From contig NZ_JAPJZH010000016.1 in NCBI RefSeq assembly GCF_027889715.1, positions 1-64,000 of the forward strand: a DNA stretch of 64,000 nucleotides, given 5' to 3'. Within the stretch, counting starts at the first letter, position 1; every line of letters starts with the position of its first letter. This DNA comes from Allohoeflea poritis (GTDB lineage Bacteria; Pseudomonadota; Alphaproteobacteria; Rhizobiales; Rhizobiaceae). The position numbers and the translations under genes were made by a program. Shown in pieces: positions 1 through 64,000 of the stretch. The notes under the pieces are model-generated. The model worked only from the letters and a program-made list of their open reading frames with translations, searched no databases and was not told where the DNA came from.

Positions 1-72
1 CATACGCGTTCCGCCGTAGGCGCCCAGGGCGTTGCGGTTGAGCGAGTCGAACAGGACGAACAGGACTTTCAT
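1..72 (-). CDS. Sulfatase, N-terminal fragment (cut by window edge)
   Basis: Only the first 24 codons are inside the window. The minus-strand reading from an ATG at 72 contains FVLFDSLNRNALGAYG, the typical start of a type I sulfatase or alkaline-phosphatase-superfamily hydrolase, where the Asp after the first strand is an expected metal ligand. A GAGG sits about 5 nt before the ATG. It follows the permease gene by 13 bp on the same strand, so it is probably the last gene of the ABC operon. A sulfated sugar or sulfate ester as transport substrate is an inference. The catalytic Cys/Ser motif lies outside the window. Confidence 0.7.
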   Translation of the reverse strand, partial: MKVLFVLFDSLNRNALGAYGGTRM

Positions 73-85
73 GGGAACCTCGAGA

Positions 86-913
86 CTATTTGAGACTGCC
101 GGAGAGCAAACCGCGAATGATGTATTTCTGGCCGACCAGAACGAAGATGAGCGCCGGGATGATCGACAAAACCGAGCCAGCGGCCATTTCCCCGAAGCGG
201 ATATCGTACTCTTGCGCGTAGCTTGAAATCGTCACCGGTACCGTTTGGGTGTTACTGGAGGTCAGGTTGGCAGCGACAATGAAATCGTTCCAGATGAAGA
301 TGAAGACCAAGACGCCAGCAGCAATCATTGCCGGGCGCATAAGTGGCAGAACGATCTGGCGAAACAGGTCGGCGTCTCGGCAGCCGTCGAGGCGTCCGGA
401 CTCAAGCAGCTCTTCCGGTATTTCGTGGATGAAACTGTACATCAGCCAAAGCGCCAATGGCAGGTGCAATACCGTTTCGGCCAGGATCAGGCCCGCCAAT
501 GTGTCGAACAAGCCCATGGACAATAGCTGGACGAACCAGATCCCGATGAACGTGATCGGCGGCAGGATGTGAAAGATCATCGCCCAGGTGAACAAGAAGA
601 ACTGCACCCAGCGACCGACCCGCAACCGGAACAATGTGAAGACGGCCATCGAGGAGATGGCAAGGACGAACCCTGTTGAAATCACCGAAACGACAATCGA
701 ATTTTTCAGGCTCGGGAGGAATTTCGAGGATTTGCCGAAAAGCAACTCCTCGAAATTGGTCCAAACCGGTGTGAAGATCACCTGACCCATTAGAATTGAA
801 ATCTGGGTCTTGAACGCGATCGACACGATCCAAGCGAAAGGTAATAGTACCAACGTGCCGTAAACGATCACGAGCACAATGCCGGCGGTGGACGCGTTGT
901 TGGATCGTGCCAT
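86..913 (-). CDS. Carbohydrate ABC transporter permease, MalG type
   Basis: A 275-residue inner-membrane permease of the binding-protein-dependent transport family. About six hydrophobic segments are visible, the first at residues 10-32. The cytoplasmic EAA loop that docks on the ATPase is at about 168-190 (ESGRLDGC, then IVLPLMRP). Length and topology fit the MalG/UgpE class. It is translated 2 nt after the MalF-type partner, so the two should form the heterodimeric channel of one importer. The substrate cannot be read from the permease; the adjacent sulfatase suggests a sugar or sulfated sugar. Confidence 0.9.
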   Translation of the reverse strand: MARSNNASTAGIVLVIVYGTLVLLPFAWIVSIAFKTQISILMGQVIFTPVWTNFEELLFGKSSKFLPSLKNSIVVSVISTGFVLAISSMAVFTLFRLRVGRWVQFFLFTWAMIFHILPPITFIGIWFVQLLSMGLFDTLAGLILAETVLHLPLALWLMYSFIHEIPEELLESGRLDGCRDADLFRQIVLPLMRPAMIAAGVLVFIFIWNDFIVAANLTSSNTQTVPVTISSYAQEYDIRFGEMAAGSVLSIIPALIFVLVGQKYIIRGLLSGSLK

Positions 914-915
914 CG

Positions 916-1842
916 TTATGTCCCCGACCGCCCGATCATGTATCTCTGGAACCAGAGCGTGGCCAGCGCCAGACCGGCGACAACGCTTAGCGTAAAGAGC
1001 GACATCACCGAGCCCAACCCCACGTCGTCCTGACCGAAATAGGCCCGCTGGATCGAAAGGCTGACCACTTCGGTCGCGGTCCCGGGGCCGCCGGAGGTCA
1101 GCAGGTAGATTTCGTCAAAGACCTTGAACGACAGGATCATGCGCAGGATCAAAGTCGCGATGATGACCGGCATCATCAGTGGCAGTGTGATGTGGCGCAG
1201 GATTTGCCAGCGGTTTTGTGTATCCAGTTCCGCCGCTTCGTAGACCTCTTCCGGCAACCCCTCGCGCCCGGTCAGCAGCAACAGGAACACAAAAGGCGTC
1301 CAATGCCAGACATCGACAATGATGACTGCCCAAAGAGCTGTGTCAGGGCTGGAGATCCAGTTTTGTTTCGGCAGGCCGACCGAGGACAGGAAAAGGTTTA
1401 TCGCCCCGAAATCAGCATTGTAGAGAAGGTTCCAGACCGCACCGATTACAATAGGCGGTGTCACGACGGGCAGGAGCATGACAAAGATCGCCACAACCCT
1501 GACCCAGCCTTTCATCCCCGCGACCGCCAGCGCAAGCGAAAGACCGATAATGAACTGGATGACCACGGCAAAGAACGCGAAGTAAATCGTGTTCCAAAGC
1601 CCCGGCCAATAGAACAGATCGGCGATAAACTTGCGGATGTTGCCCAGGCCTCCGAATGTTGTGACCGCCTGTCCGTCCGACCATTCCAGCTCGTGGAAGA
1701 CCATCCAGAGAATCTGCAGCACCGGTAACATGGTGAAGACCACCAAAAGCGTCGCCAGCGGGCCAAGGGACACAATTTTCCAACTTCTATCGCCGATCAT
1801 GTCATGCACTCTTTGGATGGGCGGTCCGATCAAGCCGCCCAT
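916..1842 (-). CDS. Carbohydrate ABC transporter permease, MalF type
   Basis: A 308-residue membrane protein with an N-terminal hydrophobic segment near residues 25-48, further spans, and an EAA loop at about 198-221 (EEVYEAAELD, then ITLPLMMP). This is the first permease subunit of a MalF/UgpA-type importer. It lies between the binding-protein gene (17 bp upstream) and the second permease (2 bp downstream). An alternative ATG 14 codons further in would also fit. The shared operon places it in the same transporter as the flanking genes. Confidence 0.9.
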   Translation of the reverse strand: MGGLIGPPIQRVHDMIGDRSWKIVSLGPLATLLVVFTMLPVLQILWMVFHELEWSDGQAVTTFGGLGNIRKFIADLFYWPGLWNTIYFAFFAVVIQFIIGLSLALAVAGMKGWVRVVAIFVMLLPVVTPPIVIGAVWNLLYNADFGAINLFLSSVGLPKQNWISSPDTALWAVIIVDVWHWTPFVFLLLLTGREGLPEEVYEAAELDTQNRWQILRHITLPLMMPVIIATLILRMILSFKVFDEIYLLTSGGPGTATEVVSLSIQRAYFGQDDVGLGSVMSLFTLSVVAGLALATLWFQRYMIGRSGT

Positions 1843-1859
1843 GCTAGGACCATTGCGCG

Positions 1860-3167
1860 TTACTGCAAGGGTGGAAGGGCCCCGGTGTTGTATCCTTCGC
1901 GTACCATAACCGCGTGGATTTCCTCAGCCGCCTTGTTGAGGGCTTCGGCTGCCGTCATCTCACCCACGACGGCAAGGTTCAGGTGCAGGTCGATGATCGA
2001 GTTGATCTCGTTCCGCTCCGGAACGGCAGCATAGAACAGCGCGTTCCTGGCGTTCTGCGACGTGGCGTCGAGGAAACGATACTTTTCGGCATCGTCGAAA
2101 TCAGACGCGCTGAGGCCTGTCGAGACGGGGACCGAGCCGTTTTCGACCATGGCGCGCTGACCGTCAGGGGTGTTCAGCCATTTCATGAAGGCCAAAGCAG
2201 CCTGTTTCTTTTCGTCCGGAATGTTCTTCGGTATTCCGCCGATGAAATGGCCGGTTGATGAGTAATGGTCGCCGCCCTCGACGGATGGGATCTCAGCCAC
2301 GCCCACCTTTCCGGCGACAATGGATTTGGCAGGGTCCTCCAGACCTGCCCAGGCCGCGTTCACCATGATCGTGTGCGCCGAGCGGCCCGTTGCCATGAAC
2401 TGGATCATTTCGGCCTGACCGGTTGTGCCTGGGTCGTCGGGGCCGACGTCATTGGCGAAGCTCAGGAAGGTTTCAAAGGCGCTGAGCGCCTCGGGGCTGT
2501 TGAACGTCACGGTATAGTCGCCCGCGGCCTCGTCGGCAAAGATCTTGCCGCCATGACTGTAGATGTACGGCATCGCGTTCCAGCCGATGTTCTGACGCGA
2601 TCCACGCACGGTGAAGCCGACCCGTTCGGGCGGATTGTGAAGGGTCTTGGCATTGGCCATCAGCTCGTCCCAGGTCGTCGGCACTTCAAGGCCGGCTTCC
2701 TCGTAGAGGTCCGCACGGTAATAGAGCAGTTGGATCACGCCCGCCATCGGCAGGGCCATCAGTTTGCCCGATCCGATGGACCGGGTCTCTTCATCCCAAT
2801 AGACAGACCCGCCAAAGTCGGAGATGTCGCCCCTCAGCTTATAGTCAGGGTCGATGTCGGACACGGCCTCGAGAAAGCCGCCAGCATACATTTCAATAAT
2901 GCCCAGCGCGTTGATCGTCAGCAGGTCATAGACGCCTTCTTCGGCACGGACCGAGTTCCGCGATTTCTCGAGGAGCACGGGGAACGGCACAGCCTCGATA
3001 TTGATCGTGTTGCCCGTTGCTTCTTCATAAGCTTCAACGGTGGCCTCAAATCCGGGGAACCAGGGGGACTGGTTGATGATTAGTTGAATATCCGCCTCTG
3101 CGAATGCCGCAGTCGGCATTCCCAACAGCAGCACAGCCGCCGCCGTGGATTTCAGAAAGTTGCGCAT
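1860..3167 (-). CDS. Extracellular solute-binding protein, family 1 (sugar type)
   Basis: The periplasmic receptor of the ABC importer. The start at 3167 is chosen because GGAGGAGGAC lies 4-13 nt upstream; an ATG at 3182 overlaps this ribosome site and is unlikely. The product (435 aa) opens with a Sec signal, MRNFLKSTAAAVLLLG, cleaved near AAFA-EAD. The body has features of cluster B sugar-binding proteins, such as LLYYRADLYEEAGLEVPTTW and a C-terminal AALAFMKWL segment. It is encoded just downstream of the ATPase, with both permeases following. Confidence 0.9.
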   Translation of the reverse strand: MRNFLKSTAAAVLLLGMPTAAFAEADIQLIINQSPWFPGFEATVEAYEEATGNTINIEAVPFPVLLEKSRNSVRAEEGVYDLLTINALGIIEMYAGGFLEAVSDIDPDYKLRGDISDFGGSVYWDEETRSIGSGKLMALPMAGVIQLLYYRADLYEEAGLEVPTTWDELMANAKTLHNPPERVGFTVRGSRQNIGWNAMPYIYSHGGKIFADEAAGDYTVTFNSPEALSAFETFLSFANDVGPDDPGTTGQAEMIQFMATGRSAHTIMVNAAWAGLEDPAKSIVAGKVGVAEIPSVEGGDHYSSTGHFIGGIPKNIPDEKKQAALAFMKWLNTPDGQRAMVENGSVPVSTGLSASDFDDAEKYRFLDATSQNARNALFYAAVPERNEINSIIDLHLNLAVVGEMTAAEALNKAAEEIHAVMVREGYNTGALPPLQ

Positions 3168-3187
3168 AATGTCCTCCTCCAAGGGTG

Positions 3188-4261
3188 TTAGTTCAGCCGT
3201 TTTCCGGTCTTTTCGCTGAACAGGTGAAACTGGCCCGCACGGGGCGTAACGGTGACGGCGGTGTCAATCGCAAGCGTGGTGTCCTGCGCACGATCGACAA
3301 GGGCGGCAACACGGCCCAAACTGCCGTCACAGTGAATGATTGCCTGGTGTCCGAGTGTCTCGGTCGCCACGACGGTTTCAGAGCCATCGCCGCCTGCTAC
3401 AACATCCAGATGCTCCGGACGGATGCCGCAGACGACCGCTTCACCAGGAGCACCGGCAAGCGGCCCCAACTCGACCTGATCCCCACCGGGCAAGACGAGC
3501 CGGGCATCCCCGCCCTCATATTGCAAAGTGCCGGAAATCAGGTTCATCTGCGGTGCGCCGATAAACTCGGCGACGAAGAGATTATCGGGCCGGTCATAAA
3601 GATCGGTGGGTTTGCCGACCTGCTGAATGACACCCTCATTGAGCAGTACGATGCGGTCCGCCATTGTCATGGCTTCCACCTGGTCATGGGTCACGAAAAT
3701 GGAGGTCGCGCCCAGCCTGCGGTGAAGCTGTTCGATTTCGACCCGCATTCGCGCGCGCAGTTTTGCGTCAAGGTTGGACAGGGGTTCGTCGAACAGAAAG
3801 ACCTTCGGATCCCGGACAATGGCGCGGCCCATGGCAACCCTCTGGCGTTGGCCGCCAGACAAGGCGCGGGGCTTTCGATGAAGAAGCTCGCCAAGCCCCA
3901 GAATGTCCGCCGCTTCGTTGACGCGCCGATCGATCTCCTGCGTATCCGTGCCGCGCATCTTGAGCGCAAAGCCCATGTTCTCGGCCACGTTCATGTGCGG
4001 GTAAAGCGCGTAGTTCTGAAACACCATCGCAACGTCGCGATCGCGCGCAGGCACGTCGTTGACAACCGTGCCGTCAACGGCGATATCACCTCCGGATACC
4101 TCTTCAAGACCCGCGATCATCCGCAACAGCGTGGACTTGCCACAGCCTGAAGGCCCCAGCAGAACGACGAATTCGCCTCTCTCAATCGAAAGCGACAGGC
4201 CGGAGATGACTTCGACCTCACCGTAACGCTTCACCACTTCCCGAATTTCTACCGAACTCAC
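3188..4261 (-). CDS. ugpC: ABC transporter ATP-binding protein, UgpC/MalK type
   Basis: The cytoplasmic ATPase of the importer. Visible motifs are Walker A GPSGCGKST, signature LSGGQRQRVAMGRA, Walker B FLFDEPLSNLDAKLR, the H-loop in IFVTHDQVEAMT, and a C-terminal TOBE/MalK-type regulatory domain of about 120 residues. A GTG start at 4261 is preferred because GGAGG lies 5 nt upstream and the protein then begins SSVEIREVVKRYG, as is usual for this family. An ATG 15 codons upstream is the alternative. It is the first gene of an operon running down to the sulfatase and is divergent from the LysR gene. Confidence 0.9.
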   Translation of the reverse strand: MSSVEIREVVKRYGEVEVISGLSLSIERGEFVVLLGPSGCGKSTLLRMIAGLEEVSGGDIAVDGTVVNDVPARDRDVAMVFQNYALYPHMNVAENMGFALKMRGTDTQEIDRRVNEAADILGLGELLHRKPRALSGGQRQRVAMGRAIVRDPKVFLFDEPLSNLDAKLRARMRVEIEQLHRRLGATSIFVTHDQVEAMTMADRIVLLNEGVIQQVGKPTDLYDRPDNLFVAEFIGAPQMNLISGTLQYEGGDARLVLPGGDQVELGPLAGAPGEAVVCGIRPEHLDVVAGGDGSETVVATETLGHQAIIHCDGSLGRVAALVDRAQDTTLAIDTAVTVTPRAGQFHLFSEKTGKRLN

Positions 4262-4353
4262 CCGTTCCTCCACAGCGGGCAGCCCGCGAAATTGTTGTTT
4301 AGACATAAACGCGTTGGGCAGCTAGAAATCAAATTCATAAAATTCAGAATGGT

Positions 4354-5289
4354 ATGAATATGACGACTGCCCCTGCTCTTCTTTCGCGCAAGCTCCATGT
4401 GTTCGCCGCCGTCTACGATACGTGCAGCACCACGGCCGCGGCCGCGTTGATCGGACTCACTCAATCGGCGGTGTCTAAAAGCATCTCGCAACTGGAAGCC
4501 GACCTGGGTGTCAAACTGTTCGAACGCACGTTGCAGGGGCTGCGGCCGATGCCGACGGCGGACGCCCTTCGGCGGCGTTGCCGGTGGATTGAACGGGAGC
4601 TTGACCTTGCCGCGTCCGAATTGCATAGCGCTGCATCGCTTGAGAACGTCGTCTTGCACATCGGGTCGGGACCAGTGTGGAACGTGAGGCTTCTGCCGGC
4701 ATTTCTTCCTGGGTATTGCGCCGATAACCCGCAAGTTCGGCTCGACATCGTAACGGGATCAGGTGACTACCTTGTGCCTCGAATGATCGATGGTACGTTG
4801 GATGTCTATTTCGGTGTCCTCTCTGACGAGCTCGACCGGCCCGGATTGCATTGTGAGCGACTGCTCAGCATGGAACTGCAGGTATACGCCCGTTTCGGCC
4901 ATCCGATGCTGCAGGAACCGCAACCGCCCCTGGATAGCCTCGTCAATTACCCATGGATCGGATTCTCCAGCGACAACAAGCTACAGAAAAACGTCAGCGA
5001 ATGGGGGCGGAAGCTTGGTATCCCGACCCAGCTGTTTTCGCTTAGACTGATGTCTTTGGCGGCGATGATGTCGGTCGCAAAAGAGAGCGACCACCTGATT
5101 TTTGCCGTGGACGCGCTCGAGCACGAGCTCACTCGAAATGGGCTTGCCAGGGTTCCCATTCCTTTCGGGCCAGGCCAAGTTATCAGTGGGATAGCCGTCC
5201 GTTCGAGTATCGCCGAATTGCCGCCAATTGAAGATCTAATGGAACGGGCCAGAAAAGTTCGCCAAACAAAAGACGGCATTCCTTCATAG
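4354..5289 (+). CDS. LysR-family transcriptional regulator
   Basis: A 311-residue regulator. The N-terminal winged helix-turn-helix spans residues 10-70 (AAALIGLTQSAVSKSISQLEADLGVKLFER) and is followed by a periplasmic-binding-like effector domain. It is divergent from the ABC operon with about 90 bp between the coding regions, the usual arrangement for a LysR protein controlling its neighbour. The gap holds AT-rich half-sites near 4325-4350 (AAATTCATAAAATTC). The inducer is unknown. An ATG two codons downstream is an alternative start. Confidence 0.85.
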   Translation: MNMTTAPALLSRKLHVFAAVYDTCSTTAAAALIGLTQSAVSKSISQLEADLGVKLFERTLQGLRPMPTADALRRRCRWIERELDLAASELHSAASLENVVLHIGSGPVWNVRLLPAFLPGYCADNPQVRLDIVTGSGDYLVPRMIDGTLDVYFGVLSDELDRPGLHCERLLSMELQVYARFGHPMLQEPQPPLDSLVNYPWIGFSSDNKLQKNVSEWGRKLGIPTQLFSLRLMSLAAMMSVAKESDHLIFAVDALEHELTRNGLARVPIPFGPGQVISGIAVRSSIAELPPIEDLMERARKVRQTKDGIPS

Positions 5290-5473
5290 CGACCAGTCAG
5301 GTGCCTTCCGCCCCACTTTGCTGCCTCGATAAAATGCTCAACCTAGCAATCGCCCGACATATCACCTGACCTGCTCCCCGCCAGGCCAAGGGCAGGTAAT
5401 GAGACACCACCCAACGCTCTTGCGCCCATCAGACCGATGCCGTGCGATCGACCGCCTTCGCGGTACGCAAGAT

Positions 5474-5863
5474 TTATGTGCGGTCTCCGGTAACGGCAAG
5501 TAACGTTATCTGGAGGCAGCAACCATGCGGAAGCTCGGCAATATGCGCATGACGCGCCGGACGCGCGGTTTCATCCGGATACATTGCGATCCAGTGCGGA
5601 TTGACAAACCGGCGGTCCGCCTTGTCGTTAAAATACAGGTCCATCCTCACCACATCCTGCGGTGTGCAGCCGGCCGCATCGAGCACCGTTTCGACATAGC
5701 CGAATGCCAGCGCGACCTGGACAGCCTTGTCCTGCGGGTAAGCGCCCGTTTCGACGTCGAGCCCGGAAATGGCGGAGCTTGCGAGCAAACCGCCCTTTAA
5801 TGCGGCCGCCGGAATGGGATTCTTGTGACGCGGAACGCCGGGCGGATCGATGGAGCGAACCAT
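5474..5863 (-). CDS. RidA/YjgF-family protein, possible aminomuconate-deaminase-like
   Basis: A protein of about 129 residues of the RidA fold, with LLASSAISGLDVETGAYP near the N-terminus and a late ARPARHAHIAELP segment that keeps the Arg used by imine deaminases. The Glu normally near the C-terminus is not evident (QITLLAV), so classic 2-iminoacid deaminase activity is uncertain. The ATG at 5863 overlaps the stop of the FAH-family gene by 1 bp (TGATG), with GGGAGG just upstream, so it is translationally coupled. In meta-cleavage clusters RidA-fold proteins can act as 2-aminomuconate deaminases; that role is only an inference here. Confidence 0.75.
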   Translation of the reverse strand: MVRSIDPPGVPRHKNPIPAAALKGGLLASSAISGLDVETGAYPQDKAVQVALAFGYVETVLDAAGCTPQDVVRMDLYFNDKADRRFVNPHWIAMYPDETARPARHAHIAELPHGCCLQITLLAVTGDRT

Positions 5864-6855
5864 CACGCACCTCCCTTCTGATGCTTGATCGGGTTGCGCA
5901 ACAGTCCAAGCGGCTCGATGGCGATGCCGATGGTGCCCTGCTCCTCGCCGATCAGAACGCTTTTGTGCCCGCGCGGGAAACGGCCGGCGCCCTTTCCCGT
6001 CGTGCCGAAGGAAATGAGATCGCCCGGCTCCAGGGTGAAGTAACGGCTGGCCTCGGCAATGCAGGCCTCGACGCTGAAACGGTAATTGCCGGTGTGGTCG
6101 CGCGTGAAGACCTCCTCGTCGAGGGTTCCCACCACCGTCAGGTCATTCGGATCGGCAACCTCGTCCCGCGTCGTGATCCAGGGCCCCATGGGGCCGAACG
6201 TGTCCGTGCCCTTCGACCGGGTGTGATAGACATAATAGGCATCGGTATCGTCTGGACCGGAGCGGTTGCGCCAGCCGTAGAATTCCGGGCGCGCCATGTC
6301 CGGGTCATAGGTTACGGCGATGCTGTCTTTCTGGAACTTCAGCCCGTGCGACGTGACATCATTGTGAATGAGGTAGCCGAACACATAATCAAGCGCTTCG
6401 GCCTCGCCGATACGCTTGGCGCGCCTGCCGATCACGGCACAGACCTCTGGTTCCGGAATGACCGCTCCCCATTGCGGATCGACCACAATCGGCTTGCCGT
6501 GTCCCTGCAGCGCTGACGGCGGCTTGAGGAAAAAATTCGGCACACCGGGGTCACGGTGGGCCTTCTTCATCAGCTCCCGGTTGTTGAAGGCGACACCGAG
6601 GATCTTCGACGGGTTGGGCAGCGGCGGCGCCCAGTCGAGGTCAGCCGTTTCAAAGCCGCGAACGGCATCGACCGCTGCGGTTAGGGCAGCAAGGAGTAGC
6701 CCATCGGTTCCGCTTCGGGTGACCAGGTCCAGCATGCCGGCCGGACACGCAACACCCGCGGCCGAAGCGACGTCGGCAAGCCTTCGCGCCTTGCCATCCT
6801 TGCCTTGCAGGATGGTTACGCTGGCGCCGTGTTCATAAATGGTTCCGAACTTCAT
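5863..6855 (-). CDS. Fumarylacetoacetate-hydrolase-family protein
   Basis: A 330-residue FAH-family enzyme. The conserved FFLKPPSAL motif is at about residues 108-116. Candidate metal ligands are E135, E137 and D166 (IPEPEVCAVIG, then LIHNDVTSHG), and the C-terminal GDLISFGTTGKG loop is present. The family includes 4-oxalocrotonate decarboxylase, 2-oxopent-4-enoate hydratase and HpaG. Lying between an extradiol dioxygenase gene (6 bp away) and a RidA-family gene, it probably acts on a ring-cleavage product. The exact reaction cannot be told from sequence. Confidence 0.85.
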   Translation of the reverse strand: MKFGTIYEHGASVTILQGKDGKARRLADVASAAGVACPAGMLDLVTRSGTDGLLLAALTAAVDAVRGFETADLDWAPPLPNPSKILGVAFNNRELMKKAHRDPGVPNFFLKPPSALQGHGKPIVVDPQWGAVIPEPEVCAVIGRRAKRIGEAEALDYVFGYLIHNDVTSHGLKFQKDSIAVTYDPDMARPEFYGWRNRSGPDDTDAYYVYHTRSKGTDTFGPMGPWITTRDEVADPNDLTVVGTLDEEVFTRDHTGNYRFSVEACIAEASRYFTLEPGDLISFGTTGKGAGRFPRGHKSVLIGEEQGTIGIAIEPLGLLRNPIKHQKGGA

Positions 6856-6861
6856 CGCCGC

Positions 6862-7872
6862 TCACCAGCTTTCAAGGAATGCTTCAAGCGTAACGGGCGT
6901 CGCGTCCATCAGAGGCTTTTCGACCGGAACGCCTTCGAACGCGCTAGCCTCGAAAAACCACTTCTTTGGCGCCGGGAAGCCCCAAAGCTGCGACCGGCGG
7001 GTATCGCTCAGATCCCACCGCTTCGGCGTGTGATCAACATCGATCACATTGTAGTGGCTGGTGAAGATCTCGACACGGTGACCGTCCGGATCGCGGAAAT
7101 AGATGAAGAAGGCATTGCCGATCCCGTGGCGGCCGGGCGCGCGATCCATCGTGTCTGCCAGCCCGAGAGACGCCATGACGTCAGCGGCATGGATCACATT
7201 GCCGACCTCCGGCGTATGAAAGGCGAAATGGTGCAGGCGCGGACCGGCCCCATTGCCGAAAACCACGTCCTGCGTGTTGTTCTTGCGTTTCAGCCACACG
7301 CCCCACATCTCGTCTGTTCCGTCCCTGGCGGTGTATTCGGAAAGACGGAAGCCGAGGTCGGAATACCAGGCATAGGCGCCTGCCACGTCATGGCAGGCGA
7401 TCTGTACATGGTCCATGAAGGCCAGCTTTCCGCCCGCATGCATGTGGAACCGCTGCATTCGCGATTCCGCCTGCTCCATGGTCGCGCAGAACTCGATCGG
7501 CACGCCGACGCCATCGGAAAGCTGCAGTGTCGGGCCCTGATAGGGCCGTTCCACGAACTCTGCCGTCTTACCGCGCGACTGGAAATAGTCCCGCGCACGT
7601 TTGAGATCGTCATTCGTGTAGGCGCGGTAGCCGATGCGACGGCACAGGCCAGGGCCTTCCGCATCCGTCTTCTCGAAAAGCAAGGAGTGGTGGCCGGTCT
7701 CCTCAAGCGCGCGCAGGCACAGGCGATCGGCGTCATGGGCGGTCACTTCGAGGCCGAGGCCCGTCTCGTAGAAATGCCGGGTCCTGTCGAGATCGCGGCT
7801 TGTCAGAACGACATGGCTGACCCGTGTCGTGTTGAATGGAGGGCTCGGATTTGGCGTCAATACGGACATCAT
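6862..7872 (-). CDS. Extradiol ring-cleavage dioxygenase, VOC fold (homoprotocatechuate/catechol 2,3-dioxygenase type)
   Basis: A 336-residue vicinal-oxygen-chelate dioxygenase with an N-terminal domain (RVSHVVLTSRDLDRTRHFY) and a catalytic C-terminal domain. Expected Fe(II) or Mn(II) ligands are His155 (MDHVQIACHD), His214 or 215 (RLHHFAFHT) and Glu268 (DGHRVEIF). The extended C-terminus resembles HpaD-type 3,4-dihydroxyphenylacetate 2,3-dioxygenases. It is the first gene of a three-gene operon with FAH-family and RidA genes and is divergent from an IclR gene. The substrate could be a catechol, homoprotocatechuate or an aminophenol. Confidence 0.85.
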   Translation of the reverse strand: MMSVLTPNPSPPFNTTRVSHVVLTSRDLDRTRHFYETGLGLEVTAHDADRLCLRALEETGHHSLLFEKTDAEGPGLCRRIGYRAYTNDDLKRARDYFQSRGKTAEFVERPYQGPTLQLSDGVGVPIEFCATMEQAESRMQRFHMHAGGKLAFMDHVQIACHDVAGAYAWYSDLGFRLSEYTARDGTDEMWGVWLKRKNNTQDVVFGNGAGPRLHHFAFHTPEVGNVIHAADVMASLGLADTMDRAPGRHGIGNAFFIYFRDPDGHRVEIFTSHYNVIDVDHTPKRWDLSDTRRSQLWGFPAPKKWFFEASAFEGVPVEKPLMDATPVTLEAFLESW

Positions 7873-7944
7873 GTGCTCCGGAACAACTGCGTTGCCGGAA
7901 ATCCTAGCCGGGAATGCCGGATCGATTGACGCGCACGGTCTGTT

Positions 7945-7961
7945 ATTTCAATCTATGAAAT
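7945..7961. promoter_or_regulatory. Inverted repeat, candidate IclR operator
   Basis: ATTTCA-atcta-TGAAAT is a perfect 6-bp inverted repeat with a 5-nt centre in the 110-bp gap between the divergent dioxygenase and iclR genes, 21 nt before the iclR ATG. Position and symmetry fit autoregulation and control of the catabolic operon by the adjacent IclR protein. No binding data are implied. Confidence 0.5.
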
Positions 7962-7982
7962 TAACGTATATGCGGAATCATC

Positions 7983-8762
7983 ATGGCTTCATTCGAGAAC
8001 ATCAGGGCCGTCGAGCGCACCATGCTGGTTCTGCGTGAGCTCAACCGGCGCTCGATCAGCACAGTGAAGCTCTTGCACCACGAAACCGGACTGCCCTCCC
8101 CGACGCTTGTTAGGATCCTCGAAACGCTCGAGAGCTTGGGTTACGTCAAAAATGTCGGCCGGCGCGTCGGCTATACATTGACCGAAAAGATCGTCGAACT
8201 GAGCGGCGGCTTCCACGGTTTTCCGGTGATCTACAAGCGTGCCGAAAAGATCCTTTCGGACCTCACAGACCGCGTTTTATGGCCGGCGGCGCTGGCGACC
8301 CTCGATGGCGACGCCATGGTGGTTCGGCTGAGCACGATCCCACGAAGTCCGCTGTCGCACACCCATTCGACGCTGCAAAAACGACTGGAACTGCTGTCGC
8401 GGGCGCACGGACGCGCCTATCTGGCGTTTTGCCCGAAGGAGGAACGGGACCGATTGATGAAGCTGCTTGTCAAAAACGGCTACAGCCGCATGGATGCATC
8501 CGCTCTTGAGGAGCGGATGCGACCGATCCTGAACAATGTACGGCAGCGCGGCTTTGCCGTGCGCGACCATGAGATCGACCCCCAGACGGCGACCGTCGCC
8601 ATGCCCGTCATGGTCGGGAAAAGGGTCGTCTCGACGGTCGGCCTGACATTCTTTCGCAGCGTCAGGTCAAGCCGCGACGAACTGGTGAAACAACTCGCCA
8701 TCGCCACCCGGCAGATTGCGGCACTGGACAGTTCCGGCCACAAAGGGTCTGTGGGCGGCTGA
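7983..8762 (+). CDS. IclR-family transcriptional regulator
   Basis: A 259-residue regulator. The N-terminal winged helix is at residues 8-65 (RSISTVKLLHHETGLPSPTLVRILETLESLGYV), followed by an IclR effector-binding domain (SRAHGRAYLAFCPKEERDRLM, then VAMPVMVGKRVVSTVGL). It lies between the dioxygenase operon, from which it is divergent, and the RidA/aldehyde dehydrogenase operon, toward which it is convergent. It probably controls the aromatic block. MhpR and PcaU are family members that regulate aromatic catabolism, but no specific orthology is claimed. Confidence 0.85.
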   Translation: MASFENIRAVERTMLVLRELNRRSISTVKLLHHETGLPSPTLVRILETLESLGYVKNVGRRVGYTLTEKIVELSGGFHGFPVIYKRAEKILSDLTDRVLWPAALATLDGDAMVVRLSTIPRSPLSHTHSTLQKRLELLSRAHGRAYLAFCPKEERDRLMKLLVKNGYSRMDASALEERMRPILNNVRQRGFAVRDHEIDPQTATVAMPVMVGKRVVSTVGLTFFRSVRSSRDELVKQLAIATRQIAALDSSGHKGSVGG

Positions 8763-8806
8763 CCTGCGTCCGAAGCGGCGCGATGTTGCGCCGCCACCAA
8801 ACCCGT

Positions 8807-9295
8807 TCACCCTTCCCGAGGCGTGACCTGGACAGTCATCTCGATCTCGATGGGCGCATCGATCGTGAGCTGATCCTGGTAAAGCGCCGCACGTGCGTGG
8901 GTGCCCTTTTCTTCGCCCAGAAGCTCCACCCAGAAATCCGAAGCGCCGTTGAGGATCTGCGGTGCGTCCTTGAAGCCCGGCTTGGCGTTGATGTAACCGA
9001 TCATCTTGACAACCCGCACCAGCCGGTCGAGATCGCCGATGACGTGCTTGATCATCGAAAGGTGATTGATGGCCGTCAGGCGTGCGGACTGATAGGCATC
9101 CTCGACGGAAATTTCGCCGGCCTGTCCAGGATACGGATTGTAATCCTCGCCGTCTTCACCGACCTTGGTGCCGACGGTACCGGAGATATAGGCGATATCC
9201 CCGACCTCGACGCCGCACAGATAGTTCGCCACCGGCTTGGGTGGACGCGGAAGTTCAATTCCCATTTCGGCGAGACGTGCTTCGATCTTGGACAT
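8807..9295 (-). CDS. RidA/YjgF-family protein
   Basis: A 162-residue RidA-fold protein, longer than typical RidA (about 125-130 aa), with an N-terminal extension IEARLAEMGIELPRPPKPVAN. It contains AYISGTVGTK, an Arg in THARAALYQ and a Glu in IEIEMTVQV, at positions matching the catalytic Arg and Glu of the family. It lies 17 bp downstream of the aldehyde dehydrogenase gene in one operon. A deaminase acting on an aminomuconate-like or enamine intermediate would suit the neighbours, but this is inferred from context. Confidence 0.8.
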   Translation of the reverse strand: MSKIEARLAEMGIELPRPPKPVANYLCGVEVGDIAYISGTVGTKVGEDGEDYNPYPGQAGEISVEDAYQSARLTAINHLSMIKHVIGDLDRLVRVVKMIGYINAKPGFKDAPQILNGASDFWVELLGEEKGTHARAALYQDQLTIDAPIEIEMTVQVTPREG

Positions 9296-9312
9296 GCAGC
9301 CATTCCTTCTTT

Positions 9313-10761
9313 TTATCGAATGTTGAACGTGATGGTCTTGGCCTCGGTGACGGCGCGCAGCGTATGTTTGCCGCCCAGCCGGCCGATGCCGCTGGCTTTC
9401 CCCGGCGCTCCGCCGAACGGCAGGTGCAGTTCCCAGTAACAGCTCGGATTGTTGATATTGACGAGACCGGCTTCGATCTCCTCGCCGAACCGGAAAGCGC
9501 GCGACAGGTCGCGGGTAAAGACACCGGCGGCGAGTCCGTGCCCGGCCGAATTGGCAACGCGGATCAGGTCGTCGTCGTCCTCGCAGACAATAATCGGCGC
9601 GACCGGCCCGAAGGTTTCGGCGTTGTTCAACAATGCGTCGGCCGGCACATTGTCGATAACGGTCGGCTCGAAGAAAAGATCCGATCCGAGCTCGGGCAAG
9701 CCCTCTCCGCCGGCAACCAGCGTGCCGCCGCGGCGGACACCATCGGCCACGTGTTCGGCAATCTTCTCGACAACGGAAGGATTGTTCAGCGGCCCCATCG
9801 TCGTTGTTTCCTCAAGCGGATTGCCGACCTTGATCGCCTTGGCGCAGGCGGCGAGTTTTTCCGCCAGCGCCTCATGGATGTTGCGCGTTGTCAGGATGCG
9901 GCCCGTTGCGGCACAGACCTGGCCCGCATTGAAGAAACATCCGAAGGCCGCCGCCTCGGCGGCTCCGTCGAGATCGGCATCGTCCAGAACGATCACCGGT
10001 CCGTTGCCGCCCAGCTCCAGGAGCATCGGTTTTCCCGCGCCGCGCCGGGCGATGATTTCACCGGTGCGCGGACTGCCGGTAAAGCCGATTCCGTCGGTTC
10101 CCGGATTTGCGACGATCTCGTCACCGACCACATCGCCCGGCCCGTGGACGAGATTGACCGCGCCTTCCGGCAGCCCGGCGGCGGCGATGCACTCCATCAG
10201 CACCGAGGCACAAGCCGATGTGGTTGGCGCCGGCACCCATACGACTCCATTGCCCGCGGCAAGGCAGGGCGCCAGATACTCGACCGGAATGTTGACCGGG
10301 AAGTTCCAGGGCGTGACGACCGCGTAGACGCCACGCGCCTTGCGGAAACTGATGGCGCGAACCCCGGGGGTCTCCACCGGAATATACTCCCCTTCCATCC
10401 ATTTGATCAGTTCGCCCGCTTCGCGAAACCCTGTGATGGCGGCGTCGACTTCCCCGAATGCTTCCGTCACCAGCGGCTTGCCCTGCTCGCGGGCCAGAAT
10501 ATCGGCGAGATCCGAGCGGCGGCGTGTCATCTCGTCTGCGACCGCGTTGCACAGGGCCGCGCGCTCCCAGGCGGTGGTGCCGGCAAGTGCCCGATGCCCC
10601 TTGCGGGCCGCTTCGATGGCCGCCTGGGCATCGACCCGGTCGCTTTTCGCCACCTGACCCAGCGTCGAATTGTCGGCCGGATTGAAAGTCTCGAACGTCT
10701 CCTGCGAGCGCGCGTCGCACCAGGCGCCGTCGATGAAGTTGCGGTAGGTCTCAATTCCCAT
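9313..10761 (-). CDS. NAD(P)-dependent aldehyde dehydrogenase
   Basis: A 482-residue ALDH superfamily enzyme. The general base is Glu249 (LLELGGNGPV) and the nucleophile Cys283 (FNAGQVCAATGRI), with PWNFP at 151-155. The ATG at 10761 is chosen because it gives the usual GIETYRNFIDGAW start and overlaps the amidohydrolase end by 11 bp; a longer frame starts at 10824. The cofactor-binding Lys usually found in the WKPAP motif is replaced (VVWVPAPTTS), which may alter NAD(P) binding. It probably oxidises a semialdehyde, such as a hydroxy- or aminomuconic semialdehyde, in the neighbouring pathway. Confidence 0.88.
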   Translation of the reverse strand: MGIETYRNFIDGAWCDARSQETFETFNPADNSTLGQVAKSDRVDAQAAIEAARKGHRALAGTTAWERAALCNAVADEMTRRRSDLADILAREQGKPLVTEAFGEVDAAITGFREAGELIKWMEGEYIPVETPGVRAISFRKARGVYAVVTPWNFPVNIPVEYLAPCLAAGNGVVWVPAPTTSACASVLMECIAAAGLPEGAVNLVHGPGDVVGDEIVANPGTDGIGFTGSPRTGEIIARRGAGKPMLLELGGNGPVIVLDDADLDGAAEAAAFGCFFNAGQVCAATGRILTTRNIHEALAEKLAACAKAIKVGNPLEETTTMGPLNNPSVVEKIAEHVADGVRRGGTLVAGGEGLPELGSDLFFEPTVIDNVPADALLNNAETFGPVAPIIVCEDDDDLIRVANSAGHGLAAGVFTRDLSRAFRFGEEIEAGLVNINNPSCYWELHLPFGGAPGKASGIGRLGGKHTLRAVTEAKTITFNIR

Positions 10762-11935
10762 GGTCTGTTGCCTCGGATCGGGTCTGTTGCGGATGGTCGG
10801 TGTCGTGCGGCGCTTGCGGGACACCGCGGGAAATCAGGTGACGGCAGCTCAGCGCCTGCGAAAAGGTGACTTCCTCTCCGGTCACGTCGACCATGGGAAA
10901 GCGCCCGCCATCCCGCACAAGCACCGCGATGTTCGCAACATCTCCAACGGCGATGCGGCCGAGCTCCGGACGCCCGATAATTTGTGCCGGCCTGGACGTC
11001 GTCGCCGCCAGGGCGGCGCCGAATTCGACCCCAAGCGCCAGCAGCTTGTTCATGGTCGTCAGGGCATCGTAGGCGGGACCGTCGACCGACATGCAATGGA
11101 TGTCGGAACTGACAAGGTCGGGCACGAAACCGGCCTCGACCATCGTGCGACAGGTCGCGAAGCTGAAACCGCCCATGCCGTGACCGATGTCGAACAAGAC
11201 GCCACGCTCCTTGGCTTTCCAGGCCGCGTCGCGAACACGTCCATCGTCAACGGGCGCGTTGGGTTCCGGACGGCAGCAATGCGTGACGATATCGCCGGGA
11301 CGCAGACTGTTCAGAATGTCGACAATATGCGGCGGATCCAGGTCGACGTGACACATGAGAGGCAGACCCGCCTGTTCGGCCGCTTCCAGCCCCAGCCTGA
11401 GGGCTTCGGTGCCGTTATCGCCGGCCGCCAGCCGGCCCGCCCGCACTTTTACTCCTACGATGATGTCGGCAAACTCCCGAACCGCCTTGACACATGCCTC
11501 GACGTTGAGAAGCTTCGGATTCTCGCCCTCGCCCACCATGAGCCTGGACGAAAAACCATAGATGCCCGGGTACGAGATGTTCAGATATGCCAGGATATTG
11601 TAGGGGCTCGGGTGCTGAATGAACTCCTTGAACCCCAGGATGTTGGCGGCGCCAGCCGAGCCCGCATCGACAAAGGTCGCCGTTCCCGATCTGTGCGCCG
11701 CGATTTCAGGCCGCACACCGAGTGATGTCGCGCCCCAATAGACATGGGCGTGAATGTCCGTCAGCGCCGGAACCACGACACACCCGGAAGCATCGATCAC
11801 TTCGTCGGCGGCAGGCATGTCACCGGTCGAGATTTGCGCGACGACGCCGTCCCTTATCAGGACATCGCCTCGCGATCCCTTGCCGTTTCCGTCAGCGAAA
11901 ATCTCGCCGCCTGAAATCAATATGTTCCTGGCCAT
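10751..11935 (-). CDS. Amidohydrolase/deacetylase-family metallohydrolase (dihydroorotase-like fold)
   Basis: A 394-residue amidohydrolase-superfamily protein. Likely binuclear-metal ligands are His62 and His64 (TDIHAHVYW), carboxylated Lys163 (VGVKVRAG), His196, His219 and Asp278 (SSDIHCM). It resembles the Atu3266/EF_0837 group, in which one characterised member hydrolyses an acetylated hydroxy-acid and others are deacetylases. It is the first gene of a three-gene operon with aldehyde dehydrogenase and RidA. It may release the aromatic or amino substrate from an ester or amide, but the natural substrate is unknown. Confidence 0.8.
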   Translation of the reverse strand: MARNILISGGEIFADGNGKGSRGDVLIRDGVVAQISTGDMPAADEVIDASGCVVVPALTDIHAHVYWGATSLGVRPEIAAHRSGTATFVDAGSAGAANILGFKEFIQHPSPYNILAYLNISYPGIYGFSSRLMVGEGENPKLLNVEACVKAVREFADIIVGVKVRAGRLAAGDNGTEALRLGLEAAEQAGLPLMCHVDLDPPHIVDILNSLRPGDIVTHCCRPEPNAPVDDGRVRDAAWKAKERGVLFDIGHGMGGFSFATCRTMVEAGFVPDLVSSDIHCMSVDGPAYDALTTMNKLLALGVEFGAALAATTSRPAQIIGRPELGRIAVGDVANIAVLVRDGGRFPMVDVTGEEVTFSQALSCRHLISRGVPQAPHDTDHPQQTRSEATDHGN

Positions 11936-12023
11936 CTCCGGTATGTGCTCCCAGCTGCTGCGAATTGGGGTGATCCTAATTTATCGCGGCGCTGTTATCG
12001 AGGCCTTCCCTTCGTTAAAATCC

Positions 12024-12064
12024 GACTAGTCAGTCAATTACTAGTTACTGACTAGTCAGTCAAT
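12024..12064. promoter_or_regulatory. Duplicated palindromic operator, probably for the TetR protein of the downstream operon
   Basis: GACTAGTCAGTCAAT occurs twice as a perfect 15-bp direct repeat, at 12024-12038 and 12050-12064, 26 bp apart. The second copy forms the perfect palindrome ACTGACTAGTCAGT (12047-12060). A further ACTAGT lies midway at 12041-12046. The cluster is in the 214-bp gap between the divergent amidohydrolase and solute-binding-protein genes, about 85 bp before the latter. A TetR gene lies in the downstream operon, so autoregulation is likely. Confidence 0.7.
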
Positions 12065-12149
12065 ATTGACATCGAAATAACTTTGACCTAGGAATCGCCT
12101 CGTCTTGTGACGGCTGGCGGGCCGTCGAAACCAACAGGAGACGACACCA

Positions 12150-13400
12150 ATGCCTAAAAGAAACATAAGAGGATTATGGGCCGGCATTCTTGTGGCTGCG
12201 GGAGCAGCCACGCTCGCTGCCTCCGTACCGCAGGCCGCACTCGCCAAGGATACTGTCCGGGTTCGTTTTGCCGAGTACAGCACGAAGACCGGGCCGTTTT
12301 TCAAGGACCTGGCCGCACAGTTCAACGCAAGCCAGGATGAAATCGAAGTGGTGGTGGAACATCTGCCCTGGCCGGAAATGCAGCAGCAGCTGATCACCGA
12401 TATCTCGGCCGGCACGGCGCCGGATATCTCGCATATGGCGACCCGGTGGATGGCCGGCTTCGCTGTTGACGGGGCGCTGGCTCCGATCGACGATCTGATG
12501 TCCGAAGGCTTCGCGGAAACCTTCGTGCCCACTTTCCTGGATCTGCAGAAGATCGACGGACAGACCTGGGGCCTGCCGATCGCCGCGTCGGCCCGCGGCA
12601 TGTTCTACAACAAGAAACTGCTGGAACAGGCCGGTGTCGACGTTCCCACGACATGGGAAGAGACGCTTGAGGCCGCAAAGAAGATTTCGGCGCTGAACGA
12701 TGAAGTCTACGGCATCGGCGTTCAGGGTTCGGGCCTCGATACCGAGGGCTACTGGTTCTACTCCCTGTGGACCCATGGCGGCGACATCACGGACGAGAAC
12801 GGACGAAGCGGATTTGCCTCGCCGGCCGCCGTCGCAGCGACGCAGAACTATATCGACCTGATCGAGGCCGGCGTGACCCAGCCGGGTGTCCTTGGTTCGA
12901 ACAGGGAGGACCTTCAGAACCTCTTTACAGCCGGCAAGCTCGGTATCGTGCTTTCCGGTCCCTGGCTGAACGCGCAGCTGGCCGAAGAAGCGCCGGACCT
13001 TGAATACGGCATTGCCGAAATTCCGGTCGCCACGGACCGCGCAACCTATGGCGTGACCGACACGATCTCGATCCTGGCCGATTCCGAGGTCAAGGATTCT
13101 GCGATGAAGGTGCTGGAGTTCTTCTTCAACGACGAAAACCGGTTGGCCTTCGGCAAGAATGAGGGTTTCGTTCCGGTGCTGAAATCCATGGCGAACGAGC
13201 CATACTTCACCGAAGACCCGAACATGGCCGTCTTCCTCGACATGTCGCCGGTCGCTAAATTCGCACCGCTCGTCCCGCAATGGGAAGAGATGGCCGAGAG
13301 CCTGAAATCGGCGCTTGCCAAATCCTATTCGGGTGATGAAGATCCGGCCGCGGCACTGACATCCGCTGCGGACAAGATGAACGCCCTGCTGGACGAATAG
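12150..13400 (+). CDS. Extracellular solute-binding protein, family 1 (ABC importer)
   Basis: A 416-residue periplasmic receptor with signal peptide MPKRNIRGLWAGILVAAGA cleaved near residue 32 (AALA-KD). Family features include VVVEHLPWPEMQQQLITDI, FYNKKLLEQAGVDVPTTWEE and a C-terminal helix with AAALTSAADKMNALL. AGGAGACG lies 7-14 nt before the ATG. It is followed by a strong stem-loop and then by both permease genes and an ATPase gene. Sugar, sugar alcohol or a polar acid are possible ligands; no specific ligand can be assigned. Confidence 0.9.
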   Translation: MPKRNIRGLWAGILVAAGAATLAASVPQAALAKDTVRVRFAEYSTKTGPFFKDLAAQFNASQDEIEVVVEHLPWPEMQQQLITDISAGTAPDISHMATRWMAGFAVDGALAPIDDLMSEGFAETFVPTFLDLQKIDGQTWGLPIAASARGMFYNKKLLEQAGVDVPTTWEETLEAAKKISALNDEVYGIGVQGSGLDTEGYWFYSLWTHGGDITDENGRSGFASPAAVAATQNYIDLIEAGVTQPGVLGSNREDLQNLFTAGKLGIVLSGPWLNAQLAEEAPDLEYGIAEIPVATDRATYGVTDTISILADSEVKDSAMKVLEFFFNDENRLAFGKNEGFVPVLKSMANEPYFTEDPNMAVFLDMSPVAKFAPLVPQWEEMAESLKSALAKSYSGDEDPAAALTSAADKMNALLDE

Positions 13401-13417
13401 TCCTCCGCACCACCTTC

Positions 13418-13457
13418 GCCCGGCAACTTGACGAGCTCAAATTGCCGGGCGGTTTTT
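13418..13457 (+). terminator. Stem-loop with T-tract between binding protein and permeases
   Basis: GCCCGGCAA (13418-13426) pairs perfectly with TTGCCGGGC (13442-13450), with a possible inner TTGA/TCAA pairing, and is followed by GGTTTTT. The structure lies in the 132-bp gap after the binding-protein stop. It looks like a partial terminator or 3' mRNA stabiliser, which would give more binding protein than permease. Confidence 0.75.
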
Positions 13458-13532
13458 GCAGGCGATCGAGCCTGTGTCTAAAGTTGACCGCTTCACCACC
13501 GGTCCAACGGGTCCGAAAACCAGACGACACAA

Positions 13533-14465
13533 ATGGAAATGACCCAGACGACACCAGCGCAAGCTTCCAGACCGCAATCCGGTGCCCGCATCGGGCGTAA
13601 CCTGACAAATCTGGTCTTCATCCTGCCGAGCGTCCTGCTGTCGCTGACAATCATCGGCTACCCGATCTTCGAGGTCATGCGCATGGCCGTCAGCGACGTC
13701 AATCGCTTCGGAAAGATCCGCGGCTTCGAAGGGCTTGGCAATTTCCTCAAAGTCTTCCAGGACCCCATTTTCATCCAGTCCAGCTACCAGACACTGATCT
13801 GGACCGTCGCTGTCGTCGGCGGCACCGTTCTGATCGCCATTCCCGTCGCCATTATCCTGAACGAGGATTTTCACGGACGCTCCATCGCGCGCACGATCGT
13901 ACTCCTGCCCTGGGCTGTTTCCCTTGCCATGACGGCGCTTGTCTGGCGGTTTGTCGTCAATGGCGATTTCGGAACGCTCAACCTCGCACTGACGCAGCTT
14001 GGCCTGCCGTTCAACAACCACCCGTGGCTCGCCACGGCGGCCAGCGCCTTCACCATTGAGATTCTCGTGGGAATTCTGGTGTCGATCCCCTTTACCGTCA
14101 CCATCTTCCTCGGCGGGCTGACATCGATCCCCGTGACGTTATACGAAGCGGCCGCGATGGACGGCGCGACACGGTGGCAAAGCCTCACCCGCATCACCTT
14201 GCCGATGTTGCGGCCCTTCCTCCAGATCGCGATCGTCCTCAACGTGATCTATGTCTTCAATTCTTTTCCCATCATCTGGATCATGACCAATGGCGGCCCC
14301 GCGAACGGTACAGACATTCTGATCACCTATGTCTACAAACAGGCCTTCGCCTTCGGAAAGCTGGATGTCGCAGCAGCCGCGTCGGTGCTGATGTTCCTTG
14401 TCCTTCTCGGGTTTTCGGTGCTTTACCTGTTCATGACCCGCCAGCGCGGGGCGGCTGGCCAATGA
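13533..14465 (+). CDS. Carbohydrate ABC transporter permease, MalF type
   Basis: A 310-residue membrane protein. It has a cytoplasmic N-terminus, a first span at about residues 28-50 (LVFILPSVLLSLTIIGYPIF), further spans, and an EAA loop at VTLYEAAAMDGATRWQSL followed by ITLPMLRP. This is the first transmembrane subunit of the importer that uses the upstream binding protein. Its stop codon overlaps the start of the second permease (ATGA). The operon continues with the ATPase, the TetR regulator and a PLP enzyme. Confidence 0.9.
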   Translation: MEMTQTTPAQASRPQSGARIGRNLTNLVFILPSVLLSLTIIGYPIFEVMRMAVSDVNRFGKIRGFEGLGNFLKVFQDPIFIQSSYQTLIWTVAVVGGTVLIAIPVAIILNEDFHGRSIARTIVLLPWAVSLAMTALVWRFVVNGDFGTLNLALTQLGLPFNNHPWLATAASAFTIEILVGILVSIPFTVTIFLGGLTSIPVTLYEAAAMDGATRWQSLTRITLPMLRPFLQIAIVLNVIYVFNSFPIIWIMTNGGPANGTDILITYVYKQAFAFGKLDVAAAASVLMFLVLLGFSVLYLFMTRQRGAAGQ

Positions 14466-15292
14466 CACGCAAAGCAAAACGTTCCGCCTTGTGCTGGCTC
14501 GGCCTGTCGCCGCTTCTGATCGTGGTTCTGTTCCCCTACGCGACCATGCTGTCGACGGCGCTCAAGCGCAAGGACGAGATCTTCCAGTTCGAGACGACAT
14601 GGCTGCCGGACAGCCTTTATTTCGGAAACTTTATCGAACTTTTCGCAAACCGCGGCTTCGGCCGTGCACTGTTGAACTCGCTCTATATCAGCTTTGGCGC
14701 GACGCTGGTCTCGCTGGCGGTGGCGCTGCCCGCGGCCTATGCGCTCTCGCGCCTGCGAGTACCCGGGAAAGGCACGTTCAGGACCTATCTTCTGGTAACG
14801 CAGCTGATCTCCCCGATCGTGCTGATCGTCGGCCTGTTCCGTCTCTTCGCTTATCTGGGAATGATCAACGATCTCAACGCGCTGGTCTTCGCCCACAGCG
14901 CCTTCTACATGGCTTTCGCCGTCTGGATGCTGCAGAGCTATTTCGACACCATCCCGAAGGACCTGGAAGAAGCTGCCTGGATGGACGGCGCCAGCCGCCT
15001 GAAATCCTTCCGCCGGGTGTTCCTGCCGCTGTGCCTGCCCGGCATTGCCGTGACATCGCTGTTCACCTTCGTCAACAGCTGGAACGAATATGCCATGTCG
15101 CTGACGATCCTTCGGGAAGGGTCCCTGCAGACAGCACCGGTGAAAATCGCGTTCCTCACGGGAACCCTCTATGAGACGGAATGGAACATCATCATGGCGG
15201 CGACCCTGGTCGCCACCGTGCCGGTGGCGATCGTCTTCGCATCGATCCAGAGCTATTTGATCCGCGGTCTCTCGCTTGGAGGAGTAAAGTAA
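14462..15292 (+). CDS. Carbohydrate ABC transporter permease, MalG type
   Basis: A 276-residue permease. The start at 14462 is chosen because ATGA overlaps the upstream stop by 4 bp and yields a short basic N-terminus (TRKAKRSALCWLGLSP) before the first span. The open frame extends upstream to 14174, but only as an out-of-frame shadow of the MalF-type gene. The EAA loop reads DLEEAAWMDGASRLKSF followed by VFLPLCLPG. It ends flush against the ATPase ATG, which marks one transcription unit. Confidence 0.9.
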   Translation: MTRKAKRSALCWLGLSPLLIVVLFPYATMLSTALKRKDEIFQFETTWLPDSLYFGNFIELFANRGFGRALLNSLYISFGATLVSLAVALPAAYALSRLRVPGKGTFRTYLLVTQLISPIVLIVGLFRLFAYLGMINDLNALVFAHSAFYMAFAVWMLQSYFDTIPKDLEEAAWMDGASRLKSFRRVFLPLCLPGIAVTSLFTFVNSWNEYAMSLTILREGSLQTAPVKIAFLTGTLYETEWNIIMAATLVATVPVAIVFASIQSYLIRGLSLGGVK

Positions 15293-16366
15293 ATGTCGTC
15301 CATAGCGATCAGGAATCTCACCAAGTCATACGGCAGCGTCCAAGTATTGCACGGGATCGATCTCGATATCGCGGATGAGGAATTCGTGGTGCTTGTCGGG
15401 CCCTCGGGCTGCGGAAAATCGACACTGCTGCGGATGATCGCAGGCCTTGAGGATATCACCGCCGGCGATCTGCACATCGACGGAACCCGCATGAACGACG
15501 TCAGCCCGCAAAAGCGCGACCTTGCGATGGTCTTTCAGTCCTACGCGCTCTACCCGCACATGACCGTCGCGGAAAACATGGCCTTCTCCCTGTCGCTGCG
15601 CGGCAAGCAGAAATCGGCAATAGAGCGGGAGGTCGGGGACGCCGCCAGAATTCTTCATCTGGAGGACTATCTCGACCGTTTGCCCAAAAGCCTGTCCGGC
15701 GGACAGCGGCAGCGCGTCGCCATGGGCCGCGCCATCGTCAGACATCCGAAGGCCTTCCTGTTCGACGAACCCCTGTCCAATCTGGACGCGAAGTTGCGAA
15801 CCCATATGCGCGCCGAGATCAAGCAACTGCACCAGTCGCTGGGCGCGACCTCGGTCTATGTGACCCATGACCAGATCGAGGCCATGACGCTTGCCGACCG
15901 CATCGTCGTCATGAATGCGGGCCGCGTCGAACAGGTCGGGACGCCTCTGGAACTGTTCGACCGGCCCCGGACGCGATTCGTTGCAGGCTTCATCGGGGCG
16001 CCGGCGATGAATTTCTTCGAAGGCAAAGTCGAACTGAATGAGCAGGGAAAACCACATACGCATATCGGCCCCTCCCCGGTCGCACTCCCGGAGGGTATGG
16101 AGAGCCAGGCGGGCGCCATCGTCACCGTGGGGCTGCGGCCCCAGCACATTCCGGTTTCGGCGGCATCAACTGACGGCAACGCCAGGGTCGAGCTGGTCGA
16201 ACAGACCGGATGCGAGACCAACCTGCTGTTGAAACTGGCCGGGATCGACTTTACCGTCCAGACCCGGGACCGGCTCGAGGTCAATGCGGGTGATGCGGTC
16301 AACCTTGAGTTCGATAGCCGGAACATGCACGTTTTCGACAGCAATAGCGGCCAGAGACTGAACTAG
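15293..16366 (+). CDS. ugpC: ABC transporter ATP-binding protein, UgpC/MalK type
   Basis: A 357-residue ATPase. Walker A GPSGCGKST is at 36-44, followed by signature LSGGQRQRVAMGRA, Walker B FLFDEPLSNLDAKLR, the H-loop VYVTHDQIEAMT, and a C-terminal TOBE-type domain from about residue 235. A GGAGG ribosome site sits inside the end of the preceding permease gene. It energises the importer encoded just upstream. The closest relative in this window is the paralogue at 3188-4261, with which it shares gene order and motifs. Confidence 0.92.
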   Translation: MSSIAIRNLTKSYGSVQVLHGIDLDIADEEFVVLVGPSGCGKSTLLRMIAGLEDITAGDLHIDGTRMNDVSPQKRDLAMVFQSYALYPHMTVAENMAFSLSLRGKQKSAIEREVGDAARILHLEDYLDRLPKSLSGGQRQRVAMGRAIVRHPKAFLFDEPLSNLDAKLRTHMRAEIKQLHQSLGATSVYVTHDQIEAMTLADRIVVMNAGRVEQVGTPLELFDRPRTRFVAGFIGAPAMNFFEGKVELNEQGKPHTHIGPSPVALPEGMESQAGAIVTVGLRPQHIPVSAASTDGNARVELVEQTGCETNLLLKLAGIDFTVQTRDRLEVNAGDAVNLEFDSRNMHVFDSNSGQRLN

Positions 16367-16379
16367 AAGCGAGCACGAT

Positions 16380-17033
16380 ATGCCAAAACCCGCGGCGCGT
16401 CCTGTCACGAGAGACCCGGAAAAAAAATCGAAGATCATACTGAAGGCCGCCCGGAAGGAATTCGCGTCCGCCGGATTCGACGGCGCGCGGGTCGACAGGA
16501 TCGCGGCCAAGTCGAAACATTCCAAGGGATTGATTTATCATCATTTTCAATCCAAGGACGAACTCTTCCGCTCGGTTCTTGTGCAAATGTACCAGGAGCT
16601 CAGCGAGGAGAACAAGGAGCTCTTTCTCGAGGAGTTCGAGCCGCAGGCGGGCGTGATCCGGCTTATCGAGCACACATTCGACTACTTCGCCAACAATCCG
16701 GATTTCATCATCCTGATCAATGCGGAAAACCTGATGAAGGCGCAGCACCTGCGGAAATCCGAGGATGTCCGCAAATCCTTCGAGCCTCTCAGAGCCAGCC
16801 TCGACGCGCTGCTGAAAAAAGGAGCGCAGCAAGGCATATTCCGGCCCAATGTGGATTCCACCGAACTCTATATCTCGATTGTCGCGCTGGGCTATTTCTA
16901 CCTGTCCAACATGCACACGCTGAGCGTGGTTTTCGACAAGGCGCTCGGCGACGAGAAGGCGATCGCGGCGCGCAAGCAGCACATAAAGGAACTCGTACTG
17001 GGCTTTTTGCGCAACAAGGAACCGGACACTTGA
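16380..17033 (+). CDS. TetR-family transcriptional regulator
   Basis: A 217-residue regulator. The N-terminal helix-turn-helix is at about residues 18-65 (ILKAARKEFASAGFDGARVD, then SKGLIYHHFQSKDELF). The helical ligand-binding domain resembles C-terminal TetR domains of the YcdC/RutR group. It sits inside the transporter operon, 13 bp after the ATPase stop, and its own stop overlaps the next start (TTGA). The duplicated palindrome at 12024-12064 is the obvious candidate operator. Confidence 0.85.
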   Translation: MPKPAARPVTRDPEKKSKIILKAARKEFASAGFDGARVDRIAAKSKHSKGLIYHHFQSKDELFRSVLVQMYQELSEENKELFLEEFEPQAGVIRLIEHTFDYFANNPDFIILINAENLMKAQHLRKSEDVRKSFEPLRASLDALLKKGAQQGIFRPNVDSTELYISIVALGYFYLSNMHTLSVVFDKALGDEKAIAARKQHIKELVLGFLRNKEPDT

Positions 17034-18124
17034 CCGGTTCCGTCCTGGCCGGTTTTCCGGCGACGACGATCCGCTGGCGCGACCAGCTCGACACGCCGGC
17101 GGTGGTCGTCGACCTCGACATCGTCGAACGCAATCTGCGGCGCGGCGCCGAATTCGCGGCATCGGCCAGTGTCGATTTCCGCCCGCATATCAAGACGCAC
17201 AAGATTCCCGCCCTGGCCCGGGCACAGCTTGAACTCGGCGCTTGCGGCATCACCGCCCAGAAGGTGTCGGAAGCCGAAATCATGGCGGATGCCGGTCTCG
17301 ACGACATACTGATTTCCTTCAACATTCTGGGCCGCACGAAGCTGCAGCGGCTGCGCGCCCTGGCCGAGCGCGTGCGGCTGAGAACGGTCGCCGACAACGC
17401 TACCGTCATCGACGGCCTGAGCTCCGCATTCTCGGGCACCCCCGACCGGTTGGGCGTGCTGGTCGAACTCGACGGCGCCTTGAAGCGCTGCGGCGTACCC
17501 ACGGTCGAACATGCCATGGACCATGCGCGCAAGGTGGACCGCGCCGCCGGCCTCCGGTTTGACGGTTTCATGATCTATCCGGCGCCGGATCATTGGCAGG
17601 ACGCGCTGACCTTTCTTGCCGCCTGCAAGGATGCCGCGCTGCAGGCCGGGCTTGACCCACGCGTGCTGTCGACCGGCGGCTCGCCCGACATGGTCAAATT
17701 CGCACCTGACGCAAACGTGACCGAATACCGCGCGGGAAGCTACATCTACAACGACCGCGCGCTGGTTTCGATGGGCGGCGCTTCGGTGTCCGATTGCGCG
17801 CTGACGGTCCATGCGACCGTCGTCAGCACGCCGACGCCGACACGCGCCATCATCGATGCCGGCAGCAAATCACTGTCTTCGGACCTGTTCGGCCTGTCGG
17901 GCTTTGGAATGGTCAGGAACCGGTCGGACGCCGACATCTTCGCGTTGAGCGAAGAGCACGGGCACATTGAATTTGCCGATGGCGCACCGGCCGTCGGCGA
18001 TCATATCGCGATCATCCCCAACCATGCCTGCGTCGTTTCAAACCTGACAGATCATGTGCAGTTCGTGCGAGGCGATTACTGGGTCGGCGAGCAGCGTGTG
18101 GAGGCGCGTGGCACGGTTCAGTAG
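17030..18124 (+). CDS. PLP-dependent D-threonine aldolase / D-serine dehydratase-like enzyme (alanine-racemase-like fold type III)
   Basis: A 364-residue enzyme. The N-terminal PLP barrel carries RPHIKTHK, in which Lys55 is the expected Schiff-base lysine. A C-terminal metal-site motif, PNHACVVSNLTDHV, supplies His and Cys as in metal-dependent D-threonine aldolases and DSD1-type D-serine dehydratases. The start is a TTG at 17030 overlapping the tetR stop by 4 bp. As the last gene of the transporter operon it probably acts on an imported beta-hydroxy D-amino acid or related compound. Aldolase and dehydratase activity cannot be separated by eye. Confidence 0.8.
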   Translation: MTGSVLAGFPATTIRWRDQLDTPAVVVDLDIVERNLRRGAEFAASASVDFRPHIKTHKIPALARAQLELGACGITAQKVSEAEIMADAGLDDILISFNILGRTKLQRLRALAERVRLRTVADNATVIDGLSSAFSGTPDRLGVLVELDGALKRCGVPTVEHAMDHARKVDRAAGLRFDGFMIYPAPDHWQDALTFLAACKDAALQAGLDPRVLSTGGSPDMVKFAPDANVTEYRAGSYIYNDRALVSMGGASVSDCALTVHATVVSTPTPTRAIIDAGSKSLSSDLFGLSGFGMVRNRSDADIFALSEEHGHIEFADGAPAVGDHIAIIPNHACVVSNLTDHVQFVRGDYWVGEQRVEARGTVQ

Positions 18125-18211
18125 TCCCAGCCGGTTTTCATCCTCAAGCTGTTTCAGTCGCTTCATCTCCAACGGCATCAGACCGACGTACTGTTGCTTT
18201 GCATTTAATTG

Positions 18212-18236
18212 GGTTCTTCTTCAAAGTGTGTGATTG
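18212..18236 (+). repeat. Left terminal inverted repeat of the ISL3 element
   Basis: A 25-bp sequence beginning GGTTCTTCTTCAAAGTGTGT is exactly repeated in inverse orientation at 19877-19901. It starts immediately beyond the 3' end of the transposase frame. The 8 bp outside it (TTTAATTG) do not match the 8 bp outside the right end (ACAAGAAT), so no target duplication is visible. Confidence 0.9.
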
Positions 18237-19846
18237 AGCGGCATCATTCTCGCCCGCATCAATTCTGGCCCGGCGCGTCCGTACATGGCCCGTTTTAGCG
18301 TTTTGAGGCGGTTGATCTGCCCTTCGGCTTGTCCGTTGCTCCAGGGAAGTTCGATGGCATTCTTCACGGCCTCGAGATCCCGGTGCAAAATCCGGGCAAA
18401 CCGTACGACTTCGACAAGCTGTGTTTCGATTGCATCGTCGATCCATTCTTCCACAAAACGCGCATTACTGCTGCGCAAGATGCCGTTGAAACGCATGGCT
18501 AAACTCCGCATCGTGGCAAAGGCTGCGGAGCCTTGTTTAAGCGCTTCGACCTTTCTCGCCTGGCTTTCTGTCAACTTGCCCCGCGGTTTGATGCACAAAG
18601 CCGCTGCGATAACGGACGAGATCATGCGGCCGGTATCAGGATCGCGGACAGGCTCTGACACTCGGACTTTGAGGGCCGCCTCATTGGATTGAGAGTTCTG
18701 AGCGCTACGCCATTCCTTCAACAGCCGTTCCAGATTGGAGCGACTGCCTGTGTAGCCACGGTTCTTGACATCATGAAAGAGATGACGCCCGTTGCGGTTT
18801 CCGTTCCTCCAACAGTCCGTAAGAAATTCTTCAAAATATAGAGGAGAGGTGGTTTTCAACGCGGCTCGTTTTCGGTCCCAAGGTGCACTTGAGGTAAGCC
18901 AATTCGTCACGCTGCGACGACCATACCCTGTCCTTCTCGCGATTTCGCTGTATGAGAGGCCCCGTTGGCGCATAGAGTGTAGCGTATCGAATATTTCCTG
19001 ACGCGATTGTCTGTGTGCTAGACGGGCACGTTGGAAACAAGCTCTGGTGCTGGCGATAGAGTCTTCCGATAAGACCGGTCTCACGTTGGCGTGCCCATAA
19101 AGGCTCATTTGCGCCTTGATCGCCGCCCGAAGGTTTTGGACCAGATGGAAACGATCAGCTACCTGTTTAGCCTGTGGTGCACCCTCTCTAGCAACCTGAG
19201 AATAAAGACCGCAGCAATCTCTGCTGGCGACTTCGATGAAAGGCCGTTCTTGCAGCCACGCTTTCACGCCTTTGACACTGCGATCATCCAGAACATCGAC
19301 GACAGATCGTTTCTCGAGATCGACCATGATCGTTCCGTAATGCGAGCACCTTCGCCAGTTCCAATCATCAATTCCGAGGACGCGAACGTCGTTGTTTTGC
19401 ACAGAGTTCGGCGCGTTCTGTTTCAATTAGCGCAGGATCGTATTGTCACTGACAGGCATCCCCAGCCGATGCAACAGGCTTTCGGCCGGACGACCACCCA
19501 TGCCATGGCCCACGAGACCTACGATTTCAGCCATCCTCGACGTTCGGTGCGCATATGGTGGCGCAATCGCTGGAAGCTGATCCGAGAAAGTGCGCCGCCT
19601 GCATTTGCGGTTCCTGCACTGCCAACGCAAAATCGTCAGCGTCACCTTCACCGGGCACCCCTGGATTGGCAAATATGCAAATCGACGGTTGCGCTGACCG
19701 TGACGATGACGACTTCGGCAGCCGCAATCCGGGCAGATACCAACCGGTTTTGCTTCGACCGAAACAATCCAGTTTTCTTCATCTTGGAAGGTCATGCCCT
19801 GAACTTTGACCCTTGGGCCGGGCGACCATTTTGATTTTGTTCGCAT
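18221..19846 (-). pseudogene. tnpA: ISL3-family transposase interrupted by an in-frame TAA
   Basis: The 5' part (19846 to 19430) encodes the zinc-finger N-terminus ICPDCGCRSRHRHG and the helix-turn-helix region, ending in MPVSDNTILR. A TAA at 19427-19429 follows, and the same frame then continues from 19426 through the DDE catalytic domain: LGIDDWNWRR, then VADRFHLVQNLR, then LPWSNGQAEGQINRLKTLKR. The two parts are in one frame with no indel, so a single nonsense change explains the break. Read through, the protein would be about 540 residues. Restart at the adjacent TTG or stop-codon readthrough is possible but not shown. Confidence 0.85.
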
Positions 19847-19876
19847 GACTTCAAGTCATACGACGGAAGCGTCCCA

Positions 19877-19901
19877 CAATCACACACTTTGAAGAAGAAC
19901 C
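19877..19901 (-). repeat. Right terminal inverted repeat of the ISL3 element
   Basis: This is the perfect inverse of 18212-18236, read inward from 19901. It lies about 30 bp upstream of the transposase start codon and probably overlaps its promoter. Confidence 0.9.
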
Positions 19902-19991
19902 ACAAGAATTGTACACGTGACCGTTTAAGTGATTGAAAAATATGAATGGACTTTCCAGTCCATCACCGGACCTCCGAACGAAATCTGGTCG

Positions 19992-20050
19992 GTCGGCAAT
20001 TAGCCCAAATTTGATTTCAGTTGGTACCCATATGGTACCCAATCCCGAAT
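19992..20050. repeat. Integration-arm-like sequence, copy A, with 11-bp-spaced direct repeats
   Basis: TGGTACCCA occurs at 20022-20030 and again at 20033-20041, an 11-bp period (about one helical turn). The preceding AAATTTGATTTCA and the trailing CCGAAT closely match the sequence at 62595-62650. Spaced repeats of this kind are seen at integrase arm sites of tRNA-targeting elements. No integrase gene is present beside it; the ISL3 element begins about 90 bp to the left. Confidence 0.55.
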
Positions 20051-20070
20051 AGAGCATGTGAGCAAGAAAC

Positions 20071-20100
20071 AAAAAAACCGCTATCCTATCGGGATAGCGG
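20071..20100 (-). terminator. Intrinsic terminator on the minus strand
   Basis: On the minus strand CCGCTATCC and GGATAGCGG form a 9-bp stem (20092-20100 with 20078-20086) with a 5-nt loop, followed by seven T residues. It lies just downstream, in minus-strand sense, of the tRNA-like 3' end at 20109, where a tRNA terminator would be expected. Confidence 0.75.
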
Positions 20101-20108
20101 GTTAATTT

Positions 20109-20121
20109 TGGTTGCGGGGAC
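20109..20121 (-). other. Possible attachment core: short tRNA-type 3' end
   Basis: Read on the minus strand this is GTCCCCGCAACCA, like the acceptor end of a tRNA such as initiator tRNA-Met, including CCA. The T-arm is absent, so only about a dozen bases match. Support comes from the terminator just downstream and from the distance to arm-like copy A (59 nt), nearly the same as at the tRNA-Arg fragment at 62708 (58 nt). Confidence 0.4.
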
Positions 20122-20352
20122 ACGCAACCATCGACAGCAGCAGGGACTTTTCCATACAGCAGCGTGACGATCCAAGTTAATCCAATAGAACATCCAAGTC
20201 ACTGGCTTAATGTGTATCTATCGTTACTGGCAACCACATGCTGAATTGACTATGATGGATAGTTGTCATTCAATATTCAAACATTTATGGAATTTAAATA
20301 GATTTATAAATTTGTAATCATTTTCTAAAAATTTCCCTCACCTCATTATATT

Positions 20353-21537
20353 GTGCCTTTGATTGATTTTGAGAAATTCTTACTCCGAAATCGAATTTAT
20401 CAAACAACAATTAATTATACCGGAGAACAAGCTGTGGCCGGTTCATTTGTACGGCCGAGTCTAACGATAAAACTAAGCGTTGATCGCTTCGATTTTGACA
20501 TTGGATATCTTGAGGGGCCCAGCTATTTTGATGAGCCAGTCTTCAGGGTTCTCATCCATGAGTTGACCCACTTTTGGCAGACAGTTTCTATGAATTTTCT
20601 CGTAAAAGCTGCCCTATCTGAGTGGCGGCAGCTCATTGATTATGAAACTTCTGGAAACACGCAGTCTCAAAATAGATTTGAGGACAAACTTGAGCAGCGC
20701 GACAAAACCTCTGGTCTGAAACCCAATGATCTGTTGGAAGCTCACGCCCTTTATTGGGACGTCAGTATCCTCGGTGTTTTCAACGTAAAGAATTGGCGAA
20801 ACATCAATCGCAGTATGGTTGATGTTGGAGACAGAAAAATTCAACGGTCACCATCAAGTCCTATCACCAGTCAGTCGGGGGGCTCATTTGATGAAGTCAT
20901 GTTATCGGATTCATTCTATTCCGATCCCTACAGAATGCTGCACAACAGGACGGACAGCTTTTTTGCAGCTCTGACGTTCCCAATTGTGGTTTATTTTGCG
21001 TTTCAAACAGACGATCCAGTCATCGCTTATACGGAAGCTGTCAAAACAATCCGCCCTCTTGTAGATGGCATTTATGGCTCGCCAGATCTTGAAAAACGGC
21101 AAGAAGTTTATTTCCTTGCGATCCAATCTCACGTCATGCGGGCGGCTGAAACGAAAGGGTTGAGCTTTACAGAACCGAGAGCAGTTTTGACCGATTTGTT
21201 GAACGAAACAAATCAAAGCCAAATCAATCCTTTACTTCTCCATTACGCCGCAAAAATGCACACCTTGGAAGAGCAGGCCAAGCAGTATGGAGCCGATTTG
21301 AACCGCTATTTTGCACTCTGCGGGAATGTACAATACCGGAAGGAACTTATGGGCGGAGGCCCAATGCCTCCATTGGTTCAGTTTGCGGATGGAGAATGGC
21401 CACTACAGGCAATGATAAATCAGTTCATGCGAACAGGAGCATATGATGAAACGGAAAATGACGAACTGGCAACTATCGCGAAGGATATTGGTCGCCGGTG
21501 GAGCAGCTACCGTATCGCTGCCTTTGTGGCTAATTAA
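20353..21537 (+). CDS. Unrecognised protein with HExxH zinc-protease-like motif
   Basis: A 394-residue protein not assigned to a named family. It carries HELTHFWQ (His69, Glu70, His73) after the hydrophobic stretch EPVFRVLIHE, and EAHALYWD at 129-136 could supply a third zinc ligand (Glu129 or His131), as in HExxH-type peptidases. No signal peptide is seen, so it is probably cytoplasmic. The GTG start at 20353 is the first available and lacks a clear ribosome site. Base composition is far more AT-rich than its neighbours, which points to recent transfer. The next gene begins inside its 3' end. Confidence 0.65.
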   Translation: MPLIDFEKFLLRNRIYQTTINYTGEQAVAGSFVRPSLTIKLSVDRFDFDIGYLEGPSYFDEPVFRVLIHELTHFWQTVSMNFLVKAALSEWRQLIDYETSGNTQSQNRFEDKLEQRDKTSGLKPNDLLEAHALYWDVSILGVFNVKNWRNINRSMVDVGDRKIQRSPSSPITSQSGGSFDEVMLSDSFYSDPYRMLHNRTDSFFAALTFPIVVYFAFQTDDPVIAYTEAVKTIRPLVDGIYGSPDLEKRQEVYFLAIQSHVMRAAETKGLSFTEPRAVLTDLLNETNQSQINPLLLHYAAKMHTLEEQAKQYGADLNRYFALCGNVQYRKELMGGGPMPPLVQFADGEWPLQAMINQFMRTGAYDETENDELATIAKDIGRRWSSYRIAAFVAN

Positions 21538-21952
21538 CTCAAAACTGGTTTTTGCACAATCCCACGATAAACAAGTCAGTGTCGCTCTAATTGTCGGGCA
21601 AAATGAAGTCGATGGATTGCGGAAGATTGATCCAGGAGTTGAGCTTGGCCCGGCCAATAAATATGAAAATCCGGATGGTGACAGTCCTGATCCCGGATTT
21701 GCGCCGTTGGTAATTATGGTGGCGGCTGTAACAATCGGGTACCTGGCCAAGACGGCATTTGAGTTGTGGGAAAACTACAAATACTGCGGATTAATTGTTG
21801 ATCTGCGAAAAGACCCGGTTCAAGTGATTGAAAATACCAACCTCGCACGCGGCACTTTGCTGGTTGTAAATGCTGATGGTTCAACCAAGCTACATACGCC
21901 TGAAAATGAAAGCGCATTGCAGCAAATACTGACTCAAGTTCTCGCGAAATGA
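21443..21952 (+). CDS. Unrecognised Tat-signal membrane protein
   Basis: A 169-residue protein with a twin-arginine-like export signal (SRRILVAGGAATVSLPLWL, possible cleavage after VFA), a short polar region, one transmembrane segment near residues 86-105 (FAPLVIMVAAVTIGYLAK) and a small C-terminal domain. AGGAG at 21435-21439 supports the ATG at 21443, which lies 95 bp inside the preceding gene in a different frame. This long overlap with a good ribosome site suggests a coupled pair. No family was recognised. The composition is AT-rich like its partner. Confidence 0.6.
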   Translation: MMKRKMTNWQLSRRILVAGGAATVSLPLWLINSKLVFAQSHDKQVSVALIVGQNEVDGLRKIDPGVELGPANKYENPDGDSPDPGFAPLVIMVAAVTIGYLAKTAFELWENYKYCGLIVDLRKDPVQVIENTNLARGTLLVVNADGSTKLHTPENESALQQILTQVLAK

Positions 21953-22359
21953 GCGGATTAACCGACTGATTTTGGTGAAAAACCGTTGCGTGTTGCTTGA
22001 GGAGAATTTTGTAGATTGCCACTTCCAGAGCCGCAACCTGCTAGGGCTTTTTCTTCTTGCCAAGTTTCTGGGCTGGTCTCGACATCCTCGAGTAGAATAT
22101 CCGGAACCGGCAGCATACACGGATGTTTTTCTTGCAATGTTTGATCCGCAGAGCCTTCGGGATTTGCCGGAGCTCCAGACAACCAACCTATGAATTGTGA
22201 CTTCGCCACACTGTCCTTTACTAATTTTGAAGCCCTATCGCCCGATTTGCGCGGCCGTGAACTCGGCATTCGGTTGGAAGCTTTTGCCACCCATGAAGAC
22301 AGCTTCGATCAACAGTTCGGCGGATCGAAGTCGCCCTTGAAGGTCTTTTGTCATTAACA
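21953..22359. other. Gene-free gap between the AT-rich patch and the ThDP enzyme
   Basis: No convincing gene is visible in these 407 bp. Short open frames on both strands lack ribosome sites and recognisable motifs. A plus-strand frame at 22192 (starting MNCDFATLSFTNFEALSPDL) may be a remnant but matches nothing I recognise. The shift back to normal GC content occurs within this stretch, so a transfer boundary probably lies here. Confidence 0.4.
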
Positions 22360-24096
22360 TTACGCCACCTTCAGATCGGCAGCGCGCGCATTTTCGAGGG
22401 TCCCATCGAACATCGTAAGTGGTGGATAGGCGGCGGGGTCGGTCTGAATGTCAATCAGCGTCGGTCCATTCGAGGCCAGTGCGGATTGAATGGTACCTTC
22501 CAAATCTTCTGGGTTCTTGACGATTGCGCTTGGACAGGCGCAGGCGGCGGCGACGGCCGCGTGATCGACGGTGCCAAAATAACACGCACCGGTATGGCGG
22601 CCAAATTTAACATGCTCGGCGTCTTTCTGATAGCCCAGTGTCCCGTTGTTCAGCACAAGTATCGTGACGGCGATGTCCTCTCGCACAAGGGTTTCAAGCT
22701 CCGACCAGACATGGCCGAAACCACCATCCCCGACGAGACAGACAACCGGTTGATCCGGAGCGGCGAGCTTGGCCCCCATTGCCAGCGGCAGCCCCCATCC
22801 GAGCCCCGCCAAGCCGCGCGGTGTCAGAAATCTCATGCCCGGCCTTTGAGCCGTCAGATAGCTGTTTACCCACACTGAAGAGTAGCTGGCATCCGCGCAG
22901 ACAATCGCATTGTCAGGAAGCAGGCGATCAAGCTCGGCCATGATCCGTTCCGGCCGGATCGGTATGGCGTTGGATGTGATCAAGGGCTGCGAGGTCGACG
23001 CTCGGCTCACCCTTGCGACCGCAATCATGCGCTCGAGGGCCACCCTTTGCTCCGAGCGCTTCGCCAAGTCGAAATTATTTAGCGTTTCGATTAGGGCGCC
23101 GAGCGTGCACTTTGCATCGCCTTGAAGCCTGAGGGCATGGTAGTTTCGGCCGATCTCCTGACCATCTATGTCGAGATGAATGAAGGGCGTGGTTTTGGGA
23201 AAAACCTGCCAGCTGTCGGTTCCGTTCTGGTTGGTGCGGTTGCCAATGAGAAAGACGACATCCGCTTTGTCGACAATGGCGCGTGTGTGCTTGCCAATCG
23301 ATCCCTTCCCCATGACATTGCCAATAAGTCCAAGGCTCAATGGGTGTGTTTCATTAATAGCTCCCTTGCCCATCATCGTCGTTGCCACCGGCAGATGCGC
23401 CAGTTCCTGTAGTAGCGCCAACTCCTGGCACGCTTGAGCCCCGTGGACGCCGCCGCCGGCAACAACAAGTGGCAGCTCCGCTTCGGCCAAAAGCTTAGCC
23501 GCTTCTTCGATCCTCAATGTGTCGGCACAAGGGCGATCAAGCGGATACCTTCCGAGCAAACTGCAGCTCTCAATGTCGGTCGCATCGATCTTTTCCAGAA
23601 GCAAATCGGCCGGAAGCATAAGCGCGACCGGCCCCGGCCTGCCGCTTGTCGCCGCGGTGAAGGCCTGGCGCATATAGTCATCGATGCGGCCTGCGCAGCG
23701 AACTGTTCGTGCCCATTTGGTACAAGATGCAAAAAGCGATTGATGGTCGAACTCCTGGAAGGCGTTTTTGTCTGTCTGATCGCGCGGCACTTCCTGAACG
23801 AGCGCAATAACCGGAATACTCGCTTTCAAGGCTTCGGCCAGGGGAGGCACCAGCAATGTTGCGGCGGGCCCGTTCTGCGCGCAGACAACGCCAACCTTGC
23901 CCGAGATGCGCGCGAAGCCGTCTGCCATCGTGCCGGCGGCGTTTTCGGTTCGATAAGTGATCTGTCTGATTCCGGCGTCTTCTGCAGCCAGAACCACCAT
24001 GCTCGGCAGGCTTTGGCTGAACATCTCTGTTACACCGTAGGCGCTCAAAAGATGCGCGATCCGCTCGGCGACGATAATCGATTTTAGTTGAGTCAT
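22360..24096 (-). CDS. Thiamine-diphosphate-dependent enzyme, acetolactate-synthase-like
   Basis: A 578-residue ThDP enzyme. The N-terminal pyrimidine-binding domain holds the activating Glu in YRTENAAGTMADGFA, the central domain is the TPP_enzyme_M type, and the C-terminal diphosphate-binding motif begins VGDGGFGHV and ends VLNNG. The family covers acetolactate synthase, benzoylformate decarboxylase, sulfoacetaldehyde acetyltransferase and others; the exact reaction is not evident. The ATG at 24096 (TQLKSIIVAERIA) is preferred over an upstream one at 24156. It follows the aminotransferase gene in the GntR-controlled minus-strand operon. Confidence 0.88.
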   Translation of the reverse strand: MTQLKSIIVAERIAHLLSAYGVTEMFSQSLPSMVVLAAEDAGIRQITYRTENAAGTMADGFARISGKVGVVCAQNGPAATLLVPPLAEALKASIPVIALVQEVPRDQTDKNAFQEFDHQSLFASCTKWARTVRCAGRIDDYMRQAFTAATSGRPGPVALMLPADLLLEKIDATDIESCSLLGRYPLDRPCADTLRIEEAAKLLAEAELPLVVAGGGVHGAQACQELALLQELAHLPVATTMMGKGAINETHPLSLGLIGNVMGKGSIGKHTRAIVDKADVVFLIGNRTNQNGTDSWQVFPKTTPFIHLDIDGQEIGRNYHALRLQGDAKCTLGALIETLNNFDLAKRSEQRVALERMIAVARVSRASTSQPLITSNAIPIRPERIMAELDRLLPDNAIVCADASYSSVWVNSYLTAQRPGMRFLTPRGLAGLGWGLPLAMGAKLAAPDQPVVCLVGDGGFGHVWSELETLVREDIAVTILVLNNGTLGYQKDAEHVKFGRHTGACYFGTVDHAAVAAACACPSAIVKNPEDLEGTIQSALASNGPTLIDIQTDPAAYPPLTMFDGTLENARAADLKVA

Positions 24097-24257
24097 GATT
24101 GGTACGTCTTTCGTTGGTGGCCGACACGCTGAAACATTGCCATTGGCCCTCACCATTTCATTGCTTGTTGTTCGATGTCGTCATGCCCATTGGCAGAAAA
24201 ATTACCCGGGTCTACGGGAGCTGAAAAATCCCGCCGCACGATGCTTGACCGCCGCTG

Positions 24258-25574
24258 TTACCGAAAAAGTCCCTCCGAAACGATTGCGTCTTCCAACTTC
24301 GCGGTCAATGCATCGATGTGGCTTTCATTCATTGGCGTGGACAATGCGATCAGCCCGGTGTTGGAGATGAGTATGCCGCGCTCCAACAGGGCAAAGTGAA
24401 GGTCCTGCATGAACTGCTTTTCAGCCGGCGACTGGAAGTATTGAGCATAGGTGGAGGGCGGACGGGCTTTGGGATGAAGCCTGATAAGAGAACCCAGGCC
24501 CGTTGCACTGAGCGTGCATCCGAGATCGCGGGAGAGCCTTTCAACAGATCTTCGCGCGTAATCGCCAAGCACCTCCAGCCGCTCGAAAGCCGGTCGATCG
24601 AGTGCAATAAGCGACGCGTGTCCAGCCACCATTGAGACAGGGTTTGCCGCAAAAGTTCCACCTTGAGGCACAACGGAGCCGCGAGAGCTATCAAAGACCC
24701 ACACGATCTCTTCTCGCCCGCCGATCGCACCAATAGGCATTCCACCTCCGATCACCTTGCCGAGCGTTGTCAAGTCCGCTCTCAACCCAAATCGTTGCGC
24801 GGCCCCGTGATAACCCAGGCGAAAATTGAGGACTTCGTCAGAGATAATGAGCGTATCATTCTTCTGCGCGTACTCATTCAGTAGTTCGACATATTCTGAC
24901 TTAAGCGGAATCAAGCCGGGACGGCTCGGCATTGTGTCGACCACAATTGCGGCCAATGAGCATTCCTGCTCGGACAGAATGGATCGGGTCCGCTCAAGAT
25001 CGTTGAACGGCAGAACGACGACCTCCGACGTCACGGAGGGCGGCATCCCGATATAGTTGGCACGGGCTGGCGGGTTAAGATTGTTCCCATCGGGTGTGGT
25101 CGTTTCGGAAACCTCTGCCCAGTCGTATGCGCCGTGATAGGCGCCCTCGAACTTTGCTATCTTGTGGCGACCGGTGAACGCCCGGGCCGCCTTTATGGCA
25201 AACATGACGGCTTCGGTCCCGGTGTTCACAAATCTGATCTGATCGATAGAAGGAACCCGGCTAACAATCAGTTCCGCCAGATCAATCTCCGATGAAGTCG
25301 GATTGGCGAAACAGGATCCCAAATTGAGCTGTGCGATTGCCGCTTCTGTCACCGGGCCAAAACAATGGCCATGAATGAGTGTTGTGAAGTTGTTTGCAAA
25401 ATCGATGTAGGAATGACCGTCTTCGTCAAAAACTCGCGCACCATCTCCCCTGTTCAGGTAAATCGGGTGATCACGGAACATAATTGTCGTACGCGTCGTT
25501 CCGCCGGGAAAGACGCGTTTGGCCCTTTCAAACAGTTTCCTTGACGATCTCGACACTTCAGTTGCAACGACCAA
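24258..25574 (-). CDS. Class III aminotransferase, glutamate-1-semialdehyde aminomutase-like
   Basis: A PLP enzyme of about 438 residues with FPGGTTRTTI near the start, NTGTEAVMFAIKAARAFTG, the cofactor Asp in IISDEVLNFR, and the Schiff-base Lys in TLGKVIGGGMPIGAIGG. This is the glutamate-1-semialdehyde aminomutase subgroup, which also includes catabolic transaminases. The open frame reaches 25739, but that part overlaps the GntR operator. A TTG at 25574, with AGAGGG about 10 nt upstream, is the likelier start; a GTG at 25556 is an alternative. It is probably transcribed with the ThDP enzyme. Confidence 0.82.
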   Translation of the reverse strand: MVVATEVSRSSRKLFERAKRVFPGGTTRTTIMFRDHPIYLNRGDGARVFDEDGHSYIDFANNFTTLIHGHCFGPVTEAAIAQLNLGSCFANPTSSEIDLAELIVSRVPSIDQIRFVNTGTEAVMFAIKAARAFTGRHKIAKFEGAYHGAYDWAEVSETTTPDGNNLNPPARANYIGMPPSVTSEVVVLPFNDLERTRSILSEQECSLAAIVVDTMPSRPGLIPLKSEYVELLNEYAQKNDTLIISDEVLNFRLGYHGAAQRFGLRADLTTLGKVIGGGMPIGAIGGREEIVWVFDSSRGSVVPQGGTFAANPVSMVAGHASLIALDRPAFERLEVLGDYARRSVERLSRDLGCTLSATGLGSLIRLHPKARPPSTYAQYFQSPAEKQFMQDLHFALLERGILISNTGLIALSTPMNESHIDALTAKLEDAIVSEGLFR

Positions 25575-25604
25575 CGCACTAACCCTCTTTTGACGTATGA
25601 AATA

Positions 25605-25615
25605 TGATACATCAA
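25605..25615. promoter_or_regulatory. GntR-type operator, site 1 (TGATACATCAA)
   Basis: TGATACATCAA lies 31-41 bp upstream of the likely aminotransferase start, between that gene and gntR. The same 11-mer occurs at 26377, 26465 and 33166, always in a promoter region of this gene cluster. TGAT/ATCA are inverted half-sites, as expected for FadR-type GntR proteins. Confidence 0.65.
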
Positions 25616-25650
25616 AATTATAGAAATAAAAGCACCAATCGGGGCCTTCA

Positions 25651-26310
25651 TCAAGCGATGAGTTCGGACAGCCGTGCGTATCCGGCTTCAATGTCGGATG
25701 TGATCCAGTTGGAAGCCTCGAATGGCTTCTCTGCTTCAAGCGCTGCCAGCAGGGCGTTGTGATTGCTGATACCTGCCCTGCTAATCGAGAATTCCGGATA
25801 AAGAAGGTTGAGAGACGGCCCTATGCGCATCCAACACGACTCGATCATTTGAACCGCGTACATGAAGCCGCTGCAACGGTAGATCAAAAAGTGAAACTCC
25901 TCGTTTTGTCTCAACACTTCTCGAAAGTTTCCCCGGTTCATTGATTTCTCGAGACGGTTTTGGATCCTGTGCAGTTGCGAGACCTGAGGTTTTGATAACC
26001 TTTGCGCACCGAGATCTGTAACCAGAGGCTCCAAGCGTTTACGTATGGCGGTGACCTCCTCCAGCGCATGGCGATTCAGAACCGGCACCACGACGGTTTT
26101 TGGTCCCTCATATTCGAGAGCTCCTTCAATAATCAGTCTGCCGACCGCTTCCCGGGCCGGAGTGAAGCTTACCTGCGCAGCGTCGGCGATCGCGCGGATC
26201 GTGACCTTTTCGCCGGGTTTGTAGACACCGGTCATCAAAGCGCGTCGTAGCTCCAGATAAACTCGAGCACTGAGGCTGTTTTCGCGCTTTACCGGTCTAA
26301 TTGTGGACAT
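25651..26310 (-). CDS. GntR-family transcriptional regulator, FCD domain
   Basis: A 219-residue regulator of the FadR subfamily. The N-terminal winged helix is at about residues 8-70 (LSARVYLELRRALMTGVYKPGEKVTIRAIADA, broken up by the expected turn), and the C-terminal all-helical FCD domain holds Asp/His metal or acid ligands (LRQNEEFHFLIYRCSG). An ATG at 26310 is used; a TTG at 26337 is possible. It heads the minus-strand operon and is divergent from the binding-protein gene. Four TGATACATCAA sites around it define its likely regulon. Confidence 0.82.
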   Translation of the reverse strand: MSTIRPVKRENSLSARVYLELRRALMTGVYKPGEKVTIRAIADAAQVSFTPAREAVGRLIIEGALEYEGPKTVVVPVLNRHALEEVTAIRKRLEPLVTDLGAQRLSKPQVSQLHRIQNRLEKSMNRGNFREVLRQNEEFHFLIYRCSGFMYAVQMIESCWMRIGPSLNLLYPEFSISRAGISNHNALLAALEAEKPFEASNWITSDIEAGYARLSELIA

Positions 26311-26376
26311 CTCTGAGTTTCTTGTCGTTGCTTTCAACAGCCATGATCACCGCGTGGAACGGTAAACTATGATTTT

Positions 26377-26387
26377 TGATACATCAA
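26377..26387. promoter_or_regulatory. GntR-type operator, site 2 (TGATACATCAA)
   Basis: TGATACATCAA within TTTTTGATACATCAACA, 67 bp upstream of the gntR start and 122 bp upstream of the binding-protein gene. It probably serves autoregulation of gntR. Confidence 0.6.
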
Positions 26388-26439
26388 CACACTTGCGACC
26401 GGCCCGCGCTCAAAAACCAATCCCACGCAAGTGCCTCTC

Positions 26440-26477
26440 TTGACAATTTTCGATGTATAATATTTGATACATCAAAA
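26440..26477 (+). promoter_or_regulatory. Promoter with GntR-type operator, site 3
   Basis: A TTGACA box at 26440-26445 is followed by an extended inverted repeat, GATGTAT (26452-26458) and ATACATC (26467-26473), flanked by TTTT and AAAA. The TGATACATCAA core is at 26465-26475. The operator covers the expected -10 region, about 17 nt after TTGACA, so a bound regulator would block initiation. The binding-protein ATG is 22 nt further on. Confidence 0.65.
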
Positions 26478-26498
26478 TTGAATGGGAGGATAAATGAC

Positions 26499-27584
26499 AT
26501 GATCTGGATTGGCAAACATCAGCTTGTCGGCATAAGCGCTGCCGCGTTTTCCTTGGCGCTGGGAACGGCCTTTGCGCCAACCGATGTGCGCGCCGAGGAC
26601 GACGTTCTGGTGATGGCGGCTACGGGCGGCAGCTATCAAAATCTTATGAAGGAACACATTTTTGATCCCTTCACGGAAGAAACGGGAATCAAGGTGGTGT
26701 TCGTATCGGGCTCAATTGGCGAGCGTTGGGCCAAGATCGAGGCAATGACCAATGCCGGCAATTTTGAATGGGACCTGATGGAATCCGGCGCGGGTGACAT
26801 CTTCAATCCCGCACGCACCAAGTTCCTGGAAAATCTAGGCGAAAACTGTGCGAAGGTACCCAAGGCCTACACGGATGGATTGCCCACGACCTGCGCCGAA
26901 TACGGCGTGCTCGTTGGCGTCGGCTCAACGCAGCTGACTGTCAACACCGATGCCTTCGGAGCTTCATATCCTACGACATGGAAGGATTTCTGGGATGTCG
27001 AGACATATCCCGGGCCCCGCGCGCTTCAGAACTTCGGATCGCCCTGGAGGGTCCTGGTCGGCGCTCTGACAGCGGATGGCGTGAGCAAAGAAGATCTCTT
27101 TCCGTTGGATCTCGATCGTGCTTTTGCAAAGCTCGATGAAATCAAACCCCAGATACAACTGTGGTGGAACTCCGGAGACCAAATTCAGCGTGCTTTCCGC
27201 GAGGAAGAAGTCACGTTCGGCATGATCTGGGGAACGAGACTAGCTTTCCTGAAGCAGGAGGGAGTGCCGCTGAAACCTCTGTGGGATGGTGCAACGCTCA
27301 ATGAGGCGCACTGGGTTGTCTTCAAGGACGGGCCGCACAAGGACGTCGCGCTCAAGTTCTTAAACTGGCTCTATGACAACCCACAAGCGCAGTACAACTT
27401 CACCGTCGCAGGCTCAATCTCGCCGGCAACCAAGTCGGCAGTCGAATTTTTCAAACCGGAAGAACAGGTGGACCAGCCCGGCCATCCGGACAATGTAGGC
27501 GGAATCCTCCCGGTCGACTACAAGTACCTTGCAGATAACCACGAGGCGATCCTAGAGCGCTGGAATACCTGGTTGGCTAACTGA
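26499..27584 (+). CDS. Spermidine/putrescine-type periplasmic binding protein (PotD-like)
   Basis: A 361-residue ABC receptor. GGGAGGA at 26484-26490 selects the ATG at 26499, giving a Sec signal (MIWIGKHQLVGISAAAFSLA, cleavage near VRA-ED). ATGGSYQNLMKEHIFDPF and the later NEAHWVVFKDGPHKDVALKF are typical of PotD-type receptors for polyamines, opines or amino-acid derivatives. The matching ATPase and permeases are encoded 4.5 kb away on the other strand (30295-33106) under a copy of the same operator. A strong terminator follows. Confidence 0.88.
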   Translation: MIWIGKHQLVGISAAAFSLALGTAFAPTDVRAEDDVLVMAATGGSYQNLMKEHIFDPFTEETGIKVVFVSGSIGERWAKIEAMTNAGNFEWDLMESGAGDIFNPARTKFLENLGENCAKVPKAYTDGLPTTCAEYGVLVGVGSTQLTVNTDAFGASYPTTWKDFWDVETYPGPRALQNFGSPWRVLVGALTADGVSKEDLFPLDLDRAFAKLDEIKPQIQLWWNSGDQIQRAFREEEVTFGMIWGTRLAFLKQEGVPLKPLWDGATLNEAHWVVFKDGPHKDVALKFLNWLYDNPQAQYNFTVAGSISPATKSAVEFFKPEEQVDQPGHPDNVGGILPVDYKYLADNHEAILERWNTWLAN

Positions 27585-27608
27585 CGGGTATTGTCGTCAC
27601 AACTGATG

Positions 27609-27640
27609 GGCCCGAAGGATGATCTCCTTCGGGCCTTTTT
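27609..27640 (+). terminator. Intrinsic terminator after the binding-protein gene
   Basis: GGCCCGAAGGA (27609-27619) and TCCTTCGGGCC (27625-27635) form a perfect 11-bp stem with a 5-nt loop, followed by TTTTT. It should end most transcripts before the cyclase gene. Confidence 0.9.
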
Positions 27641-27774
27641 CGTGGTGTGTCCGCACCATTCGACTGGTTGTGTTAGCCTAATGGCAACCCGGAGGGTATG
27701 GGCTCTGCAGTCTCGATTCCCTACGGGCCGCGATGCAGGGAGACGACGGCTCAACCCAAACAAAGAGCACCGAT

Positions 27775-28791
27775 ATGAGATGGAAGCACAGGCCCGAGGG
27801 TTCAAACTGGGGCGAATTCGGCGCCGATGACCAGCTTGGGAGACTGAACCTTATCGACGATGCTTGCAGGCTGCGGGCTGCAAGGGAGATCAGGTCCGGA
27901 AAGAGTTTCTGCCTGAGCCTGCCTTTGGACGTTCCCGAAACAGGTTTCTCCGAGTTGAGAAAAAGACCTGTGCAACATTTTGCGCAACGGGCAAACGGCC
28001 AGGTTAACGTGAATTATCCGCTGCGAAACGAAGACCCCAGATACACGGACATCGTCTCGGACGACCAGTTCACGATCTCGACGCAATACTCCACTCAATG
28101 GGACGCGCTTGCCCATGTCGGCAGCGCTTTTGATGTCGAAGGGGACGGGATCCCGAGGCCGGTTTATTACAACGGGTATCGCGCGGGCACCGACGTGGTG
28201 AGCCCGCGTGACGATTCCGGACTAGCTGGCGCACATGCACTGTCGGTTGATGTCATGGCTCAACACACAATGCAGGGAAGAGGGATCATGATTGACCTGG
28301 CCGGACGCGTGGGAAATCGCGAATTGCTTGTCGGCTTTGCGCAGGTAGCAGCCATTGTCGACGAGGAAAAAATTACGGTAGGATCCGGCGACATCCTCTG
28401 TTTCCATACCGGGTTTGGCGACGCGCTCGCCAGAAGCACGCATGACAAATCGGTGGATGTGGACCCAAGGCGGTATCCAAGCCTTGACGGCAGAGATGCT
28501 CGACTTTGCGATTGGATCGACAAATCCGGCGTTGCTGCGATCGCAGCCGACAACGTTGCCGTGGAAGCCTATCCCAATATAGGTCCGGCGCAGTCCAAAC
28601 CCTGCGCGGGGTTGCCGCTCCACGAGCATTGTCTTTTCAAGCTCGGCATCCCCTTGGGAGAGCTGTGGTATCTGACCGAGCTGAGAAACTGGCTGAAGGA
28701 AAATTCACGCAACAGATTCTTTCTGACATGCCCCCCGCTGCGCCTGCCGCGCGCGTTCGGGTCGCCGGTCACGCCTGTCGCGACGGTTTGA
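27775..28791 (+). CDS. Cyclase-family protein (kynurenine-formamidase-like metal hydrolase)
   Basis: A 338-residue protein with the cyclase-family active-site variant STQWDALAH, in which Asp and His would bind metal, and later LHEHCLFKLGIPLGE. Members hydrolyse formamides, lactones or cyclic amides; the group also includes isatin hydrolase. The ATG at 27775 begins RWKHRPEGSNWGEFGADDQLG, a usual start for the long subgroup. It is convergent with the M81 gene, 2 bp apart. It belongs to the cluster marked by GntR operators, but it follows a terminator, so its expression may depend on partial readthrough or its own promoter. Confidence 0.8.
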   Translation: MRWKHRPEGSNWGEFGADDQLGRLNLIDDACRLRAAREIRSGKSFCLSLPLDVPETGFSELRKRPVQHFAQRANGQVNVNYPLRNEDPRYTDIVSDDQFTISTQYSTQWDALAHVGSAFDVEGDGIPRPVYYNGYRAGTDVVSPRDDSGLAGAHALSVDVMAQHTMQGRGIMIDLAGRVGNRELLVGFAQVAAIVDEEKITVGSGDILCFHTGFGDALARSTHDKSVDVDPRRYPSLDGRDARLCDWIDKSGVAAIAADNVAVEAYPNIGPAQSKPCAGLPLHEHCLFKLGIPLGELWYLTELRNWLKENSRNRFFLTCPPLRLPRAFGSPVTPVATV

Positions 28792-28793
28792 AC

Positions 28794-30290
28794 CTACGCG
28801 GTGCTTTTGCGCCAATATCGAATGTCTCGCGCGCCGATCTCGTCGTTCTCGGGATACACATCCGTTCTCTTGCGGAAGGGTAGCGTGCCGGCGACGTAGT
28901 TCGAGACGCCGGGCGTGTCGGCGACGATGCACGGTCCGACATCGGCGAACGACAGTTTGAAGTGATAGCCCGATTTCGTTACGACCAGATCGAAGTCGTT
29001 GAGCCGGACCCCTTGGCTCTCGAAAGCCGCCGGATCTTGCGTGAAACCCGGCTTCGATGTCGCCAAGACCGTCAGGTTGTTAGACTGCAACACAGCGGTC
29101 GGCCCCAGGCTGGATGGCTCGTTCGCCATGAACGGTCCTTTGTTTATGAACTCACCGTCCCCGAGTCTGTTTACCGCCCACGCCGCCTCCAACGATTGCG
29201 TCCCCCGTGACAGCCCCCCACCGATCGCTCTTTCGAGAATGGCACCCTCCCCGGCGACCCGCGCGGCATCGACGGTGTCGGGGTCGGTCATCGGTATGAC
29301 GGCGCGCACATCGCGAGCCTGCTCAACCATCACCCGCGCGATGTAGGTGCCGTCGCCGGGGGCGCCCGCCAGAACGCGATCGCCTTGATCGCCGACGATG
29401 ACGGGCTCGTTGGCCGATGACTGTCGTATTCTTCGCAGGATCTCCGGCAGAGCCACGAAGTTCGGCGAGAAGTCGTGCCTTGATTCCCAGATGAGGCCGG
29501 AAAGTTGCTCAAGCGCGTGGGACACCGCGCGTTTTTGTTCTGGCGCATGCATGATGGTCACGCATTGGCCGGTATGCGCGGCGTCCACCAGGGAGGTCGT
29601 GTTGAAGATCGAGATGTCGTGGATCCGCGCGTTTTCGCTTTCCAACTTACGAGCCCGAGCGTGAATTTTCCTGAGGGGGTCCGATGCGGTCTCAAGGCCG
29701 GCGCCCACAAGCAGCGGAACCCAAGCCGCGGATGAAACGATCGCGGCTCGCGAGGTCAGCATATCGTGCAGCAAACCGCTCGCCTTGGCGCCGGCCAAGT
29801 CATAATCGGTATGCGGGTTTTCCTTGCAAGCAATCAGGATGTCCGCTTTTTCGAGCATCCTGGGCGTAACGTGGCCGTGCAGGTCCAGGTCGGCGGCAAT
29901 GGGAATGTCTGCTCCAACCGTCGCACGAATCGCCGACAAAAGATCACCCTCCATGTCGTCAAGTGACGTCGACATCATCGCACCATGCAGATCAAGGTAG
30001 ACGGCGTCCGGTTCGCAAACGCCTATTTCCATGAGAAAGCGGCGCTTCAGTTCCTGGTATGCATTATCCGTGATCGGGCCGCCCGGCGCTGCAACGGCGG
30101 AAAACCCATGCACCAATTCATGGCCTCGGCTCCACAGAAGTTGTGCCGCAGCGGCCAATCCCGTGTTGGAACTTGCAAGCTTCGCCGCCAGATCATCGCC
30201 GGCGACAATGGTGAAATTGTCCAATTCCGTGGCAAGAGTGCTGAAGCTGTTTGCTTCATGAAACATCCCGCCCAGATAAACGCGTGCCAT
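28794..30290 (-). CDS. M81-family metallopeptidase, MlrC (microcystinase C)-like
   Basis: A 498-residue protein of the M81/DUF1485 family. The N-terminal zinc motif is GGMFHEANSFS, with YLDLHGAMMS and DLDLHGHVT further on, and the C-terminal domain contains VVTKSGYHFKLSFADVGP. MlrC degrades linear microcystin fragments, but most relatives sit beside amino-acid or peptide transporters and have unknown substrates. It begins 4 bp after the PotC-like permease gene and is probably the last gene of that operon, pointing to hydrolysis of the imported compound. Confidence 0.88.
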   Translation of the reverse strand: MARVYLGGMFHEANSFSTLATELDNFTIVAGDDLAAKLASSNTGLAAAAQLLWSRGHELVHGFSAVAAPGGPITDNAYQELKRRFLMEIGVCEPDAVYLDLHGAMMSTSLDDMEGDLLSAIRATVGADIPIAADLDLHGHVTPRMLEKADILIACKENPHTDYDLAGAKASGLLHDMLTSRAAIVSSAAWVPLLVGAGLETASDPLRKIHARARKLESENARIHDISIFNTTSLVDAAHTGQCVTIMHAPEQKRAVSHALEQLSGLIWESRHDFSPNFVALPEILRRIRQSSANEPVIVGDQGDRVLAGAPGDGTYIARVMVEQARDVRAVIPMTDPDTVDAARVAGEGAILERAIGGGLSRGTQSLEAAWAVNRLGDGEFINKGPFMANEPSSLGPTAVLQSNNLTVLATSKPGFTQDPAAFESQGVRLNDFDLVVTKSGYHFKLSFADVGPCIVADTPGVSNYVAGTLPFRKRTDVYPENDEIGARDIRYWRKSTA

Positions 30291-30294
30291 TGAT

Positions 30295-31083
30295 TTAGCC
30301 GCGCTGCCGGTTTTGCAAAAAATGTACGGCCGTCATCAGAAGCAGAGAAGCGCCGACAATCACCGTCGACACCGCTGCGATGATCGGCGTCAGGTTGAAA
30401 TCAATGTCTTCGAACATCTTTCGGGTGATGGTCTTGCCCTCCAGTCCGGAAATGAAGAAAGCGACAGTCGCTTCATCGAACGATGTCAGGAAGGCGAACA
30501 CCGCGCCAGCAGCGACGCCTGGTACGATTCCAGGAAGCATCACATGATAGAATGTCTGAATGCTGTTTGCGCCGCAGCTTTGCGCGGCAAGTTCCAGCAT
30601 CGGGTCAAATCTCTGGAGCGCGGCCGAGACGGTCAGCACCACGAACGGAACCGCCAGAAGCGTGTGCGCGATCAGAAAACCATAGAAGTTTCCCGTCAGA
30701 CGCAAAGGCGCGAAGAAAAGATAGAGTGCAACGGCAATTACAATATGCGGAATGATCATCGGGCTGAGCGTTAGCGCATAGATCAGCGACTTGCCGGGCA
30801 GTCGGCCTCGAACCAGGGCGATCGACGCCATTGTTCCGATCGCGGTCGCTGCCAGGGTGGTCGCGCACGCAACTTTGAGACTGAACCAGGTCGCGCCCAT
30901 CCACTCTTCGTCGCCGAAATAGGCCACAAACCAGTCCAGCGTGAACCCTTTGGGTGGAAATTCCAAATAGTTGGACGTCCCGACCGACATCGGAAAAACA
31001 ATCAATGTGGGAAGGACCATTAGAAACAGAGCCAACGCAATGAAGCTCGCGAAAAGGATCTTTGCTGCAATACTAGTACGCAC
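30295..31083 (-). CDS. Spermidine/putrescine-type ABC permease, PotC-like
   Basis: A 262-residue inner-membrane permease with about six spans and an EAA-type loop (ELAAQSCGANSIQTF, then VMLPGIVPG). It pairs with the PotB-like gene 44 bp upstream. PotC-type permeases work with PotD-like receptors such as the one at 26499. Operon order is ATPase, PotB, PotC, then the M81 hydrolase. Confidence 0.88.
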   Translation of the reverse strand: MRTSIAAKILFASFIALALFLMVLPTLIVFPMSVGTSNYLEFPPKGFTLDWFVAYFGDEEWMGATWFSLKVACATTLAATAIGTMASIALVRGRLPGKSLIYALTLSPMIIPHIVIAVALYLFFAPLRLTGNFYGFLIAHTLLAVPFVVLTVSAALQRFDPMLELAAQSCGANSIQTFYHVMLPGIVPGVAAGAVFAFLTSFDEATVAFFISGLEGKTITRKMFEDIDFNLTPIIAAVSTVIVGASLLLMTAVHFLQNRQRG

Positions 31084-31127
31084 AACCTTGGTCCCGCTTA
31101 GTCGTGTTCCCTCGCGCCTTGTGCCAA

Positions 31128-32009
31128 TCAGATGCCACTGCTGAATCCTCTATTCTTTGCCAACAGAGTGCGGAACATCACCGCCAAAACCACCGTCGTG
31201 ATCAAGAGTATTGTTGCCAGCGCCCCAGCAAACGGCCAATTCAATACTTGCGTGGTTTGCTGCCCGATGAGTGTCGCCATCATGAGAGAATTCGGACCGC
31301 CCACCAAAGCCGGGGTGATATAGAATCCCAAAGCCAGAATGAATGTGATCAGGCAGCCAGCGAACACCCCGGGCAAGCTGAGTGGGAAAACGACTTTCCA
31401 GAACACCTTGATGGGCGTAGCGCCCAAATTGTACGCGGCCATCGGCAAGTCGGCCGGTATGGTCTTGAGGGCACCGTAGACTGGCAGGATGAGGAACGGC
31501 AGCAGGACATGTGTCATGGCGAGTATGACCGCAAACTCTGTATAAAGCAGACGCAACGGCTCCGAGGTCACTCCGAGGTCAATCAAGAGTGTGTTGATCA
31601 GGCCCTTACGCTGCAACAGGACAATCCAGGCATACGATCTCACCAGGATACTCGTCCAAAACGGGATGAGGACACAGGCCGCAACAACCATTGACCAAGG
31701 CCGGACCAGCTTGGATATTGCATATGCGATTGGGTATCCGACAAGGAGCGCGCAAACCGTCACGATGAGCGCAATACGGAGGGTTCTTAGCAACACCGCG
31801 GTGTAAAGCGGCTCCGTTACCGCGCGCTGGTAGTGTACCAGTGTGAAGCCGTCATCGAAAAAGCTGCCAGACAGCAACTTGAATACAGGATAGGCAAACC
31901 CGACAACCAAAAGCCCGAGCCAAGGCAATATCAAAGACCATGACATACCCGCGCCGTATAGAATCCGACTATCTGAACGACCGGCATTGTGTGGTTCCTT
32001 GATCGACAT
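31128..32009 (-). CDS. Spermidine/putrescine-type ABC permease, PotB-like
   Basis: A 293-residue permease. The first span is at about residues 22-45 (LILPWLGLLVVGFAYPVFKL) and the EAA-type loop reads DLPMAAYNLGATPIKVF followed by VVFPLSLPG. It lies 5 bp after the ATPase stop. It forms the membrane channel together with the PotC-like protein. The substrate is inferred only as a small cation or amino-acid derivative. Confidence 0.88.
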   Translation of the reverse strand: MSIKEPHNAGRSDSRILYGAGMSWSLILPWLGLLVVGFAYPVFKLLSGSFFDDGFTLVHYQRAVTEPLYTAVLLRTLRIALIVTVCALLVGYPIAYAISKLVRPWSMVVAACVLIPFWTSILVRSYAWIVLLQRKGLINTLLIDLGVTSEPLRLLYTEFAVILAMTHVLLPFLILPVYGALKTIPADLPMAAYNLGATPIKVFWKVVFPLSLPGVFAGCLITFILALGFYITPALVGGPNSLMMATLIGQQTTQVLNWPFAGALATILLITTVVLAVMFRTLLAKNRGFSSGI

Positions 32010-32014
32010 GTCTC

Positions 32015-33106
32015 TTAATTCTCATCCGGGCCATGCGCAAAGAGCGAAGTCCTTGAACCATCGAATTCGAGGTAAGCGACCTCGCCGGGTTTGTAGGACG
32101 CATCTGCTTCGGTCTGCACATAAACAACCTCGTCTTCGGGCCCTACAATGACCTGAACCATGGTCATCGAGCCCATGAAAACACATTGATGTATGGTGCC
32201 TTCGAGCAGGGTCCCGCTCGTCTCGTTGCGCCTCGACAATGCGATTGTCTCCGGCCTCGCAGCTATTTTCATCGGACGTTCGGGGTCGGGTGTCGACACC
32301 GCCAGATTTTGGATGGAAAACCTGTTTCCCCCGGCTGTCTTGAGAAGCGCTCCCGATGCCGTCTGGTCGACATACGTCACCTCGATCAGGTTCATTTTGC
32401 CAACAAAGTCTGCCACAAAAGGAGAACCGGGCTCCCTATACAGGGTTTTGGGGTCTGCTATTTGCTGCATTTCACCATGATTCATAACCGCGACACGGTC
32501 GGACATGGTGAGTGCTTCTTCTTGATCATGGGTGACGTACACCATTGTAACACCAAGTGATTGCTGGAGATTCTTGATCTCGAATTGCATCTCTTCGCGA
32601 AGTTTTTTATCCAAAGCACCCAGCGGCTCATCCATGAGCAAGACCGGCGGCTCGAACACCAACGCACGGGCGACAGCCACCCTTTGTTGCTGTCCGCCTG
32701 AGAGTTGGATTGGCAATCTCGAGCCCAAATCCCTCAACTTCACAAGGTCGAGCGCTTGCCCTACGCGAGATTCGATCTCAGACCGGCGAAGTTTTCGCAT
32801 TTTCAATGGAAAAGCGATGTTTTCGAACACGGTCATATGCGGAAAAAGGGCGTATTTCTGAAACACCATACCAATGCCGCGCCTGTTTGCCGGCACGGCC
32901 GTTACATCTTCATCGCCGATCAGGATCTTGCCGGACGTCGGCTGCAAGAAGCCGGCGACCATCATCAGGAGGGTCGATTTGCCGGAGCCCGACGGCCCCA
33001 ACAGAGACAGAAATTCGCCAGCTTGAATTTTCACGGTGGCGCTGCGCACCGCGTCAAAACCACCAAATGACTTCCAGACGTCTTTGATCTCAACAGATTG
33101 ACCCAA
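32015..33106 (-). CDS. Spermidine/putrescine-type ABC ATPase, PotA-like
   Basis: A 363-residue ATPase. Walker A GPSGSGKST is at about 35-43, followed by signature LSGGQQQRVAVARA, Walker B LLMDEPLGALDKKLR, the H-loop VYVTHDQEEALT, and a TOBE domain from about 280 (IAARPETIALSRR). It is the first gene of the operon. A GntR-type operator lies 60-70 bp upstream, linking it to the binding protein and enzymes at 22.4-27.6 kb. Confidence 0.9.
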   Translation of the reverse strand: MGQSVEIKDVWKSFGGFDAVRSATVKIQAGEFLSLLGPSGSGKSTLLMMVAGFLQPTSGKILIGDEDVTAVPANRRGIGMVFQKYALFPHMTVFENIAFPLKMRKLRRSEIESRVGQALDLVKLRDLGSRLPIQLSGGQQQRVAVARALVFEPPVLLMDEPLGALDKKLREEMQFEIKNLQQSLGVTMVYVTHDQEEALTMSDRVAVMNHGEMQQIADPKTLYREPGSPFVADFVGKMNLIEVTYVDQTASGALLKTAGGNRFSIQNLAVSTPDPERPMKIAARPETIALSRRNETSGTLLEGTIHQCVFMGSMTMVQVIVGPEDEVVYVQTEADASYKPGEVAYLEFDGSRTSLFAHGPDEN

Positions 33107-33162
33107 CGCTTGATGACTCCATTGACTCAGGACATGTTCTCCAAAAAGAAGCCATCTCCATA

Positions 33163-33177
33163 TTTTGATACATCAAA
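33163..33177. promoter_or_regulatory. GntR-type operator, site 4
   Basis: TTTTGATACATCAAA, a nearly perfect palindrome around TGATACATCA (core 33166-33176), lies 57 bp upstream of the PotA-like start. It is identical over 11 bp to the three sites next to gntR, so the transporter operon is a likely member of the same regulon. Confidence 0.65.
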
Positions 33178-33492
33178 CATCATAATTCCTTCACTTGTCA
33201 ACCATGAACGCTCTTTTGCTTTGACTGGGGCTGCCTGAAGCAACGGCCAGTACCAGGAAGACCTGCACAAACAGTGCGCCGGCGTTAAAATGACCCGTCG
33301 CAAAACCGAATCTTACCTGGCAACAGAAGGGGCTGAACCCGAGCACCTTGGGTCCAGCCGCCAAACGAGCCGTAAAGGTTGCAGACAATACGGTTCGCCG
33401 GTTTTCGAAGGGCGCAACGGCACGTCAGCTTGGTATCGCGTATCGCAAACAAATTGCCGAATTGGAGAACCCAAGATCCGGCAAGGCGTTCC
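33178..33492. other. Gap without a recognisable gene
   Basis: About 315 bp between the GntR operator and the HAD fragment. Frames on both strands (for example minus 33388-33191 and plus 33348-33677) show no motif I recognise and overlap each other. With the neighbouring HAD fragment, this is most simply read as decayed sequence at a recombination scar. Confidence 0.4.
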
Positions 33493-33726
33493 TCAAGAAC
33501 AAAAAGCGGTCGGGACCGTTTTCAGAAGGTCTTCAAACCGGTCGATCACGATCGGCGCGCCTGCATGCTGAAGTCGTTCGGTATGATTGTCGTCGCAGTG
33601 AGCTCCGCCAACGAAGCCAATCGGCTGCATGCCGGCTGCAACGGCGGCCTCCACGCCGGCGGTGCTATCTTCGATGACGATGCATCGCTCCGGTGCCGTT
33701 TTCATTTTGCTGGCCGCATGCCTGTA
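33493..33726 (-). pseudogene. C-terminal fragment of a HAD-superfamily phosphatase
   Basis: The minus-strand frame reads [13 protein letters not shown] followed by [18 protein letters not shown], the motif III-IV region of HAD-IA phosphatases (Lys, then Asp of IEDS), and then about 45 more residues to a stop. The catalytic N-terminal DxD half is missing; upstream the frame closes with TAA. The fragment overlaps the last codons of the class V aminotransferase in another frame. It cannot be an active phosphatase and marks a deletion or recombination junction. Confidence 0.75.
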
Positions 33727-34889
33727 AGATTACGCAGAGCCTCAATGAGCCGATCAATATCGGAGGTTCTGTTGAAGTAGCTCGGAGAAATTCTAAACCG
33801 CCCGTCACGGATTGCGAGATCAACACCAGCATCTCTCAGACCGTTCTCCACTCTTGCCAAATCGATACCCGAACGGGAGAAACACAGAAGGCCAGATCGT
33901 TCTGAGCGAACCGGGGACCTGAGAGTGTCAAAGCCCAATTCCTGTAGACGCTCGGCCGCGTCATCTACAAGACCGAGGATGTGCTGCTCGATGCGTTCGC
34001 TACCGATTGACAACTGGAGCTTTACGGCTGCATCCAATCCCCAAATGCCTGGGAAGTTGGCGAGCGCCTCCTCAAATCGAGCGGCGCCATCGCGATAGAC
34101 GAGGCCATAGTCCAGATGCGCTTCGCCCTTATCCGTGCTGTGATAGCCAACATTGGGAGGCCTCAGCTGATCCAGTGCAGATTGGTTGCAGTAGAAAATA
34201 CCAGTGCCGATTGGTGCGAGCAGCCATTTGTGTCCTCCGGCTGACATGAAGTCGACGTGATACTGGCTCAGGTCCAATGCCATCGATCCAACCCATTGAA
34301 TGGCATCGAGATTAAGCAGAACGCCTTTTTGACGGCAAAGCTCACTGGTCAAAGCAAGATCGTGGCGGAACCCAGTGGAGAATTGAACCGGGCTTATGGA
34401 AACAATCCGGGTTCGCTCGTTGATTGCATCACGAACGGCATCGACGGGATAGCGGCCGTCTTGAGACCTGGCCCACCTGACCTCAACCCCGTGGCGCTCA
34501 AGATGCGTCCAGCAATAGACGTTGGAAGGGTATTCGCGATCAGGCAGGACAACGTTGTCACCGCTTCTCCAGGACAGCCCGTTCGCAACATTGCATAAGC
34601 CTTCGGTCGTGTTCTTTACGAATGCGATTTCTGATCGATGGCATCCTATCAGTCGCGCAATCCGCGATTTAATCTGTGTCTCCGCATAGTCGCACCAGTG
34701 CGGGTAATTGTTTCTTCCATGGTCCCGCACATCTTCCAAGAACCCATTGACCGCCTCGATTACGGGAGTGGACATCGGCCCTATGGACGCGTTGTTCAGA
34801 TAGCTGCGAAGCCCCGCTATGGGAAAGAGTTCAGCGACCTCCTCAAAGGTGCCCAATGCAGAGTGGTCCTCAACCGATGCCACTTCCAT
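33702..34889 (-). CDS. Class V aminotransferase (cysteine-desulfurase/isopenicillin-N-epimerase-like)
   Basis: A PLP enzyme of 395 residues. Conserved segments are the N-terminal [35 protein letters not shown] with the cofactor Asp, and [15 protein letters not shown] with the Schiff-base Lys. The ATG at 34889 has AGAGGG 10 nt upstream; the frame also has an ATG at 34949. The last codons ([10 protein letters not shown]) overlap HAD-phosphatase-derived sequence, so the natural C-terminus may have been replaced. No cysteine-desulfurase partner genes are adjacent, which suggests amino-acid catabolism. Confidence 0.82.
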
Positions 34890-35174
34890 AGTATTCGCAC
34901 CCTCTAATCCTGTTTTCTCCTTCCCAAAACGTGTCACGCCATATCTCATCCGCCTAATTCATAGTTTGGGGCGCCTTATGCATAAATCTTCATTTCTGCA
35001 CTGAAACTGACGGCGAAAGATGAGCCAGGGCAGAGGTCAGGGATCACCCTCATGCACGAACCGCATTTAGCGCCCCGCAATTCTCATTTGGGAGAGGCTT
35101 TGCTCCGATGTAGTTTGGGAGGTTAAGGGCGCGCCGCAGATCAGGGTGTGCACAAGACCTGCGTAGATGGGGTG

Positions 35175-37244
35175 ATGATGCAAGATCAATTGAGAGTGTC
35201 GGTGGACGTTGGAGGAACGTTTACAGACATTGTTGTTGAGTCGACGGACGGGATCAGTGGCTACAAGCTGCTCACCGATCACGCTGCACCGGAACAGGGA
35301 ATTGTCGAAGGGGTGGCTCGTTTGCTTTCAAAATTGGGCAAGTCCTTCGCCGACATTGATCTGTTCTTGCATGGAACAACCCTTGCGACAAATGCCGTTC
35401 TGGAGAGAAAGGGGGCAAAAATCGGGTTTCTGACAACGGCCGGCTTTCGGGATGTGCTCGAAATCGGATACGAGAATCGCCACAACCCGATGGACCTCAA
35501 TCTCACCAAGCCTGTGCCTATCGCAACACGCGAACGCCGTTTCACGCTGACCGAGCGTATTGCGGCTGATGGGACAATATTAAAGCCGTTAGACACGGAT
35601 GAACTCGAGGCGCTCGTTCCACAAATAGCGGCTGGGGCGATCGAAAGTTTAGCCATTGGCTTTCTGCACTCCTATCTCAACCCCGTTCACGAGCGTTTCG
35701 CTCAAAACTTTTTTGCATCTCGGCTCCCGGACCTTCCTGTGTCGTTGTCGAGTGAGATATGCCCGGAGATCCGTGAGTACGAGCGGTTCTCCACGGTTTG
35801 CTTAAACGCCTATGTGAAACCGGTCATCACAAATTACTTGTCTCGCCTGGGCAGGCATCTGGCCGGACTTGGTCTTCGGTGCCCGATTCTAATTATGGCG
35901 TCTTCCGGAGGTCTGATCCCGGTATCCCACGCGATCGATGCGCCCATCCAATTGATCGAATCCGGGCCGGCCGGTGGCGCGGTTCTCGCCTCTAAGATTT
36001 CCGCGGAAATAGGAGCAAGCCACGTCATGTCCTTCGACATGGGCGGGACAACAGCGAAGATCTGCTTTCTTGAGGACGGGCAGCCTAACGTGACGCGGCT
36101 GTTTGAGGTTGATCGCACCGAACGGTTCATGCCGGGCAGCGGTCTACCGCTCCGCGCACCCGTCGTCGAACTCGTCGAGATCGGAGCCGGTGGCGGTTCG
36201 ATCGCTCGTGTGGATGCGATGAAGCGGATCATCGTTGGACCCGAGAGTGCCGGGTCCTCGCCGGGACCAGCTTGCTACGGGCTGGGTGGCGTTGCGCCGA
36301 CAATCACAGACGCAGACCTACTTCTTGGAAAGATCGATGGCGAACGATTTGCGGGAGGCGAGATTCAATTGAGCAGGTCACATTCGTCGGATGCCGTTCA
36401 AGAGCACATCGCTACGAAACAAGGCGTGTCCAACATTGAGGCCGCATTCGGTATCACTGAGATTGTGGATGAAACGATGTCAAACGCCGCACGCGCGCAT
36501 GCGGCGGAGCTCGGCCGGGATTTATCCAGCCACACGATGATTGCCTTCGGCGGGGCCGCCCCCCTGCACGCGGCCCGTATAGCGCAAAAGCTTGGCATAA
36601 AGCGTTTGGTCATCCCGACGGCAGCCGGGGTCGGATCGGCTGTCGGATTTTTGCACGCGCCTGTCGCCTTTGATGTTGCCGTAAGTACGCCCGGATTATT
36701 GAGTGCGTTTGATCCATCTCGCGTGTCCGAGGCGGAGGACATAGCGGAAGACCGTATTCGATCTGCGCTGCTGGAAGTCGGTGTCAACGAGGAGGCAAAT
36801 AAACGCGCTTTCATGGATCTGCGATATATCGGCCAGGGGCATGAGGTCGAAATCGAACTCCCCGAAACCCTGAATCGTCAAGAGCTCAAACGCGCGTTTG
36901 AGAAGCGATACAAAGACCTGTTTGGTAGGCTTCTTCCAAATACGGAAATCGAGGTCGTATCAGTCCGTGTACGAGTTTCCGTCGATATCTCAAGCCGAAA
37001 GAAGCAGGGTTTCAAATCAAGCTCAGGGAGCGCGGAACCAGAGATATCTGAATTGTTCGACGCGAACTCGGAAACCTTCCAGCCTGCCAAAGTGCTCGAA
37101 AGGTCGGCAATCAAAGTGGGCGACGTCGCCGCGGGCCCGGCCCTGGTGCGAGAGGATCAGACTACCACTGTGGCTCCACGCGGATTTGATCTGTCCATTT
37201 TGGCAGGTGGTCACTTGATGCTCACCGCGAGGGAGGAAAAATGA
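35175..37244 (+). CDS. hyuA: Hydantoinase/oxoprolinase subunit A (HyuA family)
   Basis: A 689-residue protein with the actin-like ATP-binding fold: an N-terminal VSVDVGGTFTDIVV phosphate loop, FLHGTTLATNAVLERKG, and a second site at SFDMGGTTAKICFLEDG. The family includes ATP-dependent hydantoinases, 5-oxoprolinase and acetone carboxylase beta. The ATG at 35175, preceded by TAGATGGGG, is preferred; ATG 35178 and an upstream GTG at 35148 are possible. It overlaps the subunit B gene by 4 bp. The likely reaction is ATP-driven opening of a cyclic amide. Confidence 0.87.
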   Translation: MMQDQLRVSVDVGGTFTDIVVESTDGISGYKLLTDHAAPEQGIVEGVARLLSKLGKSFADIDLFLHGTTLATNAVLERKGAKIGFLTTAGFRDVLEIGYENRHNPMDLNLTKPVPIATRERRFTLTERIAADGTILKPLDTDELEALVPQIAAGAIESLAIGFLHSYLNPVHERFAQNFFASRLPDLPVSLSSEICPEIREYERFSTVCLNAYVKPVITNYLSRLGRHLAGLGLRCPILIMASSGGLIPVSHAIDAPIQLIESGPAGGAVLASKISAEIGASHVMSFDMGGTTAKICFLEDGQPNVTRLFEVDRTERFMPGSGLPLRAPVVELVEIGAGGGSIARVDAMKRIIVGPESAGSSPGPACYGLGGVAPTITDADLLLGKIDGERFAGGEIQLSRSHSSDAVQEHIATKQGVSNIEAAFGITEIVDETMSNAARAHAAELGRDLSSHTMIAFGGAAPLHAARIAQKLGIKRLVIPTAAGVGSAVGFLHAPVAFDVAVSTPGLLSAFDPSRVSEAEDIAEDRIRSALLEVGVNEEANKRAFMDLRYIGQGHEVEIELPETLNRQELKRAFEKRYKDLFGRLLPNTEIEVVSVRVRVSVDISSRKKQGFKSSSGSAEPEISELFDANSETFQPAKVLERSAIKVGDVAAGPALVREDQTTTVAPRGFDLSILAGGHLMLTAREEK

Positions 37245-38833
37245 TGGAACTATCGCCGCTGAAAAAGCAGGTGGTCTGGGAGCGATTGATCGCCATTGTT
37301 GAGGATCAGGCGCGCGCGCTTATGAAAACGGCGTTCAGCCCCATCGTTCGCGAATCTGGCGATCTTTCGGCGGGAGTTTTCGACGCCTCGGGTTGTATGC
37401 TCGCGCAAGCCAGAACCGGAACGCCAGGACACATCAACACAATGGCAGAATCTGTAGGAAAGTTCCTGACATTCTTTCCCATTGATGAATTGTCAGATGG
37501 CGATGTCTTGGCGACAAACGATCCCTGGATCGGAACCGGCCACCTGAATGACTATGTCGTTGTAACCCCGATTTTTGCCAACCAGAACCTGATCGGTTTT
37601 TTTGCCTGCACTGGTCATATGACTGACGTCGGCGGAATCGGTCTTAGCCCGGACGGTTTGGACATCTTCATGGAAGGCACGCGCATTCCTCCAGTAAAGA
37701 TTGTCGAACAAGGAAAACTCAACGAAGCCATCGTGCAGATTGCAAGGCAAAACTCGCGCCTTCCCGACGAGATCGAGGGTGACATCCATGCGCTGATCGC
37801 CTGCAACGCGTGGGGCGATCGCCGACTCAAAGAGATGTTTGAGGAAGTCGGCCTGTCCGATCTGGAACTGATCGGAGAGCACATCATCGAACACACGGAC
37901 AAAGCGTTCCAGGAAGCTATCCGTCCGCATGCCGGCACGACCTCAACCCATCAAATGACGATCGATGGATATGATGAGAAGCTGGATCTAGTTGCGACCG
38001 TTTCCATTCACATAGACCATGTCGAGGTGAAGTGGGATGGGACATCATCGGCCTCAAAGTTTGGAATCAATGTGCCTCTCGGATACGCCGCAGCGTACTC
38101 GAGCTATGCGGTCTTGTGTGCGTTGGCGTCGGACGTTCCGAACAATCACGGGACGCTTCAGAATATTCGGGTCTCCGCACCTAAGGACACGGTCGTGAAT
38201 GCTGTTTTCCCGCAACCGGTGTCATGCCGGCACATCGTTGGCGGCTTACTGCCAGACGTCGTGCTCGGCGCTATCGACAAGATCATTCCGGGGAAACTGC
38301 CGGCAGAAAGCGCATCTGCCCTCTGGACATTGACGTTCAAGGGTGGCGGGTCAAACCCGTTCACGACATCAATTGTTACAAATGGCGGCACTGGTGCCAG
38401 GCCGCACAGAGACGGACTGTCGGCAACGGCCTTCCCGAGCGCGGTGCGCGGCACTCCGGTGGAGATGGTGGAAACAAAAACGCCGCTCATCTTTTGGAGG
38501 CGAGAGCTTCGGATCGGATCCAGTGGCGAGGGATGCCATCGGGGTGGCTTGGGGCAAGAGATCGAGATTGGGACGTGCGATGGCAACCCGCTAACGCTCG
38601 TTGCGGCGTTCGACCGCATAGAGAATGCCGCGCGTGGCAGGGAAGGTGGCCAACCTGGCGCAAACGGGGCACTGTGTACGTCCGATGGTCTGCCCTTGGC
38701 TGGCAAAGGAACCCATACGCTCCCGCCTGACAAAACATTTGTTTTCAGGTCTCCCGGCGGAGGCGGATATGGCAGCCCCGAAAGGAGGGATCCCAAAGCC
38801 AAAGAGGAGGATCAAAGATTTGGGCTCATATAA
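37241..38833 (+). CDS. hyuB: Hydantoinase/oxoprolinase subunit B (HyuB family)
   Basis: A 530-residue partner of HyuA, with the usual opening (VVWERLIAIVEDQARALMKT), LATNDPWIGTGHLNDY, FFACTGHMTDVGG and a C-terminal RSPGGGGYGSPERRD. Translation is coupled to hyuA through the ATGA overlap. Together the two should form a heteromeric amidohydrolase for hydantoins, 5-oxoproline or similar lactams. LysR and RidA genes follow within 16 and 7 bp. Confidence 0.88.
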   Translation: MMELSPLKKQVVWERLIAIVEDQARALMKTAFSPIVRESGDLSAGVFDASGCMLAQARTGTPGHINTMAESVGKFLTFFPIDELSDGDVLATNDPWIGTGHLNDYVVVTPIFANQNLIGFFACTGHMTDVGGIGLSPDGLDIFMEGTRIPPVKIVEQGKLNEAIVQIARQNSRLPDEIEGDIHALIACNAWGDRRLKEMFEEVGLSDLELIGEHIIEHTDKAFQEAIRPHAGTTSTHQMTIDGYDEKLDLVATVSIHIDHVEVKWDGTSSASKFGINVPLGYAAAYSSYAVLCALASDVPNNHGTLQNIRVSAPKDTVVNAVFPQPVSCRHIVGGLLPDVVLGAIDKIIPGKLPAESASALWTLTFKGGGSNPFTTSIVTNGGTGARPHRDGLSATAFPSAVRGTPVEMVETKTPLIFWRRELRIGSSGEGCHRGGLGQEIEIGTCDGNPLTLVAAFDRIENAARGREGGQPGANGALCTSDGLPLAGKGTHTLPPDKTFVFRSPGGGGYGSPERRDPKAKEEDQRFGLI

Positions 38834-38848
38834 GCGTGGAATTTTCCG

Positions 38849-39781
38849 ATGAATCTCCTTTGGCTCCAGGCATTCCGGGCAGTTATGAAGACCGGCAGCG
38901 CGTCCGGGGCCGAAGAGATCATGCTGCGCACACAGCCACAGATAAGCAGGATGATCGGCCAACTCGAGAAGGAGTTGGAGATGAAACTGTTCGAGCGTGT
39001 CGGGCGACGTCTTGTCCCCACGGAACAAGCGGTCGAATTTCTCAAAGGCATTGAGCCCCCTCTTCAGGGCATCGATGCGATACCGGCGATCGCCGAAGAT
39101 ATTCGAAACAAGCGAGCGCGTGGCTTGACAATGGCGGTCGAGCCATTTCTCGCCCAAGCGCTGTTGCCGACAGCCCTTGAAACAATCATCAAAGGGAGCG
39201 GAACCAGGATCGCGGTCGACCTTTGTTTGCGCAGTGTCGGATTTTGGAGCACGAACAAATCGGCTGATGTGGGTGTTGTCGCCCTTCCCTTCGCCCAGAC
39301 GGATCTGAAGTCATTGCCATTCGTAGAAGCCCGAGTGGTCGCTGTCGTCCCGAAAGATCATGAGCTCGCACAAAAGAGCCTCATCACGCTTCGCGACTTC
39401 CGAAAGGAGCAACTGATCTCGTTTCGCTCCTCGACCCTTCTGCGCTCCCAAATCGACAGCGCTGCCGCGACCAGCGGTGTTGCCTTGCTCCCTCAAATCG
39501 AAGTTAGCACCGGACCGTTGGCGTGCGAATTGGTTGCACGAGGGCTTGGGGTCTGTATCGCTGATCCTATTCTCGCTTTGTCGACCGACAGGGACAGCGT
39601 GACCGTACGCCCTCTGGCCGAACGGATTGATCTGACTTACGGATTTCTTGTTTCAGACCCCAAACTTAAAGACCTCCATCTCAGAAAAACGCTCTCCGCG
39701 ATCGCTGACACGGCCGTGCAGATCGGAGGCGCCTATGTCGACATCCACCCCATTTGGGAACGTTTGATCAAAGAGGAATGA
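38849..39781 (+). CDS. LysR-family transcriptional regulator
   Basis: A 310-residue regulator with an N-terminal helix-turn-helix (AFRAVMKTGSASGAEEIMLR, then TQPQISRMIGQLEKELEMKLFER) and a substrate-binding effector domain. The start GNLLWLQAFRAV is normal for the family. It is co-directional with hyuAB (15-bp gap) and ridA (6-bp gap), which is less common than divergent placement, so it may be cotranscribed with its target genes. Confidence 0.83.
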   Translation: MNLLWLQAFRAVMKTGSASGAEEIMLRTQPQISRMIGQLEKELEMKLFERVGRRLVPTEQAVEFLKGIEPPLQGIDAIPAIAEDIRNKRARGLTMAVEPFLAQALLPTALETIIKGSGTRIAVDLCLRSVGFWSTNKSADVGVVALPFAQTDLKSLPFVEARVVAVVPKDHELAQKSLITLRDFRKEQLISFRSSTLLRSQIDSAAATSGVALLPQIEVSTGPLACELVARGLGVCIADPILALSTDRDSVTVRPLAERIDLTYGFLVSDPKLKDLHLRKTLSAIADTAVQIGGAYVDIHPIWERLIKEE

Positions 39782-39787
39782 CAGAAC

Positions 39788-40162
39788 ATGGAACTTATCA
39801 ACTCAGACAGTGCTCCAACGGCCGTTGGCCCTTACTCGCACGCATCGGTCGACGCCCAAGGCAACATATATGTTTCGGGATGCCTGCCCATGAAAGCGGA
39901 TGGCAGTCTGGTGGAGGGATCAATTGCACAAAAGACCGATGCAGCACTTTCCAACCTCGAAAGTGTCCTCAAAATGGCCGGTAGCGACAAGTCGAAGGTT
40001 TTGAAAACCACGATCTTCCTGGTGGATCTTGGCCAGTTCGCCGAGGTGAATGAGGCCTATGCGGACTTCTTTGCCGGCCACAAACCGGCCCGATCCTGTG
40101 TTCAGGTATCGGCGCTACCCAAGGGGGTGGATATCGAGATCGAGGCGATAGCGCAGGCCTAA
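39788..40162 (+). CDS. ridA: RidA, 2-iminobutanoate/2-iminopropanoate deaminase family
   Basis: A 124-residue protein of normal RidA length. It has the full signature: AVGPYSHAS at 13-20, YVSGCLP, and PARSCVQVSALPKGVDIEIEAIA, with Arg102 and Glu119 at the catalytic positions of imine deaminases. Of the three RidA-fold proteins in this window it is closest to canonical RidA. Next to PLP enzymes and hydantoinase genes it may remove reactive enamine or imine by-products. Confidence 0.88.
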   Translation: MELINSDSAPTAVGPYSHASVDAQGNIYVSGCLPMKADGSLVEGSIAQKTDAALSNLESVLKMAGSDKSKVLKTTIFLVDLGQFAEVNEAYADFFAGHKPARSCVQVSALPKGVDIEIEAIAQA

Positions 40163-40377
40163 CAAACAACGACTAACGAGCGCATATCCTGGTCTGAACG
40201 GACCTTGAACCTGTCGATATGAGAACAGGTTTGCTTTGGGCCAGCAGACATAAGGGTTCTAATGATCCGATCCATCTTAGTCGACATGATCATGATCTTG
40301 GTTGGCCTGCCGGGTTCACCGTCGGGCAGCCACGAATCGACCTCGCGCTGTGCTGGCGGACGTCTTTACCCTGTTGG

Positions 40378-41133
40378 TCAGCCAAACTGGAACAGCCGCT
40401 GTTCTTGCACCCAATCAAAGATAGAGATCGAGTTGCCGGGACGATGATCTGGTTCCAGGTTCTTCAATGTTTGCCAAAGTGTGACCTGGTTGCTTGTGAG
40501 TATCTGCTTGCCAAATTGCTTCTCCCATCTGCCGACATGGCGGAATGAATCCAGATCTGTGCAGCTAACGAAAATCACTTCGGCTGCGGTATGTGATGCT
40601 TCTTCGACCAGATTTTCCACGTCCGAGACGGGCGTCGGCCTGACGTCTTTGCCGGACCTCCCAAGACCCTTGGAATAGACGACATCCAATCCGTTGTCGC
40701 GCAGAAACGCTTCTTCACTGTTTGTCACCTCGTCCAGATAAGGTGTGACCAAAGCCACTTCCGTTGCACCACACTGAGAGAGAGCAGCCAGCATGGCGTG
40801 AGACGTGGCCACAGCGGGACAACCCGTTGCAGTATTGATCTTAGTGATCAAGGCGTTCAGCCCGTCAGTGCCGGCAACAAAACTCCCACTGGTGCAGGCA
40901 TAAACAACAAGGTCGGGTGTCGTCGAGGAGAGAAGTTTACAGGCTTCACCGACGGATCTGTTCATGGTCTCAAGATCATCAATCGATGTCTCAGCCATGA
41001 AAATGCGGGCACTGTGAAACGTTACACCGGAGACAACAGCTCGATAGAATTCCGGTTCGGTGAGGGTGTTTATCGACGGAAGAATCAACCCGACGCGGTA
41101 GGGACCAGAAGTGATCTTTTTCTGTTCGCTCAT
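40378..41133 (-). CDS. Asp/Glu racemase-superfamily enzyme, maleate-isomerase-like
   Basis: A 251-residue protein with paired active-site cysteines Cys80 (YACTSGSF) and Cys191 (VSCTDLDS), plus the N-terminal VGLILPSINTLTEPEFY typical of maleate cis-trans isomerases and arylmalonate decarboxylase relatives. The ATG at 41133, with GGAGG 7-11 nt upstream, is preferred to the one at 41151. It is the last gene of the TRAP operon, so its substrate is probably a dicarboxylate or carboxylated amide brought in by the transporter. Confidence 0.82.
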   Translation of the reverse strand: MSEQKKITSGPYRVGLILPSINTLTEPEFYRAVVSGVTFHSARIFMAETSIDDLETMNRSVGEACKLLSSTTPDLVVYACTSGSFVAGTDGLNALITKINTATGCPAVATSHAMLAALSQCGATEVALVTPYLDEVTNSEEAFLRDNGLDVVYSKGLGRSGKDVRPTPVSDVENLVEEASHTAAEVIFVSCTDLDSFRHVGRWEKQFGKQILTSNQVTLWQTLKNLEPDHRPGNSISIFDWVQEQRLFQFG

Positions 41134-41171
41134 TCTTGGCCTCCGACACAACTAATTTATCACAAAGCGGG

Positions 41172-42452
41172 TCACAAGAACGACGGAAGCCACAGCGCAA
41201 TACCGGGAAATGCGATGAGAACGCCAATGACCAGGAGCAATGCCACGACAAAGGGTAGACTGCCATAGGCAACGTCGCTGATGGCCCCCTTTTGGCGTAC
41301 GCTCTGAATGACAAAGAGATTGAAGCCAAACGGCGGCGTTATCATCCCGGTTTCCGTCAGCAGCATCATGATCACGCCAAACCAGATGGGATCGTAACCG
41401 ATAGCGACAACAATCGGGACGATTACGGGTGCCGTGACCACCATGACCGAGAATGCGTCCATGAAGCATCCCAGTATGATGTAGAAGACGCAAATGGCGA
41501 GGATGGTTCCGAGCGGAGACCATCCCAGTTGCTGAATGAACTGCACAAGTTGTCCGGTCAGTCCGATGCTTGATAGAACAAAATTCAGGAAGAATGCGCC
41601 GACCACGATGAGCATCGTCATGCCCGTTATTCTAAACGTGCCTTCGACGGCCGCCTGAAGCACGTTCAAATTCAACCTCTTCTTATATGCGGTCAGACCG
41701 AGCGCCGCGATGACACCCAGGGCAGCCGACTCTGATGCTGTCGCCCAACCGGCATAGATGGAACCGATAACAAGTATGAAAATACCAAGTGGTGGGACGA
41801 GATCCGGGAGGGCGCTAATCTTCTCGCGCCAGGTGAATGAAGCCCCGCGCGCGCCCCAGCTTGGCTTGATGATACAGGCGATGGCGATAGCGCCCATAAA
41901 TGTCAGAGCCAAGACCAGACCGGGAATAAACGCCGCTAGATAGAGTTTCGGGATCGAGGCTTCTGCCAGGACGCCATAGACGATCATGTTGATGGAAGGC
42001 GGTATCAGAATGCCAAGGGTTCCGCCGGCCGCCAGCGATCCAAGGAAGAGCCGCTCGTTGTAGCCATATTTTTTCTGCTCCGGCATGGCGAGCGTGCCAA
42101 TTGTGGCCGCGGTCGCGACGCTTGATCCGGATGTCGCAGCGAACATCGCACTTGATGCGACATTCGAATGCATCAAGCCACCGGGCAACCAGCCCAACCA
42201 CTTGATGATTGCTGCGTACATACGCTCGGCGACGCCGCTGCGCATCAGCAGTTCGCCCATGAAAACATAGAGCGGCACTGCGACCAGCAGGAACTCTTGC
42301 GAGGCTGACCATGAGATCTCGCCGATCGCCCTGTGGAGCGGAAACGAGCTGAAAATCGCGGACAGGGAGACGCCGAGCAATCCCAAGGCCGCAGCGACCG
42401 GAATACTCAGGGCAAACAGGACAAGAAGGAGGATGAGCGTCGTTGCGAGCAT
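41172..42452 (-). CDS. dctM: TRAP transporter large permease (DctM type)
   Basis: A 426-residue membrane protein with about twelve hydrophobic spans and family motifs such as AATSGSSVATAATIGTLAMP, GTLGILIPPSINMIVYG and, in the second half, TETGMITPPFGFNLFV. It forms the channel of a Na+- or H+-driven tripartite carboxylate transporter. It begins 3 bp after the dctQ stop and is followed by the maleate-isomerase-like gene. Confidence 0.92.
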   Translation of the reverse strand: MLATTLILLLVLFALSIPVAAALGLLGVSLSAIFSSFPLHRAIGEISWSASQEFLLVAVPLYVFMGELLMRSGVAERMYAAIIKWLGWLPGGLMHSNVASSAMFAATSGSSVATAATIGTLAMPEQKKYGYNERLFLGSLAAGGTLGILIPPSINMIVYGVLAEASIPKLYLAAFIPGLVLALTFMGAIAIACIIKPSWGARGASFTWREKISALPDLVPPLGIFILVIGSIYAGWATASESAALGVIAALGLTAYKKRLNLNVLQAAVEGTFRITGMTMLIVVGAFFLNFVLSSIGLTGQLVQFIQQLGWSPLGTILAICVFYIILGCFMDAFSVMVVTAPVIVPIVVAIGYDPIWFGVIMMLLTETGMITPPFGFNLFVIQSVRQKGAISDVAYGSLPFVVALLLVIGVLIAFPGIALWLPSFL

Positions 42453-42455
42453 GGA

Positions 42456-43085
42456 TCAGTCTTTTGATTGGTTGAGGTCTTGCGCTCGGGATCGGCTTTC
42501 GGAAAGCTGCTCCTGAACCTCCTCGTCCGTGGATGCAACGCCGATGAAGTGCTCAAGTTCAGGTAGCTTGAGGCCCACCATGGCGGAGACTGTTGTGACG
42601 ATCGCCGCCAAGGTCGTGATTAAGAACACGACCAATCCCAACAGCCAAAGTCCTTGCGGGATCCAAAGTGGTGTCAGCAGCGGCGTGTTGGCGCGTGAGC
42701 CAAGTGAGAAAGACTTCAGGAACATCGCGTTGGCGTACCATGCGACCAGCGCGACGAAGGCAAGAAGGGCGACAAGCGACAGGACATCGAGGACGTAGCG
42801 GCCTCGCTCAGTGAGGCGCGAGTAGGCCACGTCCATGCGAATGTGGCTGCGTTTGAACAGCGTAAAGGAGGCAGCCCAGGCCGAGGAAATAGCCAGGAAG
42901 TAGCCACCGATCTCGTGTGCGCCGCCCAGGCTAAAGTCCAGCAACTTTCTGGAGAGAACATCGAAGCCAATTAAAAAGGCAACTCCGACTAGCAGTACAC
43001 CATTGAACCAAACGCCGACTTGGACTATGCGCTCGAGCCCTCGAACCGTAGCAACGAGTGATTGGCTGATTGTTGTGCCGCTCAT
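42456..43085 (-). CDS. dctQ: TRAP transporter small permease (DctQ type)
   Basis: A 209-residue protein with four hydrophobic spans and the DctQ motif FLIGFDVLSRKLLDFSLGGAHEIGGY broken across the first two spans. The C-terminal tail, about 45 residues and rich in Glu, Ser and Arg, is longer than usual. It pairs with DctM and separates the binding-protein and large-permease genes. A stem-loop precedes it. Confidence 0.87.
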   Translation of the reverse strand: MSGTTISQSLVATVRGLERIVQVGVWFNGVLLVGVAFLIGFDVLSRKLLDFSLGGAHEIGGYFLAISSAWAASFTLFKRSHIRMDVAYSRLTERGRYVLDVLSLVALLAFVALVAWYANAMFLKSFSLGSRANTPLLTPLWIPQGLWLLGLVVFLITTLAAIVTTVSAMVGLKLPELEHFIGVASTDEEVQEQLSESRSRAQDLNQSKD

Positions 43086-43104
43086 AGGCCCCTCCCCCTA
43101 AGGA

Positions 43105-43136
43105 ACTTGGCGCCAAGTTTGATCTCAGCGCCAAGT
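43105..43136 (-). terminator. Stem-loop between dctP and dctQ
   Basis: ACTTGGCGC (43105-43113) pairs with GCGCCAAGT (43128-43136) as a perfect 9-bp stem around a 14-nt loop; CTTGGCGCCAAG inside is itself palindromic. There is no T-tract. It lies in the 85-bp gap after the binding-protein gene and probably stabilises or attenuates the transcript. Confidence 0.65.
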
Positions 43137-43170
43137 CTCCAGTGCCAGATTACTGGTCTGGTTTGTTCGT

Positions 43171-44238
43171 TCAGTTGACGGAAAGTTCCATCCCAACAAC
43201 TTTTCCGACCGTTTCGTTCCACGTGCGGGTACAGTCCGCACCACATCTTTCCGCCCAGCTCGGTATGACGGAGTCAAGCAGAAGGGCGTTCAGCTTTTCC
43301 TTGTCCTCAGAGGTCAGATCGATCAGCTTCATGTCTGCCTTTTCGCCAAATTTGCATGGATCTTGGCCGGTGTTGCAGGCGACACCAAACTGGTTTTCTT
43401 CAGCGGTGAATGTCCAGATGTCGTCTTCCATCTGCGTGATCGCTTTGGTGAGATAGTCCTGCGCAGCGGGATCCATAGCGTTCCAGCTATCGGCGTTGGC
43501 CGCATAAAAGTTGATGGCCCATCCCGTCGGCAGATTGTAGAGATGCTTGGCAACTTCGTACCACTTTGCCGTATTGCCGGCCGTGATACCGGTGACCGCA
43601 CAATCCACAACGCCGGTTTGCAGCGCAGGAACCACTTCATTGAAGGGGATCGTCACAGCGGTCGCACCCGCGGCTTCGGCCATTTCCGCTAAGCTGCGGC
43701 CATAAACGCGGATCTTCTTTCCCTCAAAGTCTTCCAAACCGTTTATGGGCGTGGAACAGAAGAAAACCTGGCTGGTGAAGGGAAGCACGGCCAAGAGCTT
43801 CAAGCCGTGCTTTTCTTCCAATGACTTGGAAACCACCGGCCGGTAGGCCTCAGAAATGGCGCGGGCGGTTTCGATGGTGTGCGCCAGGCCAGGGAGGTCG
43901 ATTCCGTTGAAGACCTCATCATCGGCCGCGACGGTCGTAAATGTGCCGTGAGCAATCCCAAGGGCTCCAGTGCCAAGCAATCTGATGATCTCTGGCCCCT
44001 TTAGCCCGCTTGTCTGCAAGCCCTTGAAGTCGACTTTGATCGCATCGCCCGATCCGCCCGGCACGGTTTCGGTCCAGAATGGCTTCTCAACAAATTTGTG
44101 CATGTTGGTGGATTCTGAAGACCCAATCACGGATATCTCGGTCGGAGGTATTTCCTCTGCTCCAACGGTTGATGCTATAGACACCCCTGCAACACAGGCT
44201 GTCATTGCCATCAAAGACCTGAGTGGTCGTTTTCTCAT
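43171..44238 (-). CDS. dctP: TRAP transporter substrate-binding protein (DctP type)
   Basis: A 355-residue periplasmic receptor with signal peptide MRKRPLRSLMAMTACVAGVS, cleaved near VGA-EE. Conserved parts are GLKLLAVLPFTSQVFFCSTPI, FEGKKIRVYGRSLAEMAEAAGA with the carboxylate-binding Arg, and PFNEVVPALQTGVVDCAVTG. GGGAGAAG precedes the ATG at 44238; the upstream extension to 44373 is rejected. It is the first gene of the DctPQM-isomerase operon. Confidence 0.9.
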   Translation of the reverse strand: MRKRPLRSLMAMTACVAGVSIASTVGAEEIPPTEISVIGSSESTNMHKFVEKPFWTETVPGGSGDAIKVDFKGLQTSGLKGPEIIRLLGTGALGIAHGTFTTVAADDEVFNGIDLPGLAHTIETARAISEAYRPVVSKSLEEKHGLKLLAVLPFTSQVFFCSTPINGLEDFEGKKIRVYGRSLAEMAEAAGATAVTIPFNEVVPALQTGVVDCAVTGITAGNTAKWYEVAKHLYNLPTGWAINFYAANADSWNAMDPAAQDYLTKAITQMEDDIWTFTAEENQFGVACNTGQDPCKFGEKADMKLIDLTSEDKEKLNALLLDSVIPSWAERCGADCTRTWNETVGKVVGMELSVN

Positions 44239-44416
44239 TTCACTTCTCCCTTTCTGGATTCTGTTCAAGTGCGATGCCCCGTCGAGCTGACCGCCTATCG
44301 GCCAACGCACTTGTCGTCTGGGAAAAGCTATCAGGTCGACTATGTCCCCAAGGTCTTTTTCGACAGTGTACAATGTCGACCATCTTGCCTGTGATCGCTC
44401 CTTCCCAACAAGAACC

Positions 44417-44432
44417 TAAGGAAGGTTCCTTA
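44417..44432. promoter_or_regulatory. Palindromic operator, candidate site for the nearby IclR protein
   Basis: TAAGGAA-GG-TTCCTTA has perfect 7-bp arms. It lies 179 bp upstream of dctP. The sequence TATAAGGAAC that it contains on the minus strand recurs at 44745 just upstream of iclR, suggesting one regulator for both directions. Confidence 0.5.
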
Positions 44433-44459
44433 TACATCAAAATGCGAAAGGCTCTGCGG

Positions 44460-44480
44460 CATATGCGTGCAGCGCATATG
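44460..44480. promoter_or_regulatory. Inverted repeat CATATGCG/CGCATATG
   Basis: CATATGCG (44460-44467) and CGCATATG (44473-44480) are perfect 8-bp inverted arms separated by TGCAG, in the long gap between dctP and iclR. This could be a regulator site or an end of the decayed IS66 copy beside it. No regulator can be named. Confidence 0.4.
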
Positions 44481-44545
44481 AAATGCCGAAAGTCCAGGTG
44501 CGCTTGCCGCGCAACTCCGCGCGACTGTTAGCTCATTGATTGTTG

Positions 44546-44661
44546 TGGCTCGCCTATACGCTTATCGAAACGGCCAAGCTGAATGATGTTGATCCGCAGA
44601 CTTGGCTCACAGATACGCTCGCTCGCATGTCGGACTACAAGATCAACAGGATCGATAAACT
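44546..44661 (+). pseudogene. tnpC: C-terminal remnant of an IS66-family transposase (TnpC)
   Basis: The frame starting at 44546 reads WLAYTLIETAKLNDVDPQTW and then LTDTLARMSDYKINRIDKL, the conserved last part of IS66 TnpC. No upstream transposase sequence survives, and no complete IS66 ends are seen. It is a relic showing an older insertion in the dctP-iclR gap. The gap otherwise holds only regulator-like palindromes. Confidence 0.85.
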
Positions 44662-44716
44662 ATTCAATAGCTTAGCAAGCTACGTGGTGCTCTCACTGCG
44701 CCTATGTCGTGGATAG

Positions 44717-44776
44717 TTGACAACGAAACCACCATGTGGAATCGTATAAGGAACACTGTTACGATTATAGGAACAC
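44717..44776 (+). promoter_or_regulatory. iclR promoter region with direct repeats
   Basis: TTGACA at 44717-44722 is followed by ATAAGGAACAC (44746-44756) and the related ATTATAGGAACAC (44764-44776), which runs up to the iclR ATG. The first repeat overlaps the expected -10 region, and the second contains the likely ribosome site AGGA. The shared element also occurs in the palindrome at 44417, consistent with autoregulation by IclR. Confidence 0.5.
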
Positions 44777-45586
44777 ATGTCAAACTCAAACCAATCCCTC
44801 ATGCGCGGTCTGGCCATCCTCGAACTGCTCGATAAGACGCCTGACACGCTTGGCATACGAGATATCGCCAGAACCTTGGACCTTAGCCCGACGATCGTTC
44901 AGCGATTGGTACACTCGTTGGTAGACGCGAATTTTGCCCGGCAGGACCCCCAGACACAAAAATACACAATTGGCTACCGTGCTTTGGCGCTTGGCCGCTC
45001 GTTGATGACCGAAGAGCGCCTCGTACAAAATGCGCTCCCGGAACTCACAGCGTTGGCCAACGACCACCATTTGAACGCCTATCTAAGCGTTATCTCGGAC
45101 GGTGAGCTCACCTACGTTCTTGCAGAGCAAAGTGCAGGACCAATTGCGATCAAGATCAGGCCAGGCTCGAAGGCGCTCTATCACACCACCGCGATGGGCA
45201 AGGCGCTGTTGGCAGGCAAACCGCGCAAAGAGGTCGATGGCTTGCTGGCAAACGAACCGCTTACAGCCGTCACTAAAAACACCATTACCGATCCTGATTT
45301 GTTTTTTGCGACCCTGGAGCGGGCGGATGCTCAAGGCTATGCGCTTGCCGAAGGGGAAAACCTCGATGGTGTGACATCCGTTGGCGCCCGTATTCGGGAT
45401 GTTCACGGGAATGTTGTCGCGGCGATTAGCGTTGCCTATGCCCCCAGCCTTCAACCTGCGACCCAGATGGAGACGGTTGTCAACCTGGTCACGAGTGCTG
45501 CTTGTCGTATCTCTCTCGCGCTTGGCTGCCCAGAAGAGAAATTGGACCAAGTGACACCGGTCGTGGAGGCTTCTGGTGCTGCTTAA
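44777..45586 (+). CDS. IclR-family transcriptional regulator
   Basis: A 269-residue regulator. The N-terminal winged helix is at about residues 7-65 (MRGLAILELLDKTPDTLGIR, then LSPTIVQRLVHSLVDANF), with an IclR effector domain after residue 80 (YHTTAMGKALLAGKPRKEVD). It is the first gene of the operon reaching 52979 and is divergent from the DctPQM operon. Its 3' end overlaps the M24 peptidase start by 11 bp. It probably controls both sides through the TATAAGGAAC elements. Confidence 0.85.
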   Translation: MSNSNQSLMRGLAILELLDKTPDTLGIRDIARTLDLSPTIVQRLVHSLVDANFARQDPQTQKYTIGYRALALGRSLMTEERLVQNALPELTALANDHHLNAYLSVISDGELTYVLAEQSAGPIAIKIRPGSKALYHTTAMGKALLAGKPRKEVDGLLANEPLTAVTKNTITDPDLFFATLERADAQGYALAEGENLDGVTSVGARIRDVHGNVVAAISVAYAPSLQPATQMETVVNLVTSAACRISLALGCPEEKLDQVTPVVEASGAA

Positions 45587-46763
45587 TCATGGTCGATTGG
45601 AAGACATCGCAGTCGAAGAAGGCATTGATGCGCTGATTGCGACATCGCCTGAAAATGTAACTTACTCGAGCAATTACTGGGCTCTGTCACAGTGGATCCG
45701 GAGAGGGCCCCAGACTTATGTTGTGCTGCCTGTCGCCGACATGAAGCAGTCGCGGATCATCGCTGCAACGTCCTTGATCGACTTGCTGGCGGATCAGGAT
45801 GTTTGGATCGACACGGTCCAAAGGTTTGGTTTTTTTCAGGCAGATCGAGCACCGGATTTGACAGACGATTTGGATAAGCGTCAGGCCGCACTTTATGATT
45901 TGCAAGCCGATCCCAGTGCACTGGAAGCCCTGAAGCGCGCAATCGGTGAGTTGAAGCTTGAGGCCTCCGTCATTGGTCTGGATGAACTGGGCCTCCTCCC
46001 GGGCGCGTGGGAAGAGCTTCAAGCAGCCTTTCCACGCGCCACTTTCAAAAAATCCTCTGAAACCTTCCGAAGAATCCGCGCGATCAAAACGGAAGCTGAG
46101 ATTGATCGGCTGCGCAGCGCGGCGCAAATCACCGAGCGTTCTATCGCGGCCGCTCTGTCAAAGGCGAAAGAGGGTGCTACCGAACGAGAGCTTGCGAGAG
46201 CCTTTCATACCCAGGGCATTCTTGAAGACGCCATGCCGGTTCTCGGATGCATCGGGTTTGGGGGCCGTGGCGCCATGCCGAATGTGCAACCTAGCGATCG
46301 CAGGTTGGAAAACGGCGATGTGATCCGGTTCGATGTGGGCGGGCGGTACCAGCACTATCGAGCCGATATCGCGCGCAACGCGGTCCTCGGTACACCCTGT
46401 GAACGAACCCAAAAATATCATTCTGCGCTGCATACCGGCGTTGCCGAAGCGCTGGCGTTGATCAAGCCTGGCGTTGCGGCAAAAGACATATTTTTAACCG
46501 CGGTGGCGGCGACGAGGGACGCTGGAATTGCGGATTATCAACGTAGTCACGTGGGTCATGGGATCGGCATCGATGGCTATGATCTGCCAATTCTGTCTGC
46601 CGATAGCACCGACATCATCGAAGAAGGCATGGTGCTATGTGTTGAGACCCCTTACTACGAGCTAGGCTGGTGCGGCCTGCAGGTCGAAGACACAGTTGTC
46701 GTGCGCGCCAATGGTGTCGAGACATTTATGAACACTGACGGTCGTTTGCAGGTGCTGCAATGA
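45576..46763 (+). CDS. M24-family peptidase (Xaa-Pro aminopeptidase/creatinase-like)
   Basis: A 395-residue protein with a creatinase N-terminal domain and a pita-bread catalytic domain. Metal ligands are visible as Asp in RFDVGG and RADIAR, His in HVGHGIGID, Glu in CVETPYYELG and Glu in QVEDTVVV, so the dinuclear site looks intact. The start is a GTG at 45576 with GGAGG 7-11 nt upstream, overlapping iclR. Likely reactions are Xaa-Pro or amidino/amide C-N cleavage of the imported compound. Confidence 0.85.
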   Translation: MLLNHGRLEDIAVEEGIDALIATSPENVTYSSNYWALSQWIRRGPQTYVVLPVADMKQSRIIAATSLIDLLADQDVWIDTVQRFGFFQADRAPDLTDDLDKRQAALYDLQADPSALEALKRAIGELKLEASVIGLDELGLLPGAWEELQAAFPRATFKKSSETFRRIRAIKTEAEIDRLRSAAQITERSIAAALSKAKEGATERELARAFHTQGILEDAMPVLGCIGFGGRGAMPNVQPSDRRLENGDVIRFDVGGRYQHYRADIARNAVLGTPCERTQKYHSALHTGVAEALALIKPGVAAKDIFLTAVAATRDAGIADYQRSHVGHGIGIDGYDLPILSADSTDIIEEGMVLCVETPYYELGWCGLQVEDTVVVRANGVETFMNTDGRLQVLQ

Positions 46764-47584
46764 CCCGATCAGACCCGAACAGTTTCGACCGCTCATCGCT
46801 CATTCGTGCACATGCGCGCGAGACCCGGTCTGCGGCCAGAAACGGCTCGCTTTCCTATGTCACGCACGGACTATCGCGCGGACATGTGCAAGCCAATCTC
46901 GCAATTGTCCCTCAGGACTATGCGTTTGAGTTTCTGACGTTCTGCCAGCGCAATCCCAAGCCCTGTCCAATCATTGAAGTGCTGGACCCCGGTGAGGTCG
47001 AATTCAAGATATCTGCGCCGGGCTCAGATGTGCGCACAGACTTGCCGAGCTATCGGGTTTACCGCGACGGAGCCCTTTCCGAAGAACGCGTCGATATCAC
47101 TGAAATATGGCGTGATGACCATGTCGCCTTTCTTCTGGGATGCAGCAACTCATTCGATGAGGTGCTTGAGCGCAATGGGATACCACAGCGTCACCTTGAA
47201 AAACCCGACGGCCGCATTTCTGTCTACCGATCCAACATTGCCTGTTTGCCAGCCGGGAGGCTTCACGGAAATGTCGTCGTGACGATGCGTCCAATTCCGC
47301 ATCAAGAAGTCGTGCGCGTGACTGAATTGTCATCGCGGTTTCCAATCGCTCATGGCGGGCCGGTTCACATCGGTGATGCTGAACAAATCGGAATCGCCGA
47401 TTTGTCCAAGGTGGATTGGGGCGGCGTCAACCCGCTGCGCGCGGGTGATGTCCCGGTCTACTGGGCTTGTGGTGTGACGCCGCAAGATGTGGCGCTCGCC
47501 AGCGGCATTCCCGAAATGATCACACATGCGCCCGGGCACATGTTCGTCACGGATCTTTACATCGACGATCAGCGAAAAGGCTGA
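46760..47584 (+). CDS. DUF1445 protein, putative hydro-lyase / D-glutamate-cyclase-like
   Basis: A 274-residue member of the UPF0317/DUF1445 family. Recognisable segments are RNPKPCPIIEVLDPGE, FLLGCSNSFDEVLE and PGHMFVTDLYID. The C-terminal half of mammalian D-glutamate cyclase belongs to this family and converts D-glutamate to 5-oxo-D-proline; bacterial members are largely uncharacterised. It overlaps the M24 gene by 4 bp and precedes a TAXI receptor, so it probably handles a D-amino acid or related carboxylate. Confidence 0.82.
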   Translation: MTRSDPNSFDRSSLIRAHARETRSAARNGSLSYVTHGLSRGHVQANLAIVPQDYAFEFLTFCQRNPKPCPIIEVLDPGEVEFKISAPGSDVRTDLPSYRVYRDGALSEERVDITEIWRDDHVAFLLGCSNSFDEVLERNGIPQRHLEKPDGRISVYRSNIACLPAGRLHGNVVVTMRPIPHQEVVRVTELSSRFPIAHGGPVHIGDAEQIGIADLSKVDWGGVNPLRAGDVPVYWACGVTPQDVALASGIPEMITHAPGHMFVTDLYIDDQRKG

Positions 47585-47612
47585 CGGACAGCTCTACAAC
47601 AAGGAGGAAATC

Positions 47613-48752
47613 ATGAACCTGAAGCTTACGGCACTTGCGCTTATTGCGATGACCACCTCGGTCAGCGCAAAAGACGTGAACTTACCCCAAGACCTGTCAT
47701 GGACAGCGTTTGGAACGACATCGTCAGGCTACGCGCAATCAGTCGGTATCGGCCAGATGCTTGATGCCAAATACAATGTGAGCCTGCGCATTATTCCGGG
47801 CGAGAACGACGTCGCACGAATGATCCCCCTACAGCGTGGGCAATCGGATATCTGCGCTTGCGGTATCGCCTCTTACTTCGCTCAGGAAGGCGTACTCATG
47901 TTCGCGGACAAAGACTGGGGGCCGCAACGGCTCTACACATTGTTCAACAATGTGGGCGTCAACGGTCAAACCGCGGCCATAGCTGGCGACATCGGTGTGG
48001 AGTCCATCTCGGATCTGCGCGGCAAGCGCGTGACCTGGATCAAAGGCTCACCAGCCAACAATACAAACATGACGGCGTTGCTGGCCTTTGGCGGACTGAC
48101 CTGGGATGATGTCGAGCGTGTCGAGGTTCCAGGCTGGAAGCAGTCTATCGAAGCATTGCTTAACGGGCAGACAGACGCCTCATGGGCGTCAACCACAACC
48201 GGTACCTTGAGCCGGATCGCCGCATCACCGCGCGGGCTCATGTTCCCCAACCTGCCGCATGATGACGCCGAAGGATGGGCGCGGGCACAAAAAGTCGCCC
48301 CGTGGTTTGCCCCAAGCGTTGTTGAAGCCTATGTCGCTGACGCGGGGGTGGATGGCCCCTATGAAGGCATGAACTACCCCTATCCGTTGTTTGTTTCCAC
48401 GCCGAACATTCCCGAGGACACCGCCTATGGCCTCACAAAGGCGATTATGGAAAACTTTGATGCGATCAAGGACGCGGGACCAAGCATGGCGGGCTATGCG
48501 TCTGACCGTCAAATCCTGGATTACATCTTCCCGGTACACCCTGCGGCCGTGGCCTATTACAAAGATGCCGGCATTTGGACCGATGCTCATCAGGCCCATA
48601 ATGACATGCTGAACAAACGCCAGGACGTGCTCGAAGAAGCGTGGCAGCAAATGGAAGGCTCCACTCTCGATGGAGATGCATTTGCGGCCGAGTGGATGAA
48701 AGTCCGCGCCGCCGAGCTGACCAAGGCCGGCCTGCCGGTGGTCTTCAACTGA
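47613..48752 (+). CDS. TAXI-family TRAP substrate-binding protein
   Basis: A 379-residue periplasmic receptor. The AAGGAGGAAATC site and the signal peptide MNLKLTALALIAMTTSVSA (then KD) fix the ATG at 47613. The TAXI family is recognised by LSWTAFGTTSSGYAQSVGIGQML and later TWIKGSPANNTNMTALLAFGG. TAXI receptors work with fused TRAP permeases, which is exactly what follows downstream. The ligand is unknown; glutamate-like compounds are known for some members. Confidence 0.85.
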   Translation: MNLKLTALALIAMTTSVSAKDVNLPQDLSWTAFGTTSSGYAQSVGIGQMLDAKYNVSLRIIPGENDVARMIPLQRGQSDICACGIASYFAQEGVLMFADKDWGPQRLYTLFNNVGVNGQTAAIAGDIGVESISDLRGKRVTWIKGSPANNTNMTALLAFGGLTWDDVERVEVPGWKQSIEALLNGQTDASWASTTTGTLSRIAASPRGLMFPNLPHDDAEGWARAQKVAPWFAPSVVEAYVADAGVDGPYEGMNYPYPLFVSTPNIPEDTAYGLTKAIMENFDAIKDAGPSMAGYASDRQILDYIFPVHPAAVAYYKDAGIWTDAHQAHNDMLNKRQDVLEEAWQQMEGSTLDGDAFAAEWMKVRAAELTKAGLPVVFN

Positions 48753-48774
48753 TCATCCTCTAATGCGCCAAACG

Positions 48775-48799
48775 ACGAGAGGCAGTCCTTGCCTCTCGT
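48775..48799 (+). terminator. Stem-loop between the TAXI receptor and its permease
   Basis: ACGAGAGGCA (48775-48784) pairs with TGCCTCTCGT (48790-48799) as a perfect 10-bp stem with a 5-nt loop. Only a weak pyrimidine run follows, so it is more likely a 3' stabiliser or attenuator than a full terminator. Confidence 0.75.
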
Positions 48800-48829
48800 G
48801 CCTACCCTTTGCACGAAAGCCTCCACAAG

Positions 48830-50821
48830 ATGAGTCCGCCCGATATACCAACCAAACACCAAGACCCGCCTGCTCAAAAACCGACTAAACTGTTGACGGT
48901 CATTATCTCAGGTGCGGCGGTTCTCAGCTGTTTCGCCGCCGCATGGATCATGTTCGGGCTAGGCCATGTGACCGGCTTGTTCGTGCCGCTCGAAACGCAA
49001 TATCTTTATGTCCTGATCGCACTCTTGCTGCCGGTCGTTTTCCTCTGTCACAGCGCATCGGGAAATGCTCGCGTTAACGGCGTTCCAAGTTACGACTGGC
49101 TCCTGGCCCTTGTGGCATTCGCGATCCCGTTCTCATTCGCTTTGAGCGCGGATACGATGCTGGTTGAGGGTTGGGAGTATGCCGCGCCGGATTATGCCCG
49201 CTGGATGTCCTATGTGTTCTGGGCACTTATTTTGGAGGCACTTCGACGCTCTGCTGGGTTTGCAATTTTTGCGATCTGTCTGATTTTTTCATTTTATCCG
49301 GTCTACTCTGAGGCCCTGCCGGGCATTTTGCGCGCGCAATCTACAGATCTTGCGACCACCGCCGGGTTCCACATCTTTGGCAGCGAGAGCATTCTCGGCG
49401 TGCCCATGAGCGCTTTCGCAACCCTGGTGATCGGATTTCTGATCTTTGGAGTGGCGCTGCAATACACCGGCGGTGGTGCGTTCTTTCTCAATCTGGCATT
49501 TGCGCTCCTTGGCACCAAAAGAGGTGGTCCCGCGAAAGTCGCGATATTTTCTTCAGGCCTCATGGGATCAATGAGCGGATCAGTGATCACCAATGTGCTG
49601 ACAACGGGTGTCATGTCGATCCCTGCCATGAAACGTGTTGGCTTCAGCGGGCGGTACGCCGGCGGCGTTGAGGCCTGTGCCTCAACCGGCGGCGTTTTGA
49701 TGCCGCCAGTCATGGGCGCTACTGCCTTCATCATGGCGACATTTATCGAGGTGCCTTATTCGGAAATTGTCATTGCCGCGGCGATCCCGTCGATCCTCTA
49801 CTACGCGGCGCTCTTTCTCCAGATCGACGCTTATGCGGCTCGCAATGGTATCCAAGGTCTGCCAAGGGGCGAACTCCCGAAAGTCAGGGATGTCATTCGA
49901 GATGGATGGTACTTTATCTTTGTCCTGACGCTGCTGGTATTTATGCTGCTCTATCTGCAGCGTGAGGCACAGGCTCCCTTTTATGCCACCGCGCTTTTGA
50001 TCGGTATCAATCAAATATCGAAACAGCATCGCTGGAACGCCCAGAAGCTCCTTGAATTTGTCATGGCAGTGGGAAAAATGCTGGCTGATCTGGCGGCTCT
50101 TTTGGCAGGTGTCGGGCTTATCATCGGTGCCCTTACTTTGTCTGGAAAGGTCGGGAGCATCGCCTATGAGCTCGTCAAACTTGCAGGCGACAATGTGTTT
50201 GTCCTGCTGCTCATGGGTGCCTTGACCAGTTTCGTTCTGGGGATGGGGATGACTGTCACCGCAGCCTATTTGTTCCTCGCTGTAACCCTGGCACCGGCTT
50301 TGACATCTTCCGGCCTCGACAAAGTCGCGGTCCATCTTTTCATGCTCTACTGGGGAATGGTTTCCTTTATCACACCGCCGGTCTCACTTGGGGCATTTGC
50401 AGCGGCCTCCATCGCAAAATCCAATCCTATGAAAACAGGACTTGAGGCCATGAGGCTGGGATCAATCATCTATTTCCTACCCTTTTTCTTCGTCCTCAAT
50501 CCGGCGTTAATTGCGCGCGGATCATGGGGAGAGGTTGCTCTTGTCACAGCCACAGCGTTTGGCGGCATTGTCGCGATCGCGGGAGGGCTACAAGGATATC
50601 TGCCAGGCTATGGCAGGGTCACAAATCATCCTATGGTCTCCATCGTCATTCGATGTGCACTTCTGATTGGCGGTGTGGCTCTGGCTCTGCCTGGTGGTGA
50701 GCTGACCGGATTGTCGCACAGCACTTTGCTGCTCGGCGGCGTTGCTTCGATTGTTGCGGCGCTAGGCCTCAATTCCATGCAATTGAGAAGCTCTTTGGCC
50801 GCTAAGAGAGATGGCGTGTGA
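48830..50821 (+). CDS. TRAP transporter fused permease (4TM plus 12TM)
   Basis: A 663-residue membrane protein carrying DctQ-like and DctM-like parts in one chain. The N-terminal spans begin near residue 20 and the second half has GSMSGSVITNVLTTGVMSIPAMKR, TGGVLMPPVMGATAFIMA and SFITPPVSLGAFAAASIAKS. This is the standard partner of TAXI receptors. The ATG at 48830 is used; a TTG at 48809 is an alternative, and neither has a strong ribosome site. Its stop overlaps the next ATG by 1 bp (TGATG). Confidence 0.88.
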   Translation: MSPPDIPTKHQDPPAQKPTKLLTVIISGAAVLSCFAAAWIMFGLGHVTGLFVPLETQYLYVLIALLLPVVFLCHSASGNARVNGVPSYDWLLALVAFAIPFSFALSADTMLVEGWEYAAPDYARWMSYVFWALILEALRRSAGFAIFAICLIFSFYPVYSEALPGILRAQSTDLATTAGFHIFGSESILGVPMSAFATLVIGFLIFGVALQYTGGGAFFLNLAFALLGTKRGGPAKVAIFSSGLMGSMSGSVITNVLTTGVMSIPAMKRVGFSGRYAGGVEACASTGGVLMPPVMGATAFIMATFIEVPYSEIVIAAAIPSILYYAALFLQIDAYAARNGIQGLPRGELPKVRDVIRDGWYFIFVLTLLVFMLLYLQREAQAPFYATALLIGINQISKQHRWNAQKLLEFVMAVGKMLADLAALLAGVGLIIGALTLSGKVGSIAYELVKLAGDNVFVLLLMGALTSFVLGMGMTVTAAYLFLAVTLAPALTSSGLDKVAVHLFMLYWGMVSFITPPVSLGAFAAASIAKSNPMKTGLEAMRLGSIIYFLPFFFVLNPALIARGSWGEVALVTATAFGGIVAIAGGLQGYLPGYGRVTNHPMVSIVIRCALLIGGVALALPGGELTGLSHSTLLLGGVASIVAALGLNSMQLRSSLAAKRDGV

Positions 50822-51987
50822 TGGACCAATTGTCTCCCAACTCAAGCAATGGGCAGGTTGAGACTGCCGGCTGGCGGAGCCTGTCGCCGGCAACCTATCG
50901 TGGCTCGACTATCGTATATCCGGACTATGAGAGCTTTCTCAAACGTGGTGAGGGTGGGCGCAAGGCGTTCACCTATGGACTGGCCGGTACGCCGACAAGC
51001 CGGTTACTGCAGGCACGGCTGACCGAGATGGAAGAAGCCGTCGACACTTTCCTGGTGCCGTCGGGATTGCTGGCGATCACTGTTTCGATGCTGGCGCTGC
51101 TTAAGCCCGGCGATACGGTTTTGATCCCAGAGACGGTGTACGGGCCGGTGCGTCGCTTTGCGAGCGAAACGCTTGCTGTGATGCGCATCAACGCCCAATA
51201 CTATGACCCGCGCTCCACGAATAACATCGCGTTCGACGATCCCAAGCTCCGTCTTGTCTGGGTTGAATCGCCGGGGTCCATCACCATGGAACTCCAGGAT
51301 ATTGCCGATATCAGTAGGCGCGCCAGGGCTCGCGGGATCCTTGTTGGCTGCGACAACTCCTGGGCCTCGCCCTATCTCTGCAAACCGATTGCGCTTGGCG
51401 CTGATATTGTTGTCGAAGCCGTTTCCAAGACCCTGTCCGGTCATTCGGATTTGCTGATGGGTTCGATCAGCGTTGCGTCAGAGGCTATCGCAGATCCCAT
51501 TCATAGAACGATACGTTCGCTCGGCATCGGCGTTTCTCCGGATGACTGTTTTCTGGCGCTGCGCGGTCTGGAGACCGCTGAACTTCGGATCAAACATGCG
51601 GGGCAATCAGGGCTCCAATTGGCCAGGCATTTGTGCGACACGAAGCGCTTTCCACTCATTGAGGCGGTGCTGCATCCAGGGCTGTCAAACGACGCCAATC
51701 ATGCGCTTTGGACATCGCAGTTTACCGGATCCAATGGGGTGTTCAGCCTCGCATTGGCCAAGGAGAATGGCGAAGCTCATGGGCGACGTTATCAACGGCT
51801 GAAGACATTCTCGCTTGGTGCCTCATGGGGCGGAACACATAGTCTTCTTGCACCGTCGGTCATTGTCGATGGGCGCTGTGCCGGCAAGTATGACGGAAAG
51901 CGGTTTCTACGCTTAAGCATCGGATTGGAGCCGGTATCGGTGCTTTTGTCCGACTTGGATGCGTTTTTCTCCGAGGCGGATGGATGA
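50821..51987 (+). CDS. metC: Cystathionine beta-lyase / Cys-Met metabolism PLP enzyme
   Basis: A 388-residue fold type I enzyme of the trans-sulfuration family. FTYGLAGTPTSRLLQARLTEME holds the usual Tyr-Gly-x-x-x-x-P-T segment, GCDNSWASPYLCKPIALGADI the cofactor Asp, and AVSKTLSGHSDLLMG the Schiff-base Lys. It resembles the alphaproteobacterial MetC group. In this operon it could act as a C-S or C-N lyase on an imported amino-acid derivative rather than in methionine synthesis. It overlaps both neighbours (TGATG before, ATGA after). Confidence 0.84.
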   Translation: MDQLSPNSSNGQVETAGWRSLSPATYRGSTIVYPDYESFLKRGEGGRKAFTYGLAGTPTSRLLQARLTEMEEAVDTFLVPSGLLAITVSMLALLKPGDTVLIPETVYGPVRRFASETLAVMRINAQYYDPRSTNNIAFDDPKLRLVWVESPGSITMELQDIADISRRARARGILVGCDNSWASPYLCKPIALGADIVVEAVSKTLSGHSDLLMGSISVASEAIADPIHRTIRSLGIGVSPDDCFLALRGLETAELRIKHAGQSGLQLARHLCDTKRFPLIEAVLHPGLSNDANHALWTSQFTGSNGVFSLALAKENGEAHGRRYQRLKTFSLGASWGGTHSLLAPSVIVDGRCAGKYDGKRFLRLSIGLEPVSVLLSDLDAFFSEADG

Positions 51988-52979
51988 CGGATGATGTTAA
52001 TCTGTCCATTGCCGAATTACGCACCATCGCCGCTACGGCATTGGTGCGTTTTGGCGCCGAAAAGACCAATGCCGAATACGTTGCGGAGGCAATATGTCAT
52101 GCCGAATCCCGCGGTATTCGAGAATGCGGTGTGCCCCACCTGATCGATTTTTGCGGGCATCTTCAATCCGGACGCGTCGATGGAACCGTCCGTCCGTCTG
52201 TCCAACAAGTGGCTCCTGCCGTGGTTCATGCGCATGCAAATGGTGGTTTTGCTCAACCGGCCTTTGCCGCCGGGTTTCCTATAGCGAGCGCCAAGGCCTT
52301 TGAACTGGGGTGCGCCGTCCTTGTTGTGTCAAATTCCCATACATGTGGCGAGTTAGGGTTTTTCACAAAACAATTCGCCAGTGCCGGCCTTGTTAGTCTG
52401 GGTTTCACAAACGGAACTGCGCTTGTGGCGCCTCCTGAGGGAGCGCGCCCCGTGCTGGGAACCAATCCAATTGCCTTCACGGTCCCCGGACGAGACGGAG
52501 AGCCAAGAATTCACATTGACCAAAGCACCAGCATTGTAAACCGGGCCATCATTGCGCGGACTGAACAGATGGAGTCTGTTCTTATGCCCGGCTGGGCCAA
52601 AGATCGTTTCGGGCAACCAACGCAAGATCCGCGAGAGGCACTGAACGGGAGTATTCTCTCAGCCGGCGGCGCGCGCGGCTTCTGTCTGGCGATCGTTGCT
52701 GAAGTTCTGTCTGCAATGGTGACCGGTTCCAGGCTGTCGATCAATACACAATTGCTGAAGGCGCCAGAAGGCAAGCCGCACCACCTGGGTCAGTTTTTCC
52801 TTGTTTTGGACCCGGGAATCATCGGTCAGTCTGAGTTCTGGACCTCTCTTGAGGTGTTTTGTGACGCCGTTGAAAGCCAAGCCAAATGTCGGCTCCCCGG
52901 TTCGGGAAAGGCCGATATCGCTGAAATCACACTGCCGGACAAGCTTTGGCAAACTTGTTTAGGGCTTCTGTCTGGGTGA
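51984..52979 (+). CDS. Ldh2/MDH2-family NAD(P)-dependent oxidoreductase
   Basis: A 331-residue member of the type 2 malate/L-lactate dehydrogenase family (YiaK, ComC, DpkA and others). SRGIRECGVPHL and VVSNSHTCGELGFFTKQFASAG match the family, with the catalytic His in SNSHTCG, and PVLGTNPIAFTVPG is present. Some members reduce cyclic imino acids such as piperideine- or pyrroline-2-carboxylate, so reduction of a cyclic imine or 2-oxo acid is plausible here. It is the last gene of the IclR-led operon. Confidence 0.84.
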   Translation: MTDDVNLSIAELRTIAATALVRFGAEKTNAEYVAEAICHAESRGIRECGVPHLIDFCGHLQSGRVDGTVRPSVQQVAPAVVHAHANGGFAQPAFAAGFPIASAKAFELGCAVLVVSNSHTCGELGFFTKQFASAGLVSLGFTNGTALVAPPEGARPVLGTNPIAFTVPGRDGEPRIHIDQSTSIVNRAIIARTEQMESVLMPGWAKDRFGQPTQDPREALNGSILSAGGARGFCLAIVAEVLSAMVTGSRLSINTQLLKAPEGKPHHLGQFFLVLDPGIIGQSEFWTSLEVFCDAVESQAKCRLPGSGKADIAEITLPDKLWQTCLGLLSG

Positions 52980-53169
52980 ATTTCACTCAGTGACTCCCAT
53001 AAATGACTCTACCACGACACCACCAAACGGACCCTGGGCAGTGGGCCGTGGTCATCGAGGACAAGACACTCCCCAAAACCACGAATTGGTTCAGGAGATA
53101 AAAACCACCCTTAACTCAGCGGGTTCCGCCGACTGTCACCGCATGGTAAACGGCCGGGCGCTGACCGGC

Positions 53170-53817
53170 TTATTTGCCGTGTCTTGCGAACTCATGGACC
53201 AGGAAGTCCTTCAGTGCTTCCTGCATACCGTCGGCATCCGCATTGCCTGCAGGGACGATGGGCAACATCGCGCTGCCGCGCAAATAGTTGAGCGCGAAAT
53301 GAAGGGCTTTCACGCGAGGATCGTCGCGCGCGCGCGGCAAGTCGAACGCACGGCACCACACATCTTCGCATTTTTCCACGGACGCGTGGCGATGCATCGC
53401 CACACGCGGATGAAGATCAGATTCGCCCCGGCTTCCAATCACGATCTCCCAAACCGCCATGTAGCGCCGGTCCGCGTAGAATTCGGACCACAGTAGGTCG
53501 ACGAAGGCATCGATCTTTTGTCGGGTCGTGCCCTCGACATGCTCGGCGCGATCGAGCACCAGCGACATCTCAGCCATGAGCGTGTCGAGTGCGGCGAGGA
53601 TCAATTCATCCTTCTTGCCGAAATGGTGCTGAAGTGCGCCCGCCGTGATTTTGGCGCGCCGGGAAATCTCATGCGTCGTCGTCCTCGAATAACCGATCTC
53701 GCACAGACATTCGATGGTCGCCTCGATCAGCGCCTTGCGCGTTTCGGCGGTGCGTAGGGCGTTCGGGCGACGCCCCTGTTTGGCGGGCCTGTTGTCTTTC
53801 AAAACACTGTCACCCAT
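53170..53817 (-). CDS. TetR-family transcriptional regulator
   Basis: A 215-residue regulator. The basic N-terminus (KQGRRPNALRTAETRKALIE) leads into a helix-turn-helix at about residues 25-72 (GYSRTTTHEISRRAKITAGALQHHFGKKDELI) and a helical effector domain with a BetI/RutR-like C-terminal half. It is divergent from the M20/DAO/M19/TRAP block. Related palindromes at 53906 and 57729 are its likely operators. Confidence 0.85.
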   Translation of the reverse strand: MGDSVLKDNRPAKQGRRPNALRTAETRKALIEATIECLCEIGYSRTTTHEISRRAKITAGALQHHFGKKDELILAALDTLMAEMSLVLDRAEHVEGTTRQKIDAFVDLLWSEFYADRRYMAVWEIVIGSRGESDLHPRVAMHRHASVEKCEDVWCRAFDLPRARDDPRVKALHFALNYLRGSAMLPIVPAGNADADGMQEALKDFLVHEFARHGK

Positions 53818-53890
53818 CGCGAGCCTCCCTTGGCTGCCGTCATGATACCCGCTTTAGGACATGCGCGTCCGCGAGGAAAAGGGGTAGAGC

Positions 53891-53919
53891 TTGACAAATA
53901 CATTTTACATGTAATGTAT
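53891..53919 (+). promoter_or_regulatory. Promoter and candidate TetR operator upstream of the M20 gene
   Basis: TTGACA (53891-53896), a 17-nt spacer and ATGTAT (53914-53919) look like a promoter. The element TACATGTAATGTAT (53906-53919), containing the palindrome TTACATGTAA, overlaps the -10 box. Nearly the same 14-mer lies at 57729 behind another TTGACA, so a common repressor is likely. Confidence 0.65.
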
Positions 53920-53946
53920 GTTTCTAACATGGTAAAGGTCCTGCGG

Positions 53947-55140
53947 ATGTTAGATGACGTCATAGACAGATTAAAGATGCTGGTGAGCTTCGCCACGGTC
54001 GGCACTGACGGCAATGGCGACATTGTCGACTGGATCACCGAGGAAATGCGCAATATCGCCGCCGATATGCGGATTGTCGTCGACGGCGATCCGCCGTTGC
54101 GGTCGATCTGGATGCGGTTCGGCCCGGCCGCGCCTGGTGGCATCCTGCTTTCCGGACATCTTGATGTGGTGCCACCCACCGACGGCTGGTCCGGCGACCC
54201 CTGGCGGCTCGATGCTCGAGGCGAGCGGCTCCATGGCCGGGGAGCCTGCGACATGAAGGGTTTCGTTGCCTGCCTGCTTGCCGCCGCACATGCCTGGAAG
54301 GCCCGTGACCTGAGCGTACCGATCCATGTCGCCCTGTCATGCGATGAAGAGACGGGTTCAAGACGCCTGCCGTCGCTCATCGCCGACATGAAACGTCACA
54401 ATGTCGAACCGGAAGCGGTCGTTGTCGGCGAACCGACGGAGATGCGAATCATTCGCGGGCACAAGGGAACCTTCGGCGCCCGAACCCGCATCCTTGGTCG
54501 GGGAGCCCATTCCTCAGATCCGCGGCACGGTGTGAACGCGAACTTTGCGGCTGCGCGATTGCTTGTGTTCCTCGAAGAGCTGCAGTGCGAATTCGCAACC
54601 GCCCCACAAGCCGGTTCCGATTTCGACCCACCTTTTACAACCATCAATCCCGGCATTGTCCATGGCGGTCGCGCGCGCAATATCGTCGCCGATTGCTGCG
54701 AAGTGCAATGGGATTGCCGACTGATGCCCGGGCAACGGCCCGCTGATATTCGCGCGCGCATCGACAATTTCTGTTCAGCCACTTTGTTGCAACACGGCCG
54801 TGCCATTTCGAGCATGACCGAGCAATTGACCTTTATGCCGCCGCTGGAACCAAGGGCGCCCTGCCCGGCCACCGAACTGCTTGCCGGTCTGCGGCAGTCG
54901 GCGGTCAATGCCAGTACGAATGCGAATGATTGCGTGTCCTATGCGACTGAAGCCGGCTTCTTCCAACAGGCCGGCTGGCCGACGGTCGTCTGCGGACCGG
55001 GATCGATCGACCAGGCGCATCGACCCGACGAATATGTCGAGACGACGCAACTCCGACAATGCCTCGACATGCTGTGTGCCCTGCCCTCGGCGCTCGAGCG
55101 CCATCGGGAACGGCAACACGCCGGCAGGTTCGCTTCGTGA
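53947..55140 (+). CDS. M20-family deacylase, acetylornithine-deacetylase (ArgE)-like
   Basis: A 397-residue metallopeptidase-fold enzyme. Expected zinc ligands and catalytic residues are His71 and Asp73 (LSGHLDVVPPTDGW), Asp102 (GACDMKGF) and Glu134/Glu135 (SCDEETGS), with VGEPTEM downstream, as in ArgE. The promoter and operator occupy the first codons of the longer frame, so the ATG at 53947 (or 53929) must be close to the real start; AAAGG lies about 9 nt upstream. No arginine-biosynthesis genes are adjacent, so release of an amino acid from an N-acyl form for catabolism is more likely. Confidence 0.85.
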   Translation: MLDDVIDRLKMLVSFATVGTDGNGDIVDWITEEMRNIAADMRIVVDGDPPLRSIWMRFGPAAPGGILLSGHLDVVPPTDGWSGDPWRLDARGERLHGRGACDMKGFVACLLAAAHAWKARDLSVPIHVALSCDEETGSRRLPSLIADMKRHNVEPEAVVVGEPTEMRIIRGHKGTFGARTRILGRGAHSSDPRHGVNANFAAARLLVFLEELQCEFATAPQAGSDFDPPFTTINPGIVHGGRARNIVADCCEVQWDCRLMPGQRPADIRARIDNFCSATLLQHGRAISSMTEQLTFMPPLEPRAPCPATELLAGLRQSAVNASTNANDCVSYATEAGFFQQAGWPTVVCGPGSIDQAHRPDEYVETTQLRQCLDMLCALPSALERHRERQHAGRFAS

Positions 55141-56435
55141 TGTTTCAGTCATCGACATGGTCGCCGCAGCGCTCCGCATGGCTGCGCACGGCGGCGCCTC
55201 AACCGGCAACATCAACACTCGACCGTCCCACCACAACCGAGGTGCTGATCATCGGCGCCGGCTATGCCGGCCTGAACGCGGCATTGCGGTTGCTGGAGCG
55301 CTCGATCGACGTGGCTGTCGTCGACGCACATGAGCCGGGCTTCGGAGGTTCGGGCCGGAATGGCGGTCAGGTCATCGCCGGTCTCAAGCATGATCCGGGC
55401 GAACTTCTGTCGATCTTCGGGGAAAGCCGCGGACAGCACCTGGTGAAATTCGCCGGCAAAGCGGCCGACGCAACCTTCGAAATCATCAAATCCTATGGCC
55501 TGCGATGCGACGCCGAGCAATGCGGCTGGCTTCAGCCGGCAACCGATGAGAAAACCCTGGCGCTGGTCACGCGGCGGGCGCACGCATGGTCCGAGATAGC
55601 CGGAACGACGCCCCGTCTGGTCGACCGGGTCGAGATCGAGCGACTGACCGGAAGCGCATTCTATTGCGGCGGCTGGATCGACCCGCGCGGCGGCCAGTTG
55701 CAACCGCTGAGCTACGCGCGCGAGTTGGCCCGCGTCGTCGGCGACGGTGGCGGACGGGTATACTCACGGTCCCGCGCAGGCCGCCCGCGAGGCCGAAACG
55801 GACGATGGGAGACCGAAGTCAACGGGCATGTCGTCCAATCAAAGGCGGTCCTCCTTTGCGCGAACGGCTATGCAAGCGACGTGGTCGACGGCCTCGACCG
55901 CAGCCTCATCCCGGCATCGAGCGTCATGGCCTCGACAAAACCGCTCCCCAAAACGTTGCGGTCACAGGTGATGCCGTCGAAACTGCCCATCTCGGATGCG
56001 CGTCGCATCATGAACTACATCCGCTTCGATCCGTCGGGACGGCTGCTGATCGGCGCAAGGGGCTCGTTCGGCCTGCATGAGCCGCCGGGCGATTTCGCAC
56101 AGTTGCGTCAGGCGGCCGAACGTCTCTTTCCGCAGATTGAAGGTGTCGAGTGGGAAGATGCCTGGGGCGGTCTGTTCTGCCTGACCGCTGATTTTCTGCC
56201 ACACCTGCACCGTCCCGCACCGGGCCTGTATGCCGTTGCCGGCTGCAACGGGCGCGGCGTCGCGCTGATGTCGCAACTCGGCCGGCTGCTCGGTGACCTT
56301 GTCGGCCGCGACGGCGACGTCGAAACGCCGCTGGCGTTGACCGATATCCGCCCCATTCCATTGCATGCGGCGCGCCGCCTTGGCCTGGAAACCGTCCTCA
56401 TCTGGTACCGCATCCTGGATCGCCTTCATGTCTAG
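55140..56435 (+). CDS. FAD-dependent amino acid oxidase/dehydrogenase (DAO family)
   Basis: A 431-residue flavoprotein. The dinucleotide-binding motif VLIIGAGYAGLNAALRLLE is near residues 36-54, followed by GFGGSGRNGGQVIAGLKHDP as in PuuB/OrdL-type enzymes that oxidise polyamine or amino-acid derivatives. The C-terminal YAVAGCNGRGVALMSQLG segment contacts FAD. The ATG at 55140 overlaps the M20 stop by 1 bp. It probably oxidises the amine released by the deacylase. The product overlaps the next gene by 8 bp. Confidence 0.85.
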   Translation: MFQSSTWSPQRSAWLRTAAPQPATSTLDRPTTTEVLIIGAGYAGLNAALRLLERSIDVAVVDAHEPGFGGSGRNGGQVIAGLKHDPGELLSIFGESRGQHLVKFAGKAADATFEIIKSYGLRCDAEQCGWLQPATDEKTLALVTRRAHAWSEIAGTTPRLVDRVEIERLTGSAFYCGGWIDPRGGQLQPLSYARELARVVGDGGGRVYSRSRAGRPRGRNGRWETEVNGHVVQSKAVLLCANGYASDVVDGLDRSLIPASSVMASTKPLPKTLRSQVMPSKLPISDARRIMNYIRFDPSGRLLIGARGSFGLHEPPGDFAQLRQAAERLFPQIEGVEWEDAWGGLFCLTADFLPHLHRPAPGLYAVAGCNGRGVALMSQLGRLLGDLVGRDGDVETPLALTDIRPIPLHAARRLGLETVLIWYRILDRLHV

Positions 56436-57666
56436 CCCGATCGATGCCGACAACGGCCTGCCTGCGGCGGACCCCGCCGCCCAAGACGCTCAAGGCGAGC
56501 GGTTCGGAATATTCGATTTCGGACTGTCGCACGTCGAGGAAGAGCGCGCCGGCCGTCTGCACGCCGAGGCCGTCATTGTGGACACGCTGTGCCAGGGCCC
56601 CTGCGGCCGACGATCCTTCACGCCGGCGATGATCGCGCGACTTCAGGGCGAATATGAGCAGCATCGCAACGCCCAAAGAGCGGTGCTCGACACCTGGAGC
56701 CTTCCCAACCGCCTCGCGCTTGCGGACTCCTTCCCGGATCTGCGGCGCGTCTGGGAGGCATCGGGCCTCACCGGCGCCTCCCGTCAGACAATCGGCTTCC
56801 AGAGCACGCCGGATGCCGATGCCTATGTCGAAACGATGCCTTGGTTCGCACTACACCAAGCGCAGTTCGACCGTTTCGACTGGCTGGACAAGGCTCTGAA
56901 CGCCGATGATTTCTTCCGCGCCAAGCGCTCCGGTAAAAGGGTCGGCTTCCTGAACACGCAGAACACGCTCGATCTCGGCACTAATGTCGATCGGATCGAT
57001 CAGTTCCACATGTTCGGCATGCGCATGATCCAGCTCACCTACAATACGGTCAACTTTGTCGGCGGCGGCTGCATGGACCGGGCCGATTGCGGTGTTACAA
57101 GCTTCGGCGCCGAGGTGATCGGCCGCATGAACGCATGCGGCATTATCATCGATGTCAGCCATTGCGGCGACGCCACGACATTCGATGCGTGCAAGCTCTC
57201 GCGCGACCCGGTCGTGATCTCCCACACGGGCGCACGCGCTTTGCTGGAAAATCCACGCAACAACTCCGACGATACCCTCAAGGCCGTCGCGGATACCGGC
57301 GGATATGTCGGCATCTTCTGCGTACCGCAATTTCTAACCGATGACGCCGAGCCGACCATCCGGCACTTCCTCGATCATGTCGAACATGTTGCCAACCTGA
57401 TCGGCGTCGAGCATGTCGGCATCGGAACGGACTGGCCGCTGCAATCGCCCGACTGGGGCATGGCCCGCTTGCGCGATTGGCTATACGGCCTTGGCTTCTC
57501 ATCGTCGGACGGTTTCGATGCACCGTCCACCCTGCGCGGCTTCGACGACTACCGCGACTTGCCCAATATCACACGCGGTCTGGTGGCCCGTGGTTTTTCG
57601 GACCGGGCCGTAAAGGGCATTCTTGGAGAAAACTTTCTCAGGGTCTTTCGACAGGTTTGCGGATAG
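56428..57666 (+). CDS. M19 membrane-dipeptidase-family protein, first metal site altered
   Basis: A 412-residue amidohydrolase-fold protein of the renal dipeptidase family. IIDVSHCGD, PVVISHTGARAL and GIGTDWP supply the later ligands (two His and Asp). The usual N-terminal DxHxD motif of M19 is replaced: after AVIVDT the sequence is LCQGPCG. A mononuclear site or a different reaction is therefore possible. The ATG at 56428 overlaps the oxidase end by 8 bp. It is the last enzyme before the TRAP genes. Confidence 0.8.
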   Translation: MSSPIDADNGLPAADPAAQDAQGERFGIFDFGLSHVEEERAGRLHAEAVIVDTLCQGPCGRRSFTPAMIARLQGEYEQHRNAQRAVLDTWSLPNRLALADSFPDLRRVWEASGLTGASRQTIGFQSTPDADAYVETMPWFALHQAQFDRFDWLDKALNADDFFRAKRSGKRVGFLNTQNTLDLGTNVDRIDQFHMFGMRMIQLTYNTVNFVGGGCMDRADCGVTSFGAEVIGRMNACGIIIDVSHCGDATTFDACKLSRDPVVISHTGARALLENPRNNSDDTLKAVADTGGYVGIFCVPQFLTDDAEPTIRHFLDHVEHVANLIGVEHVGIGTDWPLQSPDWGMARLRDWLYGLGFSSSDGFDAPSTLRGFDDYRDLPNITRGLVARGFSDRAVKGILGENFLRVFRQVCG

Positions 57667-57712
57667 TGCAACGATCCGCACTTGAACCGCCATTTTAGAG
57701 GCTTCAGCATGG

Positions 57713-57742
57713 TTGACAATAAACATACTACATATAATGTAT
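57713..57742 (+). promoter_or_regulatory. Promoter and candidate TetR operator upstream of the third TRAP operon
   Basis: TTGACA (57713-57718), an 18-nt spacer and ATGTAT (57737-57742). TACATATAATGTAT at 57729-57742 matches the element at 53906 in 13 of 14 bases and is placed the same way relative to TTGACA. It would make the dctPQM genes separately inducible by the same signal. Confidence 0.65.
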
Positions 57743-57854
57743 CTTTTTTATGAGGCGTGACCTTGGCCGAACCCCGTTGCACCAACAAGGTGGCGGCGGG
57801 TCCGGCCGGCAGCAAACCAAACAAGACGATCGAAGCAACAAAGGGAGGTCGATC

Positions 57855-58886
57855 ATGAAAGTTGGACGTGTGAGTATGGGCCTGGCGGTGGTGGGTTTGG
57901 CCGCCGGAATGGCGTTGTCGCCGCGGCCCGTTTCGGCGGATGAAACCGTTTGGCGCATGCATGCGGCGGCGGCGGAAACCCGCGTAGAAATTCAAAACAC
58001 CCAATGGTTTGCCGACCGGGTGGGAGAACTCTCCGGCGGCAAGATCAAGATCGATTTCTATCCGGGCGGTGCGCTGGGCGTCAAAGATGCCGACATGCTG
58101 CAAACCCTGCCGCCCGGCAATGTGGTCCAGGCCGCATTGCTCTATCCGGGCTATCTTGCCAGAGACGCGGCCGAGTATGCCGTGACACTGCCGCCTGGCG
58201 TCCTGTCGCAAGCGTCCATGGTGGAAGACGCGCTCGCCACGCTGAAGACGATCTATGACCGGGTTTACAACGCGTCTGGAATTCGGCTTGTCGGATTTAT
58301 CGGCCACGCGGCATCGCAGACGCACATCTTCTGCAGCGAACCGATCAATTCACTGGAGGATCTGCGCAGCCGAAAACTTCGGGTCTGGGAAGAGTTCCAG
58401 ATTGCGACCTTCGGCGAATTGGGCATCGCGGCCCAGATCATCGGGCAAAACGACCTTTATGTGGCCCTGAGTACCGGCGTCGTCGACTGTGCCGTCTACC
58501 CGGCACAGGCCGCCGAGACGATTTCGCTTCAGGAAGTGGCTCCTCATGCGAGCTATCTCTTTCCGTTCGTCCTGCATCCACTAACGATCGTCGTGTCGGA
58601 AAGCGCCTATGAAAGCCTGGACGATACTCAGAAATCCGCTCTTCAGGACGCGGCGAATGAAGCAACCGAGCGCAGCTTTGAAGCCTATGTCGCCGCGCGC
58701 TACGATGCGCCCGCCATCGAACGTCTGAAGGAAAACGGGCTGACAGTTCTGCCCGACTTCAGTGCCAAGGACCAGGCCGCCTTTACCGAAGCGGCGCTGA
58801 AGGTCTGGCGCAGGAAGGCAAGCGATATCGGCGATCAGGCGGTTGCCGATGTGTCGGCTGTGACGGAAGCGCTGGGCCTGCAATAA
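57855..58886 (+). CDS. dctP: TRAP transporter substrate-binding protein (DctP type)
   Basis: A 343-residue periplasmic receptor. GGGAGG and the signal peptide MKVGRVSMGLAVVGLAAGMA, cleaved near VSA-DE, fix the ATG at 57855. Family features are IKIDFYPGGALGVKDADML, LEDLRSRKLRVWEEFQIATF with the substrate-binding Arg, and LSTGVVDCAVYPAQ. It is followed by a stem-loop and the two permease genes. Its control element matches that of the M20 gene, so it probably imports the N-acyl or amine substrate for those enzymes. Confidence 0.9.
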   Translation: MKVGRVSMGLAVVGLAAGMALSPRPVSADETVWRMHAAAAETRVEIQNTQWFADRVGELSGGKIKIDFYPGGALGVKDADMLQTLPPGNVVQAALLYPGYLARDAAEYAVTLPPGVLSQASMVEDALATLKTIYDRVYNASGIRLVGFIGHAASQTHIFCSEPINSLEDLRSRKLRVWEEFQIATFGELGIAAQIIGQNDLYVALSTGVVDCAVYPAQAAETISLQEVAPHASYLFPFVLHPLTIVVSESAYESLDDTQKSALQDAANEATERSFEAYVAARYDAPAIERLKENGLTVLPDFSAKDQAAFTEAALKVWRRKASDIGDQAVADVSAVTEALGLQ

Positions 58887-58899
58887 TCAACCGAACGCG

Positions 58900-58924
58900 C
58901 CCCGCAATTGTCAAGCTTGCGGGG
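58900..58924 (+). terminator. Stem-loop between dctP and dctQ
   Basis: CCCCGCAA (58900-58907) pairs with TTGCGGGG (58917-58924), and flanking GCG/CGC bases may extend the stem. There is no T-tract. The position after the receptor gene matches stem-loops in three other transporter operons of the window. Confidence 0.7.
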
Positions 58925-58960
58925 TGCGCTGCACTGGGGATTCTGGCTGGTAAAACGATA

Positions 58961-59455
58961 ATGACGATTGCATGGAGAATATTATCATTCATCGCGCGCG
59001 GGCTTGAACTGGCGGCGGTCGCGATGATGGCGGTAATGGCCGGCTTCGTGGCGCTGAGCGCAATCATGCGGTATGCTTTCAGCGCACCCTTCGCCTTTAC
59101 CGAAGATATCGTCGGCCTGCTTTTCTGCGGCATTGTCTTTTCCGCGCTGGCCAATGTCGAATTCGAGAATCGCCATATCCGTATCGACCTGCTCGAAGGC
59201 GTGTTCGGCGATCGGCTGGCCGTCATCCAGTCGGCATCCCGGCACCTGCTTGCGGCCGGCTTCTATCTTTGGTTCGCAGCGGAAGCGTTGCAATACTTCT
59301 CCTTCGTCTACAAGGCCGGCTCGGCGACCGTCATCGGCAATCTGCCGCTCTATCCATGGGTCGGCCTGATCGTCCTTTGCCTGGCCACGACATTCCTGAT
59401 CGTCGTCGCCAGACTGATTTCCGGAAATGGCGCGCGCGCCAGGGGCGGTGCCTGA
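58961..59455 (+). CDS. dctQ: TRAP transporter small permease (DctQ type)
   Basis: A 164-residue protein with four hydrophobic spans and the DctQ motif GFVALSAIMRYAFSAPFAFTEDIVG. Length is typical for the family. It starts 74 bp after dctP, beyond a stem-loop, and ends 3 bp before dctM. It would complete the membrane complex with DctM. An earlier start is unlikely because of the stem-loop. Confidence 0.87.
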   Translation: MTIAWRILSFIARGLELAAVAMMAVMAGFVALSAIMRYAFSAPFAFTEDIVGLLFCGIVFSALANVEFENRHIRIDLLEGVFGDRLAVIQSASRHLLAAGFYLWFAAEALQYFSFVYKAGSATVIGNLPLYPWVGLIVLCLATTFLIVVARLISGNGARARGGA

Positions 59456-59458
59456 AGC

Positions 59459-60754
59459 ATGGTCTGGCTGTTTTTTCTCGGGGGACTGATCGTCACCGCG
59501 CTGACCGCGGCGCCTTTGGGCATAGGGCTTGCGCTTTCCGGTCTTCTCGTGCTGCATTTTCTTCTCGGCGGCGCCGGCAATCTCGGTTTCATAGCGGTTT
59601 GGAACGTCTTCAACGAATTCACGCTCAGCGCTGTCCCGCTCTACATCCTGATGGGCGAGATCCTGCTGCGCAGCGGCGTCAGCAACAGGGTCTATGAAGC
59701 GTTCTCGCCGCTGTTCCGCTTCATTCCTGGAAAATTGCTGCATACCAACATCGCCGTTTGCACGCTGTTCAGCGCGGTCAGCGGCGCCAGCATGTCCACC
59801 GCGGCCGCGGTGGGAACAGTCGCCTATCCGGAACTTGCACGCCGCGGCTATCACCGACCCTTCGTCGTTGGAACGCTCGCGGCGGGCGGAACCCTTGGTC
59901 TGCTCATTCCGCCGAGCCTGGGCTTCATCATCTATGGGGCCACACAGGGCGTCTCCATCACGGCCCTGTTCATGGCAGGCCTCGTACCCGGTTTGATGCT
60001 CGCCTTGATGTTCAGCGTCATCATCGCCGCGACGGCGCTGTTGCAGCCCAGCAAGACGCCGCTGGAGAATGCCGCCGATCTCCCGGTCGGCGTCGCCCTC
60101 ATCAAGCGGCTGGCCGGCATATGGCCGCTGTTTGCCTTGATCTTCTGTGTGCTCGGCACGATCTATCTGGGTCTTGCCACACCCACGGAGGCTGCCGGCC
60201 TCGGGGTCATCGCCGCGATCGCAATCGGCATGTTCTGGGGCGATCTGCGCTGGACGCAGCTCATTGAAGCGCTCTATGGCGCAACGCGCACATTCGGTGC
60301 GGTCATGTTCGTGGCGCTTGGTGCCTTGGTGCTCGCACAAGCGTTCAGCGCGCTTGGAATTCCTCGCGACGTCATGCGGTCGCTGACCGGGATGGATCTG
60401 TCGGCCACCCAGGTGCTGATCGGCATGGTGCTGATCTACATCGCTCTCGGCTGCTTCTTCGACGGGCTTTCGCTGCTTTTGATGACGGTGCCCGTCGTTT
60501 TCCCGGTCATGACCGGATTCGGTTTCGATCCGATTTGGCTCGGCGTCGTCATCGTTATCTGTATCGAGATCGGCATGCTCACGCCGCCCGTCGGCGCCAA
60601 TCTCTTCGTATTGTGCGGCATCACAAAGGGCGAGGTTTCCATCTCCCGGGCAGCGATCGCCGCCTTGCCGTTCTGGATTGCAATGCTGTGCGGTGTCGCC
60701 CTACTCGCCGTCTTCCCGCAGATCGCACTCTTTCTTCCGAACGGCGCAGGTTGA
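59459..60754 (+). CDS. dctM: TRAP transporter large permease (DctM type)
   Basis: A 431-residue membrane protein with about twelve spans. Motifs are AVSGASMSTAAAVGTVAYPEL, GTLGLLIPPSLGFIIYG and IEIGMLTPPVGANLFVLCG. It is the last gene of the TetR-linked block. The 2-oxo acid, amine or acyl-amino acid handled by the block is its probable cargo. Confidence 0.92.
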   Translation: MVWLFFLGGLIVTALTAAPLGIGLALSGLLVLHFLLGGAGNLGFIAVWNVFNEFTLSAVPLYILMGEILLRSGVSNRVYEAFSPLFRFIPGKLLHTNIAVCTLFSAVSGASMSTAAAVGTVAYPELARRGYHRPFVVGTLAAGGTLGLLIPPSLGFIIYGATQGVSITALFMAGLVPGLMLALMFSVIIAATALLQPSKTPLENAADLPVGVALIKRLAGIWPLFALIFCVLGTIYLGLATPTEAAGLGVIAAIAIGMFWGDLRWTQLIEALYGATRTFGAVMFVALGALVLAQAFSALGIPRDVMRSLTGMDLSATQVLIGMVLIYIALGCFFDGLSLLLMTVPVVFPVMTGFGFDPIWLGVVIVICIEIGMLTPPVGANLFVLCGITKGEVSISRAAIAALPFWIAMLCGVALLAVFPQIALFLPNGAG

Positions 60755-61433
60755 AGCAGCTAGTTAAATGCATGATGCGACGAGGCTATGCTCGGGCCGA
60801 TGTAGCTTTCCAAGCCGGTGCCCACAGATCGGCCCATTCACCAGATCGGCTTTCCGTAGCCGTTTTGGATCAATAATTTCCAGTTATCGTTACGCCAGTT
60901 GCAGCCAGCAGTATCTATTCTCAACGCTCGAATGTTCAGTGCGCCAAATCGGCGACAGCATCCAGGTTCCCAACAACTCTAGCGCGCAAGGGCCTATAAC
61001 CAAAACGTTTTATCTGCACGGCGTGATTCATAGTGCCTAGTTGGATCTTGTTAAAAGATTCTGTCAGAGGTCCGCAGAACTCTTTGAAGCGTGCGGCTCC
61101 ATCTGCATGGCAGATGATGTTTGGACTGATCCGACTTAAAGTTTCGGGGCCTTCTACCAGAAAGTGGGCACCCGCAGGAGCCCGAGCCGGCGGCCGACAT
61201 GTCGGTCAATGTCGCCGGCGATGTGGTGGGACCGAGTGCCAGGCCAACTCGGCGTTAACCGCGCACCCGCAGGAGGTCCGCCGGCGGACCGGGACCGAGC
61301 GCGCCGCCGAATTGGTCACCGCAAGGAACGCATAGGGGAAAGATGCTCAACAGGCCGAGATTGCATGGATGGGTTCCAGGTCAATCCGACATAAGCTATC
61401 GGACAGCAGATTGCCAAATTCGCGCGAGGGCGT
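60755..61433. other. 680-bp gap without a recognised gene
   Basis: The first half (to about 61120) has mixed composition and no credible frame. The second half (61140-61330) is GC-rich and has a frame containing HPQEPEPAADMSVNVAGD that soon stops, and another, HPQEVRRRTGTERAAE, that ends at 61335. HPQE occurs in both, suggesting a short internal duplication. No terminator, IS end or RNA gene was recognised. It reads as decayed sequence. Confidence 0.4.
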
Positions 61434-61832
61434 TCATCCCTCTGGCAAGGCCTCCACGTAAAACCACCGGCCGGCCTTCTTTCTGAATAAGCTTAGTTCC
61501 CTGTGCGTATGCAGTTGGCCGCCCGCCAGGTACTTTGCCTCGAACAGCACCGTACCTTCGCGGTCGGAAGGGCCGCCGTTGCGGGCATCAACCACCTTCA
61601 GACCAGTCCAGTGGTTGTCAGACGCCCAACGGGCAACACCGTGCTCATCAAAGAACGGCTGTTTTTTGGGCCAGAGCGTGTCGCAGAGATAATCAATGCG
61701 CTTTTGTACATAAGCAGTATAGCGTGAGCGCATCAGCTCTTCGGCGGTTCGAGACTGCTGCTCTCCGTCCAGGAACCGGTTGCAACAATCAGAAAACGGC
61801 AATCCGCTTCCACAGGGACATGGATTACTCAT
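61434..61832 (-). CDS. ychJ: YchJ-like protein with SEC-C zinc motif
   Basis: A 132-residue protein. The N-terminal CPCGSGLPFSDCC is the SEC-C zinc-binding motif, followed by the YchJ/UPF0225 body (MRSRYTAYVQKRIDYLCDTL) and a C-terminal RELSLFRKKAGRWFYVEA. The ATG at 61832 has GAGGA 6 nt upstream; a longer frame to 61880 is rejected. The biochemical role of the family is unknown. The upstream gene on the same strand is unrelated and unrecognised. Confidence 0.87.
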   Translation of the reverse strand: MSNPCPCGSGLPFSDCCNRFLDGEQQSRTAEELMRSRYTAYVQKRIDYLCDTLWPKKQPFFDEHGVARWASDNHWTGLKVVDARNGGPSDREGTVLFEAKYLAGGQLHTHRELSLFRKKAGRWFYVEALPEG

Positions 61833-61880
61833 GATGTCCTCTTGGCTGTGTCTCGGCTTCGCAAAATTGTCCTTGCTCAT

Positions 61881-62336
61881 TCAGAGCCCGTGCCTGCCAA
61901 AATAATCATCCCAATACGCGACTGCGGCATGAAGGACATCATCCATCCATGCGGTCGACCCGCCATCAATCTCGAGTTTCAGGCCCGAGACATCAAAATC
62001 ACGACTGAAGTCTTTGGAAAATGCCCCTCGATGACGTTTCGCAGCTCTCAGCCGCGGCTTGTACATGGTGATCGTCTTGTGCTTGTAGGAAACAGCCAGA
62101 TCCTGCAGATAGGCCAACTCAACACAATTCACCCGGACATCCTCCTGAAAATCGCCAAGCCTCGTAAACCCAGTCGCCGTCCCGAGTTCCTTGAACACCC
62201 AATCGCAGATCAACCAGCCGGCATTGGCACATTCAAGCGCAGGTTCTCCATTCAGATCATCTCCAGCAAATGCCAATACCTTCCGCCGGAAATGCTCCAG
62301 ATGAGCCCATGAATCCATGTCGAAGGTGAGTGACAT
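61881..62336 (-). CDS. Unrecognised hypothetical protein
   Basis: A 151-residue soluble protein with no signal peptide or membrane span. It is rich in Trp, Asp and Lys and contains VLAFAGDDLNGEPALECANAG, DWVFKELGTATGF and a C-terminal VAYWDDYFGRHGL. It is transcribed toward ychJ with its stop about 50 bp from the ychJ start. A GGAC-containing purine run precedes the ATG at 62336. I do not recognise the family. The length, composition and operon-like placement suggest a real gene. Confidence 0.55.
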   Translation of the reverse strand: MSLTFDMDSWAHLEHFRRKVLAFAGDDLNGEPALECANAGWLICDWVFKELGTATGFTRLGDFQEDVRVNCVELAYLQDLAVSYKHKTITMYKPRLRAAKRHRGAFSKDFSRDFDVSGLKLEIDGGSTAWMDDVLHAAVAYWDDYFGRHGL

Positions 62337-62594
62337 TTCGGTCCTCCACTGTTGTGCTCATCCATGCGTCACACCGGTCGGTCATGTCGCTTGAATTGCC
62401 GTAACTGTTCATGACCGACCGCCGGTCACCGCGTCCGCGAATATCTGGGTCTGATTAAGCAGATCTTCACGCGAAAAAAACTAACTAACAGCGGCTTTTA
62501 TACGACACACATTGCCGTCGGTAGGCCGCCATCAACGGTGTTAGTCCCGTGATCCAAGCAAGAAATCTGTTGAAAAGGTCCACACAGAACTCTC

Positions 62595-62650
62595 GTCGAA
62601 ATTGGCTCAAACTTGATTTCATGTGGTGACCAGGTGGTGACCAACCGAAT
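62595..62650. repeat. Integration-arm-like sequence, copy B, with 11-bp-spaced direct repeats
   Basis: TGGTGACCA at 62624-62632 and 62635-62643 repeats with an 11-bp period. The 5' part (AAACTTGATTTCA) and the trailing CCGAAT match copy A at 19992-20050 across most of about 58 bases. It is 58 nt from a tRNA-Arg 3' fragment. No integrase gene adjoins it; the 250 bp to the left hold no gene. Confidence 0.6.
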
Positions 62651-62707
62651 TGCTTGAGGTCCGCCTAAATTTCTGACGACTTAACTTATTGAAATTCTTT
62701 TCAAATT

Positions 62708-62753
62708 TGGTGCACCCGGCACGATTCGAACGTGCGACCTCTGCCTTCGGAGG
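62708..62753 (-). tRNA. tRNA-Arg(CCG) 3' fragment (attachment-site remnant)
   Basis: On the minus strand the sequence starts CCTCCGAAGGCAG, which holds most of the anticodon loop with CCG and the 3' side of the stem. It continues through GAGGTCGCACG, the T-loop TTCGAAT and CGTGCCGGGTGCACCA. The 5' half of the tRNA is missing, because homology stops abruptly at 62753. This is the classic footprint of an element that recombines into the 3' half of a tRNA gene. The fragment is not a functional tRNA. Confidence 0.85.
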
Positions 62754-62882
62754 ATTTAATACCACCTTTCCGAAATACACGATAGAGCGCGACGCAGTAC
62801 GATAAAGCCATGATTTACATTGCTTTATCCAAAAAGCGGACCGAAGTCTCTATCCAACCACAGGCCGCGATTTCCGTCCAGC

Positions 62883-62900
62883 TGCTTACGTAGTGCTTAC
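62883..62900. repeat. Third 11-bp-spaced repeat, TGCTTAC
   Basis: TGCTTAC at 62883-62889 and 62894-62900 recur with the same 11-bp spacing seen in copies A and B, shortly before the point where LysR homology ends. It may be another integrase arm site, but surrounding sequence similarity to A and B is weak. Confidence 0.4.
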
Positions 62901-63190
62901 ACGGAGACAGGCCGGAAAGGTCTGCCGTCCGATGCCGAAGCTCTCCCAGCCTGCGTTAGTTGCGCTCCCGAAGCATGCCGTTCAAAAAGCGAAACGCCTA
63001 AGTAATCTTCGAGTTTCTGAATACGTCGGCTTACCGCAGATTGACCGACTCCAATTCTGTTTGCAGCTCGTCGAATGCTGCCACTCTCGGCAACCGTGAC
63101 GACATCCAACAACTGCTTCGTCTGAAGCTTCGTTAGATCGGACAATTCCAATCGCAGCGAATCGATATCGATTGCCATGGGCTGCCTCAC
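62897..63190 (-). pseudogene. Truncated LysR-family regulator (DNA-binding domain only)
   Basis: The first about 85 residues form a normal LysR helix-turn-helix (LLDVVTVAESGSIRRAANRI, then GVGQSAVSRRIQKLEDYLG, then VSLFERHASGAQLTQAG). Homology then stops and about 12 unrelated residues run to a stop near the TGCTTAC repeats. The effector domain is gone. The break coincides with the integration-site-like region, so insertion or recombination cut the gene. The ATG at 63190 overlaps the upstream hydrolase stop by 4 bp. Confidence 0.8.
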
Positions 63191-64000
63191 CGGTCTGCAT
63201 TATCGGCAACCGATCGAATAGCCTCGGACACCATATCTGCGTGTTCAGTTTGCGGCCAATGGCCCGCGCTTTCGATCACTTGCAGACGCGCATTTGGAAG
63301 CAGGTCTACGAGATTTTTCGAGCTTTCGAGTGGAACGATGCCGTCTTGTGCGCCTTGCAAAACTAGCGTCGGGAGGTCGATGGCGCTCAGACGTTCGTCT
63401 GTGAAGATGCCTTTTTCATCTTTGATTGATCTCGCAAGTGAACCGATCACATATTCTCTGTTTAGAGTTGCATGTGCGTCGAGCAGCTCTCTGATCTCAC
63501 CTTCGTCTGTAGGCGGCTCGAACAATACCCGACCGAGATAACGACGCATCCCGTCTAGGTTTGTCGGCAATGCGCCAGCGGCCAAATCCACCGCAGACAC
63601 CTTTGCGGGCAAGCCCTTAAAGAAGGCCGGTGCGATTAGCACGAGTCCGTCCACCCGTTCAGGAAACTGTTCTGCAAATGCCAGTGATACCCAGCCGCCC
63701 ATCGAATTGCCGACGAGCGTTGCCCGCTCGACGCCCCGGCGATCCATGTGCGCCACGACCTGATCGACGAAGACGTCGACATGATAGTCCATGGCGGGTT
63801 TGTCCGATGCGCCAAAGCCTAAAAGGTCCAGAGCAATCACCCGGTGATCTTCCGACAATGCTTCGAGGTTCTGCTCGAAGCGGCTCATGTCGGCGCCAAG
63901 GCCGTGGATCAGAATGATCGCATCGCCTTCGCCTTGATCAGTAAATGCTGTGCGGTGGCCAAGGGTCGGAGCGAGTTGCAGAGACCCGGTCTGCGATAGC
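63187..64000 (-). CDS. Alpha/beta hydrolase, meta-cleavage-product-hydrolase-like (cut by window edge)
   Basis: The frame is open to the window edge, so the N-terminus is missing. About 270 residues are visible: the oxyanion-hole motif ILIHGLGAD, the nucleophile elbow VGNSMGGWVS, the acid in LQGAQDGIVP and the His in ESAGHWPQTEH. This is a complete catalytic triad. Relatives hydrolyse C-C bonds of aromatic ring-cleavage products or esters. It is translationally coupled to the truncated LysR gene, an arrangement that predates the truncation. Confidence 0.82.
   Translation of the reverse strand, partial: LSQTGSLQLAPTLGHRTAFTDQGEGDAIILIHGLGADMSRFEQNLEALSEDHRVIALDLLGFGASDKPAMDYHVDVFVDQVVAHMDRRGVERATLVGNSMGGWVSLAFAEQFPERVDGLVLIAPAFFKGLPAKVSAVDLAAGALPTNLDGMRRYLGRVLFEPPTDEGEIRELLDAHATLNREYVIGSLARSIKDEKGIFTDERLSAIDLPTLVLQGAQDGIVPLESSKNLVDLLPNARLQVIESAGHWPQTEHADMVSEAIRSVADNADR

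Follow-up and report, generated by a model that had tools for sequence, protein, structure and literature searches.

The question raised by this locus is how the 3′ half of a tRNA-Arg(CCG) gene came to stand beside a pair of short repeats (site B, 62595-62753) in a stretch of DNA where no complete tRNA was called by ARAGORN and Rfam gave no match at the gathering threshold. That stretch, hereafter the window, comprises 64,000 nucleotides (positions 1-64000) of contig C7 (111,551 bp), which belongs to a 5.58-Mb genome in 54 contigs. Pfam domains were searched in 29 open reading frames of the window and in nine from its right neighbour region, and tyrosine recombinases (PF00589) were searched across the whole genome. 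Contigs of this genome are designated C, other genomes G and compared loci L; the features of the window are collected in Table 1.

Table 1. Features at copy A, at site B and to the right of site B (window coordinates)
Feature	Position	Strand	Remarks
Copy A repeat pair	20022..20041	.	20-mer TGGTACCCATATGGTACCCA, also present as the pair near the C18 integrase
Copy A hairpin, likely terminator, separating repeat pair and tRNA end	20075..20103	.	inverted repeat; T run by eye
Copy A, 3′-terminal 14 nt of initiator-type tRNA-Met	20109..20122	-	E 3.0 alone; alignment to C16 supports
P-arm block common to A and B (58 nt)	62598..62655	-	36/58 identical to A
P-arm repeat pair TGGTGACCA GG TGGTGACCA	62624..62643	.	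CCA 64 nt away; exact 9/9, period 11; left, putative older island
att core: tRNA-Arg(CCG) 3′ half, displaced, from anticodon loop to CCA	62708..62753	-	46/46 versus C5:136142-136187
P′ arm homologous to the tRNA-Arg integrase P′ arms in L098, L118 and L119	62754..62904	-	ungapped identity
P′-arm repeat pair GTAAGCA CTAC GTAAGCA	62883..62900	minus-strand sequence	right, putative younger island; ~129-130 nt from core
LysR regulator gene cut to its DNA-binding domain	62897..63190	-	97 aa, HTH_1, without the LysR substrate domain; frame enters the P′ pair
Alpha/beta hydrolase gene, putative island cargo	63187..64000	-	continues to C7:65130

The tRNA core and the two arms of site B

To begin with, the piece at B had originally been described as an unmistakable tRNA fragment, and this was borne out by its identity (46/46) to the 3′ half of a tRNA-Arg(CCG) on contig C5. 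It is exactly the last 46 nt of that intact gene (C5:136111-136187), while only 36 of the 46 positions are identical in the tRNA-Arg(CCG) neighbouring B on C7. To the left of the core, the word TGGTCACCA is paired in the 20-mer TGGTGACCAGGTGGTGACCA. The claimed resemblance of B to a second site, copy A, over about 58 bases also held, with 36 identical positions in the ungapped block against a mean of 14.6 and a maximum of 29 in 5000 shuffles. Moreover, A was the top non-self place when both strands of the window were scanned with the B block (runner-up, 30/58), and related blocks were found by alignment on C16, on C18 and in G352. The 11-bp repeat period was confirmed in both copies, each having an exact 9/9 pair, as was the separation of 42.6 kb (42,602 bp). 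The spacings of 59 nt (A) and 58 nt (B) to the tRNA end are right if taken from the end of the shared block to TGG; from the repeat pair, the distances are 67 and 64 nt, respectively.

The left pair of B was found nowhere else in the genome at up to two mismatches and in five places at three mismatches. Thus, no second TGGTCACCA pair marks the far end of an older island, which possibly lies beyond a contig end or was lost, and such an island is postulated rather than delimited. Among 385 genomes searched, the left 20-mer appeared in one other, G352, at two contig ends, and these contigs were matched by neither integrase query. Furthermore, 11 viral contigs contained it, and in about four of them a tRNA-like 3′ end could be seen by eye a short way ahead of it. 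An integrase belonging to this arm was not found.

On the right of the core there is another arm, overlooked in the original prediction, so that B is composed of two unlike arms in P′-core-P order, with the TGGTCACCA pair on the left and a GTAAGCA pair on the right. The right flank was compared ungapped with three loci from other genomes in which an integrase adjoins a tRNA-Arg(CCG) fragment, resulting in 91/152 (L098), 83/152 (L118) and 97/152 (L119) identical positions; the respective maxima were 50, 52 and 53 for slid controls and 59, 55 and 61 for shuffled ones. A fourth locus having another repeat word, L117, gave 57/152 (slid maximum 54, shuffle maximum 58). The integrases of L098, L118 and L119 were 35-36% identical to that on C18 and contained both the Arm-DNA-bind_3 and Phage_integrase domains. 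In L098, the order was integrase, GTAAGCA pair, core and then a different pair (8/9) located 47 nt after the CCA. Given the homology of the flank, the right side of B may be assigned to the P′ arm of this integrase type, and the left side to the P arm of another element. The GTAAGCA pair was detected, at up to one mismatch, in three places of the 5.58 Mb, all of them on C7 (62883-62900, 68221-68238 and 68382-68399), compared to one place for the reversed pattern.

Regarding the repeat period, C7 contained five exact 9/9 pairs at period 11 and 0-5 at each of 13 other periods (7 to 20). Since period 18 also reached five, the number at period 11 is unexceptional by itself; four of the five adjoin the 3′ end of a tRNA or tRNA fragment. 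Across the genome, an exact 9/9 period-11 pair was present 30-140 nt downstream of 4 of its 43 tRNAs (some with <140 nt of downstream sequence), and of none at 13 other periods. Among the tRNA-Arg(CCG) places of other genomes (29, that is, 30 loci minus B itself), nine had a period-11 pair at 8/9 or better, compared to none or one at other periods; six of these pairs start 47 or 65-67 nt after the CCA and three at 98-111 nt. A chance origin was ruled out by the period controls together with the genome-wide counts (GTAAGCA, 3 versus 1 for the reversed control). In addition, the pattern TGGNNNCCANNTGGNNNCCA was found in five places of this genome and its reversed control in none. As a universal mark, this loose pattern was rejected: it matched 15 of 101 genomes, with 17 places in the other 14 versus 14 in 14 genomes for the reversed control, so that in the family outside this genome the pattern is at noise.

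The segment between site B and the neighbouring tRNA-Arg(CCG)

An intact tRNA-Arg(CCG), sought to the right of B as a check on the original prediction, was found 5.5 kb away at C7:68290-68366 (minus strand; tRNA-Arg#2), in the same orientation as the fragment. A GTAAGCA pair lies 51 nt past its CCA (C7:68221-68238), 5.3 kb to the right of B and in opposite orientation to that of B. As the two pairs bracket 62754-68289 in inverted order, this segment is read as one element, in which both putative att sites are kept (the pairs 62883-62900 and C7:68221-68238, with B and tRNA-Arg#2 as cores). No tyrosine recombinase gene was found within it, either by the genome search with PF00589 or by Pfam in six of its genes: a lysR remnant, an alpha/beta hydrolase, a TIM-barrel protein, a 72-aa protein (no Pfam match), an aldo-keto reductase and a LysR regulator. 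By its kept att sites and absent tyrosine recombinase, the segment reads as a CIME-like decayed island. About 30 nt past the pair, L098 has the start of its integrase, whereas B has the lysR remnant at that place, and hence B would be the relic of an Arm-DNA-bind_3 integrase att and not a working cassette. The frame of the remnant running into the P′ pair suggests, moreover, a deletion that took out the integrase.

The two tRNA-Arg(CCG) genes were also compared. Between tRNA-Arg#2 and the C5 gene there is 1 difference among the 38 positions of the 5′ half, compared with 10 among the 39 of the 3′ half, and this crowding of the differences fits a 3′ half supplied by an incoming island. The lone 5′ difference pairs with a 3′ difference in the anticodon stem, as read from the sequences, like a compensating change. 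The gene order upstream of the C5 tRNA-Arg is conserved at the tRNA-Arg(CCG) of G085, a genome of the same genus that yielded a single match, and the C5 gene looks like the native copy. Around tRNA-Arg#2, a further GTAAGCA pair stands 15 bp 5′ of the gene (C7:68382-68399), as if the whole tRNA stood between two integrase arms. Additionally, a 26-nt copy of a tRNA-Arg anticodon arm (C7:68497-68522; 88%, E 4.7e-4) was observed between tRNA-Arg#2 and the cassette of a tRNA-Met integrase.

That integrase (C7:68945-70108) belongs to another island, inserted in tRNA-Met(CAT) (C7:70304-70380), and its domain (69509-70042) was the sole PF00589 match on C7 in the whole-genome profile search. A TTTGACATG pair follows this tRNA, and the same word (8/9) precedes a tRNA-Met 3′ half at C25:87-135. 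In G085 (C1:219041-303647), the same tRNA-Met is found beside the same GFO/IDH/MocA oxidoreductase gene, with an 80%-identical integrase, TTTGACATG at both ends and the displaced fragment 83 kb away. Both of these tRNA-Met islands have a P arm at one end and a P′ arm at the other, and neither integrase had a Pfam match to Arm-DNA-bind_3. If C7 and C25 join, the window would lie inside a large composite tRNA-Met island, with tRNA-Arg#2 as its cargo.

Copy A, integrase relatives and arm-to-core spacing

The tRNA-type 3′ end attributed to copy A stood in part, as A aligns with the tRNA-Met region of C16, but its 14 nt alone are not significant (E 3.0). The alignment to the DNA at and after the intact C16 tRNA-Met covered 128 aligned columns, 100 of them identical, and scored 57, whereas the best among 200 shuffles scored -17. 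This tRNA-Met is presumably of the initiator type, judging from its sequence and from its position after an apparent rRNA operon. On C18, a pair identical to that of A precedes, by 37 nt, the start of an integrase that contains Arm-DNA-bind_3 and Phage_integrase domains, and on the other side of the pair there is the 3′ half of the C16 tRNA-Met (45/45), which gives the arrangement of a predicted attR: integrase, P′ pair and core. Correspondingly, A looks like a P arm, consisting of the 14 nt of tRNA-Met, a hairpin with a T run and the pair. The proposal that related integrases use different tRNA genes was supported by these data, the pair of A being that of the C18 tRNA-Met integrase and the piece of B a tRNA-Arg.

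Some further features were observed around these sites. Directly to the left of A there is an ISL3-family transposase in two reading frames (18221-19846, Pfam), and to its right a 394-aa open frame (20353-21537) with no Pfam match, in a region whose start is AT-rich by eye. On C16 (L013:319-422), the tRNA-Met after the apparent rRNA operon is followed by a hairpin and a TGGGTACCA pair, and 36 nt past this pair stands the decayed 3′ half of a tRNA-Arg (81%). Several tRNA-Met P arms, including A, L240, L244 and L241, have, as judged by eye, a hairpin rich in GC between the CCA and the pair, frequently accompanied by a T run, and tRNA-Met islands may bring a replacement terminator for the interrupted operon.

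Relatives of the C18 integrase were found in 195 stretches of public genomes, of which the best 80 were kept and 78 used, as the match fell short of the integrase start in L124 and L148. Within 250 nt upstream of these 78 loci, pairs at 8/9 or better were most frequent at period 11 (40), followed by periods 10 (17) and 20 (11), with 0-7 at each other period; exact 8/8 pairs numbered 35 at period 11, 6 at period 10 and none or one at seven other tested periods. No period-11 pair at 8/9 or better was found in that interval for 38 of the 78 loci. Period-11 pairs as a mark of all integrases were likewise rejected, since exact 8/8 pairs at periods 10, 11 or 12 were absent around three other tRNA-associated integrases of this genome, on C44 (tRNA-Leu), C22 (tRNA-Lys) and C51 (tRNA-Gln). 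A tRNA 3′ half was present upstream in 50 of the 78 loci, the best match being tRNA-Met in 45, tRNA-Lys in three and tRNA-Arg in two.

For the 36 of the 78 loci (within L121-L200) in which a tRNA half was present together with a pair at 8/9 or better, the P′ distances fell into four groups, of 118-121 nt (2 loci), 128-133 nt (19), 140-145 nt (7) and 153-155 nt (8), with nothing between them; the right arm of B sits in the main one (128-133 nt). The groups are about one helical turn apart, with a resultant length peaking at periods 11.5-12 and not at 10.5, although the loci are related and this is not a formal test. One fixed arm distance was rejected, since P pairs lie 66 nt (C16), 51 nt (tRNA-Arg#2), 41 nt (tRNA-Arg(ACG)) and 104 nt (tRNA-Met) after the CCA. 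Elsewhere, the distances were 47 or 65-111 nt in other tRNA-Arg loci and once 183 nt (tRNA-Met).

The word TGCTTCCAC, paired at up to two mismatches, was found in 18 places in five of the genomes with an integrase relative, and its reversed control in none. A tRNA-Met half stands beside 16 of the 18 places, 15 of which keep to one or the other of two set distances. P′ arms account for six of the 16, all separated from the core by exactly 130 nt and all accompanied by an integrase match (five had been known beforehand, the genomes having been picked for that word). The other ten are P places after the tRNA-Met CCA, nine of them at 68-70 nt and one at 183 nt. The two places lacking a tRNA both had two mismatches and stood at contig ends. 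Both P and P′ arms were present in four of the five genomes. The DNA from the CCA to the pair was near-identical among some places (68/68) and unrelated among others (19/68 within one genome), the distance being constant within 2 nt. In G536 (L240, L244 and L248), three intact tRNA-Met genes each had a P pair, and one P′ place with TGCTTCCAC was found; the surplus P pairs could stem from islands since lost or from gene conversion among rRNA operons.

Origin of site B and comparison with known systems

The core, the repeat pairs with their words and positions, and the homologies are observed directly. From them, it is very probable that B is a compound attachment site, formed by tandem accretion when two islands successively entered a tRNA-Arg(CCG) gene. 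An older island with TGGTCACCA arms would have entered the tRNA-Arg at C7:68290-68366 by tyrosine recombination at the anticodon loop, leaving the tRNA, 64 nt and the repeat pair. Judging from the matching arms, a younger island with GTAAGCA arms would then have entered the same tRNA, supplying a new 3′ half, so that the displaced old half became B; read in the tRNA sense, B would comprise the P′ arm of the younger island, the core and the P arm of the older one. Finally, a deletion may have joined the younger P′ arm to the truncated lysR, with loss of the integrase, and the resulting 5.5-kb island (62754-68289), which retains both arms, would depend for its excision on an integrase supplied in trans. 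The tandem islands originally suggested are supported by the P′-core-P order with two repeat words and by the intact tRNA-Arg(CCG) 5.5 kb to the right. Counting against this model, the older island has neither a second TGGTCACCA arm nor a found integrase in this genome, the third GTAAGCA pair (C7:68382-68399) is not predicted by its simple version, B is closer to the C5 tRNA than to its C7 neighbour, and the reversed GTAAGCA pattern has one place. The identity between B and the C5 gene would be explained by the younger island replacing the 3′ half of the neighbouring C7 gene.

That same identity, shared with the C5 gene and not with the C7 gene, would also be expected if B were the far end of an island in the native C5 tRNA-Arg that was moved to C7 by assembly or rearrangement, and C5 stops 1.1 kb past its tRNA-Arg. 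However, no period-11 pair (at 8/9 or better) was found in the 200 nt after the C5 tRNA, all three GTAAGCA pairs are at B and around the C7 gene, and it is the C7 tRNA that has a target-like altered 3′ half, which makes this origin improbable. It is very improbable that A and B bound a single 42.6-kb island, despite their related blocks in the same orientation and the metabolic and transport genes between them (among the reading frames scanned). The two sites differ in repeat word and in tRNA, the pair of A matching that of the C18 tRNA-Met integrase, and both are on the CCA side and P-like, while the tRNA-Met islands here and in G085 have one P and one P′ arm; a single element was rejected on these grounds. 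The repeats could instead be operators of a regulator and the tRNA piece an unrelated pseudogene, as pairs near integrase gene starts could double as operators, and KplE1 has IntS arm sites that overlap the intS promoter (PMC2951348). This is hardly credible, given that nine of the ten TGCTTCCAC P places had no integrase match in the examined stretch and eight of those nine were still 68-70 nt from the CCA.

Returning to tandem accretion at tRNA-Arg(CCG), the elements of B have counterparts in known systems. In the Islander work, an intact tRNA gene and a displaced 3′ fragment mark the island ends, as at B, and anticodon-centred sites and tandem arrays are known (PMC4383910). Islander drops candidates lacking an integrase and takes arrays if each member has an integrase and a fragment, whereas the 5.5-kb island has no integrase (PMC4383910). 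The segment 62754-68289 resembles a CIME, a decayed cis-mobilizable island, in tandem accretion as described in another study, in that att sites are kept, the recombination gene is lost, the array has one target and the cargo is metabolic; however, the most decayed members there were always the farthest from the target gene, while here the decayed one adjoins it (PMC7563491). Arm-type sites, several of them predictions, are described for mycobacteriophage cluster J (PMC3706429), ICEMlSymR7A IntS (PMC11963761) and oenophages (PMC8074189). As in B, short repeated arm words flank the core in these systems, paired in cluster J, but the words and targets are others and the elements are single, not a hybrid site. 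Tandem accretion and decayed CIMEs have already been described (PMC7563491, PMC8978831). Since these, the tRNA-fragment marks and the arm repeats are all described, B is filed under a known kind of structure.

The loci with Arm-DNA-bind_3 integrases (C18, L098, L117, L118 and L119) are like B in having the P′ pair between the core and the integrase start and the P pair beyond the tRNA CCA, and unlike B in that B has lost the integrase gene and has a P arm from another element. These integrases we take to be 'P4-like'. What sets B apart is that it looks unusually legible, as every island end is marked by a short repeat pair of its own, at a fixed spacing from the piece of tRNA. A limited search of open literature yielded no published rule on how far the arm pair lies from the core, which is weak evidence of absence. 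B suggests that arm repeats can serve to delimit an island that lacks an integrase and is skipped by integrase-based finders, and that one short site can preserve the sequence in which two islands arrived. Moreover, the spacing pattern offers a cheap test linking orphan island ends to the integrase clade from which they originate.

More broadly, and with more doubt than confidence, the island ends can be proposed to act as a portable address: a 9+2+9 pair whose word is common to the two arms of an element and to the clade of its integrase, whereas the target tRNA is free to change and the distance between pair and core shifts by whole helical turns. Were this true, integrase-less islands, hybrid junctions and arrival order would be callable from sequence alone, arm word and target core would evolve as separate modules, and the third GTAAGCA pair, 5′ of tRNA-Arg#2, would indicate an element that carried the whole tRNA gene between its arms. 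Finally, L242 and L246 look, by eye, similar to B for tRNA-Met, with a core having no recognisable tRNA 5′ half and then a P pair.
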